From: Candidatus Halobonum tyrrellensis G22
GTDB taxonomy: Archaea > Halobacteriota > Halobacteria > Halobacteriales > Haloferacaceae
DNA length: 64,000 bases
NCBI RefSeq assembly: GCF_000495475.1
Contig: NZ_ASGZ01000028.1
Coordinates: 1-64,000 of the forward strand
Direction: 5' to 3'
Shown: positions 1 through 64,000 of the stretch, in pieces
Position numbering within the stretch: the first letter of the stretch is position 1
How the letters are laid out: each line of letters starts with the position of its first letter
Position numbers and translations under genes: made by a program
Notes under the pieces: model-generated
Database searches by the model: none
Told to the model about the DNA's origin: nothing
What the model saw: the letters and a program-made list of their open reading frames with translations, nothing else

Positions 1-177
1 GGGGGCACCGAGACGCTCACCAGCCTGATCGCGAGCCAGTACGGCATCGCCAGCGGCCTCCAGATGAGCGCGCTGTTCGCCGCAGGGGTCGTGCTGTTCG
101 TCACCGTCCTGTTCTTGAGCGTCGGCTCGCAACTCATCGAGAGCCACATGCGCGAACGGCTGGGAGGTGAGGTGTAG
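1..177 (+). CDS. pstC: Phosphate ABC transporter permease PstC, C-terminal fragment
   Basis: This is the last 58 codons of an open frame that enters from the left edge of the window and ends at TAG 175-177. The visible part has one hydrophobic helix followed by a short basic tail ([11 protein letters not shown]), as expected for the final membrane segment of an inner-membrane ABC permease. The assignment rests mainly on position: the stop overlaps the GTG start of pstA by one base (TAGTG), the standard pstC-pstA coupling. Most of the gene lies outside the window. Confidence 0.8.
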
Positions 178-1802
178 TGAGTCTCGACAGCTCCCGCGAC
201 CGACGGCTGGTGAGCGCCGGCCGGTCGTCGGCGCTCGAACGGACCGGGGAGGTCGTCGTGGTCGGCGCGCTCGCGCTCGCGCTCGTGGGCGTGCTCGTCG
301 TCTTCGGCGTCGTCGGTCTGGAGACGACCGTGGCGGGGGTGGCGTTCTACCGCCTCGTCGGTCTGGCCACGGCCGCACTCGGCGCGCTCGTCCTCGGGGC
401 GGGCGCGGCGTCGTACACCGGCACCGTCGACTCCCACCCCGACGACCACGTCGCGCTCCCGACCGCGCTCGGCTTCGGGGTCGGCGGGTTCGCGGTCGGG
501 GGACTGGTCGCCTCACAGACGCTCGGACTCTCGACGGCGTGGCCGCTCGCGGCGCTCGTCGTCGGTGTCGTCGTCGCCGGCGTCGCGGTCTTCCCCCGCG
601 AGGACGTCGGTGTGACGCTGCCGGTCGGGGTGTTCGCGCTCGGGGTCGGCGCCGTCGTCGCCGCCGGCGTCGTCGCCCCCGGCTGGACCTGGCAGCCGAT
701 CGAGAACTCCGCGACGTACCCCGCCGACATCGCGATCCCGTTCCTCGCGCTGGTGACCGGGCTGGTGGTCGCGTGGGTCGGCGCGCGCGCCCGCGACGGG
801 TTCGGCACGCAGGGGCGGCAGTCGGGCGCGTACCTCCTCGTCGGCATCAACGCGGCCGCGATGCTCGGCCTCCTCCTGCTCATCGTGGGGTACGTCGCCA
901 GCAGGGGGTACGGGCCGATGACGCGTGGGATCAAGCTCGGGTTGTTCTGGGACCCGCAGTTCTGGTTCTACTTTGCCCCGATCGACGAGTACGTCGTGTT
1001 CAGCACGCCGCTGGTCTGGTTCCACTGGCCGTTCACGATGAACGGCGTGGCGCTGATGAACGAGATAAACGGCATCGCGCCGGCCATCGTCGGTACGGTG
1101 TGGGTGGTCGCGGGCGCCGTCACGTTCTCGGTTCCGCTCGGGGTGGGCGCGGCGGTGTTCCTCACCGAGTACGCCGAACAGGGGCGGTTCACACAGCTCG
1201 TCGAGATATCCACCAACGGGCTGTGGTCGACGCCGAGTATCGTCTACGGCCTGTTCGGGCTCGCGTTCCTCGTCCCCCGGCTGGGCAACACCACCTCGTT
1301 GCTGTCGGGGATGATCGTACTCGGGGTGATGATGCTCCCGCTCGTGGTGATCACCAGCCGCGAGTCGCTCCAGAGCGTGCCCGACGAGTACCGCGACGCG
1401 AGCGCGGCGCTCGGCGTCGGCAAGTGGGAGACGATCCGGAGCGTCGTCCTGCCGGCGGCGATGCCGGGCGTCATCACGGGCGTCATTCTCGGTGTCGGCC
1501 GGATCGCGGGCGAGACGGCGCCCATCCTGTTGGTGATGGTGGGCGACCCGTTCCCGAGCGTCGGCGCGAAGGTGCTCCAGTCGTTCCAGTTCACCGCGTC
1601 GCCGCCGTTCGTAACCAATCCGGCGCTCGTTCAACCGGCGAGCGCGCTCCCCTACCAGTTGTACGCCGTCATCACGGCCGGCGTCGGTCAGCGCCCATCG
1701 TTCGCGTGGGGGACCGCGCTCGTCCTCCTCCTCGTCGTGATCGGCTTCTACGCCATCGGTATCGGATCCAGAATATACTTCAGACGGAAGCTCAACCAAT
1801 GA
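177..1802 (+). CDS. pstA: Phosphate ABC transporter permease PstA, long form
   Basis: Membrane permease that with PstC forms the channel of the high-affinity phosphate importer. The protein has 541 residues, about twice the usual PstA. Residues 1-245 carry roughly six extra hydrophobic segments. The classical PstA domain occupies about 295-541, with the EAA-type coupling loop at 408-442 ([16 protein letters not shown], then a [11 protein letters not shown] stretch) that contacts PstB. The GTG start at 177 is chosen because it overlaps the pstC stop. The 3' end overlaps pstB by 4 nt (ATGA), so translation is probably coupled. The long N-terminal membrane extension is the unusual feature; long PstA forms occur in haloarchaea, but the role of the extension is not evident. 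Confidence 0.93.
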
Positions 1803-2764
1803 ACGACACCGGCCCACTCGGCGAAGAACAGACCATGGACTCGACCAGTTCCGACTCGCAAGACGACTACGACTCCGCGTCGACCGGGCGGACCGGGTCG
1901 GACTCCCCCCTGACCGACGGCGAGACCGACGAGGAGATCAGAGCGGAGTGGACCGACTACGAGTTCGACGGTCGAGCCAAGTTCGACGTCGACGAGTTGA
2001 ACGTCTACTACGGCGACGACCGGGCGCTCCGCGACATCTCGATCGAGATACCCGAAGACAGCGTGACCGCGCTCATCGGCCCGTCGGGCTGTGGGAAGTC
2101 GACGTTCCTCCGGTGTCTCAACCGGATGAACGACCGGATCAAGACCGCGCGCATCGACGGCTCGGTCGCGTTCGACGGCGAGAACATCTACCGCGACGGC
2201 GTCAACCTGGTCGAACTCCGCAAGCGCGTCGGCATGGTGTTCCAGTCGCCCAACCCGTTCCCGAAGACGATCCGCGACAACGTCTCGTACGGTCCCCGCA
2301 AGCACGGCGACATCGAGAAGGGACTGCTCGCACGGTTGACGGGCCGCGACGACACCGACGAGGAGGACGAACTCGTCGAGCGCTCGCTGCGGCAGGCGGC
2401 GCTGTGGGACGAGGTCCACGACCGCCTCGACGACAACGCGCTCGGTCTCTCGGGCGGCCAGCAACAGCGGCTCTGTATCGCCCGCGCGCTCGCGACCGAC
2501 CCCGAGGTGCTCCTGATGGACGAGCCGGCGTCGGCGCTCGACCCCATCGCCACCTCGAAGATCGAAGACCTGATCGACGACCTCTCGGAGGAGTACACGG
2601 TCGTCGTCGTCACACACAACATGCAGCAGGCCGCGCGGATCTCCGACCAGACCGCCGTCTTCCTCACCGGCGGGGAACTCGTCGAGTACGGCGACACCGA
2701 ACAGATATTCGAGAACCCGCAGTCCCAGCGGGTCGAAGACTACATCACCGGCAAGTTCGGTTGA
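1799..2764 (+). CDS. pstB: Phosphate ABC transporter ATP-binding protein PstB
   Basis: ATPase subunit of the phosphate importer, 321 residues. Visible motifs are Walker A GPSGCGKS at 94-101, Q-loop Q149, signature LSGGQ at 217-221, Walker B LLMDEP at 238-243 and the switch histidine in VVVTHN. The first 60 residues are an acidic, Ser/Thr/Asp-rich extension absent from bacterial PstB and typical of haloarchaeal adaptation. The C-terminus EDYITGKFG matches the normal PstB end, so the protein is complete. Its stop codon TGA (2762-2764) lies inside the TTGA that forms the right end of an IS605-type element, so the element abuts the last sense codon. phoU, the usual next gene, is displaced 2.3 kb downstream. 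Confidence 0.97.
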
Positions 2765-2790
2765 CATCCTCCCACGACTGAGGTCGTGGG
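2761..2790 (-). mobile_element. Right end of an IS200/IS605-type element with subterminal hairpin
   Basis: Read on the minus strand, the element ends with an 8-bp perfect stem (CCCACGAC / GTCGTGGG, 2771-2778 with 2783-2790, 4-nt loop), then GGATG and TCAA (2761-2764). A foot hairpin followed by a TCAA cleavage tetranucleotide is the established right-end structure of IS608-like elements. The tnpB remnant ends 20 nt before the hairpin (stop at 2811), the usual spacing. No matching left end is visible upstream, so the element cannot transpose as it stands. This end is also where TnpB guide RNA (omega/reRNA) scaffolds lie. Confidence 0.8.
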
Positions 2791-2810
2791 ATTCCCTCCG
2801 AGTTGGGATA

Positions 2811-3617
2811 TTAGGATTCGCGGCCCGTGACCTGTTCTCGCGGGGCGAAACGTCCCCCACTCCGGTCGAACAGTCGGACCGCTGGCTGTGCCAACCAGCC
2901 GTTATCCCTATCGCCGCCGTCCGTGGCGAGATTCGGGAGTACTTTCCGTCTGATGTTCTCTGCGCCGTTCGCATCCGCGTTCCCGACGAATCCACAGTCG
3001 CACACGTACAAGCCGCGTTCGACGCGCTGATTGTCGTCCGAACGCCCACACACCGAACACGTTTTCGACGTGCCGCGTTCAGACTTCGTGACCACTTCGA
3101 TGCCTTCGGTTTCGGCCTTGTAGTCAAGAAGCATCGTGAAGCGGTCGAACGCCCACCCGTGCAAGTCGAGGTTGCCGTGCGTACCCCAGTTGCGGGACTC
3201 GCCGTTCTCATCCTCACGGATGCCGCTGAGGTCGCCCACGACAATCGTCCCGACGCCGCGCTCAACGCACTCAGACACGATGTCTTTCGACAGCGTGTGC
3301 AAGAAGTGCGTCCGGCGGGAGGTACGCTTGCGGTCGAGACGCTTTGCTTCGCGCGACGCCGAATCGTCCGTCTCGGCGCGCTTCTTGGCGAAGTAGTATT
3401 CGTCTTCTTTGAGCGCCCCGCCGGGGTACAACACGGATTCGTCGCCATACGAGACGGCGGCGAGGTTGCAGATACCGAGGTCGATGCCCGCCACACCGTC
3501 ACCCGGTGCGTCGGCAACATCGACTTCGACGCGGCAGACAAAGTGCAACCGCCAGACGCCGTGTTCGTACACCGCACGAACCTGCTGGACGTTCTCGACG
3601 GTTCGACCCTCTGTAAC
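2811..3617 (-). pseudogene. tnpB: TnpB (IS605 OrfB) C-terminal remnant
   Basis: N-terminally truncated TnpB, the RNA-guided nuclease of IS200/IS605 elements. The open frame from GTG 3572 gives 253 residues, and recognisable coding continues upstream to about 3617 without a plausible start. A full TnpB is about 370-430 residues, so the N-terminal third or more is missing. Visible parts are the first RuvC aspartate in GIDLGICNLA, the second RuvC block as IVVGDLSGIR (Gly where Glu is usual), the zinc ribbon (CSVCG, then VCDCGF, which has one residue fewer than CxxC) and the third RuvC aspartate in NADANGAENI. It opposes pstB and phoU. Probably dead as a transposition accessory, but its 3' end and the adjoining right end remain intact. 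Confidence 0.85.
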
Positions 3618-3693
3618 TCGACCCCGGACTCCGAATCGGGATCCGCGTTTCCGTCCCGCTTCCCCTCCCGTTCGACCCCGGCGGGCGTCGGAC

Positions 3694-4839
3694 TCAGTCG
3701 TCCGTCTCGGTTCCCGTTTCTGTCCCCGTCTCGCTTCCCCACCCCGGGAGCGTCGGCCGAACGGACACGTCGATCCCGTCGTCGTCGACCCACACCGACA
3801 CCGGGCCGACCGGCGGGCAGACGTCCCACGAGTACCGCTCGACCCGGTCGCCGGTCTCGACGCGTATCTCGTAGCTCCCCGCGGGACCGACCACTCCCTG
3901 CCGCACCGCCCGCTCGTTGGGTTCGAGGCGGAACCCGCTCTCGAACCGCTCGCCCGTCCCGTCGGCGATGCCCACCGTCACCCGTCGGGCGGCGTCCGTC
4001 CGGTTGGTCACCGCCAGCGGCCGCCGGAGCAGGTCACAGAGGAGCCGCGGGCCGTCGGCGGCGACGTACAGCGCGCCGTCCGCGAGCGGCCGCCACTCGG
4101 AGCGGTCCTCGGCCCCGTCGACGCTGGCGACGACCCGCACCGTCCGCTCGCGGACGGCCAGCGGGAGCCGCACCCGCGAGTCGGCCGGGACGGCCACCTG
4201 CAGCCCCGCGAACCCCTCGCCGTTGGCCAGCGCCACTGCGACCGTCCGAGCCGGACCGCCGTTGTCGACGACCAGCGGCCGGCTCCCCTCCTGCCCGTCG
4301 CCGACCAGCGAGGCCGTGTCGCCCTCGACGAGTTCCGCCGCGGCCGCCCCCCGGTAGCGGTCGCGCGGCGTCACGCCGACGTCGAGGTCCGCGCCGAGGT
4401 CGCCCGACGCGGCGTCGGCCGTCCACGCGAACGACGCCGTCCGGCCGTCGGCCGTCCGGACCGTCACGTCGTACGTGCCCGCGCCGACGAGCACGTCCGT
4501 CAGCCGCACCGCGCCGGCGCCGGGCACCGCCTCCGCCGTCTCCAGGACGGTCGTCCCGCCGTCGCGCAGGCGGACGCCCACGCGGGCCTCGTCGAGTCGC
4601 TGGTTCGTGAGTATCACGTCCCGCGGTCGGTCGAGGCGGTCGGCACCCTCGGCGGCGTACGGCGGGGGCGTCGGGGTCGCCGTCGGCGTCGCCGTGGGGG
4701 TGGGTGTCGGCGCCGGCGTCCCTCGGAGGTCGGGCGCGACCGTCCTGCTGCCGTCGCCCGCGTCCCCCCCGAACGCGCTACACCCCGCGAGTCCCGCGAG
4801 CAGTCCGGCCGCGACTCCGAGCGCCGAGCGGCGGTCCAT
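3694..4839 (-). CDS. Haloarchaeal secreted lipoprotein of unknown function
   Basis: Predicted lipoprotein of 381 residues. The ATG at 4839 is chosen because it gives a compact signal peptide (MDRRSALG, hydrophobic core, lipobox LAGC with Cys20). The RR pair suggests Tat export, but the motif is not strict. After the lipid cysteine comes a Thr/Pro repeat linker (PTPTPTATPTATP, about residues 45-58), then about 300 residues with no family I recognise. The rest looks like repeated beta-rich segments (for example GAGTYDVTV and GPAGSYEIRV), compatible with immunoglobulin-like surface domains. The C-terminus ends in ETGTETGTETDD repeats. It lies opposite and between pstB and phoU, so it is an interloper in the phosphate operon. 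Function unknown. Confidence 0.8.
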   Translation of the reverse strand: MDRRSALGVAAGLLAGLAGCSAFGGDAGDGSRTVAPDLRGTPAPTPTPTATPTATPTPPPYAAEGADRLDRPRDVILTNQRLDEARVGVRLRDGGTTVLETAEAVPGAGAVRLTDVLVGAGTYDVTVRTADGRTASFAWTADAASGDLGADLDVGVTPRDRYRGAAAAELVEGDTASLVGDGQEGSRPLVVDNGGPARTVAVALANGEGFAGLQVAVPADSRVRLPLAVRERTVRVVASVDGAEDRSEWRPLADGALYVAADGPRLLCDLLRRPLAVTNRTDAARRVTVGIADGTGERFESGFRLEPNERAVRQGVVGPAGSYEIRVETGDRVERYSWDVCPPVGPVSVWVDDDGIDVSVRPTLPGWGSETGTETGTETDD

Positions 4840-5002
4840 ACGCGCGGGTGGGTCCGGGGCGACGTGAATCCACGCCGGTCGTGCGGCCGCGCGACCGGCG
4901 GGCCGACGGACGGGAGCGGGACGTGAGTCAACGTCTCTCACACGACCCGCGCATACGGCTTCTCACTCGTCGAGACGGGCGAGTCGGGCGAGCGTGCCGG
5001 GG

Positions 5003-5013
5003 GAAGGTTTACG
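5003..5013 (+). promoter_or_regulatory. Candidate promoter of phoU
   Basis: A purine-rich GGGAAGG is followed by TTTA at 5008-5011, placed 29-32 nt before the phoU ATG at 5040. This matches the haloarchaeal BRE/TATA spacing for a leaderless or nearly leaderless transcript. It means phoU probably has its own promoter now that the inserted segment separates it from pstB. Confidence 0.5.
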
Positions 5014-5039
5014 CCCGCGTCTCGATACAGGTGTACCCA

Positions 5040-5714
5040 ATGCCACGCGAACAGTACCAAGAGCGCCTCGACGGACTCCGCGAGGATATCCTCTTCATGA
5101 GCGAACTGGTCGCCGACCGCCTCCGGATGGGGATGGACGCGCTGGAGACGAAAGACGTCGAGGTGGCCCAACAGGTCATCGAGGAGGACGCCGAGATAAA
5201 CGACCTGTACCTCGAACTCGAACAGGAGTGTATCGACCTGTTCGCGCTCCAACAGCCGGTCGCGGGTGACCTCCGGTTCATCGCGGCGTCGTTCAAGATC
5301 ATCACCGACCTCGAACGCATCGGCGACCTGGCGACCAACCTCGGCGAGTACACCCTCGAAGCCGAACGCGACGTGTTCCCCGACGTCGACGTCCAGCGTA
5401 TCGGCGAGCGGACGCTCGTGATGCTCTCCGACGCGATGGAGGCGTACGCCGCCGAGGACCCCGACGCCTGCTACGCGGTCGCAGAGGCCGACGACACCGT
5501 CGACGAGATGTGTACCGGCGCGAGCAACACCGTCGTCCGCGAACTCATCGAGAGCGAGACCACCGACACCGACGCGGACCTCGAACACCTGCTCCAGGAC
5601 GTCTCGCGGCTGCTGTTGACGATCCGCGACCTCGAACGCGTCGGCGACCACACGGTCAACATCGCGGCGCGCACGCTGTACATGGTCGAGAACGACGACA
5701 CGCTCATCTACTGA
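5040..5714 (+). CDS. phoU: Phosphate uptake regulator PhoU
   Basis: PhoU, 224 residues: a cytoplasmic all-helical protein that restrains the Pst transporter and mediates phosphate signalling. Two PhoU repeats are visible. Each has the metal-cluster style motif: DLERIGDLATNLGEYT near residues 84-99 and DLERVGDHTVNIAARTLY near 199-216. The length is normal for the family. ATG 5040 begins MPREQYQERL, the standard N-terminus; longer upstream frames are low-complexity read-through. In other haloarchaea phoU directly follows pstB. Here the order is kept but an IS remnant and a reversed lipoprotein gene lie between. Confidence 0.96.
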   Translation: MPREQYQERLDGLREDILFMSELVADRLRMGMDALETKDVEVAQQVIEEDAEINDLYLELEQECIDLFALQQPVAGDLRFIAASFKIITDLERIGDLATNLGEYTLEAERDVFPDVDVQRIGERTLVMLSDAMEAYAAEDPDACYAVAEADDTVDEMCTGASNTVVRELIESETTDTDADLEHLLQDVSRLLLTIRDLERVGDHTVNIAARTLYMVENDDTLIY

Positions 5715-5837
5715 GCGCCGGCCGCAGTGGCTGTGCGTCCGTAACGACTATTTATTTCTAGGAATATTCTATACAAAAACGGACCGATTCGTGGAGGGTG
5801 GAAAGACCTATTGAGATCCCGCGAGTGAACCCGTCAA

Positions 5838-6707
5838 ATGGCAGGGTCCCCGAGTTCGAACGCGACCGAGTCGGGTGAGAGCGGCGACGAGTCGAGGATG
5901 GGGGTACTGGACGTACTGATGACCGGCGTCGCGGTGCTCGTCCCCATCGTCGTCACCGTCTACGTGCTCGACGTGCTGTTGAGGTTCGTCATCGACGCCT
6001 TCCAGCCGTTCATCGGACTGCTCGAGTACTTCGACGTGATCGCGACCGTCGAGCGGAACGGGTTCGTCTCCTTCCTCATCGAGGCGGAGGTGTACGGGCA
6101 GGTCGTCAGCGTGTTGACCGAACTCATCGCGGTCCTGATCCTGGTCGGCATCGTCCTCCTCGCCGGACTGGTCGGGCGACACCGCTACGGCAAACGCGCG
6201 ATCGACTACTTCGACCTCATGATCGCCGCCGTCCCCGGCATCGGTACGGTGTACAAGAGCGCCCGCCGGATGGGCGACGTGATGCTCGACGACGAGGGCG
6301 CGCAGAACTTCAAGTCGATCAAACTGGTCGAGTGTCTCAACGACGACATGTACACGCTGGCGTTCGAGACCAGCGACTCCCCGCCCGCCATCGAGGACGC
6401 GACGGGTCACGAGAAGATGGTGTCGGTGTTCATCCCGATGGCGCCCAACCCGGTGACCGGCGGCTTCCTGACGTACCTCCCCGAGGAGAACGTCCACGAC
6501 GTCGACATGACGATCGACGAGGGCGTCCGGAGCATCCTCACCAGCGGCATCGCGGCCGACGACGGCGACGAGGACGGCCCGGAGATCACCGACCCCCGCG
6601 AGGTGACGATGGCCGACCTCAAGGACGTGACCGACTTCCGGAAACTGGAGGACGCGGTGTCGTCCGACTCCGACGACTCCGACGACCGGAACCGGGACGA
6701 CGACTGA
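5838..6707 (+). CDS. DUF502 family membrane protein
   Basis: Integral membrane protein of 289 residues in the DUF502 family, whose function is unknown. It has a short polar N-terminus, a first membrane helix near 25-50 (VLMTGVAVLVPIVVTVYVLDVLL), a second near 90-113, then a soluble domain with the family motifs PGIGTVYKSARRM and a VSVFIPMAPNPVTGGFLTY-type segment. The C-terminus is a long acidic tail (about 235-289) ending in Asp/Ser runs. The AT-rich stretch upstream (5748-5776, containing TTTATTT and CTATACAAAAA) supplies possible TATA elements. It is a single gene between phoU and the convergent cdc48. Confidence 0.85.
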   Translation: MAGSPSSNATESGESGDESRMGVLDVLMTGVAVLVPIVVTVYVLDVLLRFVIDAFQPFIGLLEYFDVIATVERNGFVSFLIEAEVYGQVVSVLTELIAVLILVGIVLLAGLVGRHRYGKRAIDYFDLMIAAVPGIGTVYKSARRMGDVMLDDEGAQNFKSIKLVECLNDDMYTLAFETSDSPPAIEDATGHEKMVSVFIPMAPNPVTGGFLTYLPEENVHDVDMTIDEGVRSILTSGIAADDGDEDGPEITDPREVTMADLKDVTDFRKLEDAVSSDSDDSDDRNRDDD

Positions 6708-6788
6708 GCCGGGTCGCCCCGAACGGAACGGGTCGCCGACCGCGGACGGCGGAGTCGGGACCGACCGCCGGCGCGGGCGTTCGGTACG

Positions 6789-9014
6789 CTACTGGAAACC
6801 GATCCGGCCGCCCTGTTCGCGGGTCAGACCGTCGGTGCCGCCGCCCTTGAACTGCTCTTCGACGCCCTCGTAGTAGCTGAGGATCTCGTCGGTGATCGTC
6901 GGGCGGACGCTCTCCATCGCCTTCCGGAAGTGGCGCATCTCGACGTCCTCGGCGTCGTCGTCCTCGCGGAGCGCCTCGATCGCACCCTCGCGGGCGATCG
7001 ACTCGAGGTCGGACCCCACGTAGCCGTCGGTGAGTTCGGCGAGTTCGCGCAGGCTCACGTCCGCGGCGAGGGGCGTGTCGTCCGTGTGGATCTTGAGGAT
7101 CTGCTCGCGGCCCTCGACGTCGGGTTGACCCACCATCACCAGCCGGTCGAACCGGCCCGAGCGGATCAGCGCGGGGTCGATCATGTCCGGCCGGTTGGTC
7201 GCGCCGATCACCATCACGTCACCCATCTCCTCTAGCCCGTCGAGTTCGGTGAGGAGCTGGTTGACGACGCGCTCGGAGACGTTGTTGCCCATCTCCTGGC
7301 CGCGGCTGGGCGCGAGGCTGTCGAGTTCGTCGAAGAAGATGACCGTCGGCGCGACCTGTCGCGCCTTCCGGAACGTCTGACGGATCGCCTTCTCCGACTC
7401 GCCGACCCACTTCGAGAGCAGTTGCGGGCCGCGAACCGAGATGAAGTTGGCGTTGGTCTCGTTGGCCACCGCCTTCGCCATCAGCGTCTTGCCCGTCCCC
7501 GGCGGGCCGTACAGGAGCACCCCCTTTGGCGCCTCGACGCCCATGCGCTCGAACTTCTCGGGGGCGGACAGCGGCCACTCGACCGCCTCCTTCACCTTCT
7601 GTTGGGGGTCTTCGAGTCCGCCCACGTCGTCCCAGGTGATCTTGGGGAGTTCGACCAGCACCTCCCGCATCGCGGAGGGCTCCACCTCCGCGAGCGCGCC
7701 GCGGAAGTCACGGCGTTTGACGATCATCCGGTCGATCAGGCTCGGGGGGATGTCCTCCTCGTCCAAGTCGATCTCGGGGAGGTACCGCCGGAGCGCCTTC
7801 ATCGCGGCCTCCTTCGTCAGGCTCTCGATGTCGGCGCCGACGAACCCGTGGGTCTCGTCGGCGAGGCGGTCGAGGTCGACGTCGTCCGACAGCGGCATCC
7901 CGCGGGTGTGGATCTGGAGCACCTCCTTCCGGCCGCTCTCGTCGGGGACGCCGATCTCGATCTCGCGGTCGAACCGGCCGGGCCGGCGGAGCGCGGGGTC
8001 GACGCTGTCGACGCGGTTGGTCGCGCCGATCACGATGACCTGGCCCCGCGTTTCGAGACCGTCCATCATCGTCAGCAGTTGCGCGACGACGCGCCGTTCC
8101 ACCTCGCCGGTGACGTCCTCGCGTTTCGGGGCGATCGAGTCGAGTTCGTCGATGAAGATGATCGCCGGCGACTCCTCCTTGGCGTCCTCGAAGATCTCCC
8201 GCAGTTGCTGTTCGGACTCGCCGTAGTACTTCGAGATGATCTCCGGGCCGGCGATCGAGAAGAACGACGCGCTGGTCTCGTTGGCCACCGCCTTCGCGAG
8301 GAGGGTCTTGCCCGTCCCGGGCGGGCCGTGCAGCAGGACGCCCTGCGGCGGTTCGATCCCGAGTTTCTTGAAGATCTGCGGGTGTTTCATCGGGAGTTCG
8401 ACCATCTCCCGGACCCGCTGGATCTCGCTTTGGAGGCCGCCGATGTCCTCGTAGGTGATGCCGCCGCCGGTCTTCTCGAACCCCGATATCGGCTCCTCGC
8501 GGAGCTCCACCTCGGTGTCCTCGGTGATCAGCGTCACCCCGTCGGGTTCGGTGTCGACGGCGATCAGCGGGATCGCCTGCCCCGGCGAGCGCATGAACGG
8601 GTGGTTCGTGCTGCTCATGACCGGGACGATGTCGCGTTCGACCACCGGTCGCTTGAGGATCTGGCGTTTCACCATGCCCGCGGCGTCCGACCCGAACTGG
8701 ACGGACGCCTCCTCGGGCGGCGCGAGCGTGAGCTTCTCCGCCTTCTGGGCTTCGGCCTTCCGGATGGTGACCCGCTCACCGATCCCCACGTCGGCGTTCT
8801 GTCGGGTGAACCCGTCGATGCGAACGGTGTCGGTGTTCCAGTCCTGTCGGTCGGCGCGCCAGACCTTCGCCGCGGTGGTCTCGGCGCCCTCGATCTCGAT
8901 GATGTCTCCGGGCGAGAGCTTCAGGTGCAGCAACGTATCCGGGTCGAGACGTGCGATGCCCCGGCCCGAGTCGTTGGGGTACGCCTTCGCCACTTCGAGT
9001 TGGACTTCGTTCAT
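6789..9014 (-). CDS. cdcH: CDC48/VAT-type AAA+ ATPase
   Basis: Archaeal p97/CDC48 unfoldase, 741 residues; it forms a hexamer that feeds substrates to proteolysis or disassembles complexes. The N-domain spans about 1-185 (double-psi barrel then four-stranded domain). The D1 module has Walker A GPPGTGKT at 230-237 and Walker [10 protein letters not shown] near 285-293. The D2 module has Walker A GPPGTGKT at 503-510 and a VIFFDELDS Walker B. Arginine fingers are present in RRPGRFDR and RSGRFDR. The ATG at 9014 starts [15 protein letters not shown], the standard N-terminus; the longer upstream frame is not coding. Monocistronic, divergent from larC. Confidence 0.97.
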
Positions 9015-9309
9015 TGTGTTGGATGCGGGGTACTCGTCTACGGAATCTGCGCTACCGCGGCGGTTAAGTGCTTTGCTGCCACGTGTCGGCGTCCGCGCGG
9101 TCGGCGGACGGGTCCGCGCCGGATCCGTTCGATGTGAGGTACGATAGCACGATTCGCGGCCCGGCTTGAAAACCCCACGGGTTCGGGCCGGCCGTTCCGC
9201 CCGGCGCCACTCGGCGCGGGACCCGCCCCGGGGGCCCGGGCGGTTCGGTCGACTCCCGGGGTTCGCCCCGCTCCGAACGCTTTTTCGCCCCGCCCGCGTC
9301 CGACCGGGT
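9015..9309. promoter_or_regulatory. Divergent promoter region between cdc48 and larC
   Basis: No gene is seen in this 295-nt spacer. For cdc48 the best TATA-like element on the minus strand is CTTAAC (9063-9068), which would leave a leader of about 25 nt. For larC the CTTTTTCG at 9280-9287 lies about 25-30 nt before ATG 9310, giving a leaderless transcript. No operator-like symmetry was noticed. Confidence 0.45.
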
Positions 9310-10776
9310 ATGCGCACGCTCGCGTTCGACGGCCGGATGGGCGCCGCCGGCGACATGCTGCTCGGCGCGCTCGTGGCGGCCGGCGCCGACCCCGCGGTTC
9401 TCGCCCCCGTCGAGGAGGCGCTCCCCGTCAGCTACGCGTTCGACCCGGTCGTGAAAAACGGGGTCGCAGCGACCGACGCCCGCGTCGTCCACGACGAGGC
9501 CCGCGACGATGGAGCGGACTCGGGCGGGAGCGCGGGTGACGGAGGCCAACAGGAGCGCTCGCACGACCACGAACACGCTCCCGGACACACCCCCGGCCAC
9601 GGCGACGCGGACGGCGACTGCCCCCGCGGGCACGACCACGCCCACGCGGACGGCGCCGAGGGGCACGGTCACACCCGGACGTACGCCGAGGTGGTCGACC
9701 TGGTCGGGGGGATGGACCTGCCCGCGTCGGTCCGCGAGGAGGCGCTCGCCACGTTCGAACTGCTCGGCGAGGCTGAGGCGGCGGTCCACGGGGGGGACTT
9801 GGACGACACCGCGTTCCACGAGGTGGGGGCGGACGACGCCGTCGCCGACGTGGTTGGGGCGTGTCTCCTGCTCGCCGATCTCGCGCCCGACCGGGTCGTG
9901 ACCACGCCGCTCGCGACCGGCGGCGGCGACGTGACGTTCAGCCACGGCGTCTACCCGGTGCCGGTGCCCGCGGTGGTCGAACTCGCCGAACGGGCCGACT
10001 GGTCGCTCCGCGGCGGCCCACTCGAGGCGGAACTGCTCACGCCGACGGGCGCGGCGATACTCGCACGCGCCGCGGAGGGGGTCGACCGCCTCCCGTCGCT
10101 CCGGGTCGAGTCGTCGGGCTACGGCGCGGGCGGACGGGAGTTCCCCGACCGGCCGAACGTGCTCCGGGCGCTGGTGGGCGAGGCGCCCGCGGCCGAACCG
10201 GCGGACGCCCGCGCCGGCGGTGCGACCGACGACGCCCCGGCGGGGACCGACGGAGCCGACGGGACCGACGCACACGACGGGGTCGCGGGGTTCGTCCGCG
10301 AGGACGTGACCGTACTGGAGACGAATCTCGACGACGCGACGCCGGAACTCCTCGGCGGACTCCACGAGTCGCTCCGGGCGGCGGGCGCGCTCGACGTGAC
10401 GGTGCTCCCGGCGACGGCGAAGAAGTCACGGCCGGGTCACCTCGTGACGGTCGTCTGTGCGCCCGCGGACGCGCCGGCGGTCGTCCGTCGGCTCGCCGTC
10501 GAGACGGGGACGCTCGGCGTGCGCGAGACCGGGACTCGCCGCTGGGTGGCCGAGCGGTCGGTCGAGACGGTCGAACTCCGGGTCGGGGGAGCGACACACG
10601 AGGTCGGGGTCAAGGTGGCGCGCGCGACCGGCGGCGACGCCTACGACTACAGCGCCGAGTACGACGACGCGGCCGCGGCCGCCCGCGAGGCGGACGTCCC
10701 GGTCCGCGAGGTGATGCGGCGCGCGGAGGCGGCGGCCCGCGACGGCGCCGACGGGTGCGACCGGGACGGCGTCTGA
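9310..10776 (+). CDS. larC: LarC family nickel-pincer cofactor insertion protein
   Basis: LarC (DUF111), 488 residues. LarC catalyses CTP-dependent nickel insertion into the pyridinium bis-thiocarboxylate cofactor of lactate racemase and related racemases. The N-terminal LarC1 part begins [21 protein letters not shown] (family signature DxxxGxxGDM). A His/Asp-rich insert (about 78-120, with [18 protein letters not shown] and EGHGH) looks like a metal-sequestering loop. The LarC2 part begins near [16 protein letters not shown]. In Lactobacillus the two parts are joined by programmed frameshifting; here they are one frame. No larA, larB or larE lies in the window, so the client racemase is unknown. 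Start set by the TATA-like box 27 nt upstream. Confidence 0.9.
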
Positions 10777-10873
10777 GTCCGGGCGGGGAGAGCGGGCGCG
10801 AGACGGGACGGACCCGAGACCGACCGGCTCGGCGAGGCGAAACGACTACGGCCGCACCCCTCCGAGACCCATC

Positions 10874-11071
10874 GTGCGCCTCCCCGCGAAAGCCCTCCTG
10901 CTCGCGCTCGCGGCGCTGGTCTGTGTCCAGATCCCGGCGGTGTACGCCGAATCACGGCTCGCCGCGCAGTTGTCGTGGCCGCTGGTGCTGCTCGTCGCCG
11001 CGCTCGCGGTCGTGGTGGCACTCGACGCCGCCTACCGCTACGGCCGCCGGCTCGTCGGGTCGCGTACGTAG
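10874..11071 (+). CDS. Small two-helix membrane protein
   Basis: A 65-residue protein starting at GTG 10874, with two hydrophobic segments (about 6-24 and 35-52) and a basic C-terminus (YRYGRRLVGSRT). The pattern suggests two membrane passes with a cytoplasmic tail. No family recognised. It sits 97 nt after larC and ends 25 nt from the convergent gene at 11097. Codon use is normal for the region, which is the main reason to call it real. Confidence 0.6.
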   Translation: MRLPAKALLLALAALVCVQIPAVYAESRLAAQLSWPLVLLVAALAVVVALDAAYRYGRRLVGSRT

Positions 11072-11096
11072 CCGGGGCCGCCCGCGTCGACCGCGC

Positions 11097-11873
11097 TCAC
11101 TCGCCGGAGTCGCGGCTCCCGTCGGCGCCCTCCCCGCGCGCGTCGTACGCCGCGAGCGCCTCGTCCATCGTCACGTCGCCGAGCGCGACCCGGCGCGCGA
11201 GGTCGGCGTCGACGGTGACCTCGCCGTCCGACCGCTCGCGCGACTCGTTTTTCACCCGCTGTATCTCGCCGGGCGTCGGCTCCACGTCGCGCGTCTCGAC
11301 CCGGTCGCCCTCGCGGCGGGCGATGTTGACCGCCGCGAGCACGTCCGCGATACCCTTCGCGGCCGCGCCCGCGCCGAGCGACGGCGTCGTCCCGGTCTCG
11401 TCGACGAGTTCGACCGTCGCGTCCTCCAGGTCGTTGACCACCCGCGCGCTCCGGAGCCTGTCGCCGTCACCCACCCGTACCAGCGCGTCGGGTTCGTCGG
11501 CAACCTGCTCGCGGACGACCCCGACCACCTCCGACAGCGGGACGTGGAACGCCGCGACGACGGTGTCGCCCGACAGCACCGCGACGCCCGGGCGGTCGCC
11601 GGGGTCGACGCCGACCACCAGCCGCTCGTCGGCGCCGCGGAGGACGCCCAGCGCCTCCTCGACGCCGGCGCGCGCGTCCGCCGCGGTGGTGGTGACGTGG
11701 TCGACGCCCTCGCCCGCGTAGGAGACGCCGTCCTCGGCGGCCGAGACGACCACCTCCGCGCGGTCGGGCAGGTCGGCGCCGGGTTCGACCGTGGTGAACG
11801 TCGCGCCCCGCTCGCGGAGTTCCCCGACCGCGGCGTGATACAGCGCGAAGTCGTCCGTGGCGACCACGATCAC
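11097..11873 (-). CDS. Conserved haloarchaeal protein, RNase H-like fold suspected
   Basis: A 258-residue soluble acidic protein starting at GTG 11873. The segment VVGVDPGDRPGVAVLSG (near residue 87) resembles the first strand and glycine turn of RuvC/RNase H-like folds (hhhDPG). That hint is weak, and I cannot place the remaining catalytic acids with confidence. It is divergent from radB with about 114 nt between starts. The C-terminal 90 residues are highly charged. Function unknown; a nucleic-acid role would fit the neighbour but is inference. Confidence 0.7.
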   Translation of the reverse strand: MIVVATDDFALYHAAVGELRERGATFTTVEPGADLPDRAEVVVSAAEDGVSYAGEGVDHVTTTAADARAGVEEALGVLRGADERLVVGVDPGDRPGVAVLSGDTVVAAFHVPLSEVVGVVREQVADEPDALVRVGDGDRLRSARVVNDLEDATVELVDETGTTPSLGAGAAAKGIADVLAAVNIARREGDRVETRDVEPTPGEIQRVKNESRERSDGEVTVDADLARRVALGDVTMDEALAAYDARGEGADGSRDSGE

Positions 11874-11987
11874 GTGTCGCCGGGCGTACGCGCGTCGCCG
11901 GCTTCACCCTGTCGCCCGGTCCGGCCGTCGACGCCCGCCGGCCCGCCGACGCGGGGGTTTTTGCCCGGTGCCGACGGAGACGCTCGC

Positions 11988-12680
11988 GTGTCCGCGCCCC
12001 TCACCACCGGCAGTCCGGCACTCGACGACCTGCTCGGCGGCGGCCTCGAACGCGGCGTCGTCACCCAGGTCTACGGCCCGCCGGCCAGCGGCAAGACGAA
12101 CGTCGCGCTCACCGCGGCCGCGGAGGTGGCCGCGGCCGGTGGCTCCGTCCTCTACGTCGACACCGAGGACCTCTCGATCGAACGGTTCCGCGACATCGTC
12201 TCGGCGCGGACGGACGAACCGCTCGAGGAGGTGACCAGCCGACTGATCGTGACGCAGGCGCTCGGCTTCGACGAGCAGGCGGAGGCGGTGAAGGACGCGG
12301 AGGAGTTCGCCGACCGGGTCGACCTGATCGTCGTCGACTCCGCGACGGGGTTCTACCGGCTCGAACGCTCGGCGGACGCCCAGCGCGGCGAGGCGCTCCG
12401 CGAGGTGGCCCGGCAGGCGACCCACCTGCTGTCGCTCGCGCGCAAACACGACCTCGCGGTCCTCCTGACGAACCAGGTGTTCACCGACCCGGACGCCGAC
12501 CGCGACCGGCCGCTCGGCGGCAACACGCTCGAACACTGGACCGGCGTCGTGGTGGGGCTCGAACGCTTCCGCGGCGGCAACCGCCGCGCGACGCTGGAGA
12601 AACACCGGTCACAGCCCGCCGGCGGGCAGGCCCGCTTCCGGATCACCGACGCGGGCATCGAGGACGCCGACGAGTCGTAG
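11988..12680 (+). CDS. radB: DNA repair and recombination protein RadB
   Basis: RadB, the archaeal RadA paralogue that acts as a recombination mediator, 230 residues. It consists of the RecA core only, without the N-terminal helix-hairpin-helix domain of RadA. Walker A is GPPASGKT at residues 30-37 and Walker B is DLIVVDSATG. The late segment LGGNTLEHWTGVVVGLER is the RadA/RadB C-terminal core. The GTG start at 11988 is supported by the TATA-like GGTTTTTGCC at 11955-11964, giving a leaderless message. Length is typical of the family. Confidence 0.95.
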   Translation: MSAPLTTGSPALDDLLGGGLERGVVTQVYGPPASGKTNVALTAAAEVAAAGGSVLYVDTEDLSIERFRDIVSARTDEPLEEVTSRLIVTQALGFDEQAEAVKDAEEFADRVDLIVVDSATGFYRLERSADAQRGEALREVARQATHLLSLARKHDLAVLLTNQVFTDPDADRDRPLGGNTLEHWTGVVVGLERFRGGNRRATLEKHRSQPAGGQARFRITDAGIEDADES

Positions 12681-12824
12681 CGGCGCCCGTCGGTCGGCCG
12701 GGCGTGGGCGGCCGCCGCCGCGACGACCCCCCGGCGCGCCCGGTGGCTTCCCCCGCGAGACGCTCGCACGGGCCGGGAGACGGGAGTCGAGCGATTCAAG
12801 TAGCCGCCGGGGTTCCTCCCTCAC

Positions 12825-13202
12825 ATGAAAGACCAGAGCGGACGGCGGAAGCAGAAGCGGACGGGCGGCCGACGCCGCCCCCTCCGGAACAAGAAGCGCC
12901 ACCACCTCGGCCGCGAACCCGCCGAGACCACGGTCGGCGAGCCGCGATTCCAGGTGATCGACTCGCGCGGCAACGCCGAGAAGACGCGTGCGCTCTCGAC
13001 GAACGTCGCGCAGGTCGCCGGCGACGACGGGACCGAGGAGGCGGAGATCCTCGGCGTCGAGGAGAACCCCGCGAACGTCAACTACGTCCGCCGGAACATC
13101 ATCACGAAGGGCGCGGTCATCGAGACCGACGCGGGTCTCGCCCGCGTCACCTCCCGCCCGGGTCAGTCGGGCGTGGTGAACGCGGTCCGCGTCGACGAGT
13201 AA
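12825..13202 (+). CDS. rps8e: 30S ribosomal protein S8e
   Basis: Small archaeal/eukaryotic-type ribosomal protein of 125 residues. The basic N-terminus (MKDQSGRRKQKRTGGRRRP) and the segment NVNYVRRNIITKGAVIETD are diagnostic of S8e. It binds rRNA in the small subunit. ATG 12825 lies about 30 nt after an ATTCAAG TATA-like element. It stands as a single gene between radB and a convergent cupin gene. Confidence 0.97.
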   Translation: MKDQSGRRKQKRTGGRRRPLRNKKRHHLGREPAETTVGEPRFQVIDSRGNAEKTRALSTNVAQVAGDDGTEEAEILGVEENPANVNYVRRNIITKGAVIETDAGLARVTSRPGQSGVVNAVRVDE

Positions 13203-13254
13203 GCGCACCCCCGATACCCGTTCTCGCGGTCCACGGTCCCGAGCCGCGGCGCCG

Positions 13255-13584
13255 CTACCCGCTTCCGGGCATCGGCGCGAGACCCGCGGTGAACACCGCC
13301 CGGTCGTCGGTTCCGTTGCGCGCGCCGTGGGCGACGCCGCGTTCGTGGACCACGACGCCCGGCGCCGCCACCGCCTCCTCGTCGTCGCCCTGTACGACGG
13401 TGACGGTCCCTTCCACCACGTGAAAGACGTTGGTGCTGTCGGGGTGTTCGTGCGCCTCCAGTTCCGCGCCGGGACCGAGCGCGAACACCTTCACGAGCAG
13501 GTCGTCGTTCGCGGCGAGTTCCGCCGTCGCTACCTCCCCCTCGTCGGGATTCAGCTCCGCGAGCGCGTCGCCGAGTCGTTCCAT
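13255..13584 (-). CDS. Cupin domain protein
   Basis: A 109-residue single-domain cupin. Motif 1 is visible as a degenerate G-x-H pattern (AELEAHEHPDSTNVFHVVEG: His, His, then the Gly turn) and motif 2 as PGVVVHERGVAHGARN. The histidines are placed to bind one metal in a small beta-barrel. Such stand-alone cupins may be isomerases, dioxygenases or sugar-binding regulators, and nothing here decides which. It converges on rps8e with a 52-nt gap. Confidence 0.8.
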   Translation of the reverse strand: MERLGDALAELNPDEGEVATAELAANDDLLVKVFALGPGAELEAHEHPDSTNVFHVVEGTVTVVQGDDEEAVAAPGVVVHERGVAHGARNGTDDRAVFTAGLAPMPGSG

Positions 13585-13655
13585 GAGCCGACGGTGACGC
13601 CCGGCGGAGAAAAAACGTGGTGCGGTGCCGGCGTCCGACCCGCTCCGAGTGCCGA

Positions 13656-14453
13656 CTACCGGCCCGGGCCGTTGCCGCGTCCGTCCCCGCCCCGGTTCCC
13701 CCGGTCGTTCCCCCCGTCCGCGCCGCCCTCGTCGTTCCCGCCGCCGGCGTGAGCGGGCTTGCCGCGGTCGGTGTCGCCCGTCTCGGTGTCGTTACCTCGG
13801 TCGGACGGGCCGGCGTCGTCGGGTCGACCCGCGTCGTCGGGACGGCCGGCGTCGTCGGGTTTACCGACGGCCGCGGGCGACTTCTCTCCGGACGCGACGG
13901 CGCTCACGGCCTCGCCGAGCGTCGTGTTCGCGTCGAGGCTCCCGTTGTGGTACAGCCGGATGACCTCCTGTACCGCCGAGGCGGTGCTACTGGCCGGGCC
14001 GGGGAGGCGAACGCCGCCCGCCCGCGGCTCCTCGTCCGTCGCGTTCTCGGCGTCCGCGCCGCCGCCGCCGGCGGTCTCGAAGCTCCCGTCGAGCGAGACG
14101 GTGCCGTTCTCGACCGCGTACTCGAACTCGCCGGTCACGTTCTCGGCGGTCACCGTGACGGTCCCGTCGTCGCCGGCGGGCGCGAACGATGCGGTGCCGT
14201 CGGCGTCGGTGACGCCGACCGCCGACCCGTCGGCGGCGACGCCGAGGCCTTCGGCGCCGGAGCCGTTCGCGGTCACGGTCAGCGTCACCGTCCCGTCGTC
14301 GTACGTCGCCCCGGCCGCGTACGCGGTCGGGTCGTCCACGTCCGCGACCGCGCCGATCCCCCCTGTGCTACCCGGTCCGGTCGCCGCCGCGCCGACGCCG
14401 GCGCTCGCGAGGAGCGCCGCCAGCGCGACCGCGACGAGTTTCCGTGTCACCAT
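13656..14453 (-). CDS. Secreted Asp/Gly-rich haloarchaeal protein
   Basis: Predicted secreted protein of 265 residues. ATG 14453 gives a clean Sec signal (MVTRKL, hydrophobic core, AAATG), and the upstream TATA supports this start. Residues about 45-125 look like small beta-rich extracellular repeats (GTVTLTVTANGSG, GTVTVTAENVTGE). A short EF/dockerin-like segment follows (AVQEVIRLYHNGSLDANTT). The C-terminal 60 residues are repetitive (KPDDAGRPDDAGRPDDAG, then Gly/Asn/Asp/Arg runs) and probably disordered. No membrane anchor or PGF-CTERM is seen, so release or cell-surface association is open. Confidence 0.75.
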   Translation of the reverse strand: MVTRKLVAVALAALLASAGVGAAATGPGSTGGIGAVADVDDPTAYAAGATYDDGTVTLTVTANGSGAEGLGVAADGSAVGVTDADGTASFAPAGDDGTVTVTAENVTGEFEYAVENGTVSLDGSFETAGGGGADAENATDEEPRAGGVRLPGPASSTASAVQEVIRLYHNGSLDANTTLGEAVSAVASGEKSPAAVGKPDDAGRPDDAGRPDDAGPSDRGNDTETGDTDRGKPAHAGGGNDEGGADGGNDRGNRGGDGRGNGPGR

Positions 14454-14478
14454 TCCACCTGTTGGAAGCTCTGACTGG

Positions 14479-14488
14479 TAATAAAACA
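14479..14488 (-). promoter_or_regulatory. TATA box of the secreted-protein gene
   Basis: On the minus strand TTTTATTA (14479-14487) lies about 30 nt before ATG 14453, in an otherwise GC-rich region. This is the spacing of a haloarchaeal promoter with a very short leader and supports the chosen start. Confidence 0.6.
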
Positions 14489-14531
14489 AATGGCAATGGG
14501 TAACAAGTTCCTACCCGGGCGTAGGCGGTCC

Positions 14532-14870
14532 CTACGCCACGAGTTCCTCGGCGACCACGTCGGCGTCCAACAGCGCGGGGTCGACCGCGAGGTCGGTCTG
14601 GGCGGCGGCGAACTCCGGGAGCGCGTCGTCGCTGTAGACGACCGCGCGCACGTCGGGGTTGCGCTCCTTCGCCACGGCGATGCTGGTCGCCTCGGCGGCG
14701 TCGGTGAGGACGTACAGCGTCGCGTCGGCGATGCCGGCGTCGTCGAGTCGCTCGCCCGTGACGACGCCGTCCAGTCGCGTCACCGCCGCGCCGCGGGCTT
14801 CGAGCGCGTCGGCGATGCCGTCGCCGTCGGGACCCGCCACGACCACCCGGTGAGAAGAACTGCTCGTCAT
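14532..14870 (-). CDS. Small haloarchaeal protein next to guaA
   Basis: A 112-residue cytoplasmic protein starting at ATG 14870. It has an alternating alpha/beta pattern that opens RVVVAGPDGDGIADALEARG, reminiscent of a reduced Rossmann or TrkA-N type fold, but without a clear GxGxxG. From memory a haloarchaeal family (DUF7126) of this size sits beside guaA-pyrG; that family number should be checked. It follows guaA in the same direction 47 nt downstream and may be co-transcribed. Function unknown. Confidence 0.75.
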   Translation of the reverse strand: MTSSSSHRVVVAGPDGDGIADALEARGAAVTRLDGVVTGERLDDAGIADATLYVLTDAAEATSIAVAKERNPDVRAVVYSDDALPEFAAAQTDLAVDPALLDADVVAEELVA

Positions 14871-14917
14871 GGCTCCCGAGAGCGGACGAGCGGTGAAAAG
14901 GCGTGCTATTCGGTGCG

Positions 14918-15834
<917 letters not shown>

Positions 15835-15835
<1 letters not shown>

Positions 15836-17514
15836 CAGACCGTCACCTCCTCGCCGCTCTCGCCCTCGTCGCGGGGGTCGGACTCGTCGAGCACCGCGTC
15901 GAGCAGCCCCACGAACGGCGGCGACGCGCGGTCGGGCCGCGAGCGGAACTCGGGGTGGAACTGCGTCCCGAGGAAGTACGGGTGTTCGTCGCGCTCGACG
16001 ATCTCCATCCGGCGGCCCGCCCGCCCGGAGAAGGTCAGCCCGCTCGCCTCCAACCGCTCGATGTACGTGGGGTTCACCTCGTAGCGGTGGCGGTGGCGCT
16101 CGACGCAGGAGTCGTCGCCGTACACGTCGTGTGCGAGCGTGCCGGGTTCGATCGCGGTCTCGTGTGCGCCAAGCCGCATCGTCCCGCCCATGTCCGCCTC
16201 GTCGGTCTGTTCGGGCAGGAGGTCGATCACCGGGTGGGGCGTGTCGGGGTCGATCTCGGCCGAGTGCGCCCCCGAGAGACCGAGCACGTTCCGGGCGTGT
16301 TCGACGACCGCCATCTGGAAGCCGAGACACAGCCCGAGGAACGGCACGTCGTGTTCGCGCGCGTAGCGGATCGCCTCGACTTTCCCCTCCGTCCCCCGCG
16401 AGCCGAACCCGCCGGGGACGACGACGCCGTCGCAGTCGCGGAGCCGTTCGGCGTGTTCGCCCGACGGGTCGCCGTCGGCGGTCATCTCGTCGGAGTCGAC
16501 CCAGCGGACGTTCACCTCGACGCCGCGCTCCAGTCCGGCGTGTTTGAGCGCCTCGTGGACCGACATGTACGCGTCCTCGAGGTCGTACTTGCCGACGAGC
16601 GCGATATCCACCTCGCCGGTCCGCTCGCGCGTGACCAGCCGGCGCCACCGGTCGTCGCGTTCGGCCGCGGGGAGCGCCTCCTCCGTCAGCCCGAGCCGCT
16701 CCATCACGTACGCGTCGAGTCCCTCCTCTTCGACCATCAGCGGGACGTGGTAGATGTCCTCCACGTCGGCGTTCGAAAACACCGCGTCGGTCGGCACGTC
16801 ACAGAACAGCGCGATCTTCTCCTTCGTCGAGGGGTCCAACTGCTCCTCCGAGCGGCCGACCAGGATGTCGGGCTGGAGACCGATCGACCGGAGTTCCTTC
16901 ACCGAGTGTTGGGTGGGCTTGGTCTTCTGCTCGCCGTTCTTCGAGTAGGGGACGAGCGTGACGTGGGTGAACAGCAGGTCCTCCTCGTCCTCCTCGTGGG
17001 CGAACTGCCGGAGCGCTTCGAGGTAGGGCATCCCCTCGATGTCGCCGACGGTGCCGCCGATTTCGACGATACAGACGTCCGTCCCCTCGGCGGCCTCCCG
17101 GATCCGCCGCTTGATGTCGTCGGTGATGTGGGGGATCACCTGGACCGTGTTGCCCAGGTAGTCGCCGCCGCGTTCCCGCTCGATGACCGTCTTGTACACC
17201 TTCCCCGTCGTGACGTTGTGGTCGGAGGTCATGTCGACGCCGAGGAACCGCTCGTAGTTCCCCAAGTCGAGGTCCACCTCGCCCCCGTCCTTCAGCACGT
17301 ACACCTCGCCGTGTTGGTAGGGGTTCATCGTCCCCGCGTCGACGTTCAGGTAGGGGTCGATCTTCACCGCCGTCACGTCGAACCCGGCGTTGGCGAGCAG
17401 TCGCCCGGTCGAGGCGGCGGTGATGCCCTTCCCCAGCCCGGACATCACGCCGCCCGTGACGAAGATGAATTTTCGACCCAGTGTCGGGTCGTACCCCGTT
17501 TCCTCTGTCGGCAT
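15835..17514 (-). CDS. pyrG: CTP synthase
   Basis: CTP synthase, 559 residues, converting UTP, ATP and glutamine to CTP. The synthase domain has the P-loop-like [10 protein letters not shown] at 21-30. The glutaminase domain carries the nucleophile Cys396 in GLCLGFQ and the catalytic His-Glu pair in TQFHPEF. Length is normal. ATG 17514 is supported by a minus-strand TATA-like GGTTTTCC about 27-30 nt upstream. First gene of the pyrG-guaAb pair. Confidence 0.98.
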
Positions 17515-17832
17515 ACAGTCCGTCCGGAAGGGTCGTGGAAAACCGTTTCGGAGCGCCCGGTGGGACCGGACGAACGTCTACTCCCGCCGCGGCGGACCCG
17601 GCCGCCGGGACGTCTCGGCGCCGTCGCCGACACCGGCCGACCGTCGCGCTCGTCACCCCGCGACAGCGGTCGTTCCGCACGGTGACGACGCGCACCCGCG
17701 GCCGTCCCGCGCGTCGGCGATCCTTCCTCGGGGACCGACTGCCACCCGATCGCCGCCCGACCAGCCCTCCCTCGGGGACCGCCGTCGCTCCCGCCCGCAG
17801 TTTTACGTCGGAGCGGCCCCTGATCAGGTAGC
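17515..17832. promoter_or_regulatory. Divergent promoter region of pyrG and the NDUFA9-like gene
   Basis: No gene is seen in these 318 nt. The minus strand has GGTTTTCC (17537-17544) suited to leaderless pyrG. The plus strand has AGTTTTACG (about 17798-17806), 27-35 nt before ATG 17833. The middle is high-GC and featureless to the eye. Confidence 0.45.
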
Positions 17833-18762
17833 ATGCAGGTCCTTGTCGCCGGCGGAACCGGGTTCGTCGGGTCGTACCTCTGCCGTGAACTGGCCGACCG
17901 CGGTCACTCGGTCGTCGCCATGTCCTCCTCGCCGGACGCGAGCGCCCCCGACGGGGTGGAGACGGTGATGGGCGACGTGACCGCCTACGACTCGGTCGCG
18001 GGCCACGTCGCCGACGCCGACGCCGTGGTGAACCTGGTCGCGCTCTCGCCGCTGATGAAGCCGGACGGCGGCGACGAGATGCACGAGGAGGTCCACCTCG
18101 GCGGCACCGAGAACCTCCTCCGGGCGGCCGAGGAGGGCGGCGTCGACCGGTTCGTCCAGATGTCGGCGCTCGGCGCCGACCCCGACGGGCCGACCCACTA
18201 CATCCGCGCGAAGGGGGCGGCCGAGGAGGCGGTCCGCGGCGCCGACCTCGAGTGGGTGATCTACCGGCCGTCGATCATCTTCGGCGAGGGGTCGGAGATA
18301 CTCACGTTCCCGAAGAAGCTCAAGAAGATGGTCGCGCCCGCGGTTCCCGTCTACCCGCTGCCCGGCGGCGGGAAGACGCCGTTCCAACTGATCTGGATCG
18401 GCGACCTCGCGCCGATGCTCGCCGACGGCGTCGACGACGACGACCGCGCGGGCGAGACGTACGAACTCGGGGGGCCGGAGGTGCTCACGCTCCGGGAGGT
18501 GACCGAGAAGGTGTACGCCGCCGAGGGGAAGTCGGTACGGACCGTCCCGCTGCCGATGGGGCTGGCGAGAGTCGGGCTGACGACGCTGGGTGCGGTCGGG
18601 TTCCCGATGGGTCCCGACCAGTACCGCTCGCTCAAACTCGACAACACCGTCCGGGACAACGACGTCGCCGCGTTCGGCGTCTCGGAGGCGGAACTGAAGA
18701 CGTTCGACGAGTTCCTCGGGCTGACCGGCGCGGGCGACGACCCGACGACGGCGGCGGCCTGA
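17833..18762 (+). CDS. NAD(P)-binding protein, complex I NDUFA9-like epimerase family
   Basis: Atypical short-chain dehydrogenase of 309 residues. The Rossmann motif is GGTGFVGSYL at residues 7-16, and the region GPTHYIRAKGAAEEAV contains a YxxxK catalytic-type pair. The sequence resembles the NDUFA9 / NAD-dependent epimerase group used in respiratory complex I accessory subunits and in quinone or lipid-related enzymes. The C-terminal region FPMGPDQYRSLKLDN is typical of this group. It is leaderless from ATG 17833. No respiratory genes are adjacent, so its substrate is undefined. Confidence 0.85.
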   Translation: MQVLVAGGTGFVGSYLCRELADRGHSVVAMSSSPDASAPDGVETVMGDVTAYDSVAGHVADADAVVNLVALSPLMKPDGGDEMHEEVHLGGTENLLRAAEEGGVDRFVQMSALGADPDGPTHYIRAKGAAEEAVRGADLEWVIYRPSIIFGEGSEILTFPKKLKKMVAPAVPVYPLPGGGKTPFQLIWIGDLAPMLADGVDDDDRAGETYELGGPEVLTLREVTEKVYAAEGKSVRTVPLPMGLARVGLTTLGAVGFPMGPDQYRSLKLDNTVRDNDVAAFGVSEAELKTFDEFLGLTGAGDDPTTAAA

Positions 18763-18978
18763 CCCACCGATACCGGGCCTCCAGATCCGAGTGGGGATAA
18801 ACCCGTCCGGGCCGCCGGGGTGGCCGACGGCGGTTCGGGGAGTCCTCCGACGGGGACGGCGGCGGGGTGGCGCGGTTTCCGGCGGCGGCCGGACCCCTTC
18901 GTCTCAGGTATGATACACGCATCACAATCTTTTTCACCGCCGTTGGACTCTTTTTCGCCCAATGAGGAGGGGAGACGC

Positions 18979-20160
18979 ATGAAATTGGCGCTCATCGGCT
19001 TCGGCCAGGCGGGGGGCAAGATCGTCGACAAGTTCGTCGAGTACGACCAGCGTACCGGCAGCGACATCGTCCGCGCCGCCGTCGCGGTCAACACCGCCAA
19101 GGCCGACCTGATGGGTCTCGACAACGTCCGCCAGGACCAGCGGGTGTTGATCGGACAGGCCCGCGTCAAGGGCCACGGGGTGGGGGCGGACAACGAACTC
19201 GGCGCGGAGATCGCCGAGGAGGACATCGACGAGGTGCAGACGGCGATCGACTCCATCCCGGTCCACGAGGTGGACGCGTTCATCATCGTCGCCGGACTCG
19301 GCGGGGGGACCGGGTCGGGCGGCGCGCCGGTGCTGGCGAAACACCTCAAGCGGATCTACACCGAACCCGTCTACGGGTTGGGTGTCCTCCCGGGGTCGGA
19401 CGAGGGGGGCATCTACACGCTCAACGCCGCGCGGTCGTTCCAGACGTTCGTCCGCGAGGTGGACAACCTGATGGTGTTCGACAACGACGCCTGGCGGAAG
19501 ACGGGCGAGTCGATGTCGGGCGGCTACGACGAGATCAACGACGAGATCGTCAAGCGGTTCGGCATCCTCTTCGGCGCGGGCGAGGTCGAACGGGGCGGCG
19601 AGGTCGCCGAGTCGGTGGTCGACTCCAGCGAGATCATCAACACGCTCGCCGGCGGCGGCGTCTCCACCGTGGGCTACGCCAGCGAGGAGGTCGAAGACGA
19701 GTCCTCCGGTGGCCTGCTCTCGCGGCTGACCGGCGGCGACGGCGGCGACGCCGAACTCGACACCGCCCACACCACCAACCGGATCACCTCGCTCGTCCGC
19801 AAGGCGGCGCTGGGTCGGCTCACGCTCCCGTGTGAGATCGAGGGGACCGAGCGCGCGCTGTTGGTGCTCGCGGGGCCGTCCCAGCACCTCAACCGGAAGG
19901 GGATAGAGCGCGGGCGGAAGTGGCTCGAAGAGCAGACCGGCTCGATGGAGGTCCGCGGCGGCGACTACCCCGTCGACGGGTCGGGGTTCGTCGCCTCGGT
20001 GATCCTGCTGTCGGGCGTGACGAACGTCCCCCGGATCAAGGAGCTCCAGCAGGTCGCCATCGAGGCACAGGACAACATCGACGACATTCGCAACGAGAGC
20101 GACGAGAACCTGGACAACTTGGTGAGTGATGACGACGACGAACTGGAGTCGCTGTTCTAG
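18979..20160 (+). CDS. cetZ1: Tubulin-like protein CetZ1
   Basis: CetZ cytoskeletal GTPase, 393 residues. In Haloferax volcanii CetZ1 controls rod development and motility. The tubulin signature GLGGGTGSGGAP is at 106-117, and the N-terminus MKLALIGFGQAGGKIVDKF is the CetZ hallmark. The C-terminus ends in the acidic DDDDELESLF tail shared with CetZ1. The near-perfect match of long blocks (KHLKRIYTEPVYGLGVLPG and others) to my memory of CetZ1 supports orthology rather than CetZ2. A strong Shine-Dalgarno-like GGAGGGGAG precedes ATG 18979. The 3' end overlaps the next gene by 35 nt. Confidence 0.96.
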   Translation: MKLALIGFGQAGGKIVDKFVEYDQRTGSDIVRAAVAVNTAKADLMGLDNVRQDQRVLIGQARVKGHGVGADNELGAEIAEEDIDEVQTAIDSIPVHEVDAFIIVAGLGGGTGSGGAPVLAKHLKRIYTEPVYGLGVLPGSDEGGIYTLNAARSFQTFVREVDNLMVFDNDAWRKTGESMSGGYDEINDEIVKRFGILFGAGEVERGGEVAESVVDSSEIINTLAGGGVSTVGYASEEVEDESSGGLLSRLTGGDGGDAELDTAHTTNRITSLVRKAALGRLTLPCEIEGTERALLVLAGPSQHLNRKGIERGRKWLEEQTGSMEVRGGDYPVDGSGFVASVILLSGVTNVPRIKELQQVAIEAQDNIDDIRNESDENLDNLVSDDDDELESLF

Positions 20161-20923
20161 CCTCGCCGTCGTGGCGGCGCTCGCCCTCCTCCTCGCGGCC
20201 GTCGCGCCGGCGGCGGCCGTCTCCGTCACCGGGACCGACGCGCCCGACGGCGCCGAGGTCGGCTCGCAGGTGACCGCCACGGTGACGCTCTCGGAACTGT
20301 ACCGGAACCCCTCGCTGAACGAGTGGCAACTCGCCGGGTCGACCGACCTCACCGACGTGACGTGGACCGTGATGTGGTACGACCAGACCGGCGCACGGGT
20401 CGACCAGCAGTCGTACGACGGGGGGAACTTCTCGGGCGCGACCGTGACCACCGAGAGCGACCACGCCGAGGTGCGGGTCCGGGTGTCCGGGACCGTCCCG
20501 CAGGTCGGGAGCTACACGTACGAACCGCAGCCGTCGTTCACGCTGCTGTCGCTCCGGCAGGCCCGCTCGGGCGGGGCGTCGAACGACGTGGTCGCGTTGA
20601 ACGCCACCCACTACACGCCCGCCAGCCGCGAGGCGCGGCAGGCGCTCGACTCGGCCGCCGCGACCATCGAGGAGGCCGGCAACCCGACGGAGGCGCAGGG
20701 CACGTTCGACAGCGCGGTCAGCGCGTACAACTCGGGCAACTTCGACAACGCGGTCACGCTCGCGGACCGCGCGGCCGACGAGGCCGCGGCGGTACAGCGC
20801 ACCCAGCGGCGGAACCAGTTGCTGCTGTACGGCGCGGGCGCGGTCGTCGCGCTCGCGGCCGTGGTCGGCGGCGGGTTCCTGCTGTGGCGCTCGCGACAGG
20901 ACAGCTACGACAAACTCGGCTGA
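20126..20923 (+). CDS. Signal-peptide membrane protein linked to cetZ1
   Basis: A 265-residue protein with an N-terminal signal (hydrophobic LAVVAALALLLAAVAPAAA), an extracellular part, and one C-terminal membrane helix (about 233-253, LLLYGAGAVVALAAVVGGGF) followed by RSRQDSYDKLG. The ectodomain has a beta-rich half (about 32-150) and a helical half (EARQALDSAAATIEEAG onward). GTG 20126 and ATG 20129 are adjacent possible starts. Both lie inside cetZ1 in another frame, giving a 32-35 nt overlap that implies translational coupling. Function unknown; a membrane partner for the cytoskeletal protein is inference. Confidence 0.8.
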   Translation: MMTTTNWSRCSSLAVVAALALLLAAVAPAAAVSVTGTDAPDGAEVGSQVTATVTLSELYRNPSLNEWQLAGSTDLTDVTWTVMWYDQTGARVDQQSYDGGNFSGATVTTESDHAEVRVRVSGTVPQVGSYTYEPQPSFTLLSLRQARSGGASNDVVALNATHYTPASREARQALDSAAATIEEAGNPTEAQGTFDSAVSAYNSGNFDNAVTLADRAADEAAAVQRTQRRNQLLLYGAGAVVALAAVVGGGFLLWRSRQDSYDKLG

Positions 20924-20992
20924 GCGGAGCGGTCCGACCGCGGCCCACACCAGCACACACTTTACTCGCGCTCTCCTCGCCCGTACCGACCG

Positions 20993-21622
20993 ATGGACGC
21001 GCTCGTCCCGTTCGCCCCCGACCGACCCAAGACTCGTCTCGCGGACGTCCTCTCGCCCGCCGAGCGGCGCGGCTTCGCCGACGCGATGCTCTCGGACGTG
21101 CTCGGGGCGCTCCGGACGGCCGACTTCTCGCCGACCCTGCTCACGACCGAACCGGTCGAACGCGACGCCGCCCAGACCGTCGACGACCGGCCGCTCACCG
21201 AGGCGGTCAACGCGGCGCTCGCGGACCGTCGCCCGGACCCGGACCGGCCGGTCTGCGTCGTGATGGCCGACCTCGCGCTCGCGACGCCGCGGTCGCTCTC
21301 GCGGCTCCGCGCGTCGGGCGACGTGGTCGTCGCGCCCGGCCGCGGCGGCGGCACCAACGCGCTCGCGGTTCGCCACCCCGACTTCCGGGTCGACTACCAC
21401 GGCGCGTCGTACCTCGACCACCTCCGGGCGGCCCGCGCGGTCGGCGCGAGCGTCCGCGAGGTGGACTCCCACCGGCTGGCGACCGACGTCGACGAGCGGG
21501 CGGACCTGGCGGAACTCCTCCTCCACGGCGACGGCGCCGCGCGCGACTGGCTGGTCGACGCGGGGTTCGAACTCGACGCGACCGACGGCCGGGTCGGCGT
21601 GCGCCGGTCGGGGTCGAACTGA
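20993..21622 (+). CDS. cofC: 2-phospho-L-lactate guanylyltransferase CofC
   Basis: CofC, 209 residues, activates 2-phospholactate with GTP for coenzyme F420 biosynthesis. The N-terminus VPFAPDRPKTRLADVLSP is the nucleotidyltransferase signature (basic loop PKTRL). Later conserved pieces are MADLALATPRSL and APGRGGGTNAL. ATG 20993 has a TATA-like CTTTACTC about 30 nt upstream, so it is leaderless. cofG lies 1 kb downstream in the same direction, separated by a reversed esterase gene. Confidence 0.92.
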   Translation: MDALVPFAPDRPKTRLADVLSPAERRGFADAMLSDVLGALRTADFSPTLLTTEPVERDAAQTVDDRPLTEAVNAALADRRPDPDRPVCVVMADLALATPRSLSRLRASGDVVVAPGRGGGTNALAVRHPDFRVDYHGASYLDHLRAARAVGASVREVDSHRLATDVDERADLAELLLHGDGAARDWLVDAGFELDATDGRVGVRRSGSN

Positions 21623-21641
21623 CGACGAGCGGGTCCGAAGC

Positions 21642-22310
21642 TCAGGCCCGCTCGCGTTCGAGGCTGGTCACGACGCCTTTCGCCGCCGCGAGTTCCTCCT
21701 CGTTGATGCCGTGGCCCATCCCCTCGTAGATGCGCTCGTCCACTTCGGCGCCAATCGCCTCCAACACCTCGGCCGTCTCGTGGACGCGTTCGAGCGGGAT
21801 GTGGGGGTCGGAGTCGGAGCAGCCGACGAACGCCGGCGTCCCGTCGAGGTCGCCGTCGTACTCGCGGGGAGTGCCCGGCGGGCCGATCAGCCCGCCCGAG
21901 AAGGCGATCACCCCGCCGTAGCGGCGGGCGTTGCGCGCGGCCCACTCGGAGGCGAGACACGCCCCCTGCGAGAAGCCCAGGAGCGCGACCCGGTCGTATC
22001 CGACGGCGTCGGCCGCGCGGTCGACCAGCCTCCCCACGAACGACAGCGCCGACGAGAGGTGGGGTTCGTTCTCGTCGGTCTCGGCGAGGAACGACTGGGG
22101 GTACCAGGTGTTCCGGGCGGCGCTTGGCGCGAGATAGGCGACGTGGTCGGTGCCGAACTCGTCGGCCATCCCGAGGATGCTCCGGGCGGTCGCACCCCGG
22201 CCGTGGACCATCACGACCGCCGCGCGCGCGTCGTCGAGGTCGGCGCCCTCCGTGACGACGGGCTGGTCGGCGTGCGGTCCCTCGACGCCGTCGAGGGCGA
22301 GGTCCGTCAT
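21642..22310 (-). CDS. Phospholipase/carboxylesterase family alpha/beta hydrolase
   Basis: Alpha/beta hydrolase of 222 residues. It shows the oxyanion region VVMVHGRGATARS, the nucleophile elbow GFSQGA, an Asp in CSDSDPHIP and the final His in YEGMGHGI, so the triad is complete. It resembles the predicted esterase/dienelactone hydrolase group (acyl-protein thioesterase-like). ATG 22310 is chosen over upstream arginine-rich read-through. It lies reversed between cofC and cofG, ending 20 nt after cofC. The substrate is unknown. Confidence 0.88.
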   Translation of the reverse strand: MTDLALDGVEGPHADQPVVTEGADLDDARAAVVMVHGRGATARSILGMADEFGTDHVAYLAPSAARNTWYPQSFLAETDENEPHLSSALSFVGRLVDRAADAVGYDRVALLGFSQGACLASEWAARNARRYGGVIAFSGGLIGPPGTPREYDGDLDGTPAFVGCSDSDPHIPLERVHETAEVLEAIGAEVDERIYEGMGHGINEEELAAAKGVVTSLERERA

Positions 22311-22591
22311 CGTCCCACCGCCCCCTCGTCGGCGTCGCCCGACGTGGTGGTCACGCGGCGGACGCCCGTGACCGGATCGAGCTCTGGTTGCGTCACGACA
22401 CCGCGTACGCACACCGTCGTCATAAGGCCTCGCTGGCCGGCGGGTCAGCCGGTGACGTGCGCGTCACCCGGGCGGTCCGAGGTGGGGACTGGTGGGGGAC
22501 GCGAGCGACCGCGCGCGGCCCGACCGTCCGCCCCCGCCACGAACTCGCCGGGACCGACTCGTTTTTGCCGTTCGGTGTTCCACGCCCGGTC

Positions 22592-23737
22592 GTGTTCCCC
22601 GGCACCGCGGAGTACGACGTCGACGTGACGGTGGCCGACGCGGACGTCGAGCGGCTGCTGTCGGTGACGCCCGCCGACGTGGCCGCGGCGCCGGAACTGA
22701 CGTTCGCGCGGAACGTGTTCCTCCCGCTGACGACCGCCTGCCGGTACACCTGCACGTACTGCACCTACTACGACGTACCCGGCGAGGCGGAGCTGATGTC
22801 GCCCGAGGAGATCAGAGAGCAGTGCCGGGTGGGCGCGGACGCGGGCTGTACGGAGGCGCTGTTCACGTTCGGCGACAAGCCCGACGACCGCTACACCGCG
22901 ATACACGACCAGGTGGCGGAGTGGGGGTACGACTCGCTCCTCGACTACCACGAGCGCGCCTGCGAGATAGCGCTCGAGGAGGGGCTGTTGCCCCACTCGA
23001 ACCCGGGCGACCTCACGCGCGAGGAGTTCGAGCGGCTCAAGCGGGTCAACGCCTCGATGGGCGTGATGCTGGAGACCACCGCCGAGGTGGACGCCCACGC
23101 GGGCGGGCGGCGGAAGACGCCGGGCCAGCGGCTCAACACCATCCGCGCGGCGGGCGAGGCGGGCGTCCCGTTCACCACGGGCATCCTGGTCGGCATCGGC
23201 GAGACGTGGCGCGACCGCGCGGAGTCGCTGCTCGCGATCCGCGAGCTCCACGAGCGGTACGACCACGTCCAGGAGGTGATCGTCCAGCCGGTCGTCCGGA
23301 ACGACCGCTCTGACTTCGACACCCCCTCGACGGAGGCGATGCGGCGGGTGACCGCGATGGCGCGACACGCGCTCCCGGAGTCGGTGTCGGTCCAGTCGCC
23401 GCCGAACCTCGCGCCGGTCCGCGACCTGCTCGACTGCGGCGTCGACGACCTGGGCGGCGTCTCGCCCGTGACGGACGACTACATCAACCCCGACTACGAG
23501 TGGCCCGCGCTCCGCGAGTTGGAGGAGATAGCCGACGCGGGCGGCGTCCCGCTGTACGAGCGGCTCCCCACCCACGACCGATTCTTGCCCGCGGAGCTCC
23601 GTCGCCCGGGGTTCGACGGCGACGCCGCCGCCGGCGAGTGGTTCTACGGCGCGATCCCCGACGCCCTCGACCGGGCGGACGTCCACGGCGAGCGGTTCCG
23701 CGGCGTCGCGCGCCGGGACGGTCCGCTGTCGGTGTGA
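22592..23737 (+). CDS. cofG: 7,8-didemethyl-8-hydroxy-5-deazariboflavin synthase subunit CofG
   Basis: Radical SAM enzyme of 381 residues that works with CofH to make Fo, the deazaflavin chromophore of F420. The cluster motif is C50-x3-C54-x2-C57 (CRYTCTYC). Further CofG features are HSNPGDLTREE, MGVMLETTAE and VTDDYINPDYEWP. GTG 22592 is chosen because GTTTTTGCC (22561-22569) lies 24-31 nt upstream and because upstream codons are not coding-like. cofH is not in the window. With cofC it shows this organism makes F420. Confidence 0.95.
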   Translation: MFPGTAEYDVDVTVADADVERLLSVTPADVAAAPELTFARNVFLPLTTACRYTCTYCTYYDVPGEAELMSPEEIREQCRVGADAGCTEALFTFGDKPDDRYTAIHDQVAEWGYDSLLDYHERACEIALEEGLLPHSNPGDLTREEFERLKRVNASMGVMLETTAEVDAHAGGRRKTPGQRLNTIRAAGEAGVPFTTGILVGIGETWRDRAESLLAIRELHERYDHVQEVIVQPVVRNDRSDFDTPSTEAMRRVTAMARHALPESVSVQSPPNLAPVRDLLDCGVDDLGGVSPVTDDYINPDYEWPALRELEEIADAGGVPLYERLPTHDRFLPAELRRPGFDGDAAAGEWFYGAIPDALDRADVHGERFRGVARRDGPLSV

Positions 23738-23846
23738 CGCGCGGCCGGGACGCGACCGGGCGACCGCACCGGACCCCGGCCGCACCGAACCCCGGCCGCG
23801 CCACGCGCGACTATACGGCTATCTCCTCGGCGCGCGTAGGGGACGT

Positions 23847-24171
23847 ATGCAGCCGACGACACACCCAACGGCAGGTCTGCCGCGCGCTCGCCGCCCTCGG
23901 CGGCGTCGCGGACGCGGCCACGGTCGACGCGTGGCTCCGCGGGAGGAGCGGTCTCACCGTCGCCGCGCCCGACCTCCGACGCGAGACGCGCGACCTGGTC
24001 GACCGCGGGGTCGTCGCCGTCGTCGGCGGCGTCGACGTGGGCGACACGCTCCCCGCGAACGTCTACGCGCTCACGCCGGCCGGCGTCGCGTTCGCGGCCG
24101 GTCTCCCCGCCGACCCCGGCGTCAACGAACTCGCACAGGACCGCCCCGCCCGCCGGTCGCGCGCCCGCTGA
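23847..24171 (+). pseudogene. Frameshifted small winged-helix-like gene
   Basis: The leaderless-looking ATG 23847 (TATA-like CTATACGG at 23811-23818) reads MQPTTH and then runs into arginine-rich nonsense. Removing one C from the CCC run at 23864-23866 makes MQPTTHQRQVCRALAALG flow into a normal acidic 107-codon frame ending at TGA 24171. The joined product has helical segments then VYALTPAGVAFAAG, typical of the end of a small haloarchaeal winged helix. So this is either a real one-base insertion or a sequencing error in a C run. An in-frame GTG at 23734 would avoid the shift but adds an implausible N-terminus. Confidence 0.65.
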
Positions 24172-24359
24172 CGGGCGGGGTCGCGTCGGAAACGGGCGAT
24201 AATCACCGCTTTTCGACACGGGTTCCGTCCACCCGTTCCGGTCCGGTCCCGGCACGGGCGAGCGGTTTCGCCCCGCGTCGAGCTGTGATCGGTGCCACCA
24301 CTCCACACGAATACTGCCCGTATCCGCGAGCGGGAGCAGAACTCGCCCGCCCCGGAACG

Positions 24360-24369
24360 TCGATATACG
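24360..24369 (+). promoter_or_regulatory. TATA box of the sirohaem reductase/FrhB operon
   Basis: TCGATATACG at 24360-24369 is the only AT-rich element before GTG 24389 and lies 20-29 nt upstream. This supports a leaderless transcript covering the reductase gene and the overlapping F420 oxidoreductase gene. Confidence 0.5.
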
Positions 24370-24388
24370 TTCGTGATAGTTCCTCCCC

Positions 24389-26107
24389 GTGAACACCGTC
24401 GAGCAGTGGAAACGGGAGAAACACCCCCTGGACGTGATCGAGGACGTCCGCGCGTACGCCGAGGAGGGACTCTCGTTCGAGGAGATCGAGGCGCGGGCCG
24501 GCGAGGGGGAGTGGGAGCGGCTCAAGTGGGCCGGGATGTACGCCCACGGCCGGCAGGACGACTACTTCATGATGCGGACGAAGGTGCCCGGCGGACGGCT
24601 CACGCCCGAACAGGCGCGGGTGGTCGGCGAGGTGGCCGACGAGTACGCCACCGCGCCGCCCGAACACGGCGGGAGCGACCAGAACCCGGTGTGGGGCGAC
24701 GCGTTCCTCGACGTGACGACGCGGCAGGATATCCAGATGCACTGGATCGAAGTCGAGGACGTGCCCGCCATCTGGGAGCGGTACGACGAGGTGGGGTTGA
24801 CGACGGTCCAGGGCTGTGGCGACTCCGCGAGGAACGTCCTCGGCTGTCCGGCCGCGGGGCTGACCGACCACGAGTGTTTCGACGCCCAGCCCGTGGTGGA
24901 CGCCGTCTCCGACTTCTTCACGGGCAATCGCGAGTACGCCAACCTGCCCCGGAAGTTCAAATTGACCGTCACCGGCTGCCGGGAGGACTGCGCGCAGTCG
25001 CAGATCAACGACGTGGGGCTGACGCCGGCGCGGAAGACGCTCGACGGCGGGGCGGGCGCGTCCGGCGACGAGGTGTACGGCTTCCACGTCCGCGTCGGCG
25101 GCGGCCTCTCCGATGGCCCGCGGATGGCGTCGGACCTCGACGTGTTCGTCCCGCCCCAACACGCGGTGGAGTTCTGCCGCGCGGTCGCCCAGACGTTCAA
25201 GGAACTCGGCGACCGGCACAACCGCGGCGTCTGTCGGATGCGCTACCTGGTCGAACAGGTCGGCCCGGAGGCGTTCGAGGAGGCGGTCCGCGAGCGGTGT
25301 TCGGTCGACCTGCCGACGCGGGGGACCGACCGCACGGTCGGGTACACCGGCGACCACGTCGGCGTCCACGACCAGAAGCAGGAGGGACTGCGGTACGTCG
25401 GGTTCAACGTCGTCGCGGGCCGGATGGGCGGCGACGAGTTCGCGGCGGCCGCCCGCGCCGCCGAGGAGTACGGCACCGACGAGTCGACGGTACGGCTCGC
25501 CACCGACCAGAACTTCCTGATCACCCACGTCCCCGAGGGGAACGTCGACGACCTGCTGGCGGAGCCGTTCGCGGCCGACTACCAGCCCGACCCGGGACCG
25601 TTCTCGCGGGGCGCGGTCGGCTGTACCGGCTCGGAGTTCTGCAACTACGGCATCATCGAGACCAAGCGCCGGGTCCGGCGGTGGGCGCGCGAACTCGACG
25701 ACCGGGTCGACACGCCCGACGACTTAGAGGTGGTGCGGATGCACATGTCCGGCTGTTCGGCGTCGTGCGCACAGCCGCAGATCGCGGACGTCGGCTTCCG
25801 CGGCGAGACGGTCAAGACCGGCGTCGACGACGCGGACGACGACAACGACGACATCGTCGAGGGGATGGACTTCGGACTCGGCGGCAGCCTCGGGAGCGAC
25901 AACGAGTTCCTCGACTGGGTGGAGACCGCGGTGCCCGCCGACGCGGTGGTCCCGGCTCTGGAGCAACTGTTCGCGGCGTACGCCGACGAACGGCGCGACG
26001 GCGAGCGCTTCTACGAGTGGTGTCGCCGCCGCGACAACGCCGAACTCAGGAGCCTGATGCAAGCCGCCGACGCCGACGTCTCCGGGGGGGTGGCGGCCGA
26101 TGACTGA
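24389..26107 (+). CDS. Sirohaem nitrite/sulfite reductase, first copy
   Basis: Assimilatory-type sirohaem reductase of 572 residues, performing six-electron reduction of nitrite to ammonia or sulfite to sulfide. The [4Fe-4S]-sirohaem ligands are C412-x5-C418 (CTGSEFC) and C456-x3-C460 (CSASC). The ferredoxin-like repeat halves begin near YFMMRTKVPGG and VGFNVVAGRMGG. The sequence alone does not say which oxyanion it uses, and no nitrate reductase or transporter is nearby. GTG 24389 is leaderless. The stop overlaps the start of an FrhB-family gene by 8 nt (ATGACTGA), so the two are almost certainly co-translated. That neighbour suggests F420H2, rather than only ferredoxin, as electron source. 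Confidence 0.9.
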   Translation: MNTVEQWKREKHPLDVIEDVRAYAEEGLSFEEIEARAGEGEWERLKWAGMYAHGRQDDYFMMRTKVPGGRLTPEQARVVGEVADEYATAPPEHGGSDQNPVWGDAFLDVTTRQDIQMHWIEVEDVPAIWERYDEVGLTTVQGCGDSARNVLGCPAAGLTDHECFDAQPVVDAVSDFFTGNREYANLPRKFKLTVTGCREDCAQSQINDVGLTPARKTLDGGAGASGDEVYGFHVRVGGGLSDGPRMASDLDVFVPPQHAVEFCRAVAQTFKELGDRHNRGVCRMRYLVEQVGPEAFEEAVRERCSVDLPTRGTDRTVGYTGDHVGVHDQKQEGLRYVGFNVVAGRMGGDEFAAAARAAEEYGTDESTVRLATDQNFLITHVPEGNVDDLLAEPFAADYQPDPGPFSRGAVGCTGSEFCNYGIIETKRRVRRWARELDDRVDTPDDLEVVRMHMSGCSASCAQPQIADVGFRGETVKTGVDDADDDNDDIVEGMDFGLGGSLGSDNEFLDWVETAVPADAVVPALEQLFAAYADERRDGERFYEWCRRRDNAELRSLMQAADADVSGGVAADD

Positions 26108-27803
26108 GCGGTCGAGCGACGCACCCGCCGACGCCGCGCCCGAACTCGCGGAGGGCGCCGACGGCGTAGATCGGACGGACGGCGCGAGCGACGGACCGCT
26201 CCCGGGCGTCCCCGACGCCGGCGAGAGTGGCGCGGACGGCGACCCGACGGTGCCGCCGGCGAGCGGTCGCGGGGGCGGCCGTCGACCCGACCCCGCCCCC
26301 GAGCGCGGAGAGGGGAAGCCGATCCGGTACTACCGGGCGTCGGACGGGCGCTCGAACGGGGGCGACCCGGACGCGAGCGGGGACGCGTGTGGCTGCGGCG
26401 GGGGGTGCGGCTGCGGCGCCGACGGCGCGTCCGACGCCGACCGGACCGCCGCCGACGGCGGGACGACCCCCTCGAACGTCGACGCCGACGGCACCCTCAC
26501 GGACCTCTCGTTCACCGAACCGCGGACGGGCGAGAGCCAGGACGTCTCGACCGACCCCGCAGAGCGGGTCGGCGTCCCCGACGGCGCGGATCTGGACACG
26601 CCGGGCTACTCGATCCGGAGCCGGATGAACGACATCGAGACGCCCGACGAGAAGACGTGGTTCATGGAACTCGACGCCGCCGTCATCGACGAGGGGCGGT
26701 GTATCCAGTGTGGCACCTGCGTCGCCGCCTGCCCGTCGGACTCGATCGGCATCGGCGACGACGGCCTGCCCGAACTCGTGAAGATGTGTACGGGCTGTTC
26801 GCTCTGCTGGGACTTCTGTCCCCGCGGCGGCCTCCGCTACGAGCGGCAGTGGAAGATCACGGGCGGCGACGACAACGTGAAGGGCGCGGGCGACCCGATC
26901 ACGGAGTTCTCCGCGCGGGTGGGCGAGAGCTGGCAGCGTAACGCCCAAGACGGCGGCGTGGTCACCTCGCTGTTGAGCCACCTGCTTGAGGCGGGCGAGA
27001 TCGACGGCGCGCTGATCGCGACGGAGTCCGACGACGAGCCGTGGAAGGCCGAGAGCTTCCTCGCCACCAGTCACGCCGAGGTGGTCGCCAACGCGGGGAG
27101 CTTCTACAACCAGACGATGGCGCTCGGCAACCTCGACCTCGAACGCTGGGAGCACAAACTCGACGTGCCGCTGGCGGAGGCCAGCCTCGCGCTCGTCGGC
27201 ACGCCCTGCGAGATAGAGGGGATCCGCGCGCTCCAGGACTTCGAGTGGGAGTACGGCTCCCAAGAGGAGGGCGTCCGGTCGATAGAGTACGCCATCGCGC
27301 TCATGTGTACGAAGAACTTCAACCACCAGCGGCTCATCGGCGAGCAGTTGGCCGAGAAGCGCGACATCCAGCCCGAGGCGATCGGCAAACTCGACGTGCT
27401 CGACGGCGAGATGCGCGTGTACGACCACGACCACGACCTGATCCTGGAGGAGGACGTGTCGAACTTCCACGACGCCGCGCTCAAGGGGTGTGACGAGTGC
27501 GCCGACTTCACGGGCTACTGCGCCGACGTCACCGTCGGCTCCGTCGGGTCGAGCGACGAGTTCTCCAGCGTCGTCGTCCGCACCGAACAGGGACTGAAGG
27601 CGTGGGAGTTGACCGAACCGGACCTGGACTACCACGACCTGGAGGACCGCTCGGCGGTCGGCAAACTCCAGGGGTGGGACAAGAAGAACGCGTTCGAGTC
27701 GCTCGAACGGCCGTTCGACCCGGACGCCCCCCGGTTCATCGAGTACACCGAGCACGCCGAGTGGTACGGAACGGAGATGAACCCCCACGAGGCGGACCAC
27801 TGA
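26100..27803 (+). CDS. FrhB/FpoF-type coenzyme F420 oxidoreductase subunit with Cys-rich acidic extension
   Basis: A 567-residue iron-sulfur flavoprotein of the F420 hydrogenase/dehydrogenase beta family. Residues 1-190 are an acidic, probably disordered extension. It contains a Gly/Cys knot with C97, C99, C103 and C105 (CGCGGGCGCG). Two [4Fe-4S] ferredoxin motifs follow: C201-C204-C207-C211 and C230-C233-C236-C240. The FrhB N and C domains then include RNAQDGGVVTSLLSHLLE, VGTPCEIEGIRALQ, MCTKNF and the late Cys segment CDECADFTGYCADVTVG. It overlaps the upstream sirohaem reductase by 8 nt. In methanogens FrhB-type domains oxidise F420H2 through FAD and pass electrons to Fe-S clusters, so an electron-input role for the reductase is the natural inference. 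Confidence 0.9.
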   Translation: MTERSSDAPADAAPELAEGADGVDRTDGASDGPLPGVPDAGESGADGDPTVPPASGRGGGRRPDPAPERGEGKPIRYYRASDGRSNGGDPDASGDACGCGGGCGCGADGASDADRTAADGGTTPSNVDADGTLTDLSFTEPRTGESQDVSTDPAERVGVPDGADLDTPGYSIRSRMNDIETPDEKTWFMELDAAVIDEGRCIQCGTCVAACPSDSIGIGDDGLPELVKMCTGCSLCWDFCPRGGLRYERQWKITGGDDNVKGAGDPITEFSARVGESWQRNAQDGGVVTSLLSHLLEAGEIDGALIATESDDEPWKAESFLATSHAEVVANAGSFYNQTMALGNLDLERWEHKLDVPLAEASLALVGTPCEIEGIRALQDFEWEYGSQEEGVRSIEYAIALMCTKNFNHQRLIGEQLAEKRDIQPEAIGKLDVLDGEMRVYDHDHDLILEEDVSNFHDAALKGCDECADFTGYCADVTVGSVGSSDEFSSVVVRTEQGLKAWELTEPDLDYHDLEDRSAVGKLQGWDKKNAFESLERPFDPDAPRFIEYTEHAEWYGTEMNPHEADH

Positions 27804-27809
27804 GGGCCG

Positions 27810-27881
27810 GTCGCCTCGCCCGGTCGAGCGCGGTCCCGTCGGGCGGGTCGTGAGTCGCCTCGCCCGGTCGAGCGCGGTCCC
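27810..27881 (+). repeat. Perfect 28-bp direct repeat
   Basis: GTCGCCTCGCCCGGTCGAGC and the following GCGGTCCC occur at 27810-27837 and again, identical over 28 bp, at 27854-27881, with 16 bp between copies. The repeat lies between the FrhB gene stop and the mscS promoter. It may be a duplicated terminator or regulator site, or simple slippage. Confidence 0.8.
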
Positions 27882-27923
27882 CCCGTCTCACGTTCGTCTG
27901 TGACCACCGGGTGGAGCGCCACC

Positions 27924-27935
27924 TTCTTTATAAGA
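27924..27935 (+). promoter_or_regulatory. mscS promoter
   Basis: TTTATAAG at 27927-27934 is a near-consensus archaeal TATA box, 24-31 nt before ATG 27958. It is one of the clearest promoters in the window and implies a leaderless mRNA. Confidence 0.75.
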
Positions 27936-27957
27936 CCCCCCGAAGCCGGGCCGTTAC

Positions 27958-28887
27958 ATGGATCCGGCCGCCCTACAGTTCGGCGTCACCTTCAACGACG
28001 TGTTCGCGAACGCCGAGGCGTACCTCCGACAGCTGATATACTTCGTCGTCGGCTTCGTCGCAGTGTACCTCCTCGGGAAACTGGTGGTCGCGCCGCTGGT
28101 ACGACGGATCATGGCGAACCGCGGGTTCGACGAGGCGGTCCGGAGCCTCACCGACAGCCTCGTGGGCGCGTTGGTCTTCTTCGTCGCGCTCGCGGTTGCG
28201 TTCACCGTCGCCGGCTTCCCCAGCTTCCTCACCGCCGCCGCGACGCTCGGCGGCGCGCTCGCGCTCGCGCTCGGGTTCGCCGCCCAGGACCTCATCGGCA
28301 ACTTCGTCGCCGGGGTGTTCATTCTCAAGGACAAGCCGTTCGAGGTGGGCGACTGGATCGAGTGGAACGACATGTCGGGCCGGGTCGAGGACATCGACCT
28401 CCGCGTGAGCAGGGTCCGGACGTTCGACAACGAGCGGGTCACCGTCCCCAACGGCGAGTTGGCCAACAACGCGATCACCAACCCCGTGGCGTACGACACG
28501 CTCCGCCAGAAGTTCCTGTTCGGCATCGGCTACGACGACGACATCGACCGGGCGACCGACGCAATCGTCGAGGAGGCGGAGGCGACCGACGGGGTGCTCG
28601 ACGACCCGGCGCCGTCGGTTCGGATGACGGAACTCGGCGACAGCGCGGTCGGTCTCCAGTCGCGGATCTGGATCGCCGACCCCGACCGGGCGGACTTCGT
28701 GCGCGTGCAGTCGGAGTTCGTCCAGGCGGTCAAAGAGCGGTTCGACGCCGAGGGGATCGACATGCCGTACGTCTACCGGCAGCTCACGGGGGAGGTCGAA
28801 GTGGTCGAGTCGGTCGCGGACGGTGCGGACGCCGGCGGCGGACTCGACGCGGGCGTCGACGACGTGGACGGCGAGGGCGGCCGGTAA
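27958..28887 (+). CDS. mscS: MscS-type mechanosensitive ion channel
   Basis: Small-conductance mechanosensitive channel of 309 residues. It has helices near 20-45 and 63-85, then the pore helix (GGALALALGFAAQDLIGNFVAGVFI, Gly/Ala-rich as in TM3), followed by the beta domain (GDWIEWNDMSGRVEDIDLRVSRVRTFDNERVTVPNGELAN). The C-terminal 40 residues form an acidic Gly/Asp tail. It protects the cell from hypo-osmotic shock in the family. Single gene with its own promoter. Confidence 0.95.
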   Translation: MDPAALQFGVTFNDVFANAEAYLRQLIYFVVGFVAVYLLGKLVVAPLVRRIMANRGFDEAVRSLTDSLVGALVFFVALAVAFTVAGFPSFLTAAATLGGALALALGFAAQDLIGNFVAGVFILKDKPFEVGDWIEWNDMSGRVEDIDLRVSRVRTFDNERVTVPNGELANNAITNPVAYDTLRQKFLFGIGYDDDIDRATDAIVEEAEATDGVLDDPAPSVRMTELGDSAVGLQSRIWIADPDRADFVRVQSEFVQAVKERFDAEGIDMPYVYRQLTGEVEVVESVADGADAGGGLDAGVDDVDGEGGR

Positions 28888-29005
28888 CGCGGCTGGAACT
28901 GTCGGGAGCGCGCCGAACGCCGGCCGGGAGCGCGTCACCGCCGGTATCGCGGGCGAGAGCGAGAGGCAAAGGCACATATCCCTCGACGTTCCAGTAGCCG
29001 CCAAC

Positions 29006-30007
29006 GTGAGTTTTCGAAGCCGGGCCGCCGGAGCGGTCGAGTCCGCCTACGAGCGGCTCCTCCGCCGCGAGGTCGACGGGGCGCCGACGCACGTCGCCAT
29101 CATCCAAGACGGCAACCGTCGGTACGCGCGCTCGAACGGGGACGACGCGTCCGACGGCCACCGCGCGGGCGCGGATACGACCGAGCGGGTGCTCGACTGG
29201 TGTTCGGAGATGGGCGTCGAGGAACTGACGCTGTACGCCTTCTCGACCGAGAACTTCGAGCGGCCGCCCGAGGAACTCGAACCGCTGTTCGACCTGCTCG
29301 AATCCAAGCTGTTGGAGTTCGCCGACGCCGACCGGGTCCACGACCGCGAGGTCGGCATCCGCGCCATCGGCGACGTGGACCTGCTCCCGGACCGGGTCCG
29401 CGAGGCCGTCACGTACGCCGAGGGGCGGACCGCGGGGTACGACGAGTTCACGCTCAACATCGCGCTGGCGTACGGCGGCCGGAACGAACTGCTCGGCGCG
29501 GTCCGCTCGGTCGCGAGCGACGTGGCCGACGGCCGCCTCGCGGCCGACGAGGTGGGCGTCGCCGAGGTGGAGTCGCGGCTCCACCGCGGCACCGTCCGCG
29601 ACGTCGACCTGATCATCCGGACCGGCGGCGACGAGCGCACCTCCAACTTCCTGCCGTGGCACGCCAACGGCAACGAGGCGGCGGCGTTCTTCTGTACGCC
29701 CTACTGGCCGGAGTTCTCGAAGGTGGACTTCCTGCGGGCCATCCGGACGTACGAGGCGCGCGAGGAGTCGTGGCGACGCGCCCGCACCAAACGGGCGGCA
29801 TCGCTAGTCCGCGCGCTCGCGGAGGTGGAACTCGCCGACGCCCGCGCCGTCGCGGGTCGCCTCCGCGGGACGCTCGGGAGCGACACCGGCGAGGTGGAGG
29901 AGGTGCTGTCGAACCTGCCCGACGGCTCCGAGCGGTCGGAGGGGTCCGAACGGGCGGAGCGACCCGACCGACCCGAACGGCGCGAGCCCGTCGAGTCGAC
30001 CAACTGA
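29006..30007 (+). CDS. uppS: cis-Prenyltransferase, catalytic DHDDS-like subunit
   Basis: Polyprenyl diphosphate synthase of 333 residues, expected to make the long-chain lipid carrier for glycosylation. Catalytic D35 lies in DGNRRYAR, followed by LYAFSTENF and the pyrophosphate-binding RTGGDERTSNFLPWH (R205). The usual bacterial ELYFT segment is replaced by AAAFFCTP, and there is no C-terminal RxG; instead there is a basic helix and a 70-residue charged tail. That combination resembles the DHDDS half of heteromeric enzymes. GTG 29006 is chosen by motif distance and TATA-like CACATATCC upstream. A second, motif-deficient homologue is at 30649-31257. Confidence 0.92.
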   Translation: MSFRSRAAGAVESAYERLLRREVDGAPTHVAIIQDGNRRYARSNGDDASDGHRAGADTTERVLDWCSEMGVEELTLYAFSTENFERPPEELEPLFDLLESKLLEFADADRVHDREVGIRAIGDVDLLPDRVREAVTYAEGRTAGYDEFTLNIALAYGGRNELLGAVRSVASDVADGRLAADEVGVAEVESRLHRGTVRDVDLIIRTGGDERTSNFLPWHANGNEAAAFFCTPYWPEFSKVDFLRAIRTYEAREESWRRARTKRAASLVRALAEVELADARAVAGRLRGTLGSDTGEVEEVLSNLPDGSERSEGSERAERPDRPERREPVESTN

Positions 30008-30149
30008 GCCCCGCCGACGGCCGTCTCTCTCCCCTCTCCGACGCCGACCTCCGACGGCGCCTCACGTCCCATCGCAGGCACGCCCCCGAGTTTTCAACAC
30101 GGATAATTCGAACGGAGGGTACATGTACAGGGGTTGATTCTGGCGATAC

Positions 30150-30557
30150 GTGTCCCCGGAACTGGTCAAGAAAACGAACGAACAGGTAGTCGAGTACGAC
30201 AGCGAACTGGGCGTGCCCGTGTTCACGTGGAACGCCTTCGTCACGGGCGAGACGTTTCGGTCGATCGCCCGCGAGTGGGAGTCGTTCATCGCCGAGAAGG
30301 GAGTCGAACGGTACGTGGTGAACACCCAGAAGGTCACCACCCACGACGACGCGGACAAGCAGTGGCTCGCCGAAGAGTGGATCCCGAGCCTCATCGACCA
30401 CGGCGTCCGGGCGGGTGCGGGCGTGTACGCCGACTCCGCCATCGCGACTATGGAGATGTCGAAGGTGGAGACCCAGTTGAGTTCGATCCACCCCGACTTC
30501 GAGTTCCGGGTGTTCGCCACCGACGACGAAGCCCGCGAGTGGCTGGCGTCCCAGTAG
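30150..30557 (+). CDS. SpoIIAA/STAS-like small protein
   Basis: A 135-residue soluble protein starting at GTG 30150. The alternating pattern (VPVFTWNAFVTGETFRSI, VERYVVNTQKVTTHDD, AGAGVYADSAIATMEMSK, FRVFATDDEAREWLAS) resembles the STAS/SpoIIAA-like fold, whose members often end in a DEARxWL helix. No catalytic residues are apparent. It lies between the two cis-prenyltransferase genes, downstream of the first one in the same direction. A possible TATA-like GATAATTC is at 30102. Function unknown. Confidence 0.7.
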   Translation: MSPELVKKTNEQVVEYDSELGVPVFTWNAFVTGETFRSIAREWESFIAEKGVERYVVNTQKVTTHDDADKQWLAEEWIPSLIDHGVRAGAGVYADSAIATMEMSKVETQLSSIHPDFEFRVFATDDEAREWLASQ

Positions 30558-30648
30558 TCGGCACGCACCACGACGACCCCCGGCTTTTCCGACGCGTCGA
30601 CCCGAACAGCGCAGCACACACCGCGCTTGGTTCGTGCGGAGGGCAGGT

Positions 30649-31257
30649 CTACCGGCCGAACCGACGCTGGCGGTTCTGGAAGTCGAGCACCGCCCGCAGG
30701 TAGTCACGCTCGCGAAAGTCGCGCCAGTTGACGTCGGTGAAGTACAGTTCCGAGTACACCGACTGCCAGATGAGGAAGTCGGAGAGGCGTTCGGCGCCGG
30801 TCTTGATCACCAGGTCGGGTTCCTCGGGGAACACCAGCCGCGACTCGATGTCCTCCTCGTCTATCTCCGCGGGGTCGAGTTCGCCCGCCTCGACCGCCTC
30901 CGCGACGTCGCGGACGGCGGCGGCGAACTCCCGCTTGCCGCCGAGACCGATGTTGACCCGGACCGGCGCGTCCGCCCGCTGGGTGTCCGCGGGCGTCCGG
31001 ACCGCGAGCCGTCGGGGGGCGTCTACCTCCGCGAGTTCCCGCGCCAGCGTGTCGACCACCGCCTCGTCGAGCACCGACACCGTCACGGTCACGCGGTCGG
31101 CGCCGTACTCGAACGCCCAGCCGAGGAACGCCTCCAGCGTCTCGTAGGCGCCCTGTTCGAGGAGGTCGCGCTCGGTCAACACGACCGCGACGTGCGCCGG
31201 CGGCGCGGCGGGGTGGCGGCGATGGCGGACGGAGAGATACCTGTCGTAGAGACCCAC
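30649..31257 (-). CDS. cis-Prenyltransferase homologue lacking the catalytic motif, NgBR/Nus1-like
   Basis: A 202-residue UppS-fold protein. Where the catalytic DGNRR should be, it reads HVAVVLTERDLLEQG (22-36), so the essential Asp is absent. The C-terminal half is well kept: DLVIKTGAERLSDFLIWQ, SELYFTDVNWRDF and the terminal RRFGR, which supplies an RxG motif at 199-201. In eukaryotes NgBR/Nus1 has this pattern and forms an active heteromer with DHDDS. GTG 31257 is supported by a minus-strand TATA-like CCTTTTGG about 28 nt upstream. It is divergent from the DUF92 gene and convergent with the 30150 gene. Confidence 0.88.
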   Translation of the reverse strand: MGLYDRYLSVRHRRHPAAPPAHVAVVLTERDLLEQGAYETLEAFLGWAFEYGADRVTVTVSVLDEAVVDTLARELAEVDAPRRLAVRTPADTQRADAPVRVNIGLGGKREFAAAVRDVAEAVEAGELDPAEIDEEDIESRLVFPEEPDLVIKTGAERLSDFLIWQSVYSELYFTDVNWRDFRERDYLRAVLDFQNRQRRFGR

Positions 31258-31422
31258 TACGAGGGTCGTCCTCGGGTGACCACCAAAAGGCTGTCTCCCG
31301 TGTCCGCCCGAACCCATCGCCGCCGGGACCGCCGGTATCGCGGCCGACGGCGGCCGATACGCCGGGATGGACGAACGTGGGATGTCGGGAGCGTTAAGTG
31401 GGCGTCGGCGATACCGTCGGTC

Positions 31423-32790
31423 GTGAGACACCGACTCCGGCGCGCCGGGGGGTTCGCCGCGGTGGCGACCCTGGCGCTCGCGGCCCCCCGGTTCGGGTGG
31501 GCGGCCGCGGCGCCCTTCGCGGCCGTGGCGGTGTTGGCCGCGTTCGTGGTCGACGACGGGCCGCTGTTCGAACTGTTCGCCCGCCCGGGCGACCACGAGG
31601 ACGGCCGGCTCAACGGGCTGGCGGGGTTCGGGCTCGCGGCGACCGGGCTGGCCATCCTGACCGCCGTCCGGGAGGCACCGATGCCCGACGGCGTGTTCGT
31701 GGCGACGGTGCTGCTCGTCGCGTTCGGCAACCTCGGACACGAACTCGTCCGGACGCACACGACCGACGAGTTCCTCACCACCGTGGGGTTCCTCGCCGGC
31801 GGCTTCCTCGCCGGGACGGCCGGACAGGCCGCCGCCGCGGCCGTCGCCGACTCGTTGGTGCCGGCTCGCGTCCCCGAGTTCGTCTTCCTCGCGGCCGTCG
31901 GCGCGCTGGTGGCCGCGCTGTTCCGCTCGGTGCTGTTCGCGCGCGACGACGCGCTCGTGATGGTGACGGTCGCGTTCCTGCTGTGGCTGTTCGCGGCGCT
32001 CGTCGGCACCGTCTCGGCGACGACCGTCGCCGTGGGGCTGGCGGTCGCCGTCGCGTTCGGCTGGCTGTCGTACGCGCTCGACGTCGCCTCGATCACGGGG
32101 ATGCTCACGGGCGTGCTGCTGTCGGCGGTCACGGTCGTCCTCGGGGGGTACGGCTGGTTCGTCGTCCTCATCACCTTCTTCGCGGTCGGCGGTCTCTCCT
32201 CGAAGTTCCGCTACGAGGTGAAACGCGAGCGTGGCGTCGCCGAGGACAACGACGGCGCGCGCGGGACGGGGAACGTACTCGGGAACGCGACGGTCGCGCT
32301 CGTCGCCGTCGTCGCGGCGGCGGCGGCGGCGCGGTTCCTGCCCGGCCGGGTGGTGTTGGGGTGGCCCGTCCACGACCTGCTCGCGTTCGCGTTCGCGGGG
32401 TCGCTCGCGGCCGCGATGGCCGACACGCTCTCCTCGGAGTTCGGCGGGCTGTTCGACGACCCCCGGCTCGTGACGACGCTCGAACCCGTCGACCCCGGCA
32501 CCGACGGCGCGGTGACGTGGCAGGGCGAACTCGCGGGGGTCGTCGGCGCGGCCCTCGTCGGCGCCATCGCGGCGGTGTTAATGCCCGTCGGCTCCGCGAC
32601 GACCGGCGTGGGCTTCCTCGTCGTCGCCGGCGCGGGCGTGGTCGGGATGAGCGTCGACAGCCTGCTCGGCGCCACGGTCGAGGGCGACCGGTTCGGCAAC
32701 CAGACGGTGAACTTCCTCGCGACGCTGTCGGGCGCCATCGCGGGCGTCGGGTTCGCGCTCGCCGCGTTCGTCGCGCTGCTGGCGGTGTAG
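31423..32790 (+). CDS. DUF92/TMEM19 family membrane protein
   Basis: Polytopic membrane protein of 455 residues with about ten to twelve hydrophobic helices. The C-terminal half is the DUF92 domain, with landmarks AVGGLSSKFRYEVKRERGVAED, SLAAAMADTLSSEFGGLF and GMSVDSLLGATVEGD. A plant member (VTE6) is a phytyl-phosphate kinase, so an isoprenoid-phosphate kinase role is possible. The N-terminal 170 residues add extra helices. GTG 31423 has TTAAG about 30 nt upstream. It is divergent from the NgBR-like gene and ends one base before the GNAT gene, suggesting an operon. Confidence 0.85.
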   Translation: MRHRLRRAGGFAAVATLALAAPRFGWAAAAPFAAVAVLAAFVVDDGPLFELFARPGDHEDGRLNGLAGFGLAATGLAILTAVREAPMPDGVFVATVLLVAFGNLGHELVRTHTTDEFLTTVGFLAGGFLAGTAGQAAAAAVADSLVPARVPEFVFLAAVGALVAALFRSVLFARDDALVMVTVAFLLWLFAALVGTVSATTVAVGLAVAVAFGWLSYALDVASITGMLTGVLLSAVTVVLGGYGWFVVLITFFAVGGLSSKFRYEVKRERGVAEDNDGARGTGNVLGNATVALVAVVAAAAAARFLPGRVVLGWPVHDLLAFAFAGSLAAAMADTLSSEFGGLFDDPRLVTTLEPVDPGTDGAVTWQGELAGVVGAALVGAIAAVLMPVGSATTGVGFLVVAGAGVVGMSVDSLLGATVEGDRFGNQTVNFLATLSGAIAGVGFALAAFVALLAV

Positions 32791-32791
32791 C

Positions 32792-33229
32792 GTGCCCGTC
32801 AGACGCGGTACTCCGGCGGACGAACCCGCCCTGCGGGCGCTACAGTCGCACCTCCGCGAGCCGAGTCCCGACCTGCTCGCGTACGGACTCCGGGCCGGTC
32901 GCGTCCTCGTGAGCGAGACGGACGCCGGCGACGCCGTCGGCTACCTCCTTCCGGTCGACGGCGACGACGTTCACGTCGCGGAACTGGTCGTCCACCCCGA
33001 CCGCCGCCGCGAGGGGCGCGCCCGCCGGCTGCTCCGCCGCGCGCTCGCGGCCGCCGACGGCCGGGTGACGCTGTTGGTCGCGCCCGACAACGCGGCCGCG
33101 CTGTCGCTCTACCGGAGCGAGGGGTTCCGCGAGGCGGGCCGCCGCCCCGGCTTCTACGACGACGGCGACGCGCTGTTCATGGCGCGGCCGCCCGACGGGA
33201 GTGGGGAACGGCGACCCGGCCCGGAGTAG
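32792..33229 (+). CDS. GNAT family N-acetyltransferase
   Basis: A 145-residue GNAT acyltransferase. Motif A, the acetyl-CoA pyrophosphate loop, is VHPDRRREGRARRLL, and motif B has NAAALSLYRSEGF followed by the typical aromatic end. The length and pattern resemble RimI-like protein N-acetylases, but the substrate cannot be told. GTG 32792 follows the DUF92 stop (32788-32790) by one base, so the two are probably translated from one mRNA. Confidence 0.85.
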   Translation: MPVRRGTPADEPALRALQSHLREPSPDLLAYGLRAGRVLVSETDAGDAVGYLLPVDGDDVHVAELVVHPDRRREGRARRLLRRALAAADGRVTLLVAPDNAAALSLYRSEGFREAGRRPGFYDDGDALFMARPPDGSGERRPGPE

Positions 33230-33257
33230 GGAGCCGACCGGACGAGCGGGGGCGGGG

Positions 33258-33940
33258 TCAGCGCTCGGTCGACGGCGCGGACGGCTCCGACGCCGCCGCG
33301 TAGTGGCGGTAGAGCGGACCGACCAACAACAGGAGTCCGGCGAGCGCCGCCGCCGCGACCAACCGCGGGTCGAACGCGGCCGCCACCCCCCGCCCGCCAC
33401 CCGACCCGCGGAGGCGCCGGCGACGGTGCCCGCGACGGCCCACGGCACCTCCCCGACGGCGGTGCCCGCGAGGAACGGGAGGAGGCGGACGCCCGCCAGC
33501 CCCGCGCCCACGTTCACCACGTCCGAGGGGACGGGTACCAGGCGCACGGCCGCGACCGACCGGGCGCCGCCCGCGACCGACACGGCGCGCTCGCCCGCCC
33601 CGGCGGCGCGCGTCGTCAGCGCCGACAGCCGACCGCCCCCCCAGCCGTCGCGTCCGCGCCGGGCGAACCAGTAGGGGGGCACGCTGGTGAGCGTGATGAG
33701 GCCGAGCGCGAGCGGCGCGCCGGCCAGCCCGAAGCCGTAGCCGGCGACGACGGCGAGCAGCGTCGTCGGCCACGCGAGAAACGGCCGGACGACCGCGAGT
33801 AGACCCAGCGCCGCCGCCAACCGCAGCGGGTCGGCGGCGAGCCACGTCAGCCGGTCGACGAGGAGGGCGGGGGAGGTGAGCCACGCGGCCGCCGCGACGG
33901 CGACCAGCGCGGCGCCGGCGGCGAGCGCGCGGCGGTTCAC
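33258..33940 (-). pseudogene. TVP38/TMEM64 (VTT domain) membrane protein, frameshifted
   Basis: Reading from GTG 33940, the frame gives helices and the VTT/SNARE-associated signature (FLAWPTTLLAVVAGYGFG, then VPVPSDVVNVGAGLAG). It loses sense after AGRVAGGG. The last 45 codons continue in the next frame (VAAAFDPRLVAAAALAGLLL onward) to the stop at 33258. Adding one C to the six-C run at 33386-33391 restores a 227-residue protein with a final membrane helix. The intact sequence on both sides points to a recent mutation or, more likely, a homopolymer sequencing error. Minus-strand TTTTTG near 33965 supplies the promoter. Confidence 0.8.
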
Positions 33941-34053
33941 GCGACCCACTCGGCGAGCGGGGGGCAAAAACAGCGCGGTCGGGCCGCCGTCGGGCCGCTC
34001 GCCCGACCCCGCGCCGGCGGGCTTAAGCGGCCGCGACCGGAACCGTCGACGAC

Positions 34054-34425
34054 GTGCCGGACGGGACCCGCTCGCAGACGGTCGAACTCGGGGTCGAACT
34101 CCTCGCACACGTCGAGGACGACGACCTGCCGCTCGCGGAGGCGATGGACCGTATCGAGACGGTGACGACCGACCCGGCGCTCACCCGCGAGATACTCGAC
34201 ACCGCCGAGGTCCGCGGCGTCATCGACCGCGAGGACGCACGCGTCAGCGTCAGGCGGACGGGCGCGTTCGTCCGGTTCGACGCGCAGGTGGTCGAACGCG
34301 ACGGCGAGTTCGACTGCCGGCGCTGTGGGGCGAGCATCTCGACGGGTCACTTCGTCCGGTTCGAGGCGGGCGAGGTCGGACCGTTCGGCTCCTCGTGCGT
34401 TCGGAAGGTGCTGGGGCGGGAGTAG
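34054..34425 (+). CDS. DUF5830-like small protein
   Basis: A 123-residue haloarchaeal protein starting at GTG 34054, with CTTAAG 25-30 nt upstream. The N-terminal helical part reads LGVELLAHVEDDDLPLAEAMDRIE, then TVTTDPALTREILDTAEVRG. The C-terminal part has a CxxC pair (CRRCG) and a later single Cys (SSCVRK), which may bind zinc incompletely. I recall this family as DUF5830; function unknown. Single gene. Confidence 0.75.
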   Translation: MPDGTRSQTVELGVELLAHVEDDDLPLAEAMDRIETVTTDPALTREILDTAEVRGVIDREDARVSVRRTGAFVRFDAQVVERDGEFDCRRCGASISTGHFVRFEAGEVGPFGSSCVRKVLGRE

Positions 34426-34479
34426 CGCCGGCCCGCGTGTTGTCCGCGCGTGGGGACCGGCTCGGCTCGCCCCGGCCGC

Positions 34480-35634
34480 TCACCGACCGCGGCGGAGTTC
34501 CTCGACGAGCCGTTCGATCAGCTCCGCCTGGCGGTCGAGTCGCTCCCCCTGACGGTCGACCGCCCGCCGGAGCTCGGCGAGTTCCGCCGCCGTGCCGTCG
34601 GCGGGTGCCGGCGTCTCGAACCCCGACTCCGCGAACCCGTCGTCGACGGCGCCCGCCGTGTCGGTCGCGGTCGATCCGTCGGCGTCGGTGCCACCGGCCG
34701 CAGCGTCCGCGCCGTCGCCGGCGGTCGGCCGGGCGTCCGCTCCGACGCCCCGACCGTCGGCTCCACCGCGTGCGACGCCGTCCGCCGGACCGGTTCCGGC
34801 GTCCGCCCCCGGTTCGGCTCCGTCCGGGGTCGCGTCCGCGTCCGTCGCCGTCGGCTCCGAGCCGTCAGACCGCGGCCGCTCGCCGGCGCCGTCGGCGGCG
34901 TCGGCCGCCGCGGCGGGGCTCGCCGACAGCGGCTCCGGTCCGTCGCCGAAGTCGACGGTCGCACCCTCCCCGTCGCGTTCGTCGGCGCCGTCGGCGTCCG
35001 CCGAGAGCGCGCGGAACGCCTCCAGCGACGCGGCGTCGTAGTAGGCGCACACCGCGTCGGTGACGGCTTCGCGGACGGCGCGCGACTCGGCGGTCGGCGT
35101 CTTGAACCGCTCCTGCCGGTCGTCGACCGAGAGCACGACCGAGGTGGCGACGCTCCCCTCCTCGAACCGGACGTCGGTCACGTCGTCGTAGGCGAACTCC
35201 TCGAACTCCTCGTCCCAGACGGCGGTACCGACGTGTTCGACCAGCCGGGAACTCGTGACGACCAGCGTGAGTTCCGAGAAGCGGAACGTCCGCTCGACCG
35301 TCTCGCCGGGGTCGGTGACGCCGGCCGTCGAGAGCACGCCGGCGAGCACCGGGTGGAGCACCTCTGCCAGCCGGTCGCGCGGAATCGCGACGGTCTCCTC
35401 GCCGTCGAGCCCGTAGTCGAGCGTCAGCTTCGCCTTCCGGCGCGACTCGGCGACCGACACGCGCTCGGCGCCGTGCGGGTACTCCTCGACCGTCTCGTCC
35501 GAGAGCAGGCCGTCGGCGCGGTACACCAGCGTGCGCGTCGGCGTCACGACCAGTTCGTCGTCCCCCCCGAGACCGACCCGTGCGACCGGCTCCTCCCCCG
35601 ACAACTCCCCCCGAACCAACTCCGGCAGGCTCAT
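34480..35634 (-). CDS. DUF7115-type protein with PH-like N-terminus and C-terminal coiled coil
   Basis: A 384-residue soluble protein in three parts. Residues 1-200 hold two beta-rich segments (RVGLGGDDELVVTPTRTLVYR and RFSELTLVVTSSRLVEH) that look like a duplicated PH-like or YokE-like fold. Residues 200-335 are an Ala/Asp/Gly linker. Residues 340-384 are a short coiled coil (AELRRAVDRQGERLDRQAEL). Minus-strand TTTAAG at 35659-35664 is 25-30 nt before ATG 35634. From memory this matches haloarchaeal DUF7115; function unknown. Confidence 0.75.
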   Translation of the reverse strand: MSLPELVRGELSGEEPVARVGLGGDDELVVTPTRTLVYRADGLLSDETVEEYPHGAERVSVAESRRKAKLTLDYGLDGEETVAIPRDRLAEVLHPVLAGVLSTAGVTDPGETVERTFRFSELTLVVTSSRLVEHVGTAVWDEEFEEFAYDDVTDVRFEEGSVATSVVLSVDDRQERFKTPTAESRAVREAVTDAVCAYYDAASLEAFRALSADADGADERDGEGATVDFGDGPEPLSASPAAAADAADGAGERPRSDGSEPTATDADATPDGAEPGADAGTGPADGVARGGADGRGVGADARPTAGDGADAAAGGTDADGSTATDTAGAVDDGFAESGFETPAPADGTAAELAELRRAVDRQGERLDRQAELIERLVEELRRGR

Positions 35635-35778
35635 GTCCCCGAGTGGTCAGTGAGTGGGCTTAAATCCGCGGGTCGATGGCACGTACTGATACTCGCGGCC
35701 GTCCGCCGCGTGCGGGCGTCTCACGCGGTCGACTCGGATGGGAAGGTTCAAGGGCGAGACCGCACGACGTGGAGGTGA

Positions 35779-35927
35779 GCCGGGGTGGCTTAGCTGGACA
35801 TAGCGCCGCACTCATAGGGTTTCGAGATTCGGTGCGGACCGCCTTGGAAGCCTCCGCCCCAACGGGGCCCGCCGAGCCTCGTACCTGGGTCATGCGGAGA
35901 TCGTGGGTTCGGAGCCCACCCCCGGCA
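35779..35927 (+). tRNA. Elongator tRNA-Met (CAU) with intron
   Basis: The acceptor stem GCCGGGG/CCCCGGC (35779-35785 with 35920-35926) is perfect. The anticodon stem CCGCA/TGCGG, loop CTCATA plus A, T stem GTGGG/CCCAC and discriminator A35927 complete a tRNA with anticodon CAT at 35813-35815. The CCA is not encoded. Exon 1 is 35779-35816 and exon 2 is 35892-35927, separated by 75 nt. The T-loop reads TTCGGAG, with G where A58 is normally invariant. TATA-like TTCAAG about 30 nt upstream is a likely promoter. Methionine elongator identity follows from the intron and the overall match to the Haloferax volcanii gene. Confidence 0.93.
35817..35891 (+). other. tRNA-Met intron with bulge-helix-bulge splice site
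   Basis: The 75-nt intron sits between positions 37 and 38. The splicing motif can be drawn directly: central helix ACTCA (35810-35814) with TGGGT (35886-35890), a 3-nt bulge TAG cut after A35816, and a second bulge CAT cut after C35891. It is flanked by the anticodon stem and an intron helix starting GGT/ACC. A 75-nt intron at this place is the published size for the H. volcanii elongator tRNA-Met. Confidence 0.9.
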
Positions 35928-36496
35928 CTCCTCTCCTCTCGCGTCCGTCCGCGGAGTCCGTCGCCCGCCACCGCCCGAGCGACGGGTCGACGACTCGTCG
36001 GCCGTCCGGCGCGGTTCCCCGACGTCGAACAGCGCCGCGCGTGACGGCGAGGTTCGGCTCCGAGCGCGGTCGGCGGCGCAGCGCCGCTCAGCGTGTTCGA
36101 CCCCGTCGACGTGGACGCGGCTGGCCGGTCGAGTTCGGTAGAAAGGCCGCGACGGCGGCCGGAAGCCGCCCGCGACCGAGTGTGTCATATCCGGGTGAAC
36201 CGGACAATATTCCCCTCTCCCTCCAGAGCAATAAACCTATGCCAGACTGAAATCGGGATTTGACGGACCGGTAGGCTTAACACGTTGATCGGGAGCGCGC
36301 CGCTTCCGCCGGGGACCGACCCGCTCGTTCCCCGCCCCGGAACGGGTCCGGCGCGGCGGCGTCGGACCGCGTACCGGTCACCGAACGTTCACGAACATTA
36401 GTTATATCAGACACGAGCTAGTTCTTTTTCTATTCGAAAACCATATCGATAAACCAAAGGTCACCGCTTATACTGTCCCGCTCGCGACCATGTCCC
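35928..36496. other. Long intergenic region with AT-rich promoter zone
   Basis: No convincing gene is seen in 569 nt. The first 250 nt are ordinary GC-rich spacer. The rest is markedly AT-richer (36200-36250 and 36390-36480). TTATAT at 36400-36406 just follows GTTCACGAAC (a 4-bp inverted repeat with 2-nt spacer), and TTATACT at 36469-36475 is positioned for the HalOD1 gene at 36497. The first box would start transcription near 36430, about 65 nt before that gene. Confidence 0.5.
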
Positions 36497-36805
36497 ATGG
36501 ACGACGCCGGGGGCGACGGCCGGTTTCTGGTGACGGACGGAACGCGCACGTTCGAGACGAGGTACGACGGCGGGCGACCGAGCGTCGCGGTCGTCCGAGC
36601 CATCGCCGCCGTCAAGGACGTGCCAGCGACCGACGTGGGGTTCTCGCTCCACGAGTACGTCGACGCGGACGCGCTCGACGGCCTGTTCCGCGGGGCGGCG
36701 CCGCGGACGGCCGACCTCACCGTCGAGTTCCCGGTCGACGGTTTCCTCGTCAGCGTCCGCGCCGACGGCAGGGTCCTGGTCGAACCGACCCCCGACGACC
36801 GCTAG
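36497..36805 (+). CDS. HalOD1 output domain protein
   Basis: A stand-alone HalOD1 (halobacterial output domain 1) of 102 residues. The pattern SVAVVRAIAAVKDVPATDVGF, followed by SLHEYVDADALDGLF and EFPVDGFLVSVRADGRVLVE, matches that domain, which is otherwise fused to receiver domains in haloarchaeal signalling. No receiver is present here. ATG 36497 is preceded by TATA-like TTATACT about 25 nt upstream. Probably a signalling output module; target unknown. Confidence 0.8.
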   Translation: MDDAGGDGRFLVTDGTRTFETRYDGGRPSVAVVRAIAAVKDVPATDVGFSLHEYVDADALDGLFRGAAPRTADLTVEFPVDGFLVSVRADGRVLVEPTPDDR

Positions 36806-36961
36806 AACTCTCCCTCCCCCGCTTGTCGGTCCCGTCCTCCGTCCCACCGCTCGCGAGCGGTGCTTTCGCCGGCGAGACGAGCGGTTCCGTCGACCGAGAC
36901 GAGCGTGTCGGCGTTCGGTGAGTAGCGTGCGTCTCCCCGGTCTCGCCCCCGTTCGACCCCG

Positions 36962-37108
36962 TTACTCGCCGTCGTCCGCGTCGCGGCGCTCCGAGATGTG
37001 CTCCCAGATCTCCGTGCAGCCGGCGCCGTCCGGCACGTCCGTGAGGTGGTCGTCGTCGTCGCCGGGCGTCTCGTCGGGCGCGTCGGTCTCCTCTCGGTTC
37101 GCGCTCAC
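36962..37108 (-). CDS. Small acidic protein with CTEIWEH motif
   Basis: A 48-residue acidic protein starting at GTG 37108, with one cysteine in DGAGCTEIWEHISERRDA. The motif seems conserved in haloarchaeal microproteins as far as I recall, but I cannot name a function. Its start overlaps the stop of a 33-codon ORF (37105-37206) by 4 nt (GTGA), which is the best evidence for translation. Confidence 0.6.
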   Translation of the reverse strand: MSANREETDAPDETPGDDDDHLTDVPDGAGCTEIWEHISERRDADDGE

Positions 37109-37206
37109 CGCTCGCGCTCCCCGGCGTCCGCCGCCGTCGGATCGCGTTCGAACAGTTCGGGCGCCGCGTCCGCGGACGCGTGCTCTGTCGGATGTCGAAT
37201 CCCCAT
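37105..37206 (-). CDS. Tiny leader ORF of the small-protein pair
   Basis: A 33-codon ORF starting MGIRHPTEHASADAAPEL, too short for routine gene callers. A minus-strand CTTATCCC lies about 26-30 nt before ATG 37206, which fits a leaderless promoter. The stop overlaps the GTG of the next microprotein gene by 4 nt. It may be a real microprotein or only a translational entry point. No family recognised. Confidence 0.5.
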   Translation of the reverse strand: MGIRHPTEHASADAAPELFERDPTAADAGERER

Positions 37207-37419
37207 ACGGGTTCGACGGTCCCCGCACGGGATAAGGTCGCGCACCCGACAAGCCCTACCGTCGCTGCGGACTACCGGCGGCGATTGCCGAGTTCGGGGA
37301 CGGTCCGTTCGACCGCACCCCGACGCCGTCTCCCGGTCGGCGGGCGCGTCGGCGTCGTCGGAGTCGTCGGTCGTTGCGCTCGCCGATGCGGTTACCCGTC
37401 GCGGCGCCGAAGCCGCGGC

Positions 37420-37770
37420 GTGGTCGTCTCGCTTCGAATCCTCGACGACGGCGCGTGGGTCTCCGTGGACGACGAGCGGCGGGTCTCGGTCAGCGAACTC
37501 TGGCCCGTCGTGGGTGCGTGCGACTGTGCGGTGAGCGACTTCCTCGTCGAGGGGTTCACCGGCGTCGCCGTCGACGGTCGGACGGTCGGCGTGGAGGCGT
37601 ACGGGACGTGCGTGCGGTGTGGGGAGGCGACGACGGTCGGACCGCTCGCGGTCGGACGGGTGATCCGCGGCTCCTTCTACCCGCTGTCGACGCGGACTGT
37701 CCGGGTCGCACCGTCGGCGGACAGCTATCGGCAAGAATATCTCCCATCGGGAAGCCGCGGGGAGGATTGA
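37420..37770 (+). CDS. Unknown haloarchaeal protein with one CxxC
   Basis: A soluble protein of 116 residues if GTG 37420 is the start, since upstream codons are arginine-rich noise. It has beta-rich segments (SLRILDDGAWVSVDDER, GFTGVAVDGRTVGVEAYG) and one CxxC (CVRCGEATTVGPLAVG). The C-terminus ends YRQEYLPSGSRGED. It lies 43 nt before the second sirohaem reductase gene, which has its own TATA. No function can be assigned. Confidence 0.6.
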   Translation: MVVSLRILDDGAWVSVDDERRVSVSELWPVVGACDCAVSDFLVEGFTGVAVDGRTVGVEAYGTCVRCGEATTVGPLAVGRVIRGSFYPLSTRTVRVAPSADSYRQEYLPSGSRGED

Positions 37771-37813
37771 CGGCGAGCGGCCGTTTAGGCGTGTGGGTGA
37801 ACTTCGTACGCCC

Positions 37814-39592
37814 ATGCCAACCGACGTGGAGCGGTGGAAGTCCGAGGCGTACGGCGGGGAGGTCCGCGAGCGTATGCTCGAGTTCGCCGAGGAGGGGTGG
37901 GACTCCATCCCGGAGGACGAACACGACGCCTGGTTCGAGCGGTTCAAGTGGTGGGGACTGTACCACCAGCGGAACGGCCAGGAGAGCTACTTCATGATGC
38001 GGATCGGCACGCCCAACGGCGTGCTCACGCCGGGTCAACTGCGGGTCGTCGGCGAGATCGCCGACGAGTACGCCCGCGGGCCGGGCGAGAACCCCGAGTT
38101 CGGCGCGGCGTACGCCGACTGGACCACCCGCCAGTCGATCCAACTCCACTGGATCCGGCTGGAGGACATCCCCGACATCTGGGAGAAACTGGAGGCGAAC
38201 GGTCTCTCGACCCAGCAGGCCTGCGGCGACTCCTGGCGGAACATCGTCGGCTGCCCGGTCGCCGGCAAGGACAAACACGAACACGTCGACGCCCTGCCGG
38301 TCGCGATGAACCTCCACGACACGTTCAAGGGCAACGAGGAGCACACCAACCTCCCCCGCAAGTGGAAGGTCAGCGTCACCGGCTGCCGCGAGGGCTGCGG
38401 CCAGGGTGACATCAACGACCTCGCGTACGAACCCGCCGAGAAGGACGGCCGCCGCGGCTTCAACATCCGCGTCGGGGGCGGTCTCTCGCGCAACGAACCC
38501 CGTCTCTCGCGGTCGCTCGACGTGTTCGTCGAACCCGAACGGGCGGAGGCGGTCGGCGGCGCGCTGTCGGCGCTGTTCCGCGAGTACGGCGACCGCGAGG
38601 ACCGCTACAACGCCCGGATGAAGTTCCTCGTCGACGAGATGGGCACCGAGGAGATGCGCCAGACCCTCCAAGAGGAGTTCGTCGACTTCGAGTTGGAGAC
38701 CGCCGGCGAGAACCTCCGGGAGTCGTACACGTACAACTCCGGGCGCGCCGACGGCGGCCACCACGACCACGTCGGCGTCCACGAACAGGCGGACGGCAAC
38801 TACTACGTCGGACTCAACGTCCTCGTCGGGCGGATGGGCGCCGACGACGTGCTCGAACTCGCCGACCTGGCCGACGAGTACGGCTCCGGCGAGGTCCGGC
38901 TGACCCAGCGGCAGAACGTCCTGGTGACGGACGTGCCCGAGGGGAACCTCGACGCGTTCCTCGAGGAACCGCTCCTCGAGGAGTACAGCCCGGACCCGAA
39001 CCCGTTCATGCGCGGCTCCATCGCGTGTACGGGCACGGAGTTCTGCTCGCTGTCCATCGTGGAGACGAAGAACCGGCAGGTGCGGTACGCCCGGTGGCTC
39101 AAGGAGAACGTCGACCTCCCCGACGGGGTCGAGAACTTCCACGTCCACCTCTCGGGCTGTACCGCTTCGTGTGCACAGCCGCAGATCGCCGACGTCAGCC
39201 TCCGCGGGATGAAGACCCGCAAGGACGGCGAACCGGTCGAGGCGCTCGACATCGGTCTCGGCGGCGGCCTGGGCGAGGACCCCCGCTTCGCCGACTGGGT
39301 CGAACAGCGCGTCCCCGCCGACGAGGTGCCCGGCGCCATCGGCAACCTGCTCGGCAACTTCGAGGAACGGCGCGAGGGGGGCGAGAGCTTCCGCGACTTC
39401 GTCGAGCGCACCGACGAGGAGACGCTGGCCGAACTGGTCGAACCCGAGGAGACCGACTACGAGGACCCCTACATGCACAACACGAAGATGACGTGGTACC
39501 CGTACGCCGAGGACGACTCGATGGACGCGCGGCCGACGCCCGCCCGCGCCGACGGCACGCCCATCGACGACTCGCCGGTCGCGGACGACTGA
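37814..39592 (+). CDS. Sirohaem nitrite/sulfite reductase, second copy
   Basis: Sirohaem reductase of 592 residues. The cluster ligands are C405-x5-C411 (CTGTEFC) and C449-x3-C453 (CTASC). The C-terminal 60 residues (EETDYEDPYMHNTKMTWYPYAEDD) are absent from the first copy. Sequence identity to Haloferax enzymes annotated as ferredoxin-nitrite reductase seems high from memory, but sulfite remains possible. ATG 37814 is chosen over the upstream GTG because TTTAGG lies 30-35 nt before it. A DUF6360 gene follows after 16 nt. No F420 protein accompanies this copy, in contrast to the first. Confidence 0.9.
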   Translation: MPTDVERWKSEAYGGEVRERMLEFAEEGWDSIPEDEHDAWFERFKWWGLYHQRNGQESYFMMRIGTPNGVLTPGQLRVVGEIADEYARGPGENPEFGAAYADWTTRQSIQLHWIRLEDIPDIWEKLEANGLSTQQACGDSWRNIVGCPVAGKDKHEHVDALPVAMNLHDTFKGNEEHTNLPRKWKVSVTGCREGCGQGDINDLAYEPAEKDGRRGFNIRVGGGLSRNEPRLSRSLDVFVEPERAEAVGGALSALFREYGDREDRYNARMKFLVDEMGTEEMRQTLQEEFVDFELETAGENLRESYTYNSGRADGGHHDHVGVHEQADGNYYVGLNVLVGRMGADDVLELADLADEYGSGEVRLTQRQNVLVTDVPEGNLDAFLEEPLLEEYSPDPNPFMRGSIACTGTEFCSLSIVETKNRQVRYARWLKENVDLPDGVENFHVHLSGCTASCAQPQIADVSLRGMKTRKDGEPVEALDIGLGGGLGEDPRFADWVEQRVPADEVPGAIGNLLGNFEERREGGESFRDFVERTDEETLAELVEPEETDYEDPYMHNTKMTWYPYAEDDSMDARPTPARADGTPIDDSPVADD

Positions 39593-39608
39593 GTCGGACC
39601 CGACACGC

Positions 39609-39905
39609 ATGCCGGACAGGCTACTGCGGATCAACGCGTACACCACGTTCGACTTCCTCGACGGCGAGGCCGAGGGTCACGACTTCGAGGAGGACGCTCC
39701 GGCGGTGCTCAACGTCACCGCGCCGCGGACGAACCCCCAGGCCGTGACGCTCGAACTCGAACTCGACAACGCGGACCTGGAGACGCTCCCCGCCCACGCC
39801 GACCGCGTCACCCTCTCGGCCGGCGAGGCGCGCCAACTGGCCGCCGAGTTGGAGGAGTACGCCGGCCGGGTCGAGGCCGCGGCCGAAGACGCCGACGAGG
39901 AGTAG
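39609..39905 (+). CDS. DUF6360 family protein
   Basis: A 98-residue acidic soluble protein: MPDRLLRINAYTTFDFLDGE, a beta-rich middle and a C-terminal helix (AGEARQLAAELEEYAGRVEAA). From memory this is DUF6360, a haloarchaeal family often found beside this type of nitrite/sulfite reductase. It starts 16 nt after the reductase stop in the same direction, so an operon is likely. An accessory role is inference. Confidence 0.8.
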   Translation: MPDRLLRINAYTTFDFLDGEAEGHDFEEDAPAVLNVTAPRTNPQAVTLELELDNADLETLPAHADRVTLSAGEARQLAAELEEYAGRVEAAAEDADEE

Positions 39906-40222
39906 ACGGCCGCCGCTCGGCGGGTCGGTCCGTCCTCCGAGAAACGAGTCGCGCCCCGCCCGAGGCGGGCGAGCGCGCGCCGTTCCATCCCAACCATGAG
40001 CCCGACGGGGACTCCCGGACGGGCCGTCCCCGTCTGGCCGGCCCGCTTCATCCGGGGCGGACCGGCCGCGAGTCCGCGTCCGGGTCACCGTGTGACCCTG
40101 TCGGGGGGACGACCGACGCGCACGTAGTTACTAGCTCCCTACTGGATCGTTACGCGGGTTCCGGCGGGTTCGGGACGCCGTGCTCCCGCCTCCACCCGTC
40201 CGTCGCCGGGGTCCGCGGCCGG
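39906..40222. other. Intergenic spacer without recognised content
   Basis: These 317 nt separate the DUF6360 gene from a convergent small membrane protein gene. The GC-rich short inverted repeat GCCCGCC..GGCGGGC near 39957-39972 may help termination. A short ATG frame at 39996 encodes only Pro/Arg/Gly-rich sequence and is not believed. Confidence 0.4.
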
Positions 40223-40399
40223 TCAGACCGCGCGGCCCTTCTCGCTCGTGCCGACGAGGTAGGTGCCGGCGGTCAGGAGGGCGGTCGCGACGACGAGTCC
40301 GACCATCACCAGCGTCTCGACTCCGATCAGGAGGCCCGGGAGGAACAGGAGTGTACCGACGACCATCAGCGCCGCCCCGATCATCGCCTTGCTTTCCAT
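40223..40399 (-). CDS. Small two-helix membrane protein
   Basis: A 58-residue protein from ATG 40399 with two hydrophobic helices (AMIGAALMVVGTLLFLPGLL and LVMVGLVVATALLTAGTYLV) and a conserved-looking end GTSEKGRAV. Proteins of this shape and ending recur in haloarchaea in my memory, although the family name is uncertain. It is missed by length cut-offs. Convergent with the DUF6360 gene, downstream of DUF1684. Confidence 0.7.
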   Translation of the reverse strand: MESKAMIGAALMVVGTLLFLPGLLIGVETLVMVGLVVATALLTAGTYLVGTSEKGRAV

Positions 40400-40450
40400 A
40401 CGGGAGACTCCGGTGGGCGGAGGTAATGAGGTTTGCTTTCCGGCGCCGCC

Positions 40451-41020
40451 TCAAGGGGCGCGCTCGCCAGCGCGCACCGCGGCGTCGAGCCAGTTCTCCT
40501 CGGGCGGCAGCGGGCAGGCGAACGCGTCCGAGAAGGCGCAGAAGGGGGTGTACGCCAGGTTGAAGTCGAGCGTCACCTCGTCGCCGTCGCCGAGAGTTCC
40601 CTCCGGGTGCAGGTCCATGTATCGCCCGCCGTCGTACGTCTCCTGGCCCGTGGTCTTGTCGCGGAACGGGACGAACAACGCCTCCTCGTCGTCCCCCTGC
40701 CGGTACGCCGTCAGCGTCGACTCGCCGTCGTCGCCGGGGAGGACGAACGAGAACGACACCGCGGGGACGTACCGCATCGCCTCGCCGTTGCGGACGGTGA
40801 GGTCGACCGGTTCGGGGTCGTCGGGGAGCGACGCCGTCGCGCGCACCCGGTAGGCGGGGTCGGGGTCGAAACAGGGGAGACCGTCGAACGACTCGCGTTC
40901 GTCGGGGGGGAGCGGCGACTGCGGGTGGTCGGCGAGGAACTCGTCCTTCTCGGCGCGGGTGGCGCGCAGGTCGGCCGCCCACGTCTCGTCGTCCGCGGCG
41001 TCGTCCTCGTTCCGGGGCAT
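40451..41020 (-). CDS. DUF1684 family protein
   Basis: Soluble protein of 189 residues in the DUF1684 family. Diagnostic segments are RATRAEKDEFLADHPQSPL, FVPFRDKTTGQETYDGGRYMDL and DFNLAYTPFCAFSDAFACPLPP, the Asn/Tyr/Pro-rich family core. The biochemical role of DUF1684 is not established. ATG 41020 follows Met-Pro-Arg-Asn and is the natural acidic N-terminus. Confidence 0.87.
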   Translation of the reverse strand: MPRNEDDAADDETWAADLRATRAEKDEFLADHPQSPLPPDERESFDGLPCFDPDPAYRVRATASLPDDPEPVDLTVRNGEAMRYVPAVSFSFVLPGDDGESTLTAYRQGDDEEALFVPFRDKTTGQETYDGGRYMDLHPEGTLGDGDEVTLDFNLAYTPFCAFSDAFACPLPPEENWLDAAVRAGERAP

Positions 41021-41216
41021 GCGGGCGCGTTGCCGCGCCAGCCGTTTGAGTGGCCCGTTTCGGGTCCGCGGTCCGCGGCGGGTCCGCCCGCCGGTCGGTC
41101 GACTCGGGGTACGGTCGGTCGGCGAGAACGCGGCCGTGGCGTCGACCCCGGCCGCCGCGGTCGGTCGAACGGACCGACACGGGCGGACGTGGGGGTCGGT
41201 TCGATTCGGCGCCGGA

Positions 41217-41843
41217 TTACGTCCGGCGCGCGAGCAGCGCCGCGGCGACGACGGCCACCAGCGCGCCGACGAGCGTGAAGCCCGGACCGCCCGTCGCGGT
41301 CGCCTCGGCGGTCGTCTCCTCGCCCGCCGTGGTCTCGGTCATCGCGACCGTCGTCGTCTCCGTGTCGGATTCGGTCGTCTCCTCGGTCGTCTCGGTCGCC
41401 TCGGTCGTGGTCTCGCCGTCCTCGACGGTGATGTACGCGGTCGAACTGATCGCGTTACCCGTCGAGGTGTTGTACGCCGTATCGACCGTGGCGTTGAACG
41501 AGCCGTCGCTGTCGTTGTCGCGGTGGATCTCGGCGAACGAGACCCCCGAGGCGGCGAACGGCGGCGTGACGTTCACGGTGAGGTTCTCGTGGGTGCCGGC
41601 GTCGAGCGCGTCGGTCGTGCCGACGACGGCGCCGCTGGAGTTGTAGACGACGACGAACCCGCCGTCGGGCAGGGTCGCCGACTGGACGGTGACGTTGTCG
41701 GTCGCCGTCTGGTCGTCGTACGTGAGGCTCGCGTTCGCCTCTTGGGCCGTCGCCGTCGTGACGACGGCGGGGGTGGCGAGCGCGCCGACCACGGCGAGAG
41801 CGGAGAGCAGTACTACGGCGGGGATGAGGTGTCGTCGATTCAT
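41217..41843 (-). CDS. PGF-CTERM surface protein with DUF7282-like domain, copy 1
   Basis: Secreted protein of 208 residues with a Sec signal (MNRRHLIPAVVLLSALAVVG, cut near ATAQ) and one domain of the haloarchaeal DUF7282 type (ATLPDGGFVVVYNSSG, then DALDAGTHENLTVNV). A Thr/Glu-rich linker follows (about 140-180). The C-terminus GGPGFTLVGALVAVVAAALL plus ARRT is a PGF-CTERM sorting signal for archaeosortase ArtA. Several Asn-x-Ser/Thr sites suit S-layer style glycosylation. It is a tandem paralogue of 41981-42631. Confidence 0.9.
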   Translation of the reverse strand: MNRRHLIPAVVLLSALAVVGALATPAVVTTATAQEANASLTYDDQTATDNVTVQSATLPDGGFVVVYNSSGAVVGTTDALDAGTHENLTVNVTPPFAASGVSFAEIHRDNDSDGSFNATVDTAYNTSTGNAISSTAYITVEDGETTTEATETTEETTESDTETTTVAMTETTAGEETTAEATATGGPGFTLVGALVAVVAAALLARRT

Positions 41844-41980
41844 TGTCGGTAGTTGACGCTGTTACGTCGGCGTGTCGGTCCACTTGAAACCCCGTGATGA
41901 AGAATGAACCGGCCGAACCGGCAGAACGGGCCGCAACGACCGGACGGTCGCCGGTCGGCCCGTCGAGTCCGCGGGGGCCG

Positions 41981-42631
41981 TTACCGGCGGGCGGCGAGCA
42001 GTCCGACGGCCGCGAGCGCGGCGACCGCGAACGCCGCGGTGAACCCGGGCGCGGTCGTCTCGGTCGTGTCGGCGTCCGTCGCGCCGTCGGTCGCGGACCC
42101 GTCGTTCGCCGCGGTCGCCGACCCGTCGGCGGTGTCGGCCGCCGTCGTGCCGTCGGTCGTCGTCGCGTCGGCCGGCGACTCCGTCGACGCGGCCGAGTCG
42201 TTCACCGTCACGAACGAGGTGTCACTGATGGCGGCGCCGAGTTCGGTGTACGCCACGTCGGTCGTCGCGTCGAACGCGCCGTCGCTGTCGTTGTCGCGGT
42301 GGGCCTCAGCGACGGAGACGCTGTCGCGGTCGAACGCCGGCGAGACGTTCACGGTGAGGTTCTCGTGGGTGCCGGCGTCGAGCGCGTCGGTCGTCCCGAC
42401 CCGGCCCCCGCTCTCGTTGTAGACGACGACGAACCCGCCGTCGGGCAGGGTCGCCGACTCGATCACGACCGCGTCGGCGGCGGTCTGGTCGTCGTACGTG
42501 ACGCTCGCGTTGCTGTCGGCGGTCTGAGCCTGGACGGCGGGCGCGGTGTCCGCCGCGACGGCGGGGGCCACGACGGCCCCGGCGAGGGCGGAGAGCAGTA
42601 CCACAGCGGAGACGATGTATCGGTCCTTCAT
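41981..42631 (-). CDS. PGF-CTERM surface protein with DUF7282-like domain, copy 2
   Basis: Second member of a tandem duplication, 216 residues from ATG 42631. The signal MKDRYIVSAVVLLSALAGAV is followed by the same domain; the block TTDALDAGTHENLTVNV is identical in both copies. The linker here is Ala/Thr/Asp-rich rather than Thr/Glu-rich. The C-terminus APGFTAAFAVAALAAVGLLA plus ARR is the PGF-CTERM tripartite signal. Divergence is concentrated in the linkers, as expected for surface paralogues. Confidence 0.9.
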   Translation of the reverse strand: MKDRYIVSAVVLLSALAGAVVAPAVAADTAPAVQAQTADSNASVTYDDQTAADAVVIESATLPDGGFVVVYNESGGRVGTTDALDAGTHENLTVNVSPAFDRDSVSVAEAHRDNDSDGAFDATTDVAYTELGAAISDTSFVTVNDSAASTESPADATTTDGTTAADTADGSATAANDGSATDGATDADTTETTAPGFTAAFAVAALAAVGLLAARR

Positions 42632-42889
42632 GGTGACGTTCGGTGGAACTCTCGCGGTGCCGACAGACACCGGAGTGGCGGAATTTCCGCGGTGACGTCC
42701 AAGAAGCCGTCGGTCTCGAACGCGGCTAGTCGGCATACGGCACGGTGACGATGCACACTCCGGGCGGTCGGTCGACGTCGGTAGTCACGGGATTCGACGA
42801 GCGAAGACCGCCGTTCGTATCAGGAAAGTGGTCTCTCACGCTCGCCGGCGGGCGTGAACTTTACGCCCGCCGACCGCGCGCGTGGAGCC

Positions 42890-44047
42890 GTGCTCACCTG
42901 CTACGCCTGTGGCGCGCGCGCGGAGTCGGGCCAGCGGTGCGACTGCGGCGAACCGCTGTGGTACGAGACGGACCCGGCGGGGGTCGCGTGGCCCGACGCG
43001 GACGCCGGCGGGGTGTGGGCGTTCGAGTCGCTCCTCCCCGTCGGCCGGCCCGAGTCGGGGCTGGCGACGGCGGCGGGCGGGACGCCGCTGGTCCGCGCGC
43101 CGACGCTCGACGCCGACGGCGCGCGCGTCCACGTGAAACTGGAGGGGACGAACCCCACCGGGTCGTTCAAGGACCGCGGGAGCGCCGTCGGCGTGACGGC
43201 CGCGCTCGCGGCCGGCCGCGAGCGGGTGGGGACCGTCTCGCACGGCAACATGGCCGCCTCGATGGCCGCGAACGCCGCGGGGACCGACCTCGACTGCGTG
43301 GTGCTCGTCCCCGCGGACATCCCCGACGAACGGCTCGCACGCATCGGCGCGTACGGGCCGCGGGTCGTCCGCGTCGAGGGCGACTACGGGCGACTGTACC
43401 ACGACTCGCTCGACGTGGCGGGCGTCGAGTTCGTCAACTCCGACTCGCCGCTCCGCGTCGCCGGCCAGAAGACCACCGTACTGGAGGTGCTCGCGGAACG
43501 CGCGCCGGACGTGCCGGACGCCGTCGTCATGCCGGTCAGCAGCGGCGGCCACGCCAGCGCGGCGTGGAAGGCGCTCCGGGAGGCGGAGGCCGCGGGACTC
43601 GTCGACGACCCGCCGCGGCTCTACCTCGTGCAGGCGGCGGCCTGCGCGCCCGTCGCGGCGGCGTTCGACCGCGGCGACGAGGAGGTGGTCCGGCTCGCAC
43701 CCGACGAGGTGGGCGAGACGGTGGCGTACTCCATCGCCAACCCCGACCCGCCCAGCGGAACCCGCGCGCTCGCCGCCGCCCGCGCCACCGGCGGCGCCGT
43801 CCTCGCGGCGGACGACGACGACATCGGTGCCGCGCGCGACTGGATGGCCCGCGCGGGCTTCCGCGTCGAGGCGGCGTCGGCCACGCCGCTGGCGGCGCTG
43901 GGTCGGCTCCGCGACGCCGGCGAGATCGAGGCGGGCGAGGACGTCGTACTCGTCGCGACGGGCGCGGGCTACGGCGACGACGCGCCCCCCGAGTCGGTGG
44001 AGACGGTCCGACGCGAGGGGTTGGCCGGGGCGCTGCGGGCGGACTGA
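42890..44047 (+). CDS. thrC: Threonine synthase
   Basis: PLP enzyme of 385 residues that converts O-phosphohomoserine to threonine. The N-terminal zinc-ribbon-like piece (CYACG, then CDCGE) is typical of archaeal threonine synthases. The PLP lysine is in GTNPTGSFKDRGS, and the phosphate loop is near SSGGHASAAW. GTG 42890 is preferred over GTG 42854 because CTTTACG (42859-42865) lies 25-30 nt before it, overlapping what would otherwise be the coding start. A small membrane gene follows. Confidence 0.9.
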   Translation: MLTCYACGARAESGQRCDCGEPLWYETDPAGVAWPDADAGGVWAFESLLPVGRPESGLATAAGGTPLVRAPTLDADGARVHVKLEGTNPTGSFKDRGSAVGVTAALAAGRERVGTVSHGNMAASMAANAAGTDLDCVVLVPADIPDERLARIGAYGPRVVRVEGDYGRLYHDSLDVAGVEFVNSDSPLRVAGQKTTVLEVLAERAPDVPDAVVMPVSSGGHASAAWKALREAEAAGLVDDPPRLYLVQAAACAPVAAAFDRGDEEVVRLAPDEVGETVAYSIANPDPPSGTRALAAARATGGAVLAADDDDIGAARDWMARAGFRVEAASATPLAALGRLRDAGEIEAGEDVVLVATGAGYGDDAPPESVETVRREGLAGALRAD

Positions 44048-44108
44048 GACCCGACGGGTCGCTCCCCGCGGCACAATCACTATGCCCGCTCGCCCGGTAT
44101 CTCCCCCC

Positions 44109-44315
44109 GTGTCAGCCGCCGTTCGGACGCTCCTCGACGCGCACGACCCGGACCCCCGGGCGGCGGGAGCGGTCCTGCTGGGGTCGTCGTTCGCGCTGTT
44201 CGCGTTCCTCACCAGCCCCGACGTCGGGAACCCGTACTACCTGTTCGGGGTCGCGGTGATGGCGTTCGCCGTCCTCTGGGCCGTCGCGGTCCTCGTCGCC
44301 GACCGGCGGACGTAA
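44109..44315 (+). CDS. Small membrane protein downstream of thrC
   Basis: A 68-residue protein from GTG 44109 (CACTATGC at 44079-44086 is the TATA-like element). It has two hydrophobic stretches, AGAVLLGSSFALFAFL and YYLFGVAVMAFAVLWAVAVLVA. An ATG at 44082 would add nine residues but sits in the promoter. Convergent with sucD. Function unknown. Confidence 0.65.
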   Translation: MSAAVRTLLDAHDPDPRAAGAVLLGSSFALFAFLTSPDVGNPYYLFGVAVMAFAVLWAVAVLVADRRT

Positions 44316-44526
44316 CAGTGGACCGCGGTGGACGACACGCGGCACCGTCCACCCGTTCGCAGCGCTCGGTGTACGCCGGCCTCCGGTGAGCGGGAGCGAA
44401 CGAAGAACGCGCTGACTCGGCGGTTCCGTCCGATCCGGCCGTCCACCGGAGCGTGGAGCGCCCGATTCGGCCCCTCGCCGCTCGCCGAACGCTCACCCCG
44501 CAGTGAACGCGACGAGAGACACGCGT

Positions 44527-44677
44527 CGCTCGGCGCACGTCGGCTCCCTCCGGTGGGATAAAATGAGCGACGAGCGCGCTCGCTCGTCTACGTACGAACT
44601 CGAACCCGTCCCCACGCTCGCACCGCTCGGCGCACGTCGGCTCCCCCTGGCGGACATAAAAAGGGCGACGAGCGCGC
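44527..44677. repeat. Two-copy terminator-like repeat between thrC side and sucD
   Basis: CGCTCGGCGCACGTCGGCTCCC is perfect at 44527-44548 and 44624-44645. Each copy continues with a G-rich stretch, ATAAAA and GCGACGAGCGCGC, so the units are about 53 nt, 97 nt apart. The first unit is followed by the hairpin GACGAGCG-CGCT-CGCTCGTC (44569-44588), the second by a longer GC hairpin at 44672-44694. It looks like a duplicated transcription end for convergent genes. Confidence 0.75.
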
Positions 44678-44694
44678 CGGCAGAGCCGGCGCGC
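44658..44694 (-). terminator. sucCD terminator
   Basis: On the minus strand, 12 nt after the sucD stop (44707), lies a perfect 10-bp stem GCGCGCCGGC/GCCGGCGCGC with a 3-nt loop (44672-44681, 44685-44694). It is followed 9 nt later by TTTTT (44658-44662). Archaeal RNA polymerase stops at T runs; the hairpin may stabilise the 3' end. Confidence 0.65.
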
Positions 44695-44706
44695 GAGGAG
44701 GGCTTT

Positions 44707-45576
44707 TTAGAGGAAGCCCTCGACGTGTTCGGCGACCTCGCTGGGCGTGTCGCCCACCGGGACGCCCGCGTCGTTGAGCGCCTCGATCTTCGACTCCGCG
44801 GTGCCCGTCCCCGACCCGGAGACGATGGCGCCCGCGTGACCCATCCGCTTGCCCGGCGGCGCGGTGCGACCGGCGATGAACCCCGCGACGGGCGTGTCCA
44901 TGTTCTGGGAGATGTACTTGGCGGCCTGCTCCTCGTCCTCGCCGCCGATCTCGCCGCACATCACGACCGCCTCGGTGTCGGGGTCCTCCTCGAACAGTTC
45001 GAGGGCGTCGACGAACGACGTCCCGATGATCGGGTCGCCGCCGATGCCGACCGCGGTGGTCTGGCCGATGCCGCGTTCGGTCAGGTTCGAGACGACCTGA
45101 TACGTGAGGGTGCCCGACCGCGAGACCAGTCCCACGTCGCCGGACTCGAAGATGTTGCCCGGCAGGATGCCGAGTTTGGTCTCGCCGGGGGTGATGATCC
45201 CGGGGCAGTTCGGCCCGATGAGGCGGGTGTCGACCTCCGAGAGCCGCTTGTTCACCTTCGCCATGTCCTGGGTGGGGATCCCCTCGGTGATCGCGACCAC
45301 GAGGTCGACTGGCGAGTCGAGCGACTCGAAGACGGCGTCCGCCGCGAACGCCGGCGGCACGAACACGACGGAGGCGTCGGCGTCCTCCTCGCGTGCGGCC
45401 TCCCGAACCGTGTCGTAGACGGGGACGCCGTGGACCTCCTGACCGCCCTTGCCGGGCACCGCGCCCGCGACGACGTTGGTCCCGTAGTCGATCATCTGCC
45501 CCGCGTGGAACTTCCCTTCCCCGCCCGTGATGCCCTGCACCACGACGCGGGTGTTCTCGTCGACTAGAATGCTCAT
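44707..45576 (-). CDS. sucD: Succinyl-CoA synthetase alpha subunit
   Basis: Alpha subunit of succinyl-CoA synthetase, 289 residues, for substrate-level phosphorylation in the TCA cycle. The CoA-binding Rossmann part opens [21 protein letters not shown], and the phospho-accepting histidine is in [12 protein letters not shown]. Its ATG overlaps the sucC stop by 4 nt (ATGA). Length is normal and no residue is out of place. Confidence 0.98.
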
Positions 45577-46715
45577 TGGTTACCCTCCGCGTTCTCGACC
45601 GCGCGCTGGACCGCGTCCTCCAGCGTGGACTCGACCTGCACGAGGTCGGCGTTCAGGATCTCCATCCCCTCCTCGGCGTTCGTCCCGGCGAGGCGGACGA
45701 CCACCGGCTTGGGGATCTCGTCGAACCGTCCGAGCGCCTCGTTGATCCCCTTCGCCACCTCGTCGCCGCGCGTGATGCCGCCGAAGATGTTGAACACGAC
45801 CGAGTCGACGTTCTCGTCGGAGAACACCATGTCGAGCGCGTTGGCCACCCGCTCGGCCTTCGCGCCGCCGCCGATGTCGAGGAAGTTGGCGGGTTCGCCG
45901 CCGTAGTGGTCGACCAGGTCGAGCGTCGTCATCACCAGGCCGGCGCCGTTGCCGATGATGCCGACGTTACCCGACAGCCGCACGTAGTCGAAGCCGTAGT
46001 CGTTCGCCTTGGCTTCGAGGTCGTCCTCGGCCGCCTCGTCCTCCATCTCCGCCAGATCGGGCTGGCGGAACAGCGCGTCGTCGTCGATGTTCATCACGGC
46101 GTCGGCGGCGACCACGTCGCCGTCGGCCGTGATCATCACCGGGTTGACCTCGATCTCCGAGGCGTCGCGCTCCTCGAACAGGTCGTACAACGACGTGAGG
46201 ATCGACGCCACGTCGTTGGCGTACTCGCGGTCGACGCCCGCCTCGTAGACGACGCCGCGCGCCTGGTAGGGGTGGAGGCCGAACGCGGGGTCGATGTGCT
46301 CGCGGGCGATGGCGTCGGGCGTCTCGGAGGCGACCTCCTCGATGTCGACGCCGCCCTCGGTCGACACCATCGCGACGGGTTCGCCCTCGCCGCGGTCCAT
46401 CGTGACCCCGACGTACAGTTCGTTCTCGAAGTCGACGCCGGCCTCGACGAGGACCTCGTCGACGGTGTACCCCTTGAGGTCCATCCCGAGGATCTCGTCG
46501 GCGTACTGCCGGGCCTGCTGGTCGTCCTCGGCGATCTTGATACCGCCGGCCTTCCCGCGTCCGCCGACGTGTACCTGCGCTTTGATCGCCGCCGGGTAGC
46601 CGATCTCGTCGACCGCGTCCATGACCTCGTCGACGGTGGACGCGAGCCGCGAGTCCGGCACCGGGATCCCGGCGTCGGCGAAGATCTCCTTCGCCTGGTA
46701 CTCGTGGAGTTTCAT
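45573..46715 (-). CDS. sucC: Succinyl-CoA synthetase beta subunit
   Basis: ADP- or GDP-forming beta subunit, 380 residues. It has an ATP-grasp domain ([20 protein letters not shown], then [16 protein letters not shown]) and a CoA-ligase domain with [18 protein letters not shown] 46715 is the family start; upstream frame is spacer. A minus-strand element around GTACTACTAATTCC (46744-46757) is a plausible promoter. First gene of sucCD. Confidence 0.98.
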
Positions 46716-46895
46716 TGGTGACTCACGCGTCCGTTCCGCCGTGGAGGAATTAGTAGTACCGAAACGTGCGGACACGCCCCACCCCACCGCGCGGTCGCGG
46801 CGGGGGCCGTGACGGGCCGTCGCGGTCGGCGTGCGGCGGGCCGTCGACGCGGTCCGACGTGCGGTGACCGCACCGCGAGACCGCGGCGAAGTCGG

Positions 46896-48272
46896 CTACT
46901 CGACGCCCGCGGTCTCGTCGTCGTCGAGGTGGCCGAACGGCCAGCCGCCGGTGTTGCGCATCCCCTCCTCGTACCCCTGTTCGACGGTCGCGTCGCGGAC
47001 CGCCTCGACCGACGCGTGTTCGACCTCGCGGTCGGCCTCGGCCAGTTTGACCACGCCGGCGGTCAGCCCCACCGCGAGGTCGCGGAAGTCCCGCAGGTCG
47101 AGTTTGTCGAGCGTGTCGCCGTGGGTGTGGCCCCACCCGCGGCCCGAGGTGTCCGACAGCGACCGCGCCTGCGCGCCCGCGATCCCCTCCTGGACGAACG
47201 GCCAGTGGTCGGAGTGGGGGCGGATATCCGACTGGACGGAGATGGGCACCGCGAGTTCGTCGCTCGCCTCGCGGAACGCGTCGCCGATCGCCTCGAACCC
47301 GTGGGTGTACACGTCGAGGTTCCGCGAGTAGCCCGCGCCGTCGATGTTGACGATGCACTTTACGTCCTCCGCGTCGTGGCTATCGACCCACTCGTACGCC
47401 CCGAACAGCCCCACCTCCTCGGCGCCGAACACGAGCAGGCGCACCCGGGTCTCCAGGTCGTCTTCGATCCCCGCGAGCAGGCGTCCAACCTCCGAGACGA
47501 GGACGGTGCCGGCGCCGTTGTCGTTCGCGCCCTCCGCGATGTCGTGGGCGTCGACGTGGGCGGTCACGAGCACCTCCTCGTCGGTGTCGGGACCGACGAC
47601 GGCCTCGACGTTCCGCGACTGGGTGGGTTCGTTCCGGCAGTCGACCGAGAGGTCCGCCTCGACCGTCCCGTCGGCGCAGTAGCGCACCAGTCGGTCGCCC
47701 ACCTCCTTCGAGACGCCGACCGCCGGGATCGGCCCCGGCCCGTCGTCGTCGCCGATGCTCCCCGTCGGGGGGAGACAGCCCTCGATGTGGTTGCGGAAGA
47801 GGAACGCGTCCGCGCCCGCCTTCGCCGCCGCGCCGTACTTCTCGGCGCGGTGGATCCACCGGCCGTAGTCGTCGGGCGTGTCGCTCGACGCCATCACGAT
47901 ACTCCCCTCCAGGTCGGCGTCCTCGAAGTCCTCGGGCAGGCCGTGGCCCACGTCGACCACCTCGGCGGTGACCTCGCCGCTCGGCGTTCCCGGGAGTTCG
48001 AGTATCTCGTGGGAGGCGTCGAACGTGTGGACCCGGCCGGGGTCGACGGTCAGCGAACACGGCCCCCGCCACCAGCCCGGAATCGGGAACTCCTCGACTT
48101 GCGCCTCCCGCAGGCCGTTCGCCTCGAACGCCTCCCGGACGAGTTCGGCCGCCTCGGCCTCGCCCTCCTGGCCGGCCATCCGGTTGTCGATGTCGACCAG
48201 GTCACGGAGGAGGTCCCACGAGTGGGTGCTGGTGTACGCGTCGCCGACGGTGTCGGGTGAGAGTGTCGTCAT
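46896..48272 (-). CDS. M28 family zinc aminopeptidase with PA domain
   Basis: Metallopeptidase of 458 residues. The catalytic domain has the M28 ligands in AHVDAHD, GANDNGAG, FGAEEVGLFG and NIDGAG, plus a late histidine (GHTHGDT). A PA-like insert lies about 90-190 (AKAGADAFLFRNHIEGCLPP). No signal peptide is visible, so it probably works inside the cell, unlike many secreted M28 enzymes. The substrate is likely small peptides. It is divergent from the TldD-like gene. Confidence 0.9.
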   Translation of the reverse strand: MTTLSPDTVGDAYTSTHSWDLLRDLVDIDNRMAGQEGEAEAAELVREAFEANGLREAQVEEFPIPGWWRGPCSLTVDPGRVHTFDASHEILELPGTPSGEVTAEVVDVGHGLPEDFEDADLEGSIVMASSDTPDDYGRWIHRAEKYGAAAKAGADAFLFRNHIEGCLPPTGSIGDDDGPGPIPAVGVSKEVGDRLVRYCADGTVEADLSVDCRNEPTQSRNVEAVVGPDTDEEVLVTAHVDAHDIAEGANDNGAGTVLVSEVGRLLAGIEDDLETRVRLLVFGAEEVGLFGAYEWVDSHDAEDVKCIVNIDGAGYSRNLDVYTHGFEAIGDAFREASDELAVPISVQSDIRPHSDHWPFVQEGIAGAQARSLSDTSGRGWGHTHGDTLDKLDLRDFRDLAVGLTAGVVKLAEADREVEHASVEAVRDATVEQGYEEGMRNTGGWPFGHLDDDETAGVE

Positions 48273-48375
48273 CTTCGGCTACTCTCCGGATTCGGAACGA
48301 CGCACATGGGTATTTGGTTAGCGGAAGGCGACGAACGTTTCGGGCAGTCGAAAGGAAACGGACGATCGGGCGATA

Positions 48376-48383
48376 GTTATACC
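48376..48383 (+). promoter_or_regulatory. Promoter of the TldD/PmbA-like gene
   Basis: GTTATACC at 48376-48383 lies 22-29 nt before ATG 48405. This is a good archaeal TATA box and fixes the start codon against the longer frame from 48306. Confidence 0.65.
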
Positions 48384-48404
48384 CCGGGACCCACCACCCG
48401 GGGT

Positions 48405-49982
48405 ATGGACGAGGCGGTCATCGACGCGAGCGAGGCGGTACTGGAGCGACTGGAGACCGACGACGACGTGGCGTACGCGGCGGTCGGCGGCGTCGACCGG
48501 CGGGTCGCGGACGCCGTCGTCGCCGACGGGCGCGTCCGGAGCGCGAACGACCTCCGCGAGACGGGCGTCTGGTGGCGGCTGTTCGCCGACGGCGCCGCCG
48601 ACTACCGGTACGTGACGACGCTCGACGACGACCACGTCGAAGAGGTGATCGCCCGGTCGCTCCGTTCGGCGCGGATGCTCGACCAGTCGACGCCCGCGTC
48701 GTACGACTGGGGGACGGTCCACCGCGCGACCCACCCCGGGTGGGGGGAGTCAAACGGACGGGGGACCACCGACGGGGGCGACACGGACGACCGCGAAGCG
48801 GTAGACGACGGCCGAGCGGTGGGTGACGGGGAGGCGGCGGACGACGGCGAGGGACGCGCGGTCCCGGCCGACGCGCGGGCTGAGCGGGTTCGGACCGCGC
48901 TCGCGGACGCGTTCGACGGGGTCGACGTGGACCTCGACCGGTCGCGGGCGACGCTCCGCGACGAACGCGTCGAGACGCTCGTGTCCACCACGACCGGTTC
49001 GGCGGTGCGGACCACGCTCGACCGCGCGTCCGTCGAGACGACGGTCGTCCCCGCGGGCGGGCCGACGCTCCACCGCCACGACGGCGCGACGACCGGCGAA
49101 CGCTTCCTCGACTCGCTCGCCGACCGGTTCGCCGACCTCGCCTCGCGGACGCGCGAGGCGGCCGCGGCCGACGAGGTGGCTCTCGACGCGTCGCCGCTCG
49201 CGGGCGGCGGCCGGGCGGACGTGGTGCTAGGACCGCTGGCGGCGGGCGAACTCCTCCATCACCTCTCGCACTACTTCGAGACCGACCTCGCGTACTTCGG
49301 GTCGAGTCCGGTCGACGTCGGCGACCGACTCGGCCCGGAGTCGCTGTCGGTCGCCGACGCGGTCCCGCCGGGGTCGTGGGCCGCCCGCGCGTACGACGCG
49401 GAGCCGCGACCCACCCAGCCGGTGTCGCTGGTCGACGACGGCGTCGTCCGCTCGCGCCTCCACGACGTCTCCACCGCCATCGAGGAGGAGACACACCCCG
49501 CGGGCCACCTGCTCCCGGCGCTCGGGTTCGACGGCCCGCCGCGGATCCACGCCCGCCACCTCGACGTGGCGGCGGGCGGGGCGAGCGAGACCGCACTCCG
49601 CGCGGACGCGGACCTCTACGTCGAACGGTTGGGGACGCCCCGGTTCGGCAACGAGGCGACCCGGACGAAGCGCGCGAGCACGATGCCGCCCAGCCCGCTG
49701 TACGCGAAGGACATCGCCGAGTCGACCCCCGCGGAGTTCGCCGACGAGGCCGACGACCAGAGCCTCCACCTGCCGGTCGACGAGGGGTACCTCCTCGACG
49801 GGGGCGACCGCGCGGCGCGCGTGACCGGCGTCGACCTGACGTTCGCGCCCGCCGACCTGCGAGCGGCGACGCTCGGCGGAACCAGACGCACGCTCACCGG
49901 AACCTGCGAGAAGCACAAGACCCGACTCCCGTTCGCCGTCACCGCTCCGGCGGTCCGACTCCCGCTCGTGGTCCGCGGTTGA
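48405..49982 (+). CDS. TldD/PmbA family protein without the HExxxH motif
   Basis: A 525-residue protein of the TldD/PmbA fold, known for processing peptide antibiotics and antitoxins. The family core ADVVLGPLAAGELLHHLSHYFETD is clear, but the zinc-binding HExxxH of TldD is not present; the place reads HHLSHYF. It therefore resembles the PmbA/TldE partner, which lacks a metal site. An acidic insert occurs near 115-160. No TldD partner is in the window. The start is set by the TATA box at 48376. Confidence 0.82.
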   Translation: MDEAVIDASEAVLERLETDDDVAYAAVGGVDRRVADAVVADGRVRSANDLRETGVWWRLFADGAADYRYVTTLDDDHVEEVIARSLRSARMLDQSTPASYDWGTVHRATHPGWGESNGRGTTDGGDTDDREAVDDGRAVGDGEAADDGEGRAVPADARAERVRTALADAFDGVDVDLDRSRATLRDERVETLVSTTTGSAVRTTLDRASVETTVVPAGGPTLHRHDGATTGERFLDSLADRFADLASRTREAAAADEVALDASPLAGGGRADVVLGPLAAGELLHHLSHYFETDLAYFGSSPVDVGDRLGPESLSVADAVPPGSWAARAYDAEPRPTQPVSLVDDGVVRSRLHDVSTAIEEETHPAGHLLPALGFDGPPRIHARHLDVAAGGASETALRADADLYVERLGTPRFGNEATRTKRASTMPPSPLYAKDIAESTPAEFADEADDQSLHLPVDEGYLLDGGDRAARVTGVDLTFAPADLRAATLGGTRRTLTGTCEKHKTRLPFAVTAPAVRLPLVVRG

Positions 49983-50102
49983 CGTGATAAACGGGGGGTC
50001 GGTCCCCCCCGCTCCCGTGCCGATCGTGTTATCGTTCCTGAACGAGCGTCGAGCTCCCGGCAGGCATTTCCTCGAAGAACCATTAACTTACGAGTTCTCG
50101 AT

Positions 50103-50119
50103 ACGCTACCACGTAGCGT
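50103..50119. promoter_or_regulatory. Candidate operator upstream of the ABC importer operon
   Basis: ACGCTAC-CAC-GTAGCGT is a perfect 7-bp inverted repeat with a 3-nt spacer, ending 9 nt before the TATA box at 50128. The position just upstream of BRE/TATA fits an activator or repressor dimer site. It is AT-richer than the surroundings. Confidence 0.6.
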
Positions 50120-50127
50120 CGGTACAG

Positions 50128-50135
50128 TTTTATAG
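50128..50135 (+). promoter_or_regulatory. TATA box of the ABC importer operon
   Basis: TTTTATAG at 50128-50135 precedes ATG 50162 by 27-34 nt, giving a short or absent leader. It follows the inverted repeat at 50103-50119. Confidence 0.65.
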
Positions 50136-50161
50136 ACGAATGTATATCGACAGCATGCCTA

Positions 50162-51880
50162 ATGAAAGAGCCACGCAACGACTCGACACGGCGCCGCTTC
50201 CTACGAACCGTCGCGGGTGGTACAGTCGTCGGGACGACGGCCCTCGCGGGCTGTTCCGGCGAGAGCGACACGACGCCCGCGGCGACGACGGAGGAGGACG
50301 GCAGCGGATCGACGACCGAGAGCGGTGACGGGACGGAGGCCTCGGCCGGCGGCGCGGGCGAGGCGCTCCCGACGTACACCTACCTCAACAACCCCGCGAA
50401 CTACAACGCGGCGCGTCACGACGCGATCAACCTGATCGGCGAGCGGCTCAACCAGCTTGGTCTCGACGTGGGCGTCGAGGTGTTCGAGTGGGGGACGCTC
50501 TACGAGCGGGCGACCCAGGAGTTCGACTTCGGCTTTACGACGTGGAGCCGCGGGCTGGGACTGTACCCGGGCACCCGGATGCCCGAGCAGTTCCACTCGT
50601 CGAACACCGACCCCGGCCAGGGGAACTTCACGGGCTACACCAACGAGGACCTCGACCCGGTCCTGATGAACCAACTGCAGGAGGGCGACCGGTCGGCGCG
50701 CGTCGACATGCTCCACGAGATCCAGTCGGTGATCAACGAGGACGTGCCGATGCACCCGATCGTCCAGATGCCGAACCCGCTCGCGTTCAACAACAACCAG
50801 GTGAGCAACTGGACCGAGCACCTCGTCGGCTTCTACCACATGGAGCCGCAGACGAACGTCGAGGTGACCGCCGACCACGGCGAACTCCGGGGGTCGTGGT
50901 CGGAGACGCTGGGCACGCTGAACGTGCTCGGGTACAACAACGAGACGAAACTGATCCACCAGTTCGAGATGCTGTACGACAAACTGGTGCGGAACAACTC
51001 CAACCTCGAACCCGACGCGGACCTCAGCCTCGCCACGTCGTGGGAGAGCCCCGACGAGACGACGGTTCGCTACCAGATCCGCGAGGGTCACACCTGGCAC
51101 GACGGCGAGGACGTCACCCCCGAGGACGTCAAGTTCACGCTCGACTACATCAAGGAGAACCAGGTCCCGCTGTACGCGACCCAGTGGGAGATGTACGACT
51201 CCGTCGAAGTCGACGGCCAGTGGGTCCAGGTCAACTTCTCGAACCCGGTGGGGCCGGTCCACCAGACGTTCTCGAATCAGATCCCGATCGTCCCCCAGCA
51301 CATCTGGTCGGAGCGGAGCGACCCGACGAACGTCTCGGTCACCGAACCCGTCGGCTCGGGTCCGCTGATGTTCGACTACTGGGACCAGGGGAGCGAACTC
51401 AGCCTGGTGAGAAACGACGACCACTGGAACACGGTGAACTACGACCGCCGCATCTGGCGGATCATCCCCGAGAGTTCGACCGTCTGGTCGCTGCTGCTCG
51501 ACGGCACGCTCAACTACCTGCCGTTCACCCGGATCGGCAAACAGCTGAGCGACAACCAGAGCGAAGACCAGATCACGGTGCTGGCGCCGCCGGGCGACGG
51601 CTGGTGGCACCTGAGCCAGAACACGCGGCAGGGGGGTCTCGACGACCCCGTCGTCCGCCGCGCCGCGGTCCACTCCATCCCCAAGCAGGTGATCAACGAG
51701 CAACTGCTGTACGGGTTCGCCACGCAGGGGTGGAACCTGGTCGGCGAGTCGTTCGGCGACTACAGCAACCCGGAGGTCCCGAAGTACCAAGAGGAGAACG
51801 GCGTCGAGGTGGGCCGCGGTCTGATGGAGGAGGCGGGCTACACCTTCGACGACGACGGGATGGCGCACTTCCCGGAGTGA
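50162..51880 (+). CDS. Family 5 ABC substrate-binding lipoprotein, segment order apparently permuted
   Basis: Tat-exported lipoprotein of 572 residues (RRRFLR at 10-15, lipobox LAGC with Cys31), the solute-binding part of the importer encoded downstream. The family hallmarks occur in the wrong order. Residues 70-217 (GYTNEDLDPVLMNQ, DVPMHPIVQMPNP) match what is normally the C-terminal third. The usual N-terminal block (YDKLVRNNSNLEPDADLSLA, REGHTWHDGEDVTPEDVKF) is at 271-325. The usual late-middle block (DPVVRRAAVHSIPKQVINEQ, GLMEEAGYTFDDDG) closes the protein at 495-566. The signal and a Thr/Ser/Gly linker (32-68) precede all this. The ligand is probably peptide-like but is not proven. Confidence 0.9.
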   Translation: MKEPRNDSTRRRFLRTVAGGTVVGTTALAGCSGESDTTPAATTEEDGSGSTTESGDGTEASAGGAGEALPTYTYLNNPANYNAARHDAINLIGERLNQLGLDVGVEVFEWGTLYERATQEFDFGFTTWSRGLGLYPGTRMPEQFHSSNTDPGQGNFTGYTNEDLDPVLMNQLQEGDRSARVDMLHEIQSVINEDVPMHPIVQMPNPLAFNNNQVSNWTEHLVGFYHMEPQTNVEVTADHGELRGSWSETLGTLNVLGYNNETKLIHQFEMLYDKLVRNNSNLEPDADLSLATSWESPDETTVRYQIREGHTWHDGEDVTPEDVKFTLDYIKENQVPLYATQWEMYDSVEVDGQWVQVNFSNPVGPVHQTFSNQIPIVPQHIWSERSDPTNVSVTEPVGSGPLMFDYWDQGSELSLVRNDDHWNTVNYDRRIWRIIPESSTVWSLLLDGTLNYLPFTRIGKQLSDNQSEDQITVLAPPGDGWWHLSQNTRQGGLDDPVVRRAAVHSIPKQVINEQLLYGFATQGWNLVGESFGDYSNPEVPKYQEENGVEVGRGLMEEAGYTFDDDGMAHFPE

Positions 51881-51901
51881 GCTAACGGAGGACCCTCACA
51901 C

Positions 51902-52879
51902 ATGGGCAAACTCAACTTCTTCGTACGGCGGACGGCGCAGTTGGTCGTCACCCTCTGGGCCGTGGCGACGGCGCTGTTCATGCTGTTCCGGCTGATGCCG
52001 GGCGACCCCACGTCGTACATCGTCTCGCCGCAGATGACCCCGGAGGTGCGACAGCGCATCATCGAGAGCTACGGGCTCAACGACCCGCTGTGGGTCCAGT
52101 ACCTCCGGTACATCGAGAACCTCGCGACGCTCGACCTCGGGCGGTCGTTCAACACCAACTCCGAGGTGTCGGAGATACTGGCGACGTACCTGCCGAACAC
52201 GCTGGTGTTGATGCTGTCGGCGTTCGTGCTCGCGTACGCCGTCGGCGTCACGCTGGGCGTGCTCACCGGCTGGTACCGCGGGTCGCGCTTCGAGAAGAGC
52301 ACGGTCGTCACGGCGCTGGTCGGGCGGAGCATCCCGAGCTTCTGGGTCGGCATCCTCGTCATCTGGGTGTTCGGCGCGACGTTCGGGGTGATCCCGCTGA
52401 GCGGCATGACGAGCATCGGCACCGAACCCGAGGGCTTCGTCGACATGGTCACGTCGCTCGACTTCCTCCACCACTTGGTCGCGCCGATGCTGGTGCTCGC
52501 GTTCTACTACATGGGCTACCCGCTGTTGATCATGCGCAACAGCATGCTCGAAACCCTCTCGGAGGACTTCATCGACATCTGTCGCGCGAAGGGGCTCTCC
52601 GAGCGGGCGATCATGTTCAGACACGCCGCCCGCAACGCGATGCTCCCCGTGCTCACGGCGGCGGCGATCGCCGTGGGGTTCGCCATCGGCGGGAGCGTCC
52701 TGATCGAGACGGTGTTCGGCTGGCCCGGCATCGGTCGGGAGATGATCCGCGCGGTGATGCGCCGCGACTACCCGGTGGCGCAGGGGACGTTCCTCGTCCT
52801 CGCGCTGTCGGTGGTGCTGATGAACTTCGTCGCGGACCTGCTGTACGGGGTCCTCGACCCGCGGGTGACGTACGAATGA
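51902..52879 (+). CDS. dppB: Peptide-type ABC transporter permease, DppB family
   Basis: Inner-membrane permease of 325 residues with about six helices. The N-terminal part FVRRTAQLVVTLWAVATALF and RLMPGDPT are DppB/OppB signatures. The EAA loop is ARNAMLPVLTAAAIAVGF followed by GGSVLIETVFGWPGIG. A Shine-Dalgarno-like GGAGG lies 9-13 nt before ATG 51902. Second gene of the operon. Confidence 0.94.
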   Translation: MGKLNFFVRRTAQLVVTLWAVATALFMLFRLMPGDPTSYIVSPQMTPEVRQRIIESYGLNDPLWVQYLRYIENLATLDLGRSFNTNSEVSEILATYLPNTLVLMLSAFVLAYAVGVTLGVLTGWYRGSRFEKSTVVTALVGRSIPSFWVGILVIWVFGATFGVIPLSGMTSIGTEPEGFVDMVTSLDFLHHLVAPMLVLAFYYMGYPLLIMRNSMLETLSEDFIDICRAKGLSERAIMFRHAARNAMLPVLTAAAIAVGFAIGGSVLIETVFGWPGIGREMIRAVMRRDYPVAQGTFLVLALSVVLMNFVADLLYGVLDPRVTYE

Positions 52880-52907
52880 CGAGCGAGGTGATCGAGGTGA
52901 CAACGAG

Positions 52908-53885
52908 ATGAGTCAGAAACACGAACGGTCGATATTCGCGGACGTCGAGGAGTACGAATCGGACGAGGAGTTCAGCGCGTGGCGGCGCAACCTCCGCCTC
53001 TGGCGGTCGACGCTGTCCGAACAGTGGCGACTCCTGACCGACGACAGCCTGGTGGTCGCCGCGATGGCGATCCTCGGGGGGTTCATCCTGCTCGCGTTCG
53101 TCGCGCCCGTCGTCGCCCCGCACGACCCGCTCGAACGGATGTACACCGAAAGCGGGCTGATCGCCAAGTGGATCGAGCCGTCGTTCCTCGGCGGCGAGGG
53201 CGACTTTCTGCTCGGCACCACCGCCCAGGGGTACGACATCTTCAGCCAACTGGTGTACGGCGCCCGACCGGCGCTGCTCGTGGGGTTCGTCGCCGCGGTG
53301 ATGACCGTCGGCATCGGCACCATGGTGGGGCTGACCGCGGGCTACTACGGCGGCTACGTCGACGACTTCCTGATGCGGCTGGTCGACTTCGTCTACGGGC
53401 TGCCGCTGCTCCCGACGGTGATCGTCTTGGTGACCGTGCTCGGAGCGGGTCTCGACAGCATCATCCTCGCGTTCGTGCTGTTGCAGTGGCGCACCTCCGC
53501 GCGGGTGATCCGCGCGCTCGTGTTGTCGCTGCGCGAACGCGCGTTCGTCAAGGCCGCCCGCGTGTCGGGCGCGAGCAACTGGCGGATCCTCTCGCGACAC
53601 ATCGCGCCGAACGTGCTCCCGATGGCGTTCCTCTACGGCGCGTTCGCGATCGCGTGGGCGATCCTGACGGAGGCCGGGGTGTCGTTCCTCGGGCTGGGCG
53701 ACCCCAACAGCGTCTCGTGGGGCGTGATGCTCCAGGGCGCGCGCGTCTACAGCGCGATGACCGAGGGGACGTGGTGGTGGTTCGTGCCGCCGGGCGTCTG
53801 TATCGCGCTCGTCGTGATCAGCGGCTTCCTGATCGGCCGCGGCTACGAGGAGATCGTCAACCCCGAACTGCAGGTGGAACAGTGA
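52908..53885 (+). CDS. dppC: Peptide-type ABC transporter permease, DppC family
   Basis: Partner permease of 325 residues. It has a soluble N-terminal stretch (about 1-45), a helix at 50-70, LLGTTAQGYDIFSQLVYGAR (the DppC GTDxxGRD-like region in altered form) and the EAA loop APNVLPMAFLYGAFAIAWAIL with SFLGLGDPNSVSWGVML. It ends overlapping a tiny GTG frame by 4 nt. Third gene of the operon. Confidence 0.94.
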   Translation: MSQKHERSIFADVEEYESDEEFSAWRRNLRLWRSTLSEQWRLLTDDSLVVAAMAILGGFILLAFVAPVVAPHDPLERMYTESGLIAKWIEPSFLGGEGDFLLGTTAQGYDIFSQLVYGARPALLVGFVAAVMTVGIGTMVGLTAGYYGGYVDDFLMRLVDFVYGLPLLPTVIVLVTVLGAGLDSIILAFVLLQWRTSARVIRALVLSLRERAFVKAARVSGASNWRILSRHIAPNVLPMAFLYGAFAIAWAILTEAGVSFLGLGDPNSVSWGVMLQGARVYSAMTEGTWWWFVPPGVCIALVVISGFLIGRGYEEIVNPELQVEQ

Positions 53886-53968
53886 GCGTTCCGACGCGCG
53901 CGGCGGTCACGACGCCCGCCGCGGCCGCCGGGACCGCGCCCGACCGCCCGACGGGGGTGGGTCGCTGA
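53882..53968 (+). CDS. Possible bridging mini-ORF between dppC and dppD
   Basis: GTG 53882 overlaps the dppC stop (GTGA). A 28-codon frame then runs to TGA 53966-53968, which overlaps the dppD ATG 53968 by one base (TGATG). The peptide is Ala/Thr/Pro-rich (VSVPTRAAVTTPAAAAG) and shows no fold, so its use may be to carry ribosomes across the gap rather than to make a protein. Confidence 0.35.
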   Translation: MSVPTRAAVTTPAAAAGTAPDRPTGVGR

Positions 53969-55008
53969 TGGCGATGCTCGAAGTCGAAGACCTCAAGGTG
54001 TACTACGACACCGCCGAGGGCGCGGTGAAGGCGGTCGACGGCGTCAGCTTCGAGATCGAGGAGGGCGAGAACCTCGGGATCGTCGGCGAGTCGGGCTGCG
54101 GCAAGAGCACGCTCGCGAAGGCGCTGATCGGCATCCTCCCGCAGAACGGCTACATCGCGGGCGGCGAGATCCGCTTCCGCGGCGAGGACCTCACCGAGGC
54201 GCCCGAACGCCGCCGGCGGGAACTCCGCTGGGACGAGATATCGATGATCGCCCAGTCGGCGATGAACGCGCTCGACCCGGTGTACACGATCCGCCAGCAG
54301 ATCCTCGAAGCGATCGAGGCGCACCACAACTGGAGTCGGACGAAGTCCCAAGAGCGGATCGACGAGATGTTCGACCTCGTGGGGCTCGACCGGGAGCGCC
54401 AGACCGACTACCCCCACCAGTTCTCCGGCGGGATGCGCCAGCGCGCGATGATCGCGATGTCGCTCGTGCTCGAACCGTCGCTGATCCTGGCGGACGAGCC
54501 GACGACGGCGCTCGACGTGATCATGCAAGACCAGATCCTCAAGCGGATCAACGAGATCCAGGAGGCGTCGAGCGCGTCGATGATGGTGATCACCCACGAC
54601 GTGGCCGTCGTCGCCGAGACGTGCGACCGGGTCGTCGTGATGTACGCCGGCGAGATCGCGGAGGAGGGACCCGCCGCGGCCATCTTCGACGAACCGTACC
54701 ACCCGTACACGCTGGGACTGAAGAGCGCGTTCCCGAACATCCGCGAGGCCGACCAGGACCTCGTGAGCATCGGCGGCCACCCGCCGGATCTGCACGACCC
54801 GCCGACCGGCTGCCGGTTCGCCGAGCGCTGCCCGATGGCGACCGAGGTCTGTTCACGGGAGGACCCGCCGGAGGTCGAGGTGGGCGGGCTCCGGTCGTAC
54901 TGTCACCACGTCGACGACATCGACACGCAGCTCAGACCGGTCGCCGACCGGGCGGAGACGTGGCAGAACACCGACGCGGCCGACGACAGGGGGCTCGCAG
55001 ATGACTGA
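53968..55008 (+). CDS. dppD: Peptide-type ABC transporter ATPase, DppD family
   Basis: ATPase of 346 residues. Walker A is GESGCGKS at 40-47, the signature is FSGGMRQRAMIAM, Walker B is ILADEPTTALD, and the switch histidine is in VITHDVAVVAETC. The C-terminal oligopeptide-transporter extension has the Cys motif CRFAERCPMATEVC, a likely Fe-S site seen in this family. ATG 53968 is preferred. It overlaps the next gene by 8 nt. Confidence 0.95.
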   Translation: MAMLEVEDLKVYYDTAEGAVKAVDGVSFEIEEGENLGIVGESGCGKSTLAKALIGILPQNGYIAGGEIRFRGEDLTEAPERRRRELRWDEISMIAQSAMNALDPVYTIRQQILEAIEAHHNWSRTKSQERIDEMFDLVGLDRERQTDYPHQFSGGMRQRAMIAMSLVLEPSLILADEPTTALDVIMQDQILKRINEIQEASSASMMVITHDVAVVAETCDRVVVMYAGEIAEEGPAAAIFDEPYHPYTLGLKSAFPNIREADQDLVSIGGHPPDLHDPPTGCRFAERCPMATEVCSREDPPEVEVGGLRSYCHHVDDIDTQLRPVADRAETWQNTDAADDRGLADD

Positions 55009-56185
55009 CAGAGACACCGAGACTGACGTTCACACCGACGGCGGCACCGAGACGGGCGCCGACCCGACCGGCGAGCGCGCGGACGCGAGCACGGACGACG
55101 ACGTGCTCGTCCGCGTCGACGGGCTGAAGAAGCACTTCCCGGTCGACAGCGGGCTGGTCAGCGACCTGATGAACACGATCCGCGGCGAGGACTCGAAGAT
55201 GGTCCACGCCGTCGACGGCGTCTCGTTCGAACTCCGGGCGGGCGAGACGTTCGGCATCGCGGGCGAGTCGGGCTGCGGGAAGACGACCACGGGGATGTCG
55301 TTGGCGAAGCTGTACGAACCCACCGACGGGAGCATCTACTACGACGGCGACGACATCGCGAACAAGACGGGCAAGGATCTGTCGACGTTCCGGCAGAACG
55401 CCCAGATGATCTTCCAGGACCCCTTCGAGAGTCTCAACCCCCAGATGACGGTGTACGACACCGTCGTCGAACCCCTCCGCATCCACGACCGGCCGAACCA
55501 GCGCGCGCGGGTCCGGCGCGCACTGGAGTTCGCGGGGCTGCGGCCGCCCGACCAGTTCTTCGACCAGTACCCCCACGAACTGTCGGGCGGGCAGCGCCAG
55601 CGGCTCGCCATCGCGCGCGCGCTCGTCATCGACCCCGACTTCATCGTCGCCGACGAGCCGGTGTCGATGCTCGACGTGAGCCTCCGGGCGGGCGTGCTCT
55701 CGCTTCTCGAGCGGATGACCGACGAGTTCGGGCTCTCGGTGGTGTACATCAGCCACGACCTCTCGCTTCTCAGGCACATGTGCGACCGGATCGCGATCAT
55801 GTACATGGGGAAGATCGTCGAGCAGGGACCGACCGAGGAGATCATCACGAACCCCAAACACCCCTACACCCGCTCGCTGATCGACGCGGTGCCGGTGCCC
55901 GACCCCCACTCGCAGCGCGAACGGGTCGAACTGGAGGGTGAAGTGGGCGACGCGATCAACGTCCCCTCGGGCTGTCGGTTCAAGGGCCGGTGTGAGGAGC
56001 ACATCGGTCCGGTCTGCGACCAAGTGACTCCGCGATTAGAGCGGAAGGCCGACGTCGAGGGCGGCCGCGAGGTGGCGTGTCACCTCTACGAGAGCGCCGA
56101 GGGGTTCGACCCGTACGCGGAGGTCGGCACCGCGGACGCGGACGCCGATTCCGATGGGTCGGCGCGGGCGCCGGGCGACGACTGA
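55001..56185 (+). CDS. dppF: Peptide-type ABC transporter ATPase, DppF family
   Basis: Second ATPase, 394 residues, with a 40-residue Asp/Thr-rich N-terminal extension. Walker A GESGCGKTT, signature LSGGQRQRLAIARAL, Walker B FIVADEPVSMLD and YISHDLSLLRHMC are present. The Cys extension reads CRFKGRCEEHIGPVC. The C-terminus is an acidic tail. It is the last gene of the operon and starts inside dppD (ATGACTGA). Confidence 0.95.
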   Translation: MTDRDTETDVHTDGGTETGADPTGERADASTDDDVLVRVDGLKKHFPVDSGLVSDLMNTIRGEDSKMVHAVDGVSFELRAGETFGIAGESGCGKTTTGMSLAKLYEPTDGSIYYDGDDIANKTGKDLSTFRQNAQMIFQDPFESLNPQMTVYDTVVEPLRIHDRPNQRARVRRALEFAGLRPPDQFFDQYPHELSGGQRQRLAIARALVIDPDFIVADEPVSMLDVSLRAGVLSLLERMTDEFGLSVVYISHDLSLLRHMCDRIAIMYMGKIVEQGPTEEIITNPKHPYTRSLIDAVPVPDPHSQRERVELEGEVGDAINVPSGCRFKGRCEEHIGPVCDQVTPRLERKADVEGGREVACHLYESAEGFDPYAEVGTADADADSDGSARAPGDD

Positions 56186-56282
56186 CGCCGCCGCTCCGGC
56201 CGTTCTCGCGCGCGGGCCAGTCGGCCCGCGTGGCCCGCGGGTCCCGAGTCGTCTGACTCCGCGCCCGGCGTCAGTTCTCAGG

Positions 56283-56525
56283 TCACTGCCGGCCGCGGCG
56301 GCGGTTCTGCTCGGCCTCCGCCTCGAACTTCTCGGCGACGATCTCGTCTCGGAGTTTCCGACGGTACTCCCACACCCCGGCGACGACGATGATCGCGCCG
56401 AGTATCGCCCCGTTGACCGGCGCGCCCGCGAGCGCGAAGTAGCCGAACGCGCCGACGGCAAAGAGTAGCGAGACGCCGAGCGTCACCTTCGCCCACCCGC
56501 GGGTCGGGGTTCGGAGCTTCCGCAT
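56283..56525 (-). CDS. Small membrane protein with charged tail
   Basis: An 80-residue protein from ATG 56525. Two helices (VTLGVSLLFAVGAFGYFALA and NGAILGAIIVVAGVWEY) are followed by a highly charged helix (RRKLRDEIVAEKFEAEAEQN). It converges on dppF 97 nt away. No family recognised. Confidence 0.7.
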   Translation of the reverse strand: MRKLRTPTRGWAKVTLGVSLLFAVGAFGYFALAGAPVNGAILGAIIVVAGVWEYRRKLRDEIVAEKFEAEAEQNRRRGRQ

Positions 56526-56669
56526 ACCCCACCGTTCACGAGAACGCGTATCAACCTTCGCCCCCGCCGACGCGACCGACCGACCGTCCAGCGGTCGGGT
56601 CGATCTGGATTACGCGCTCGATACCGGTCCCTCCGGGGTTTATGCCTCCTCCCTGCGACCCTCCGTCGA

Positions 56670-57632
56670 ATGAGAGCGGTACGCTTCAGCGAGCACGGCG
56701 GTCCGGACGTGTTGGACGTAGCGGAGTTCGGCCGACCCAAGGCCGACCCGGACGAAGTGGTGATCGAGGTGGCGGCGGCGGGCGTCAACCCGGTCGACAC
56801 CTACTACCGCGAGGGGTCGTACGAGCCGTACGACCTGCCGATGGTGCCGGGCGTCGACGCCGCGGGCGTGGTGGCCGGCACCGGGAGCAAAGTCGACGGC
56901 ATCGCGGAGGACGACCACGTGTTCGCCACCGGTCTCGGTCAGGACGGTCCCGGCGGCTACGCCGAGTACGTCGTCGCGCCCGCCGACCGGGTCGCGGTCC
57001 TCGACGACGGTATCGACCTCGTGGCCGCCGGCGGGGCGGGCGTCGCCGCGGTGACCGCCTGGCGCGCGCTGGTCGACCACGCGGCCCTCCGGCCGGCGGA
57101 GTCGGTGTTGGTCCACGGCGGGTCGGGCGGCGTCGGCCACGCCGCCGTCCAGATAGCCGCCGCGGCGGGCGCGCGCGTGGTGACGACCGCCGCCCCCGAG
57201 TACCACGACCGGGTGGCCGACCTGGGTGCGGACGCGGTGCTCGACTACGGCCGGTCGGACCTCGCGTCGGCGGTCCGCGACGCCGCGGGCGGCGGCGTCG
57301 ACGTGGTGCTCGACCACCGCCTCGACGACTACCTCGGCTTCGACGCCGAGGTGGCCGCGACCGGCGCGCGCGTCGTCGGCATCGGCGAACGGGAGTCCGC
57401 CATCGGCATCGAGAACTCGCCGGGCGCCCGCGCGAAGGACTTCCAACTCACGCTGATGTCGATGTTCAACACGCCGCGGCTCGCCGACCCGCTGGAGTCG
57501 GTCGCGCGGCTGTGGGCCGACGGCGCGTTCGAGATCGAGGTGGCGCGCAGCTACGAGTTGGTCGACGCGCCGACCGCCCAGCGGGACGTGCTCTCGGAGA
57601 GCTTCCTCGGGAAGTTGGTGCTCGAACCCTGA
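56670..57632 (+). CDS. qor: Zinc-free MDR oxidoreductase, quinone reductase-like
   Basis: Medium-chain dehydrogenase/reductase of 320 residues in the NADPH:quinone reductase group. It has the GroES-like part GVNPVDTYYREG and the Rossmann motif VLVHGGSGGVGHAAVQIA, and lacks the zinc cysteines of alcohol dehydrogenases. It probably reduces quinones or enones with NADPH. ATG 56670 gives MRAVRFSEHGGPDVL, the family N-terminus. Confidence 0.9.
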   Translation: MRAVRFSEHGGPDVLDVAEFGRPKADPDEVVIEVAAAGVNPVDTYYREGSYEPYDLPMVPGVDAAGVVAGTGSKVDGIAEDDHVFATGLGQDGPGGYAEYVVAPADRVAVLDDGIDLVAAGGAGVAAVTAWRALVDHAALRPAESVLVHGGSGGVGHAAVQIAAAAGARVVTTAAPEYHDRVADLGADAVLDYGRSDLASAVRDAAGGGVDVVLDHRLDDYLGFDAEVAATGARVVGIGERESAIGIENSPGARAKDFQLTLMSMFNTPRLADPLESVARLWADGAFEIEVARSYELVDAPTAQRDVLSESFLGKLVLEP

Positions 57633-57699
57633 GGCGGTGGGACGGGCCGGCACGCGGCGGCTGGAACGCTCCGGCGCCCCGCCCGGACCCGCGGGCGGG

Positions 57700-57858
57700 T
57701 CACTCGGTCGCGGCGTAAAAGCGTACCAGCCCGCAGTCGGGACGGACGACCGACTCGACGCACCGTCCCTCGTGGTCGAACGCGCCAAGCAGACCGCCGT
57801 CGGTGTCCACGCGGATGCCGTCGCCGCTGTAGGTGGTCTTGTGGCTCGTCGCCTCCAT
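57700..57858 (-). CDS. Small haloarchaeal protein of unknown function
   Basis: A 52-residue protein from ATG 57858: MEATSHKTTYSGDGIRVDTD, then GLLGAFDHEGRCVESVVRPD and CGLVRFYAATE. It has two cysteines and a beta-rich pattern. GGAGGCG lies inside the start rather than before it, and the promoter is unclear. It lies between the quinone reductase gene and the SDR gene, on the opposite strand. Confidence 0.5.
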   Translation of the reverse strand: MEATSHKTTYSGDGIRVDTDGGLLGAFDHEGRCVESVVRPDCGLVRFYAATE

Positions 57859-57980
57859 CACGACGCCGCAGTCCGGGGGGTTCTCATCACGCCGGCTACA
57901 CGAACGAGCGCGTCGTCGCTCGTCGGTCGCAACTCCGGCGGTAGGTTTGTGGCGCTCGGTACCGATACCCACGGGTACGC

Positions 57981-58697
57981 ATGGACGCTCAGTTCGACGC
58001 GACCGGCGAGGTGGCGCTGGTGACCGGTGCCTGCGGCGCGCTCGGGAGCGCGACCGTCGCGGAGTTCGCGGCGGCGGGCGCGACCGTCGCAGCCTGCGAC
58101 GTGGTCGACGCCGACGGCGACGACTCGCTGTTGGACCCCGACGCCCACGACGCCGTCTCGTTCTACCGGGCGGACTTCACCGACGAGACGGCGGTGAGCG
58201 AGACGGTCGATGCGGTCGTCTCCGAGCACGGCGGGCTGGACTACCTGATCAACGTCGCGGGGACGTGGCGCGGGGGCGACCCCGTCGACGAGACGGACGC
58301 CGACCAGTTCGACCTCCTGTTCGGCGTCAACCTCCGGACCGCCTTCCTCGCGACGAAACACGCGCTGGCCCACCTCCGCGAGAGCGACGCCGGGGGCGCC
58401 GTCGTCTCGGTGTCGGCGCGGTCGGGGCTGGAGGGCGGCGAGGGCGACGCGCTCTACCGCGCGACGAAGGCCGGGGTGCGCATCCTCACGGAGTCGGTCG
58501 CCGCGGAGAACCGGGGGCGCGTCCGCGCCAACTGCGTCATGCCGTCGGTGCTCGACACGCCGGCAAACCGGGAGATGATGGACCCGAGCGACGACTGGGT
58601 CGACCCCGCCGAGGTGGCGCGCGTGATGCAGTTCCTCTGTTCGGACGCCGCCGCGCCGACCAGCGGGGCCGCCGTTCCCGTCTACGGCGAGGCGTGA
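57981..58697 (+). CDS. Short-chain dehydrogenase/reductase
   Basis: Classical SDR of 238 residues. The cofactor motif TGACGALGSA replaces the usual TGxxxGIG, NVAG is present, the catalytic Ser is in VSARSG and the YxxxK is YRATK. The Asp in CDVVDADG after the second strand suggests NAD(H) preference. The substrate cannot be told. ATG 57981 has a leaderless look (no Shine-Dalgarno). Confidence 0.9.
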   Translation: MDAQFDATGEVALVTGACGALGSATVAEFAAAGATVAACDVVDADGDDSLLDPDAHDAVSFYRADFTDETAVSETVDAVVSEHGGLDYLINVAGTWRGGDPVDETDADQFDLLFGVNLRTAFLATKHALAHLRESDAGGAVVSVSARSGLEGGEGDALYRATKAGVRILTESVAAENRGRVRANCVMPSVLDTPANREMMDPSDDWVDPAEVARVMQFLCSDAAAPTSGAAVPVYGEA

Positions 58698-58752
58698 CCC
58701 CGCCGAGTCCCGGGTCGCGGTCCGACCCGCCGTCCGGCCCGCCGCCGCCGTC

Positions 58753-59298
58753 TCACTCGCGTTCGGGTTCGCGTTCCCGCTCGCGCCGCCCCTCCCCGCG
58801 TCCACCGGCGGCGCGTCGTCCGTCGCGGTCGAGCAGCGTGTCGAGGCGGCGTTCGAACTCCTCCCGCGAGAGGTCGCCCGCGGCGTACCGGCGCTTCAGG
58901 AGTTCCTCGGCGTCGAGGTCCGCTTCGTCCGACGCCGGCTCGGACCCGGCGGACGCGGCCGCGACCCGACTCCCGTTCGCGCTCGCGCTCCTTCCCGTCC
59001 CGTTCATGTAGTCGGCGGCCGAGTCGACGTTGCCGATGAGCGAGAGGTAGACGGGCCACAGCGTCAGCACGCCGACGACGGCGGTGACGACCCCGCCGAC
59101 GAGCGCCAGCAGGCCCACGAGGAACGGAAACAGCGAGAGGGGCCCGCTCATCCCGGCGGCGGCGCCGAGGATCAACACCGGCGAGACGCCGAGGGCGACG
59201 ACGCCCAAGAGGAGGCGACCCACGGTTCCCTGCGGCGTGTAGTGTTCGACGAGGCGGTGGACGCTCCGGGCGGTAGAGGGGGTGGAGGGACCGACCAT
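58753..59298 (-). CDS. Membrane protein with C-terminal SHOCT domain
   Basis: A 181-residue protein. Two to three membrane helices (about 25-90) are followed by a linker and a SHOCT domain (AEELLKRRYAAGDLSREEFERRLDTLL), a short helical pair found at the end of many haloarchaeal membrane proteins. The last 20 residues are Arg/Glu repeats. Function unknown. Confidence 0.8.
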   Translation of the reverse strand: MVGPSTPSTARSVHRLVEHYTPQGTVGRLLLGVVALGVSPVLILGAAAGMSGPLSLFPFLVGLLALVGGVVTAVVGVLTLWPVYLSLIGNVDSAADYMNGTGRSASANGSRVAAASAGSEPASDEADLDAEELLKRRYAAGDLSREEFERRLDTLLDRDGRRAAGGRGEGRREREREPERE

Positions 59299-59397
59299 CG
59301 GGACGAACTGTCGTGTCTCCCGGTAAAACTGTTCGGGTGCGACCGGTGGACGCGCCGCCGGCGACAGCGGTTCGTGCGGACCCGTCTCCGTTCGGCG

Positions 59398-59544
59398 TCA
59401 GTTCTTCTTCGGGCGGACGTCCTTGCCGCGGCGGACCATGTCCTCGCAGTGGGGGCACGCCCGCGGGCGGGTGATCCCCTCCGGTTCGAACACTTTCACG
59501 TAGCGCTCGGTTACGAACGACTCGCAGTTCCGGCAGGTGGGCAT
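59398..59544 (-). CDS. Small zinc-finger protein, DUF7563-like
   Basis: A 48-residue protein from ATG 59544: MPTCRNCESFVTERYVKVFE, then TRPRACPHCEDMVRRGKD. The two CxxC pairs (CRNC, CPHC) form a four-cysteine zinc ribbon. Haloarchaea encode many such microproteins, and the wording of this one matches what I recall as DUF7563. The role is not known; nucleic-acid or protein binding is typical. Confidence 0.8.
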   Translation of the reverse strand: MPTCRNCESFVTERYVKVFEPEGITRPRACPHCEDMVRRGKDVRPKKN

Positions 59545-59627
59545 GTTCCCGGGGGAGGACGAGCGACGTAAACCGCTTCCGGTCCGTCGACGGAGTGTGA
59601 GGCGACCACCATGTCGACCCGGTGTGC

Positions 59628-60551
59628 TCACCGCGTCAACCGGACGTGCGTCTCGCCGTCGCGTTCCTCGGCGTCGACCAGGCCGTCGTCCGCCAGGTCG
59701 GCCACCAACTCGCGGAGCCACGCCTCGCCGGTATCGCCGCCGTAGTCGACGCGGACCCGCGGGCCGAGTTTCGACAGCGGCAGTTCGTCGTACTCGCCGA
59801 GCGCTCGGACCACCCGGCCGCGGAACTGCCGGCGCGACCCCTCGAAACTCGGCTGCGTGGGCACGTCGGGCGCGGTGAAGTCACCGGTCTGGTACGCGTG
59901 ACACCACTCGCGCCACGGACACCCCTCCTCGTCACACCGAGGGGTTTTCTGACAAGCGACTCCTCCCAACTCCATAATCGCATTGTTCCAGATTCGGGAC
60001 TCTCCGGATGGCATGAGCGCGTTCGCGATCTCTTCGTACGGTGGATCCTCCGTATTACGGATCTCCGCAATCGCGCGGTAGAGTACGCGTTTCACGTTGG
60101 TGTCGACGACCGCGTTCCCGTTGTCGAACGCGAACGACGCCACCGCGTTCGCGGTGTACGGGCCGACGCCCATCAACTCCTCCAGTTCGGCGGGCGAGTC
60201 GGGGAACTCCCCGCCGTACTCGTCGACCACCTGCCCGGCCGCCTCGTGGAGGTACGTCGCGCGGTTGTTGTACCCCAGCGAGTGGTCCGACCAGAACGCG
60301 ACCACCTCGCCCCGGTCGGCGGCCGCCAGATCCGCGACCGTCGGCCACCGGTCGAGGAAGTCCGCGTACGCCTCCTCGACGCGCGACAACTGGGTCTGCT
60401 GGCTCATCACCTCCGAGACGAGGATCCGGTAGGCGTCGTCGGTCCGCCGCCACGGGAACTCGCGGTGGCCCGCCTCGTACCACTCCACGAGCGCCTCGCG
60501 TACCCGTCCGAGGTCCGCGTCGGCGGGGAGGTGGTCGGACTGGTCGCTCAT
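59628..60551 (-). CDS. mutY: A/G-specific adenine glycosylase MutY
   Basis: MutY-type base-excision enzyme of 307 residues that removes adenine opposite 8-oxoguanine. Catalytic E47 is in EVMSQQTQ, the helix-hairpin-helix is LMGVGPYTANAVASF and D150 is in VVDTNVKRV. The Fe-S cysteines are C200, C206, C211 and C217, a spacing of x5-x4-x5 instead of the usual x6-x2-x5. The C-terminal part is short and lacks an obvious NUDT-like domain, so 8-oxoG recognition may differ. A low-GC patch lies in the middle of the gene. Confidence 0.9.
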   Translation of the reverse strand: MSDQSDHLPADADLGRVREALVEWYEAGHREFPWRRTDDAYRILVSEVMSQQTQLSRVEEAYADFLDRWPTVADLAAADRGEVVAFWSDHSLGYNNRATYLHEAAGQVVDEYGGEFPDSPAELEELMGVGPYTANAVASFAFDNGNAVVDTNVKRVLYRAIAEIRNTEDPPYEEIANALMPSGESRIWNNAIMELGGVACQKTPRCDEEGCPWREWCHAYQTGDFTAPDVPTQPSFEGSRRQFRGRVVRALGEYDELPLSKLGPRVRVDYGGDTGEAWLRELVADLADDGLVDAEERDGETHVRLTR

Positions 60552-60710
60552 CGGCTACCCCTTCGCGTCCGGCGGAAAAGCGCTGACGCTTCGCGAGTCG
60601 GAGCGGCCTCCGGTGTGGCCCACCCCGCGGCGGTGTCGCGTGCCCGACGGTCGCGCCCGCTCGACCGCTCGGAGCGTAATCGGTATCCCTCGGCCGGCGT
60701 TTCCCCCGCC

Positions 60711-61031
60711 GTGGGACTCGACGACCTCGAAGCGGCGATGACGTCGGCGTACGGCGAGATGGACGACGAGGTCGACGTCGAACTCGACCGCGAGACGCGG
60801 AACGAACTCGCGCTCCTGCTCGCGGCGTTCGACGGCGACCGCGGCGAACTGTTCCGCCGGGGAATCCACGCGCTGTTCCGGCAGACGGTCGACACCGGGG
60901 ACCTGGACTTTCACCTCCGGGAGGGGTTCGACGTGACGTACGACGAGTACCTCTCGGGGATGACGTACGACGAGATGACCGGGCAGGACCAGTACCCCCA
61001 GCGGGACGACGACCGGCGGTATCAGATGTAG
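60711..61031 (+). CDS. Haloarchaeal acidic protein of unknown function
   Basis: A 106-residue protein from GTG 60711, with GTAATCGGTATCCC (60676-60689) about 25-30 nt upstream. It reads as two helical parts (LDDLEAAMTSAYGEMDDE and RNELALLLAAFDGDRGELF), then a TYDEYLSGMTYDEMTGQDQY segment rich in Tyr/Asp. No family recognised. A large palindrome follows its stop. Confidence 0.7.
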   Translation: MGLDDLEAAMTSAYGEMDDEVDVELDRETRNELALLLAAFDGDRGELFRRGIHALFRQTVDTGDLDFHLREGFDVTYDEYLSGMTYDEMTGQDQYPQRDDDRRYQM

Positions 61032-61038
61032 AACCACT

Positions 61039-61101
61039 TTTGGCGGGGGCCTCCTCGCTCGCGCGGCTTCGCCGCGCTCGCTCGTCGACCCCCGCCAAAA
61101 C
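61039..61101. repeat. Nested palindrome after the 60711 gene
   Basis: The outer arms TTTTGGCGGGGG and CCCCCGCCAAAA (61039-61050, 61090-61101) are perfectly complementary over 12 bp. Inside is a 7-bp hairpin GCGCGGC-TTC-GCCGCGC (61062-61078). A further short hairpin CCAGCC-TAGC-GGCTGG follows near 61132-61147. It begins 8 nt after the stop codon, so a terminator or RNA 3'-end stabiliser is the simplest reading. Confidence 0.7.
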
Positions 61102-61247
61102 CCGTTCACGATCAAAAGAGCCGCTCGCTCGCCAGCCTAGCGGCTGGCTCGCTCGCGGTGGTCTGCGTAGCGACCTGCGCCGCACCGCACCGGACGAGCC
61201 TACGACCACACGAACACCTAACGGGGAAGCGAGAGACGGCTCCCGGT

Positions 61248-61616
61248 ATGAACGGTCGGCGGATTCCGGGACTAACAGCTGTCGCCGTCGGGGTGACGCT
61301 CGTCGCCGCGTTCGCGGTCGACCCGCCCTCCGGAGGGGGTGGCCCGGCGGCCGGCTACGGCCTGGTCGTCCTCGCTACCCTCGTCGGCGGGGGCTGTCTC
61401 GCCGTCGTGGTCGGCGCCCACTCGCTCCGGACGGGGTGGTCCCGACCGGCGGCGCTACTGCTCGCCGCGTACGCGTCGCTCGGCGCGGTGTACGGTGCGG
61501 TCCGACTCCGGCTCTTCACGTCGGTGCCGGCGGTCACGTTCGCCGCGGCGGCGGCCTGTCTCGTCGGACTCGTCCTCCTCTTGACGCGCCGTCTGACCGC
61601 TCCCCGCTCGGAGTGA
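61248..61616 (+). CDS. Small four-helix membrane protein
   Basis: A 122-residue protein from ATG 61248 with four hydrophobic segments (GLTAVAVGVTLVAAFAV, YGLVVLATLVGGGCLAVVV, AALLLAAYASLGAVYGAV, VTFAAAAACLVGLVLLL). A possible TATA is weak. It is convergent with the aminotransferase gene 51 nt away. No family recognised. Confidence 0.6.
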   Translation: MNGRRIPGLTAVAVGVTLVAAFAVDPPSGGGGPAAGYGLVVLATLVGGGCLAVVVGAHSLRTGWSRPAALLLAAYASLGAVYGAVRLRLFTSVPAVTFAAAAACLVGLVLLLTRRLTAPRSE

Positions 61617-61667
61617 GTGACGAGGGAGCCGAACGCGCGAGCGCCCGGGAGACCGACCGGCGACCGC

Positions 61668-63017
61668 TCAGGCGGCCTCTTCGATGGCGTCGAGGAGCAT
61701 GGTCGCGCCGATATCTATCTCGCGTTCGGTCGCGTCGAGCGGCGGGAGCAGGCGGAGCACCTTGTACCCGCACGCGAGCGTGAGCAGCCCCGAGCGGAGC
61801 GCGGCGTGTTGGACGTCGTCGCGGCGCCGTTTCGAGTCGAACTCGACGCCGAGCAGCAGACCCTTCCCGCGAATCTCCTCGACGTTCGCGGGGTCGGCGT
61901 CCCGGAGCGTCTCCTTGAACTGCCGGCCGCGCGCCACCGCGTTCGCCATGAGGTCGTACTCCTCGATGGCTTCGAGGGTGAACACGCCGAGCATCGACGA
62001 GACGACGTCGCCCGCTCCCCACGTCGACGAGAGCCGCGCCTTCTCGTCGGGGAACGTCCCCTCGTTCGCGATGGTCGCGCCGACGCGCGCCCCCTTCGCG
62101 ACGGTGATCACGTCGGGTTCGATCGCGTAGTGATCGGACGCCCACATCTCGCCGGTCCGACCGAGTCCCGCCTGTATCTCGTCGGCGATCAGGTTGATGT
62201 CGTAGTCGGCACACACCGACGCCACCTCCTCCATGAACGCATCCGAGGGGAAGCGGTAGCCGCCCTCGCCCTGGACGGGTTCGATGATGATGTACGACAG
62301 TTCCTCGGGGTCGACGTGGCCGTGTTCGGAGTCGAGCTTCCGTCTGAGCACCGACGTCTCGCCGCCGTCGACGAAGAAGCCGCACGAACACGACGCGGGG
62401 TCACAGCCCGCGTCGTCGCAGAACGGCACGTCGTCGATCCCCGAAATCTCGGGGAACTCGCTCCGGTACACCGACTTCGAGCGGTTGAGCGAGAGCGCCC
62501 CGAGCGTCCGCCCGTGGAACCCGCCGTCGAACGTCACCCCGTACTTCCCGCCGCCGGTGTCGTCGTAGCAGATCTTGATCGCGTTCTCCACCGCCTCCGC
62601 GCCGGAGTTACAGAGGAAGACGGTGTCGAGTCCGTAGTGGTCGGTGAGGTCGGTCAGCCGGTACATCAGTTCGGTCGGCCCGGGGAACGTCGACTCGCCG
62701 GGCGGCGACCCGTCGGAGACGTAGAAGTCCTGACCGGCGATCTTGAGCGGGTCGACCATGTCGAACTCCGCCAGCCGGTCCATCACCTTCGGGTTGTTGT
62801 ACCCCAGCGGCGCCGCCGCGACGTGGGAGGTGAAGTCGAGCAGGACGTTGCCGTCGACGTCGGTCACGAACGGCCCCTCCGCGTCCTCGGTGATGTCCCA
62901 GACGAAGTCGTAGACGTACGTGGAGGTGGCGGCGACGTCGCGGTGGTGTTGCGCCCACTCTCGCGCGCGTTCGCCCGGCATGAGCGACACGTCGGGCTCG
63001 GCGGTGTCCCGGTTCAT
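61668..63017 (-). CDS. Class III PLP aminotransferase
   Basis: Aminotransferase of 449 residues in the GABA/ornithine/lysine group. NSGAEAVENAIK, GFHGRTLGALSL and ADEIQAGLGRTGEMW are diagnostic; the PLP lysine is in TVAKGARVGA. A Cys-rich insert CDDAGCDPASCSCG (about 210-223) is unusual for the family. ATG 63017 is supported by a minus-strand TTTATTTGG about 27 nt upstream. The donor substrate is not determined by sequence alone. Confidence 0.88.
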   Translation of the reverse strand: MNRDTAEPDVSLMPGERAREWAQHHRDVAATSTYVYDFVWDITEDAEGPFVTDVDGNVLLDFTSHVAAAPLGYNNPKVMDRLAEFDMVDPLKIAGQDFYVSDGSPPGESTFPGPTELMYRLTDLTDHYGLDTVFLCNSGAEAVENAIKICYDDTGGGKYGVTFDGGFHGRTLGALSLNRSKSVYRSEFPEISGIDDVPFCDDAGCDPASCSCGFFVDGGETSVLRRKLDSEHGHVDPEELSYIIIEPVQGEGGYRFPSDAFMEEVASVCADYDINLIADEIQAGLGRTGEMWASDHYAIEPDVITVAKGARVGATIANEGTFPDEKARLSSTWGAGDVVSSMLGVFTLEAIEEYDLMANAVARGRQFKETLRDADPANVEEIRGKGLLLGVEFDSKRRRDDVQHAALRSGLLTLACGYKVLRLLPPLDATEREIDIGATMLLDAIEEAA

Positions 63018-63122
63018 ATCAATCGGAGGGAACCCCCCCAAATAAACTCCGTGGTGAGACTCCACACGACCTGTCGGCCGGCTCACGTTCTCGCGGTCCG
63101 GTCGCGTCGTCTCCCGCCGCCG

Positions 63123-64000
63123 TCACAGCATCGTCGCCAGCCCGGTGAGTACGCCCGAGACGGCGAGCACGAGTACGCTCCACCCGGCGACCCGGCGGGC
63201 GAACGCGCTCGGTCCCGCCGCGGCCAGTACCGCCTTGACTATCACGCTCGACGCCGTCGCCAGGAGCACGACGACCACGGCCGCCGTCTCGTCGATGGTG
63301 CCGCCCCGGTAGAGCAGGACCGCCGAGGTGGTCGCGCCCGCCGACGACACCAGCCCCGAGAGCGCACCCGAGACGTACAGTCCCGCGGTGCCGAACGAGG
63401 CTTGCGCGAGCGTGCTCCCCGTGAGGATGAGCAGGAACACCGACCCGAACGCCAGCGCGTTCCGCAGCGAGAACGGCGACTCCAACTCCACGTCGACGTG
63501 TTCGCGCCAGTCGGCGCTCACCGCCGCCACCGCGAACCCGGCGAGTACGATGGTTCCCAGCGGCACCACCACCCCGAGGAGGGGGGCCGACGACCCGAGC
63601 GTAAAGGCGAGCGCGATGGCGAGGTTGCGCACCGCCATCGCGGCGTCCGCCAGCAGGATGGCGGCCACCGCGTACGACACCGCGTCCTCGCGCCGGGAGA
63701 CGTGGTCGAGCATCGTCCCGACCACCGCCGTCGAGGAGGCCAGCCCGCCGAAGAACCCCGTCACCGCGATGCCGCGGCCGCCGTAGCCGCGGACCAGCGC
63801 GTAGTTGACGATGCCGATGCCGGCGACGGTCACGACCATCAGCCACGCCACCCGCGGCTCGAACGGCACGCCGTACACCGTCCGCTCGCCCGCCGGGAGG
63901 ACCGGGTAGACGACGAACGCGAGGATGGCGAACTCCGTCGTCGACCGTATCTCCGCCCGCGAGAGGTTCCCCGCGAACGAGTGGAGTTCCCGCTTCAACA
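63123..64000 (-). CDS. MgtC/SapB family protein, DUF4010 part, 5'-truncated by the window
   Basis: Integral membrane protein, 292 codons visible, open to the right edge. The visible part is the DUF4010 domain: LRSTTEFAILAFVVYPVLP-like start, ITGFFGGLASSTAVVGT-like core (here VTGFFGGLASSTAVVG) and GLVSSAGATTSAVLLYR. A MgtC domain should lie upstream, outside the window. Possible roles are ion or membrane homeostasis, without proof. Confidence 0.85.
   Translation of the reverse strand, partial: LKRELHSFAGNLSRAEIRSTTEFAILAFVVYPVLPAGERTVYGVPFEPRVAWLMVVTVAGIGIVNYALVRGYGGRGIAVTGFFGGLASSTAVVGTMLDHVSRREDAVSYAVAAILLADAAMAVRNLAIALAFTLGSSAPLLGVVVPLGTIVLAGFAVAAVSADWREHVDVELESPFSLRNALAFGSVFLLILTGSTLAQASFGTAGLYVSGALSGLVSSAGATTSAVLLYRGGTIDETAAVVVVLLATASSVIVKAVLAAAGPSAFARRVAGWSVLVLAVSGVLTGLATML

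Follow-up and report, generated by a model that had tools for sequence, protein, structure and literature searches.

A circularly permuted family-5 solute-binding protein predicted from the first gene of a Dpp/Opp-type ABC import operon of Candidatus Halobonum tyrrellensis G22

The window analysed here, a 64,000-nucleotide stretch of Candidatus Halobonum tyrrellensis G22, contains a five-gene ABC import operon, the first gene of which, ORF 50162-51880 (+), encodes a protein of 572 aa at the place and in the frame given by the initial annotation (Table 1). The presence of two permease and two oligo_HPY ATPase genes in one operon assigns the system to the Dpp/Opp type. The N-terminus of the protein, by reading, carries a Tat motif followed by a lipobox (RRRF..LAGC within residues 10-31, with the lipobox cysteine at position 31), as is typical for archaeal lipoproteins, and both the RR and the cysteine region are kept in its haloarchaeal relatives. 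A long ORF on the opposite strand (50201-51868) and further overlapping frames were taken as products of the high G+C content.

Table 1. Promoter candidate, protein segments and neighbouring genes of ORF 50162-51880 (positions in the window)
Feature	Position	Strand	Basis or remark
Neighbouring, divergent gene for an M28 family peptidase with PA domain	46896..48272	-	Pfam PF04389
TldD/PmbA-related metallopeptidase-like gene adjoining the operon	48306..49982	+	Pfam PF19289
TATA-like element TTTTATAG, candidate archaeal operon promoter	50128..50135	+	~27 bases before the start codon; by-eye reading; promoter scan covers sigma-70 sites only
Twin-arginine-type signal peptide (RRRF) with lipobox cysteine end (LAGC), residues 1-31	50162..50254	+	Sequence
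Acidic Ser/Thr/Gly-rich tether from lipid anchor to domain, residues 32-67	50255..50362	+	Sequence
Canonical C-terminal SBP_bac_5 segment, placed first, residues 69-235	50366..50866	+	Profile 336-468; AppA 368-496
Link TADHGE between old C-terminal and old N-terminal strands, residues 236-241	50867..50884	+	Alignment with DppA/OppA ends; conserved L242..G244..W246
Canonical N-terminal and middle SBP_bac_5 segment, placed second, residues 242-572	50885..51877	+	Pfam PF00496 6-284; profile 6-327
ABC permease 1 (BPD_transp_1 with BPD_transp_1_N)	51902..52879	+	Pfam
ABC permease 2 (BPD_transp_1 with OppC_N)	52908..53885	+	Pfam
ABC ATPase with oligo_HPY C-terminal region (OppD/DppD type)	53968..55008	+	Pfam
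ABC ATPase with oligo_HPY C-terminal region (OppF/DppF type)	55001..56185	+	Pfam

We found that the operon order is kept in 26 of the 29 relatives whose flanks are complete; of these 29, 25 have a TldD-related gene nearby and 16 an M28 peptidase gene. An annotated M28 gene adjoins the permuted solute-binding protein (SBP) gene in Natrialba, Haloprofundus, Halomarina, Ketogulonicigenium and Roseomonas. The linkage of the operon to genes for M28 and TldD-type peptidases makes a peptide or a peptide-like compound the most likely ligand. In DppA and OppA, the aspartate that follows a conserved tryptophan of lobe II (WTGD and WCAD, respectively) pairs with the amino end of the peptide. The ORF 50162-51880 protein has WSRG at this column; thus, the Trp-x-x-Asp signature of DppA and OppA is not kept, and the binding of ordinary peptides with a free amino end is not assured. 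The TldD-related protein (48306-49982) seems, by reading, to lack the zinc-binding HExxxH, with LLHHLSHYFETD at that place, and may represent a non-catalytic or TldE-like partner.

The SBP belongs to family 5, as the Pfam model SBP_bac_5 (PF00496) matches it with 188.3 bits against a curated cut-off of 32.4. Positions 6-284 of the 368 in this model match residues 290-566, which lie at the C-terminus, and the model's final portion, usually found there, is absent from this place. A phmmer comparison with solved structures paired residues 269-561 with AppA 50-345 (i-Evalue 2.8e-15) and residues 80-210 with AppA 368-496 (8.5e-6), so that the halves appear swapped; the halves are swapped identically with respect to 5u4o. 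As a permutation-aware test we built a profile from 29 proteins in canonical order and used it both singly and doubled head-to-tail (2 x 486). With the single profile, the protein is matched in two pieces, residues 79-216 to profile positions 336-468 and residues 245-565 to positions 6-327, whereas the doubled profile gives one co-linear match from position 336 to 813, scoring 239.7 bits versus 169.8 for the best single piece. For DppA, OppA and other canonical controls the gain from doubling is at most about 3 bits. Three of the 29 profile proteins (L002, L150 and L156) turned out to be permuted at another place; a second profile, from which the L002 group was left out, returned identical classes.

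Taken together, the single and doubled profiles cover the circle almost completely and only once: all SBP_bac_5 segments are present, none is duplicated, and the segment that is C-terminal in the canonical order stands first. Coverage of the circle once speaks for a circular permutation and not for an added domain, and the profile evidence confirms the proposal of the initial annotation that the product is a complete family-5 SBP with a permuted chain. The block limits given there (70-217 and 251-330) proved about right, the exact segments being ~69-235 and ~242-571. Standard family matches catch only part of such proteins, which is of relevance for annotation.

The chain stops just past the EAGY helix, which places the breakpoint between this helix and the next strand. 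At the other end of the rearrangement, a link of about 6 residues joins the columns where DppA and OppA end and begin, as determined by column alignment. Using a lobe assignment that we take from general knowledge of DppA and OppA structures, the old C-terminal and N-terminal strands would be fused in lobe I through this link, and the new ends would lie in a lobe II surface loop that follows this helix. AlphaFold models of the protein and of its Halorussus relative (mean pLDDT 74.7 and 75.3, pTM 0.70 and 0.66) are of moderate confidence overall and weak at the junction and the lobe crossing. The predicted order of strands and helices over the first 145 residues is that of the usual end of the fold. 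In sequential Foldseek alignments of these moderate models, the best matches listed are SBPs of the family-5 type, and the alignments take in ~350 of ~506 residues, as expected with one segment out of order. Among the matches shown to solved structures, none runs co-linearly across the junction. The moderate-confidence models do not show a canonical order, the outcome that would have refuted the initial annotation; they agree with the permutation and do not in themselves prove the fold.

All domain parts of the canonical family-5, or cluster C, SBPs (DppA, OppA, AppA, NikA; PF00496) are common to the ORF 50162-51880 protein. Likewise, it resembles them in its export (as lipoprotein or to the periplasm) and in having its gene at the head of an ABC operon that also encodes two permeases and oligo_HPY ATPases. 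In contrast to them, its order is rotated by about one third, with profile positions ~336-486 ahead of ~1-327, and its tether would exit lobe II. The nearest described system, of another SBP class, is Treponema pallidum Tp0684 (TpMglB-2), designated 'Type Ic / Cluster Bc' (PMC4990184). It, too, is a natural circularly permuted, lipid-anchored SBP that serves an ABC importer and has relatives sharing its topology, but it is a cluster B sugar binder with the breakpoint in the N lobe and a fourth hinge crossing, and its type occurs mainly in spirochaetes and Gram-positive bacteria (PMC4990184). The ORF 50162-51880 protein has only SBP_bac_5 matches and a different breakpoint, which sets it apart from cluster Bc. 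Our search of the literature, which covered open-access papers, yielded no account of a permuted family-5 SBP, in line with the initial annotation, which knew of none.

The order described above (type I) is by no means confined to this gene. The source genome holds two paralogues in permuted order (L005 and L007), 57-58% identical, and the A/B profile detects the same B-A order at every one of the 32 named haloarchaeal loci, so that the similar haloarchaeal sequences mentioned in the initial annotation do exist. The two permuted paralogues (L199:6850-8649 and L200:2314-4122) have no permease or oligo_HPY operon nearby; they may be orphan binding proteins sharing the transporter of the 50162-51880 operon. 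A scan of the genome collection with three close paralogues matched nothing, and a wider alignment was used instead. At E <= 1e-28, a junction profile has matches in 48 of the 393 genomes of the phylum, all with the order of ORF 50162-51880. The class-level tally of 257 of 292 genomes at E <= 1e-15 represents an upper bound, as at that cut-off the source genome scores 5 although its type I proteins number 3. We also observed a second large haloarchaeal type I group with longer frames (~640-670 codons) in many genomes (L024, L027, L030, L031, L053 and L054).

Comparison of the spread beyond the haloarchaea revealed the same order and breakpoint in Alphaproteobacteria from soil and marine habitats, i.e., at six loci on named plasmids of Nitratireductor, Neorhizobium, Maritalea, Microvirga, Ketogulonicigenium and Roseomonas, assigned by profile order. 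The signal peptides of these alphaproteobacterial members, by reading, lack a lipobox. Coverage of the junction by tblastn alone is no proof of permutation, and every bacterial assignment rests on profile order; a Variovorax locus (L069) with 82% tblastn coverage is canonical by this measure and was rejected. A scan of viral contigs gave no match. In a tree built from the common segment (86 rows), 48 type I sequences cluster, and the AU test does not reject a constraint that makes them a single clade (p 0.615), the constrained tree scoring slightly better. The bacterial copies sit among the haloarchaeal ones, which implies transfer between domains of life.

The doubled profile exposed three further breakpoint classes besides type I, a recurrence that the initial annotation had missed. 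In type II proteins (L153 in G005, L029 in G057 and L037 in G041), the opening precedes the EAGY helix. The nesting of L153 within canonical proteins marks this case as independent, and one clade of types I and II, with it a shared origin, is rejected (AU p 1e-7). In type IV, represented by Subdoligranulum variabile L068:3897-5699 (plasmid record OY725879.1), profile positions 104-472 are followed by 1-101 and a Ser-rich C-terminal tail.

In turn, in type III (L002/L162, L150, L156 and relatives), the last ~60 residues stand first. The source genome encodes this type (L162, G000:C44:29685-31343; L192:5632-7344; relatives L163-L173) as a lipoprotein in an ABC operon; it thus shares with type I the family, the kind of rearrangement, the lipoprotein nature and the operon type, but differs in its breakpoint and in an independent and far more recent origin, and the other members of its clade are canonical. 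Its canonical near-orthologues (L174-L191) are 60-68% identical and syntenic. The group as a whole consists of 12 permuted and 20 canonical relatives, with core identity mostly of 57-68%, identity of the 47-residue tail mostly of 63-83% wherever the tail sits, and operons syntenic between permuted and canonical members. As a rule, natural circular permutations come to light only long after they occurred. The type III split is so recent (60-68% identity, same operon) that the route, cost and tolerance of a permutation become testable in living cells.

Altogether, the source genome encodes 14 family-5 SBPs, 10 of them canonical; judged by their sequences, the 4 permuted ones stem from two independent events. 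We are highly confident that type I forms a large cross-domain subclass of haloarchaeal and alphaproteobacterial proteins, that at least four breakpoint classes exist, that two independent events are represented in the source genome and that this fold has been permuted repeatedly. The openings accepted by evolution in an OppA-like protein may serve as a guide for biosensor design.

An artefact of assembly or a wrong start codon might be suspected in a draft genome of 72 contigs. It is refuted by independent genomes, as the same order stands in one uninterrupted frame at three loci of the source genome and in 32 named records, which come from separate projects and include several complete ones, and its probability is practically nil. 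Hardly more can be granted to a complete canonical SBP with an unrelated or duplicated domain added at the N-terminus. The Pfam match that begins only at residue 290 makes the first half look extra, and the initial annotation had itself considered this reading for residues 70-217, yet residues 79-216 correspond to the C-terminal part of the family itself, a part that is missing from the C-terminus, and the single match around the full circle refutes the addition. The segment order could also be real and the molecule a domain-swapped dimer, in which segments of different chains complete one SBP fold. The low model confidence at the junction and the shortness of the link (about 6 residues) would fit such a dimer; nevertheless, we regard it as quite improbable, given that the link joins the very columns of the DppA and OppA ends, so that no swap is needed, and that the order is kept across many relatives with varied links.

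A different question is whether the permutation is adaptive, i.e., whether moving the tether to lobe II improves the presentation of the cleft or docking face at the archaeal surface in high salt, as the initial annotation supposed. Among the haloarchaeal members, those whose starts were read have the appearance of Tat lipoproteins in which a long acidic linker precedes the permuted domain, and an anchoring advantage was raised by the authors of the Tp0684 study for their permuted SBP (PMC4990184). However, the bacterial members with the same breakpoint are not haloarchaeal and have no lipobox, so that lipid anchoring and high salt both fail as explanations of the permutation. Moreover, most family-5 SBPs of the source genome stay canonical, and other permuted SBPs open elsewhere, leaving the position of the tether inconstant. 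The supposition is thus not supported, and we consider an adaptive origin unlikely.

Instead, the ORF 50162-51880 product is very probably a lipid-anchored, circularly permuted family-5 SBP of a Dpp/Opp-type importer, of an order that arose once in its clade, spread by transfer and was tolerated. As the substrate-binding subunit, it would work by the ordinary mechanism, with two lobes closing on the ligand and docking on the permease pair, and the exit of the lipid tether from lobe II instead of lobe I would be the sole mechanical difference. The type I permutation most likely had a one-time origin, probably through in-frame tandem duplication followed by trimming, after which gene transfer would have spread it between haloarchaea and Alphaproteobacteria, the new order being tolerated and not selected for anchoring or salt. 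We also noted one open frame of 1582 residues (L147/L155, G038:C1:2362605-2365421) with two tandem family-5 SBP domains, a type of intermediate that a duplication route to permutation would be expected to pass through.
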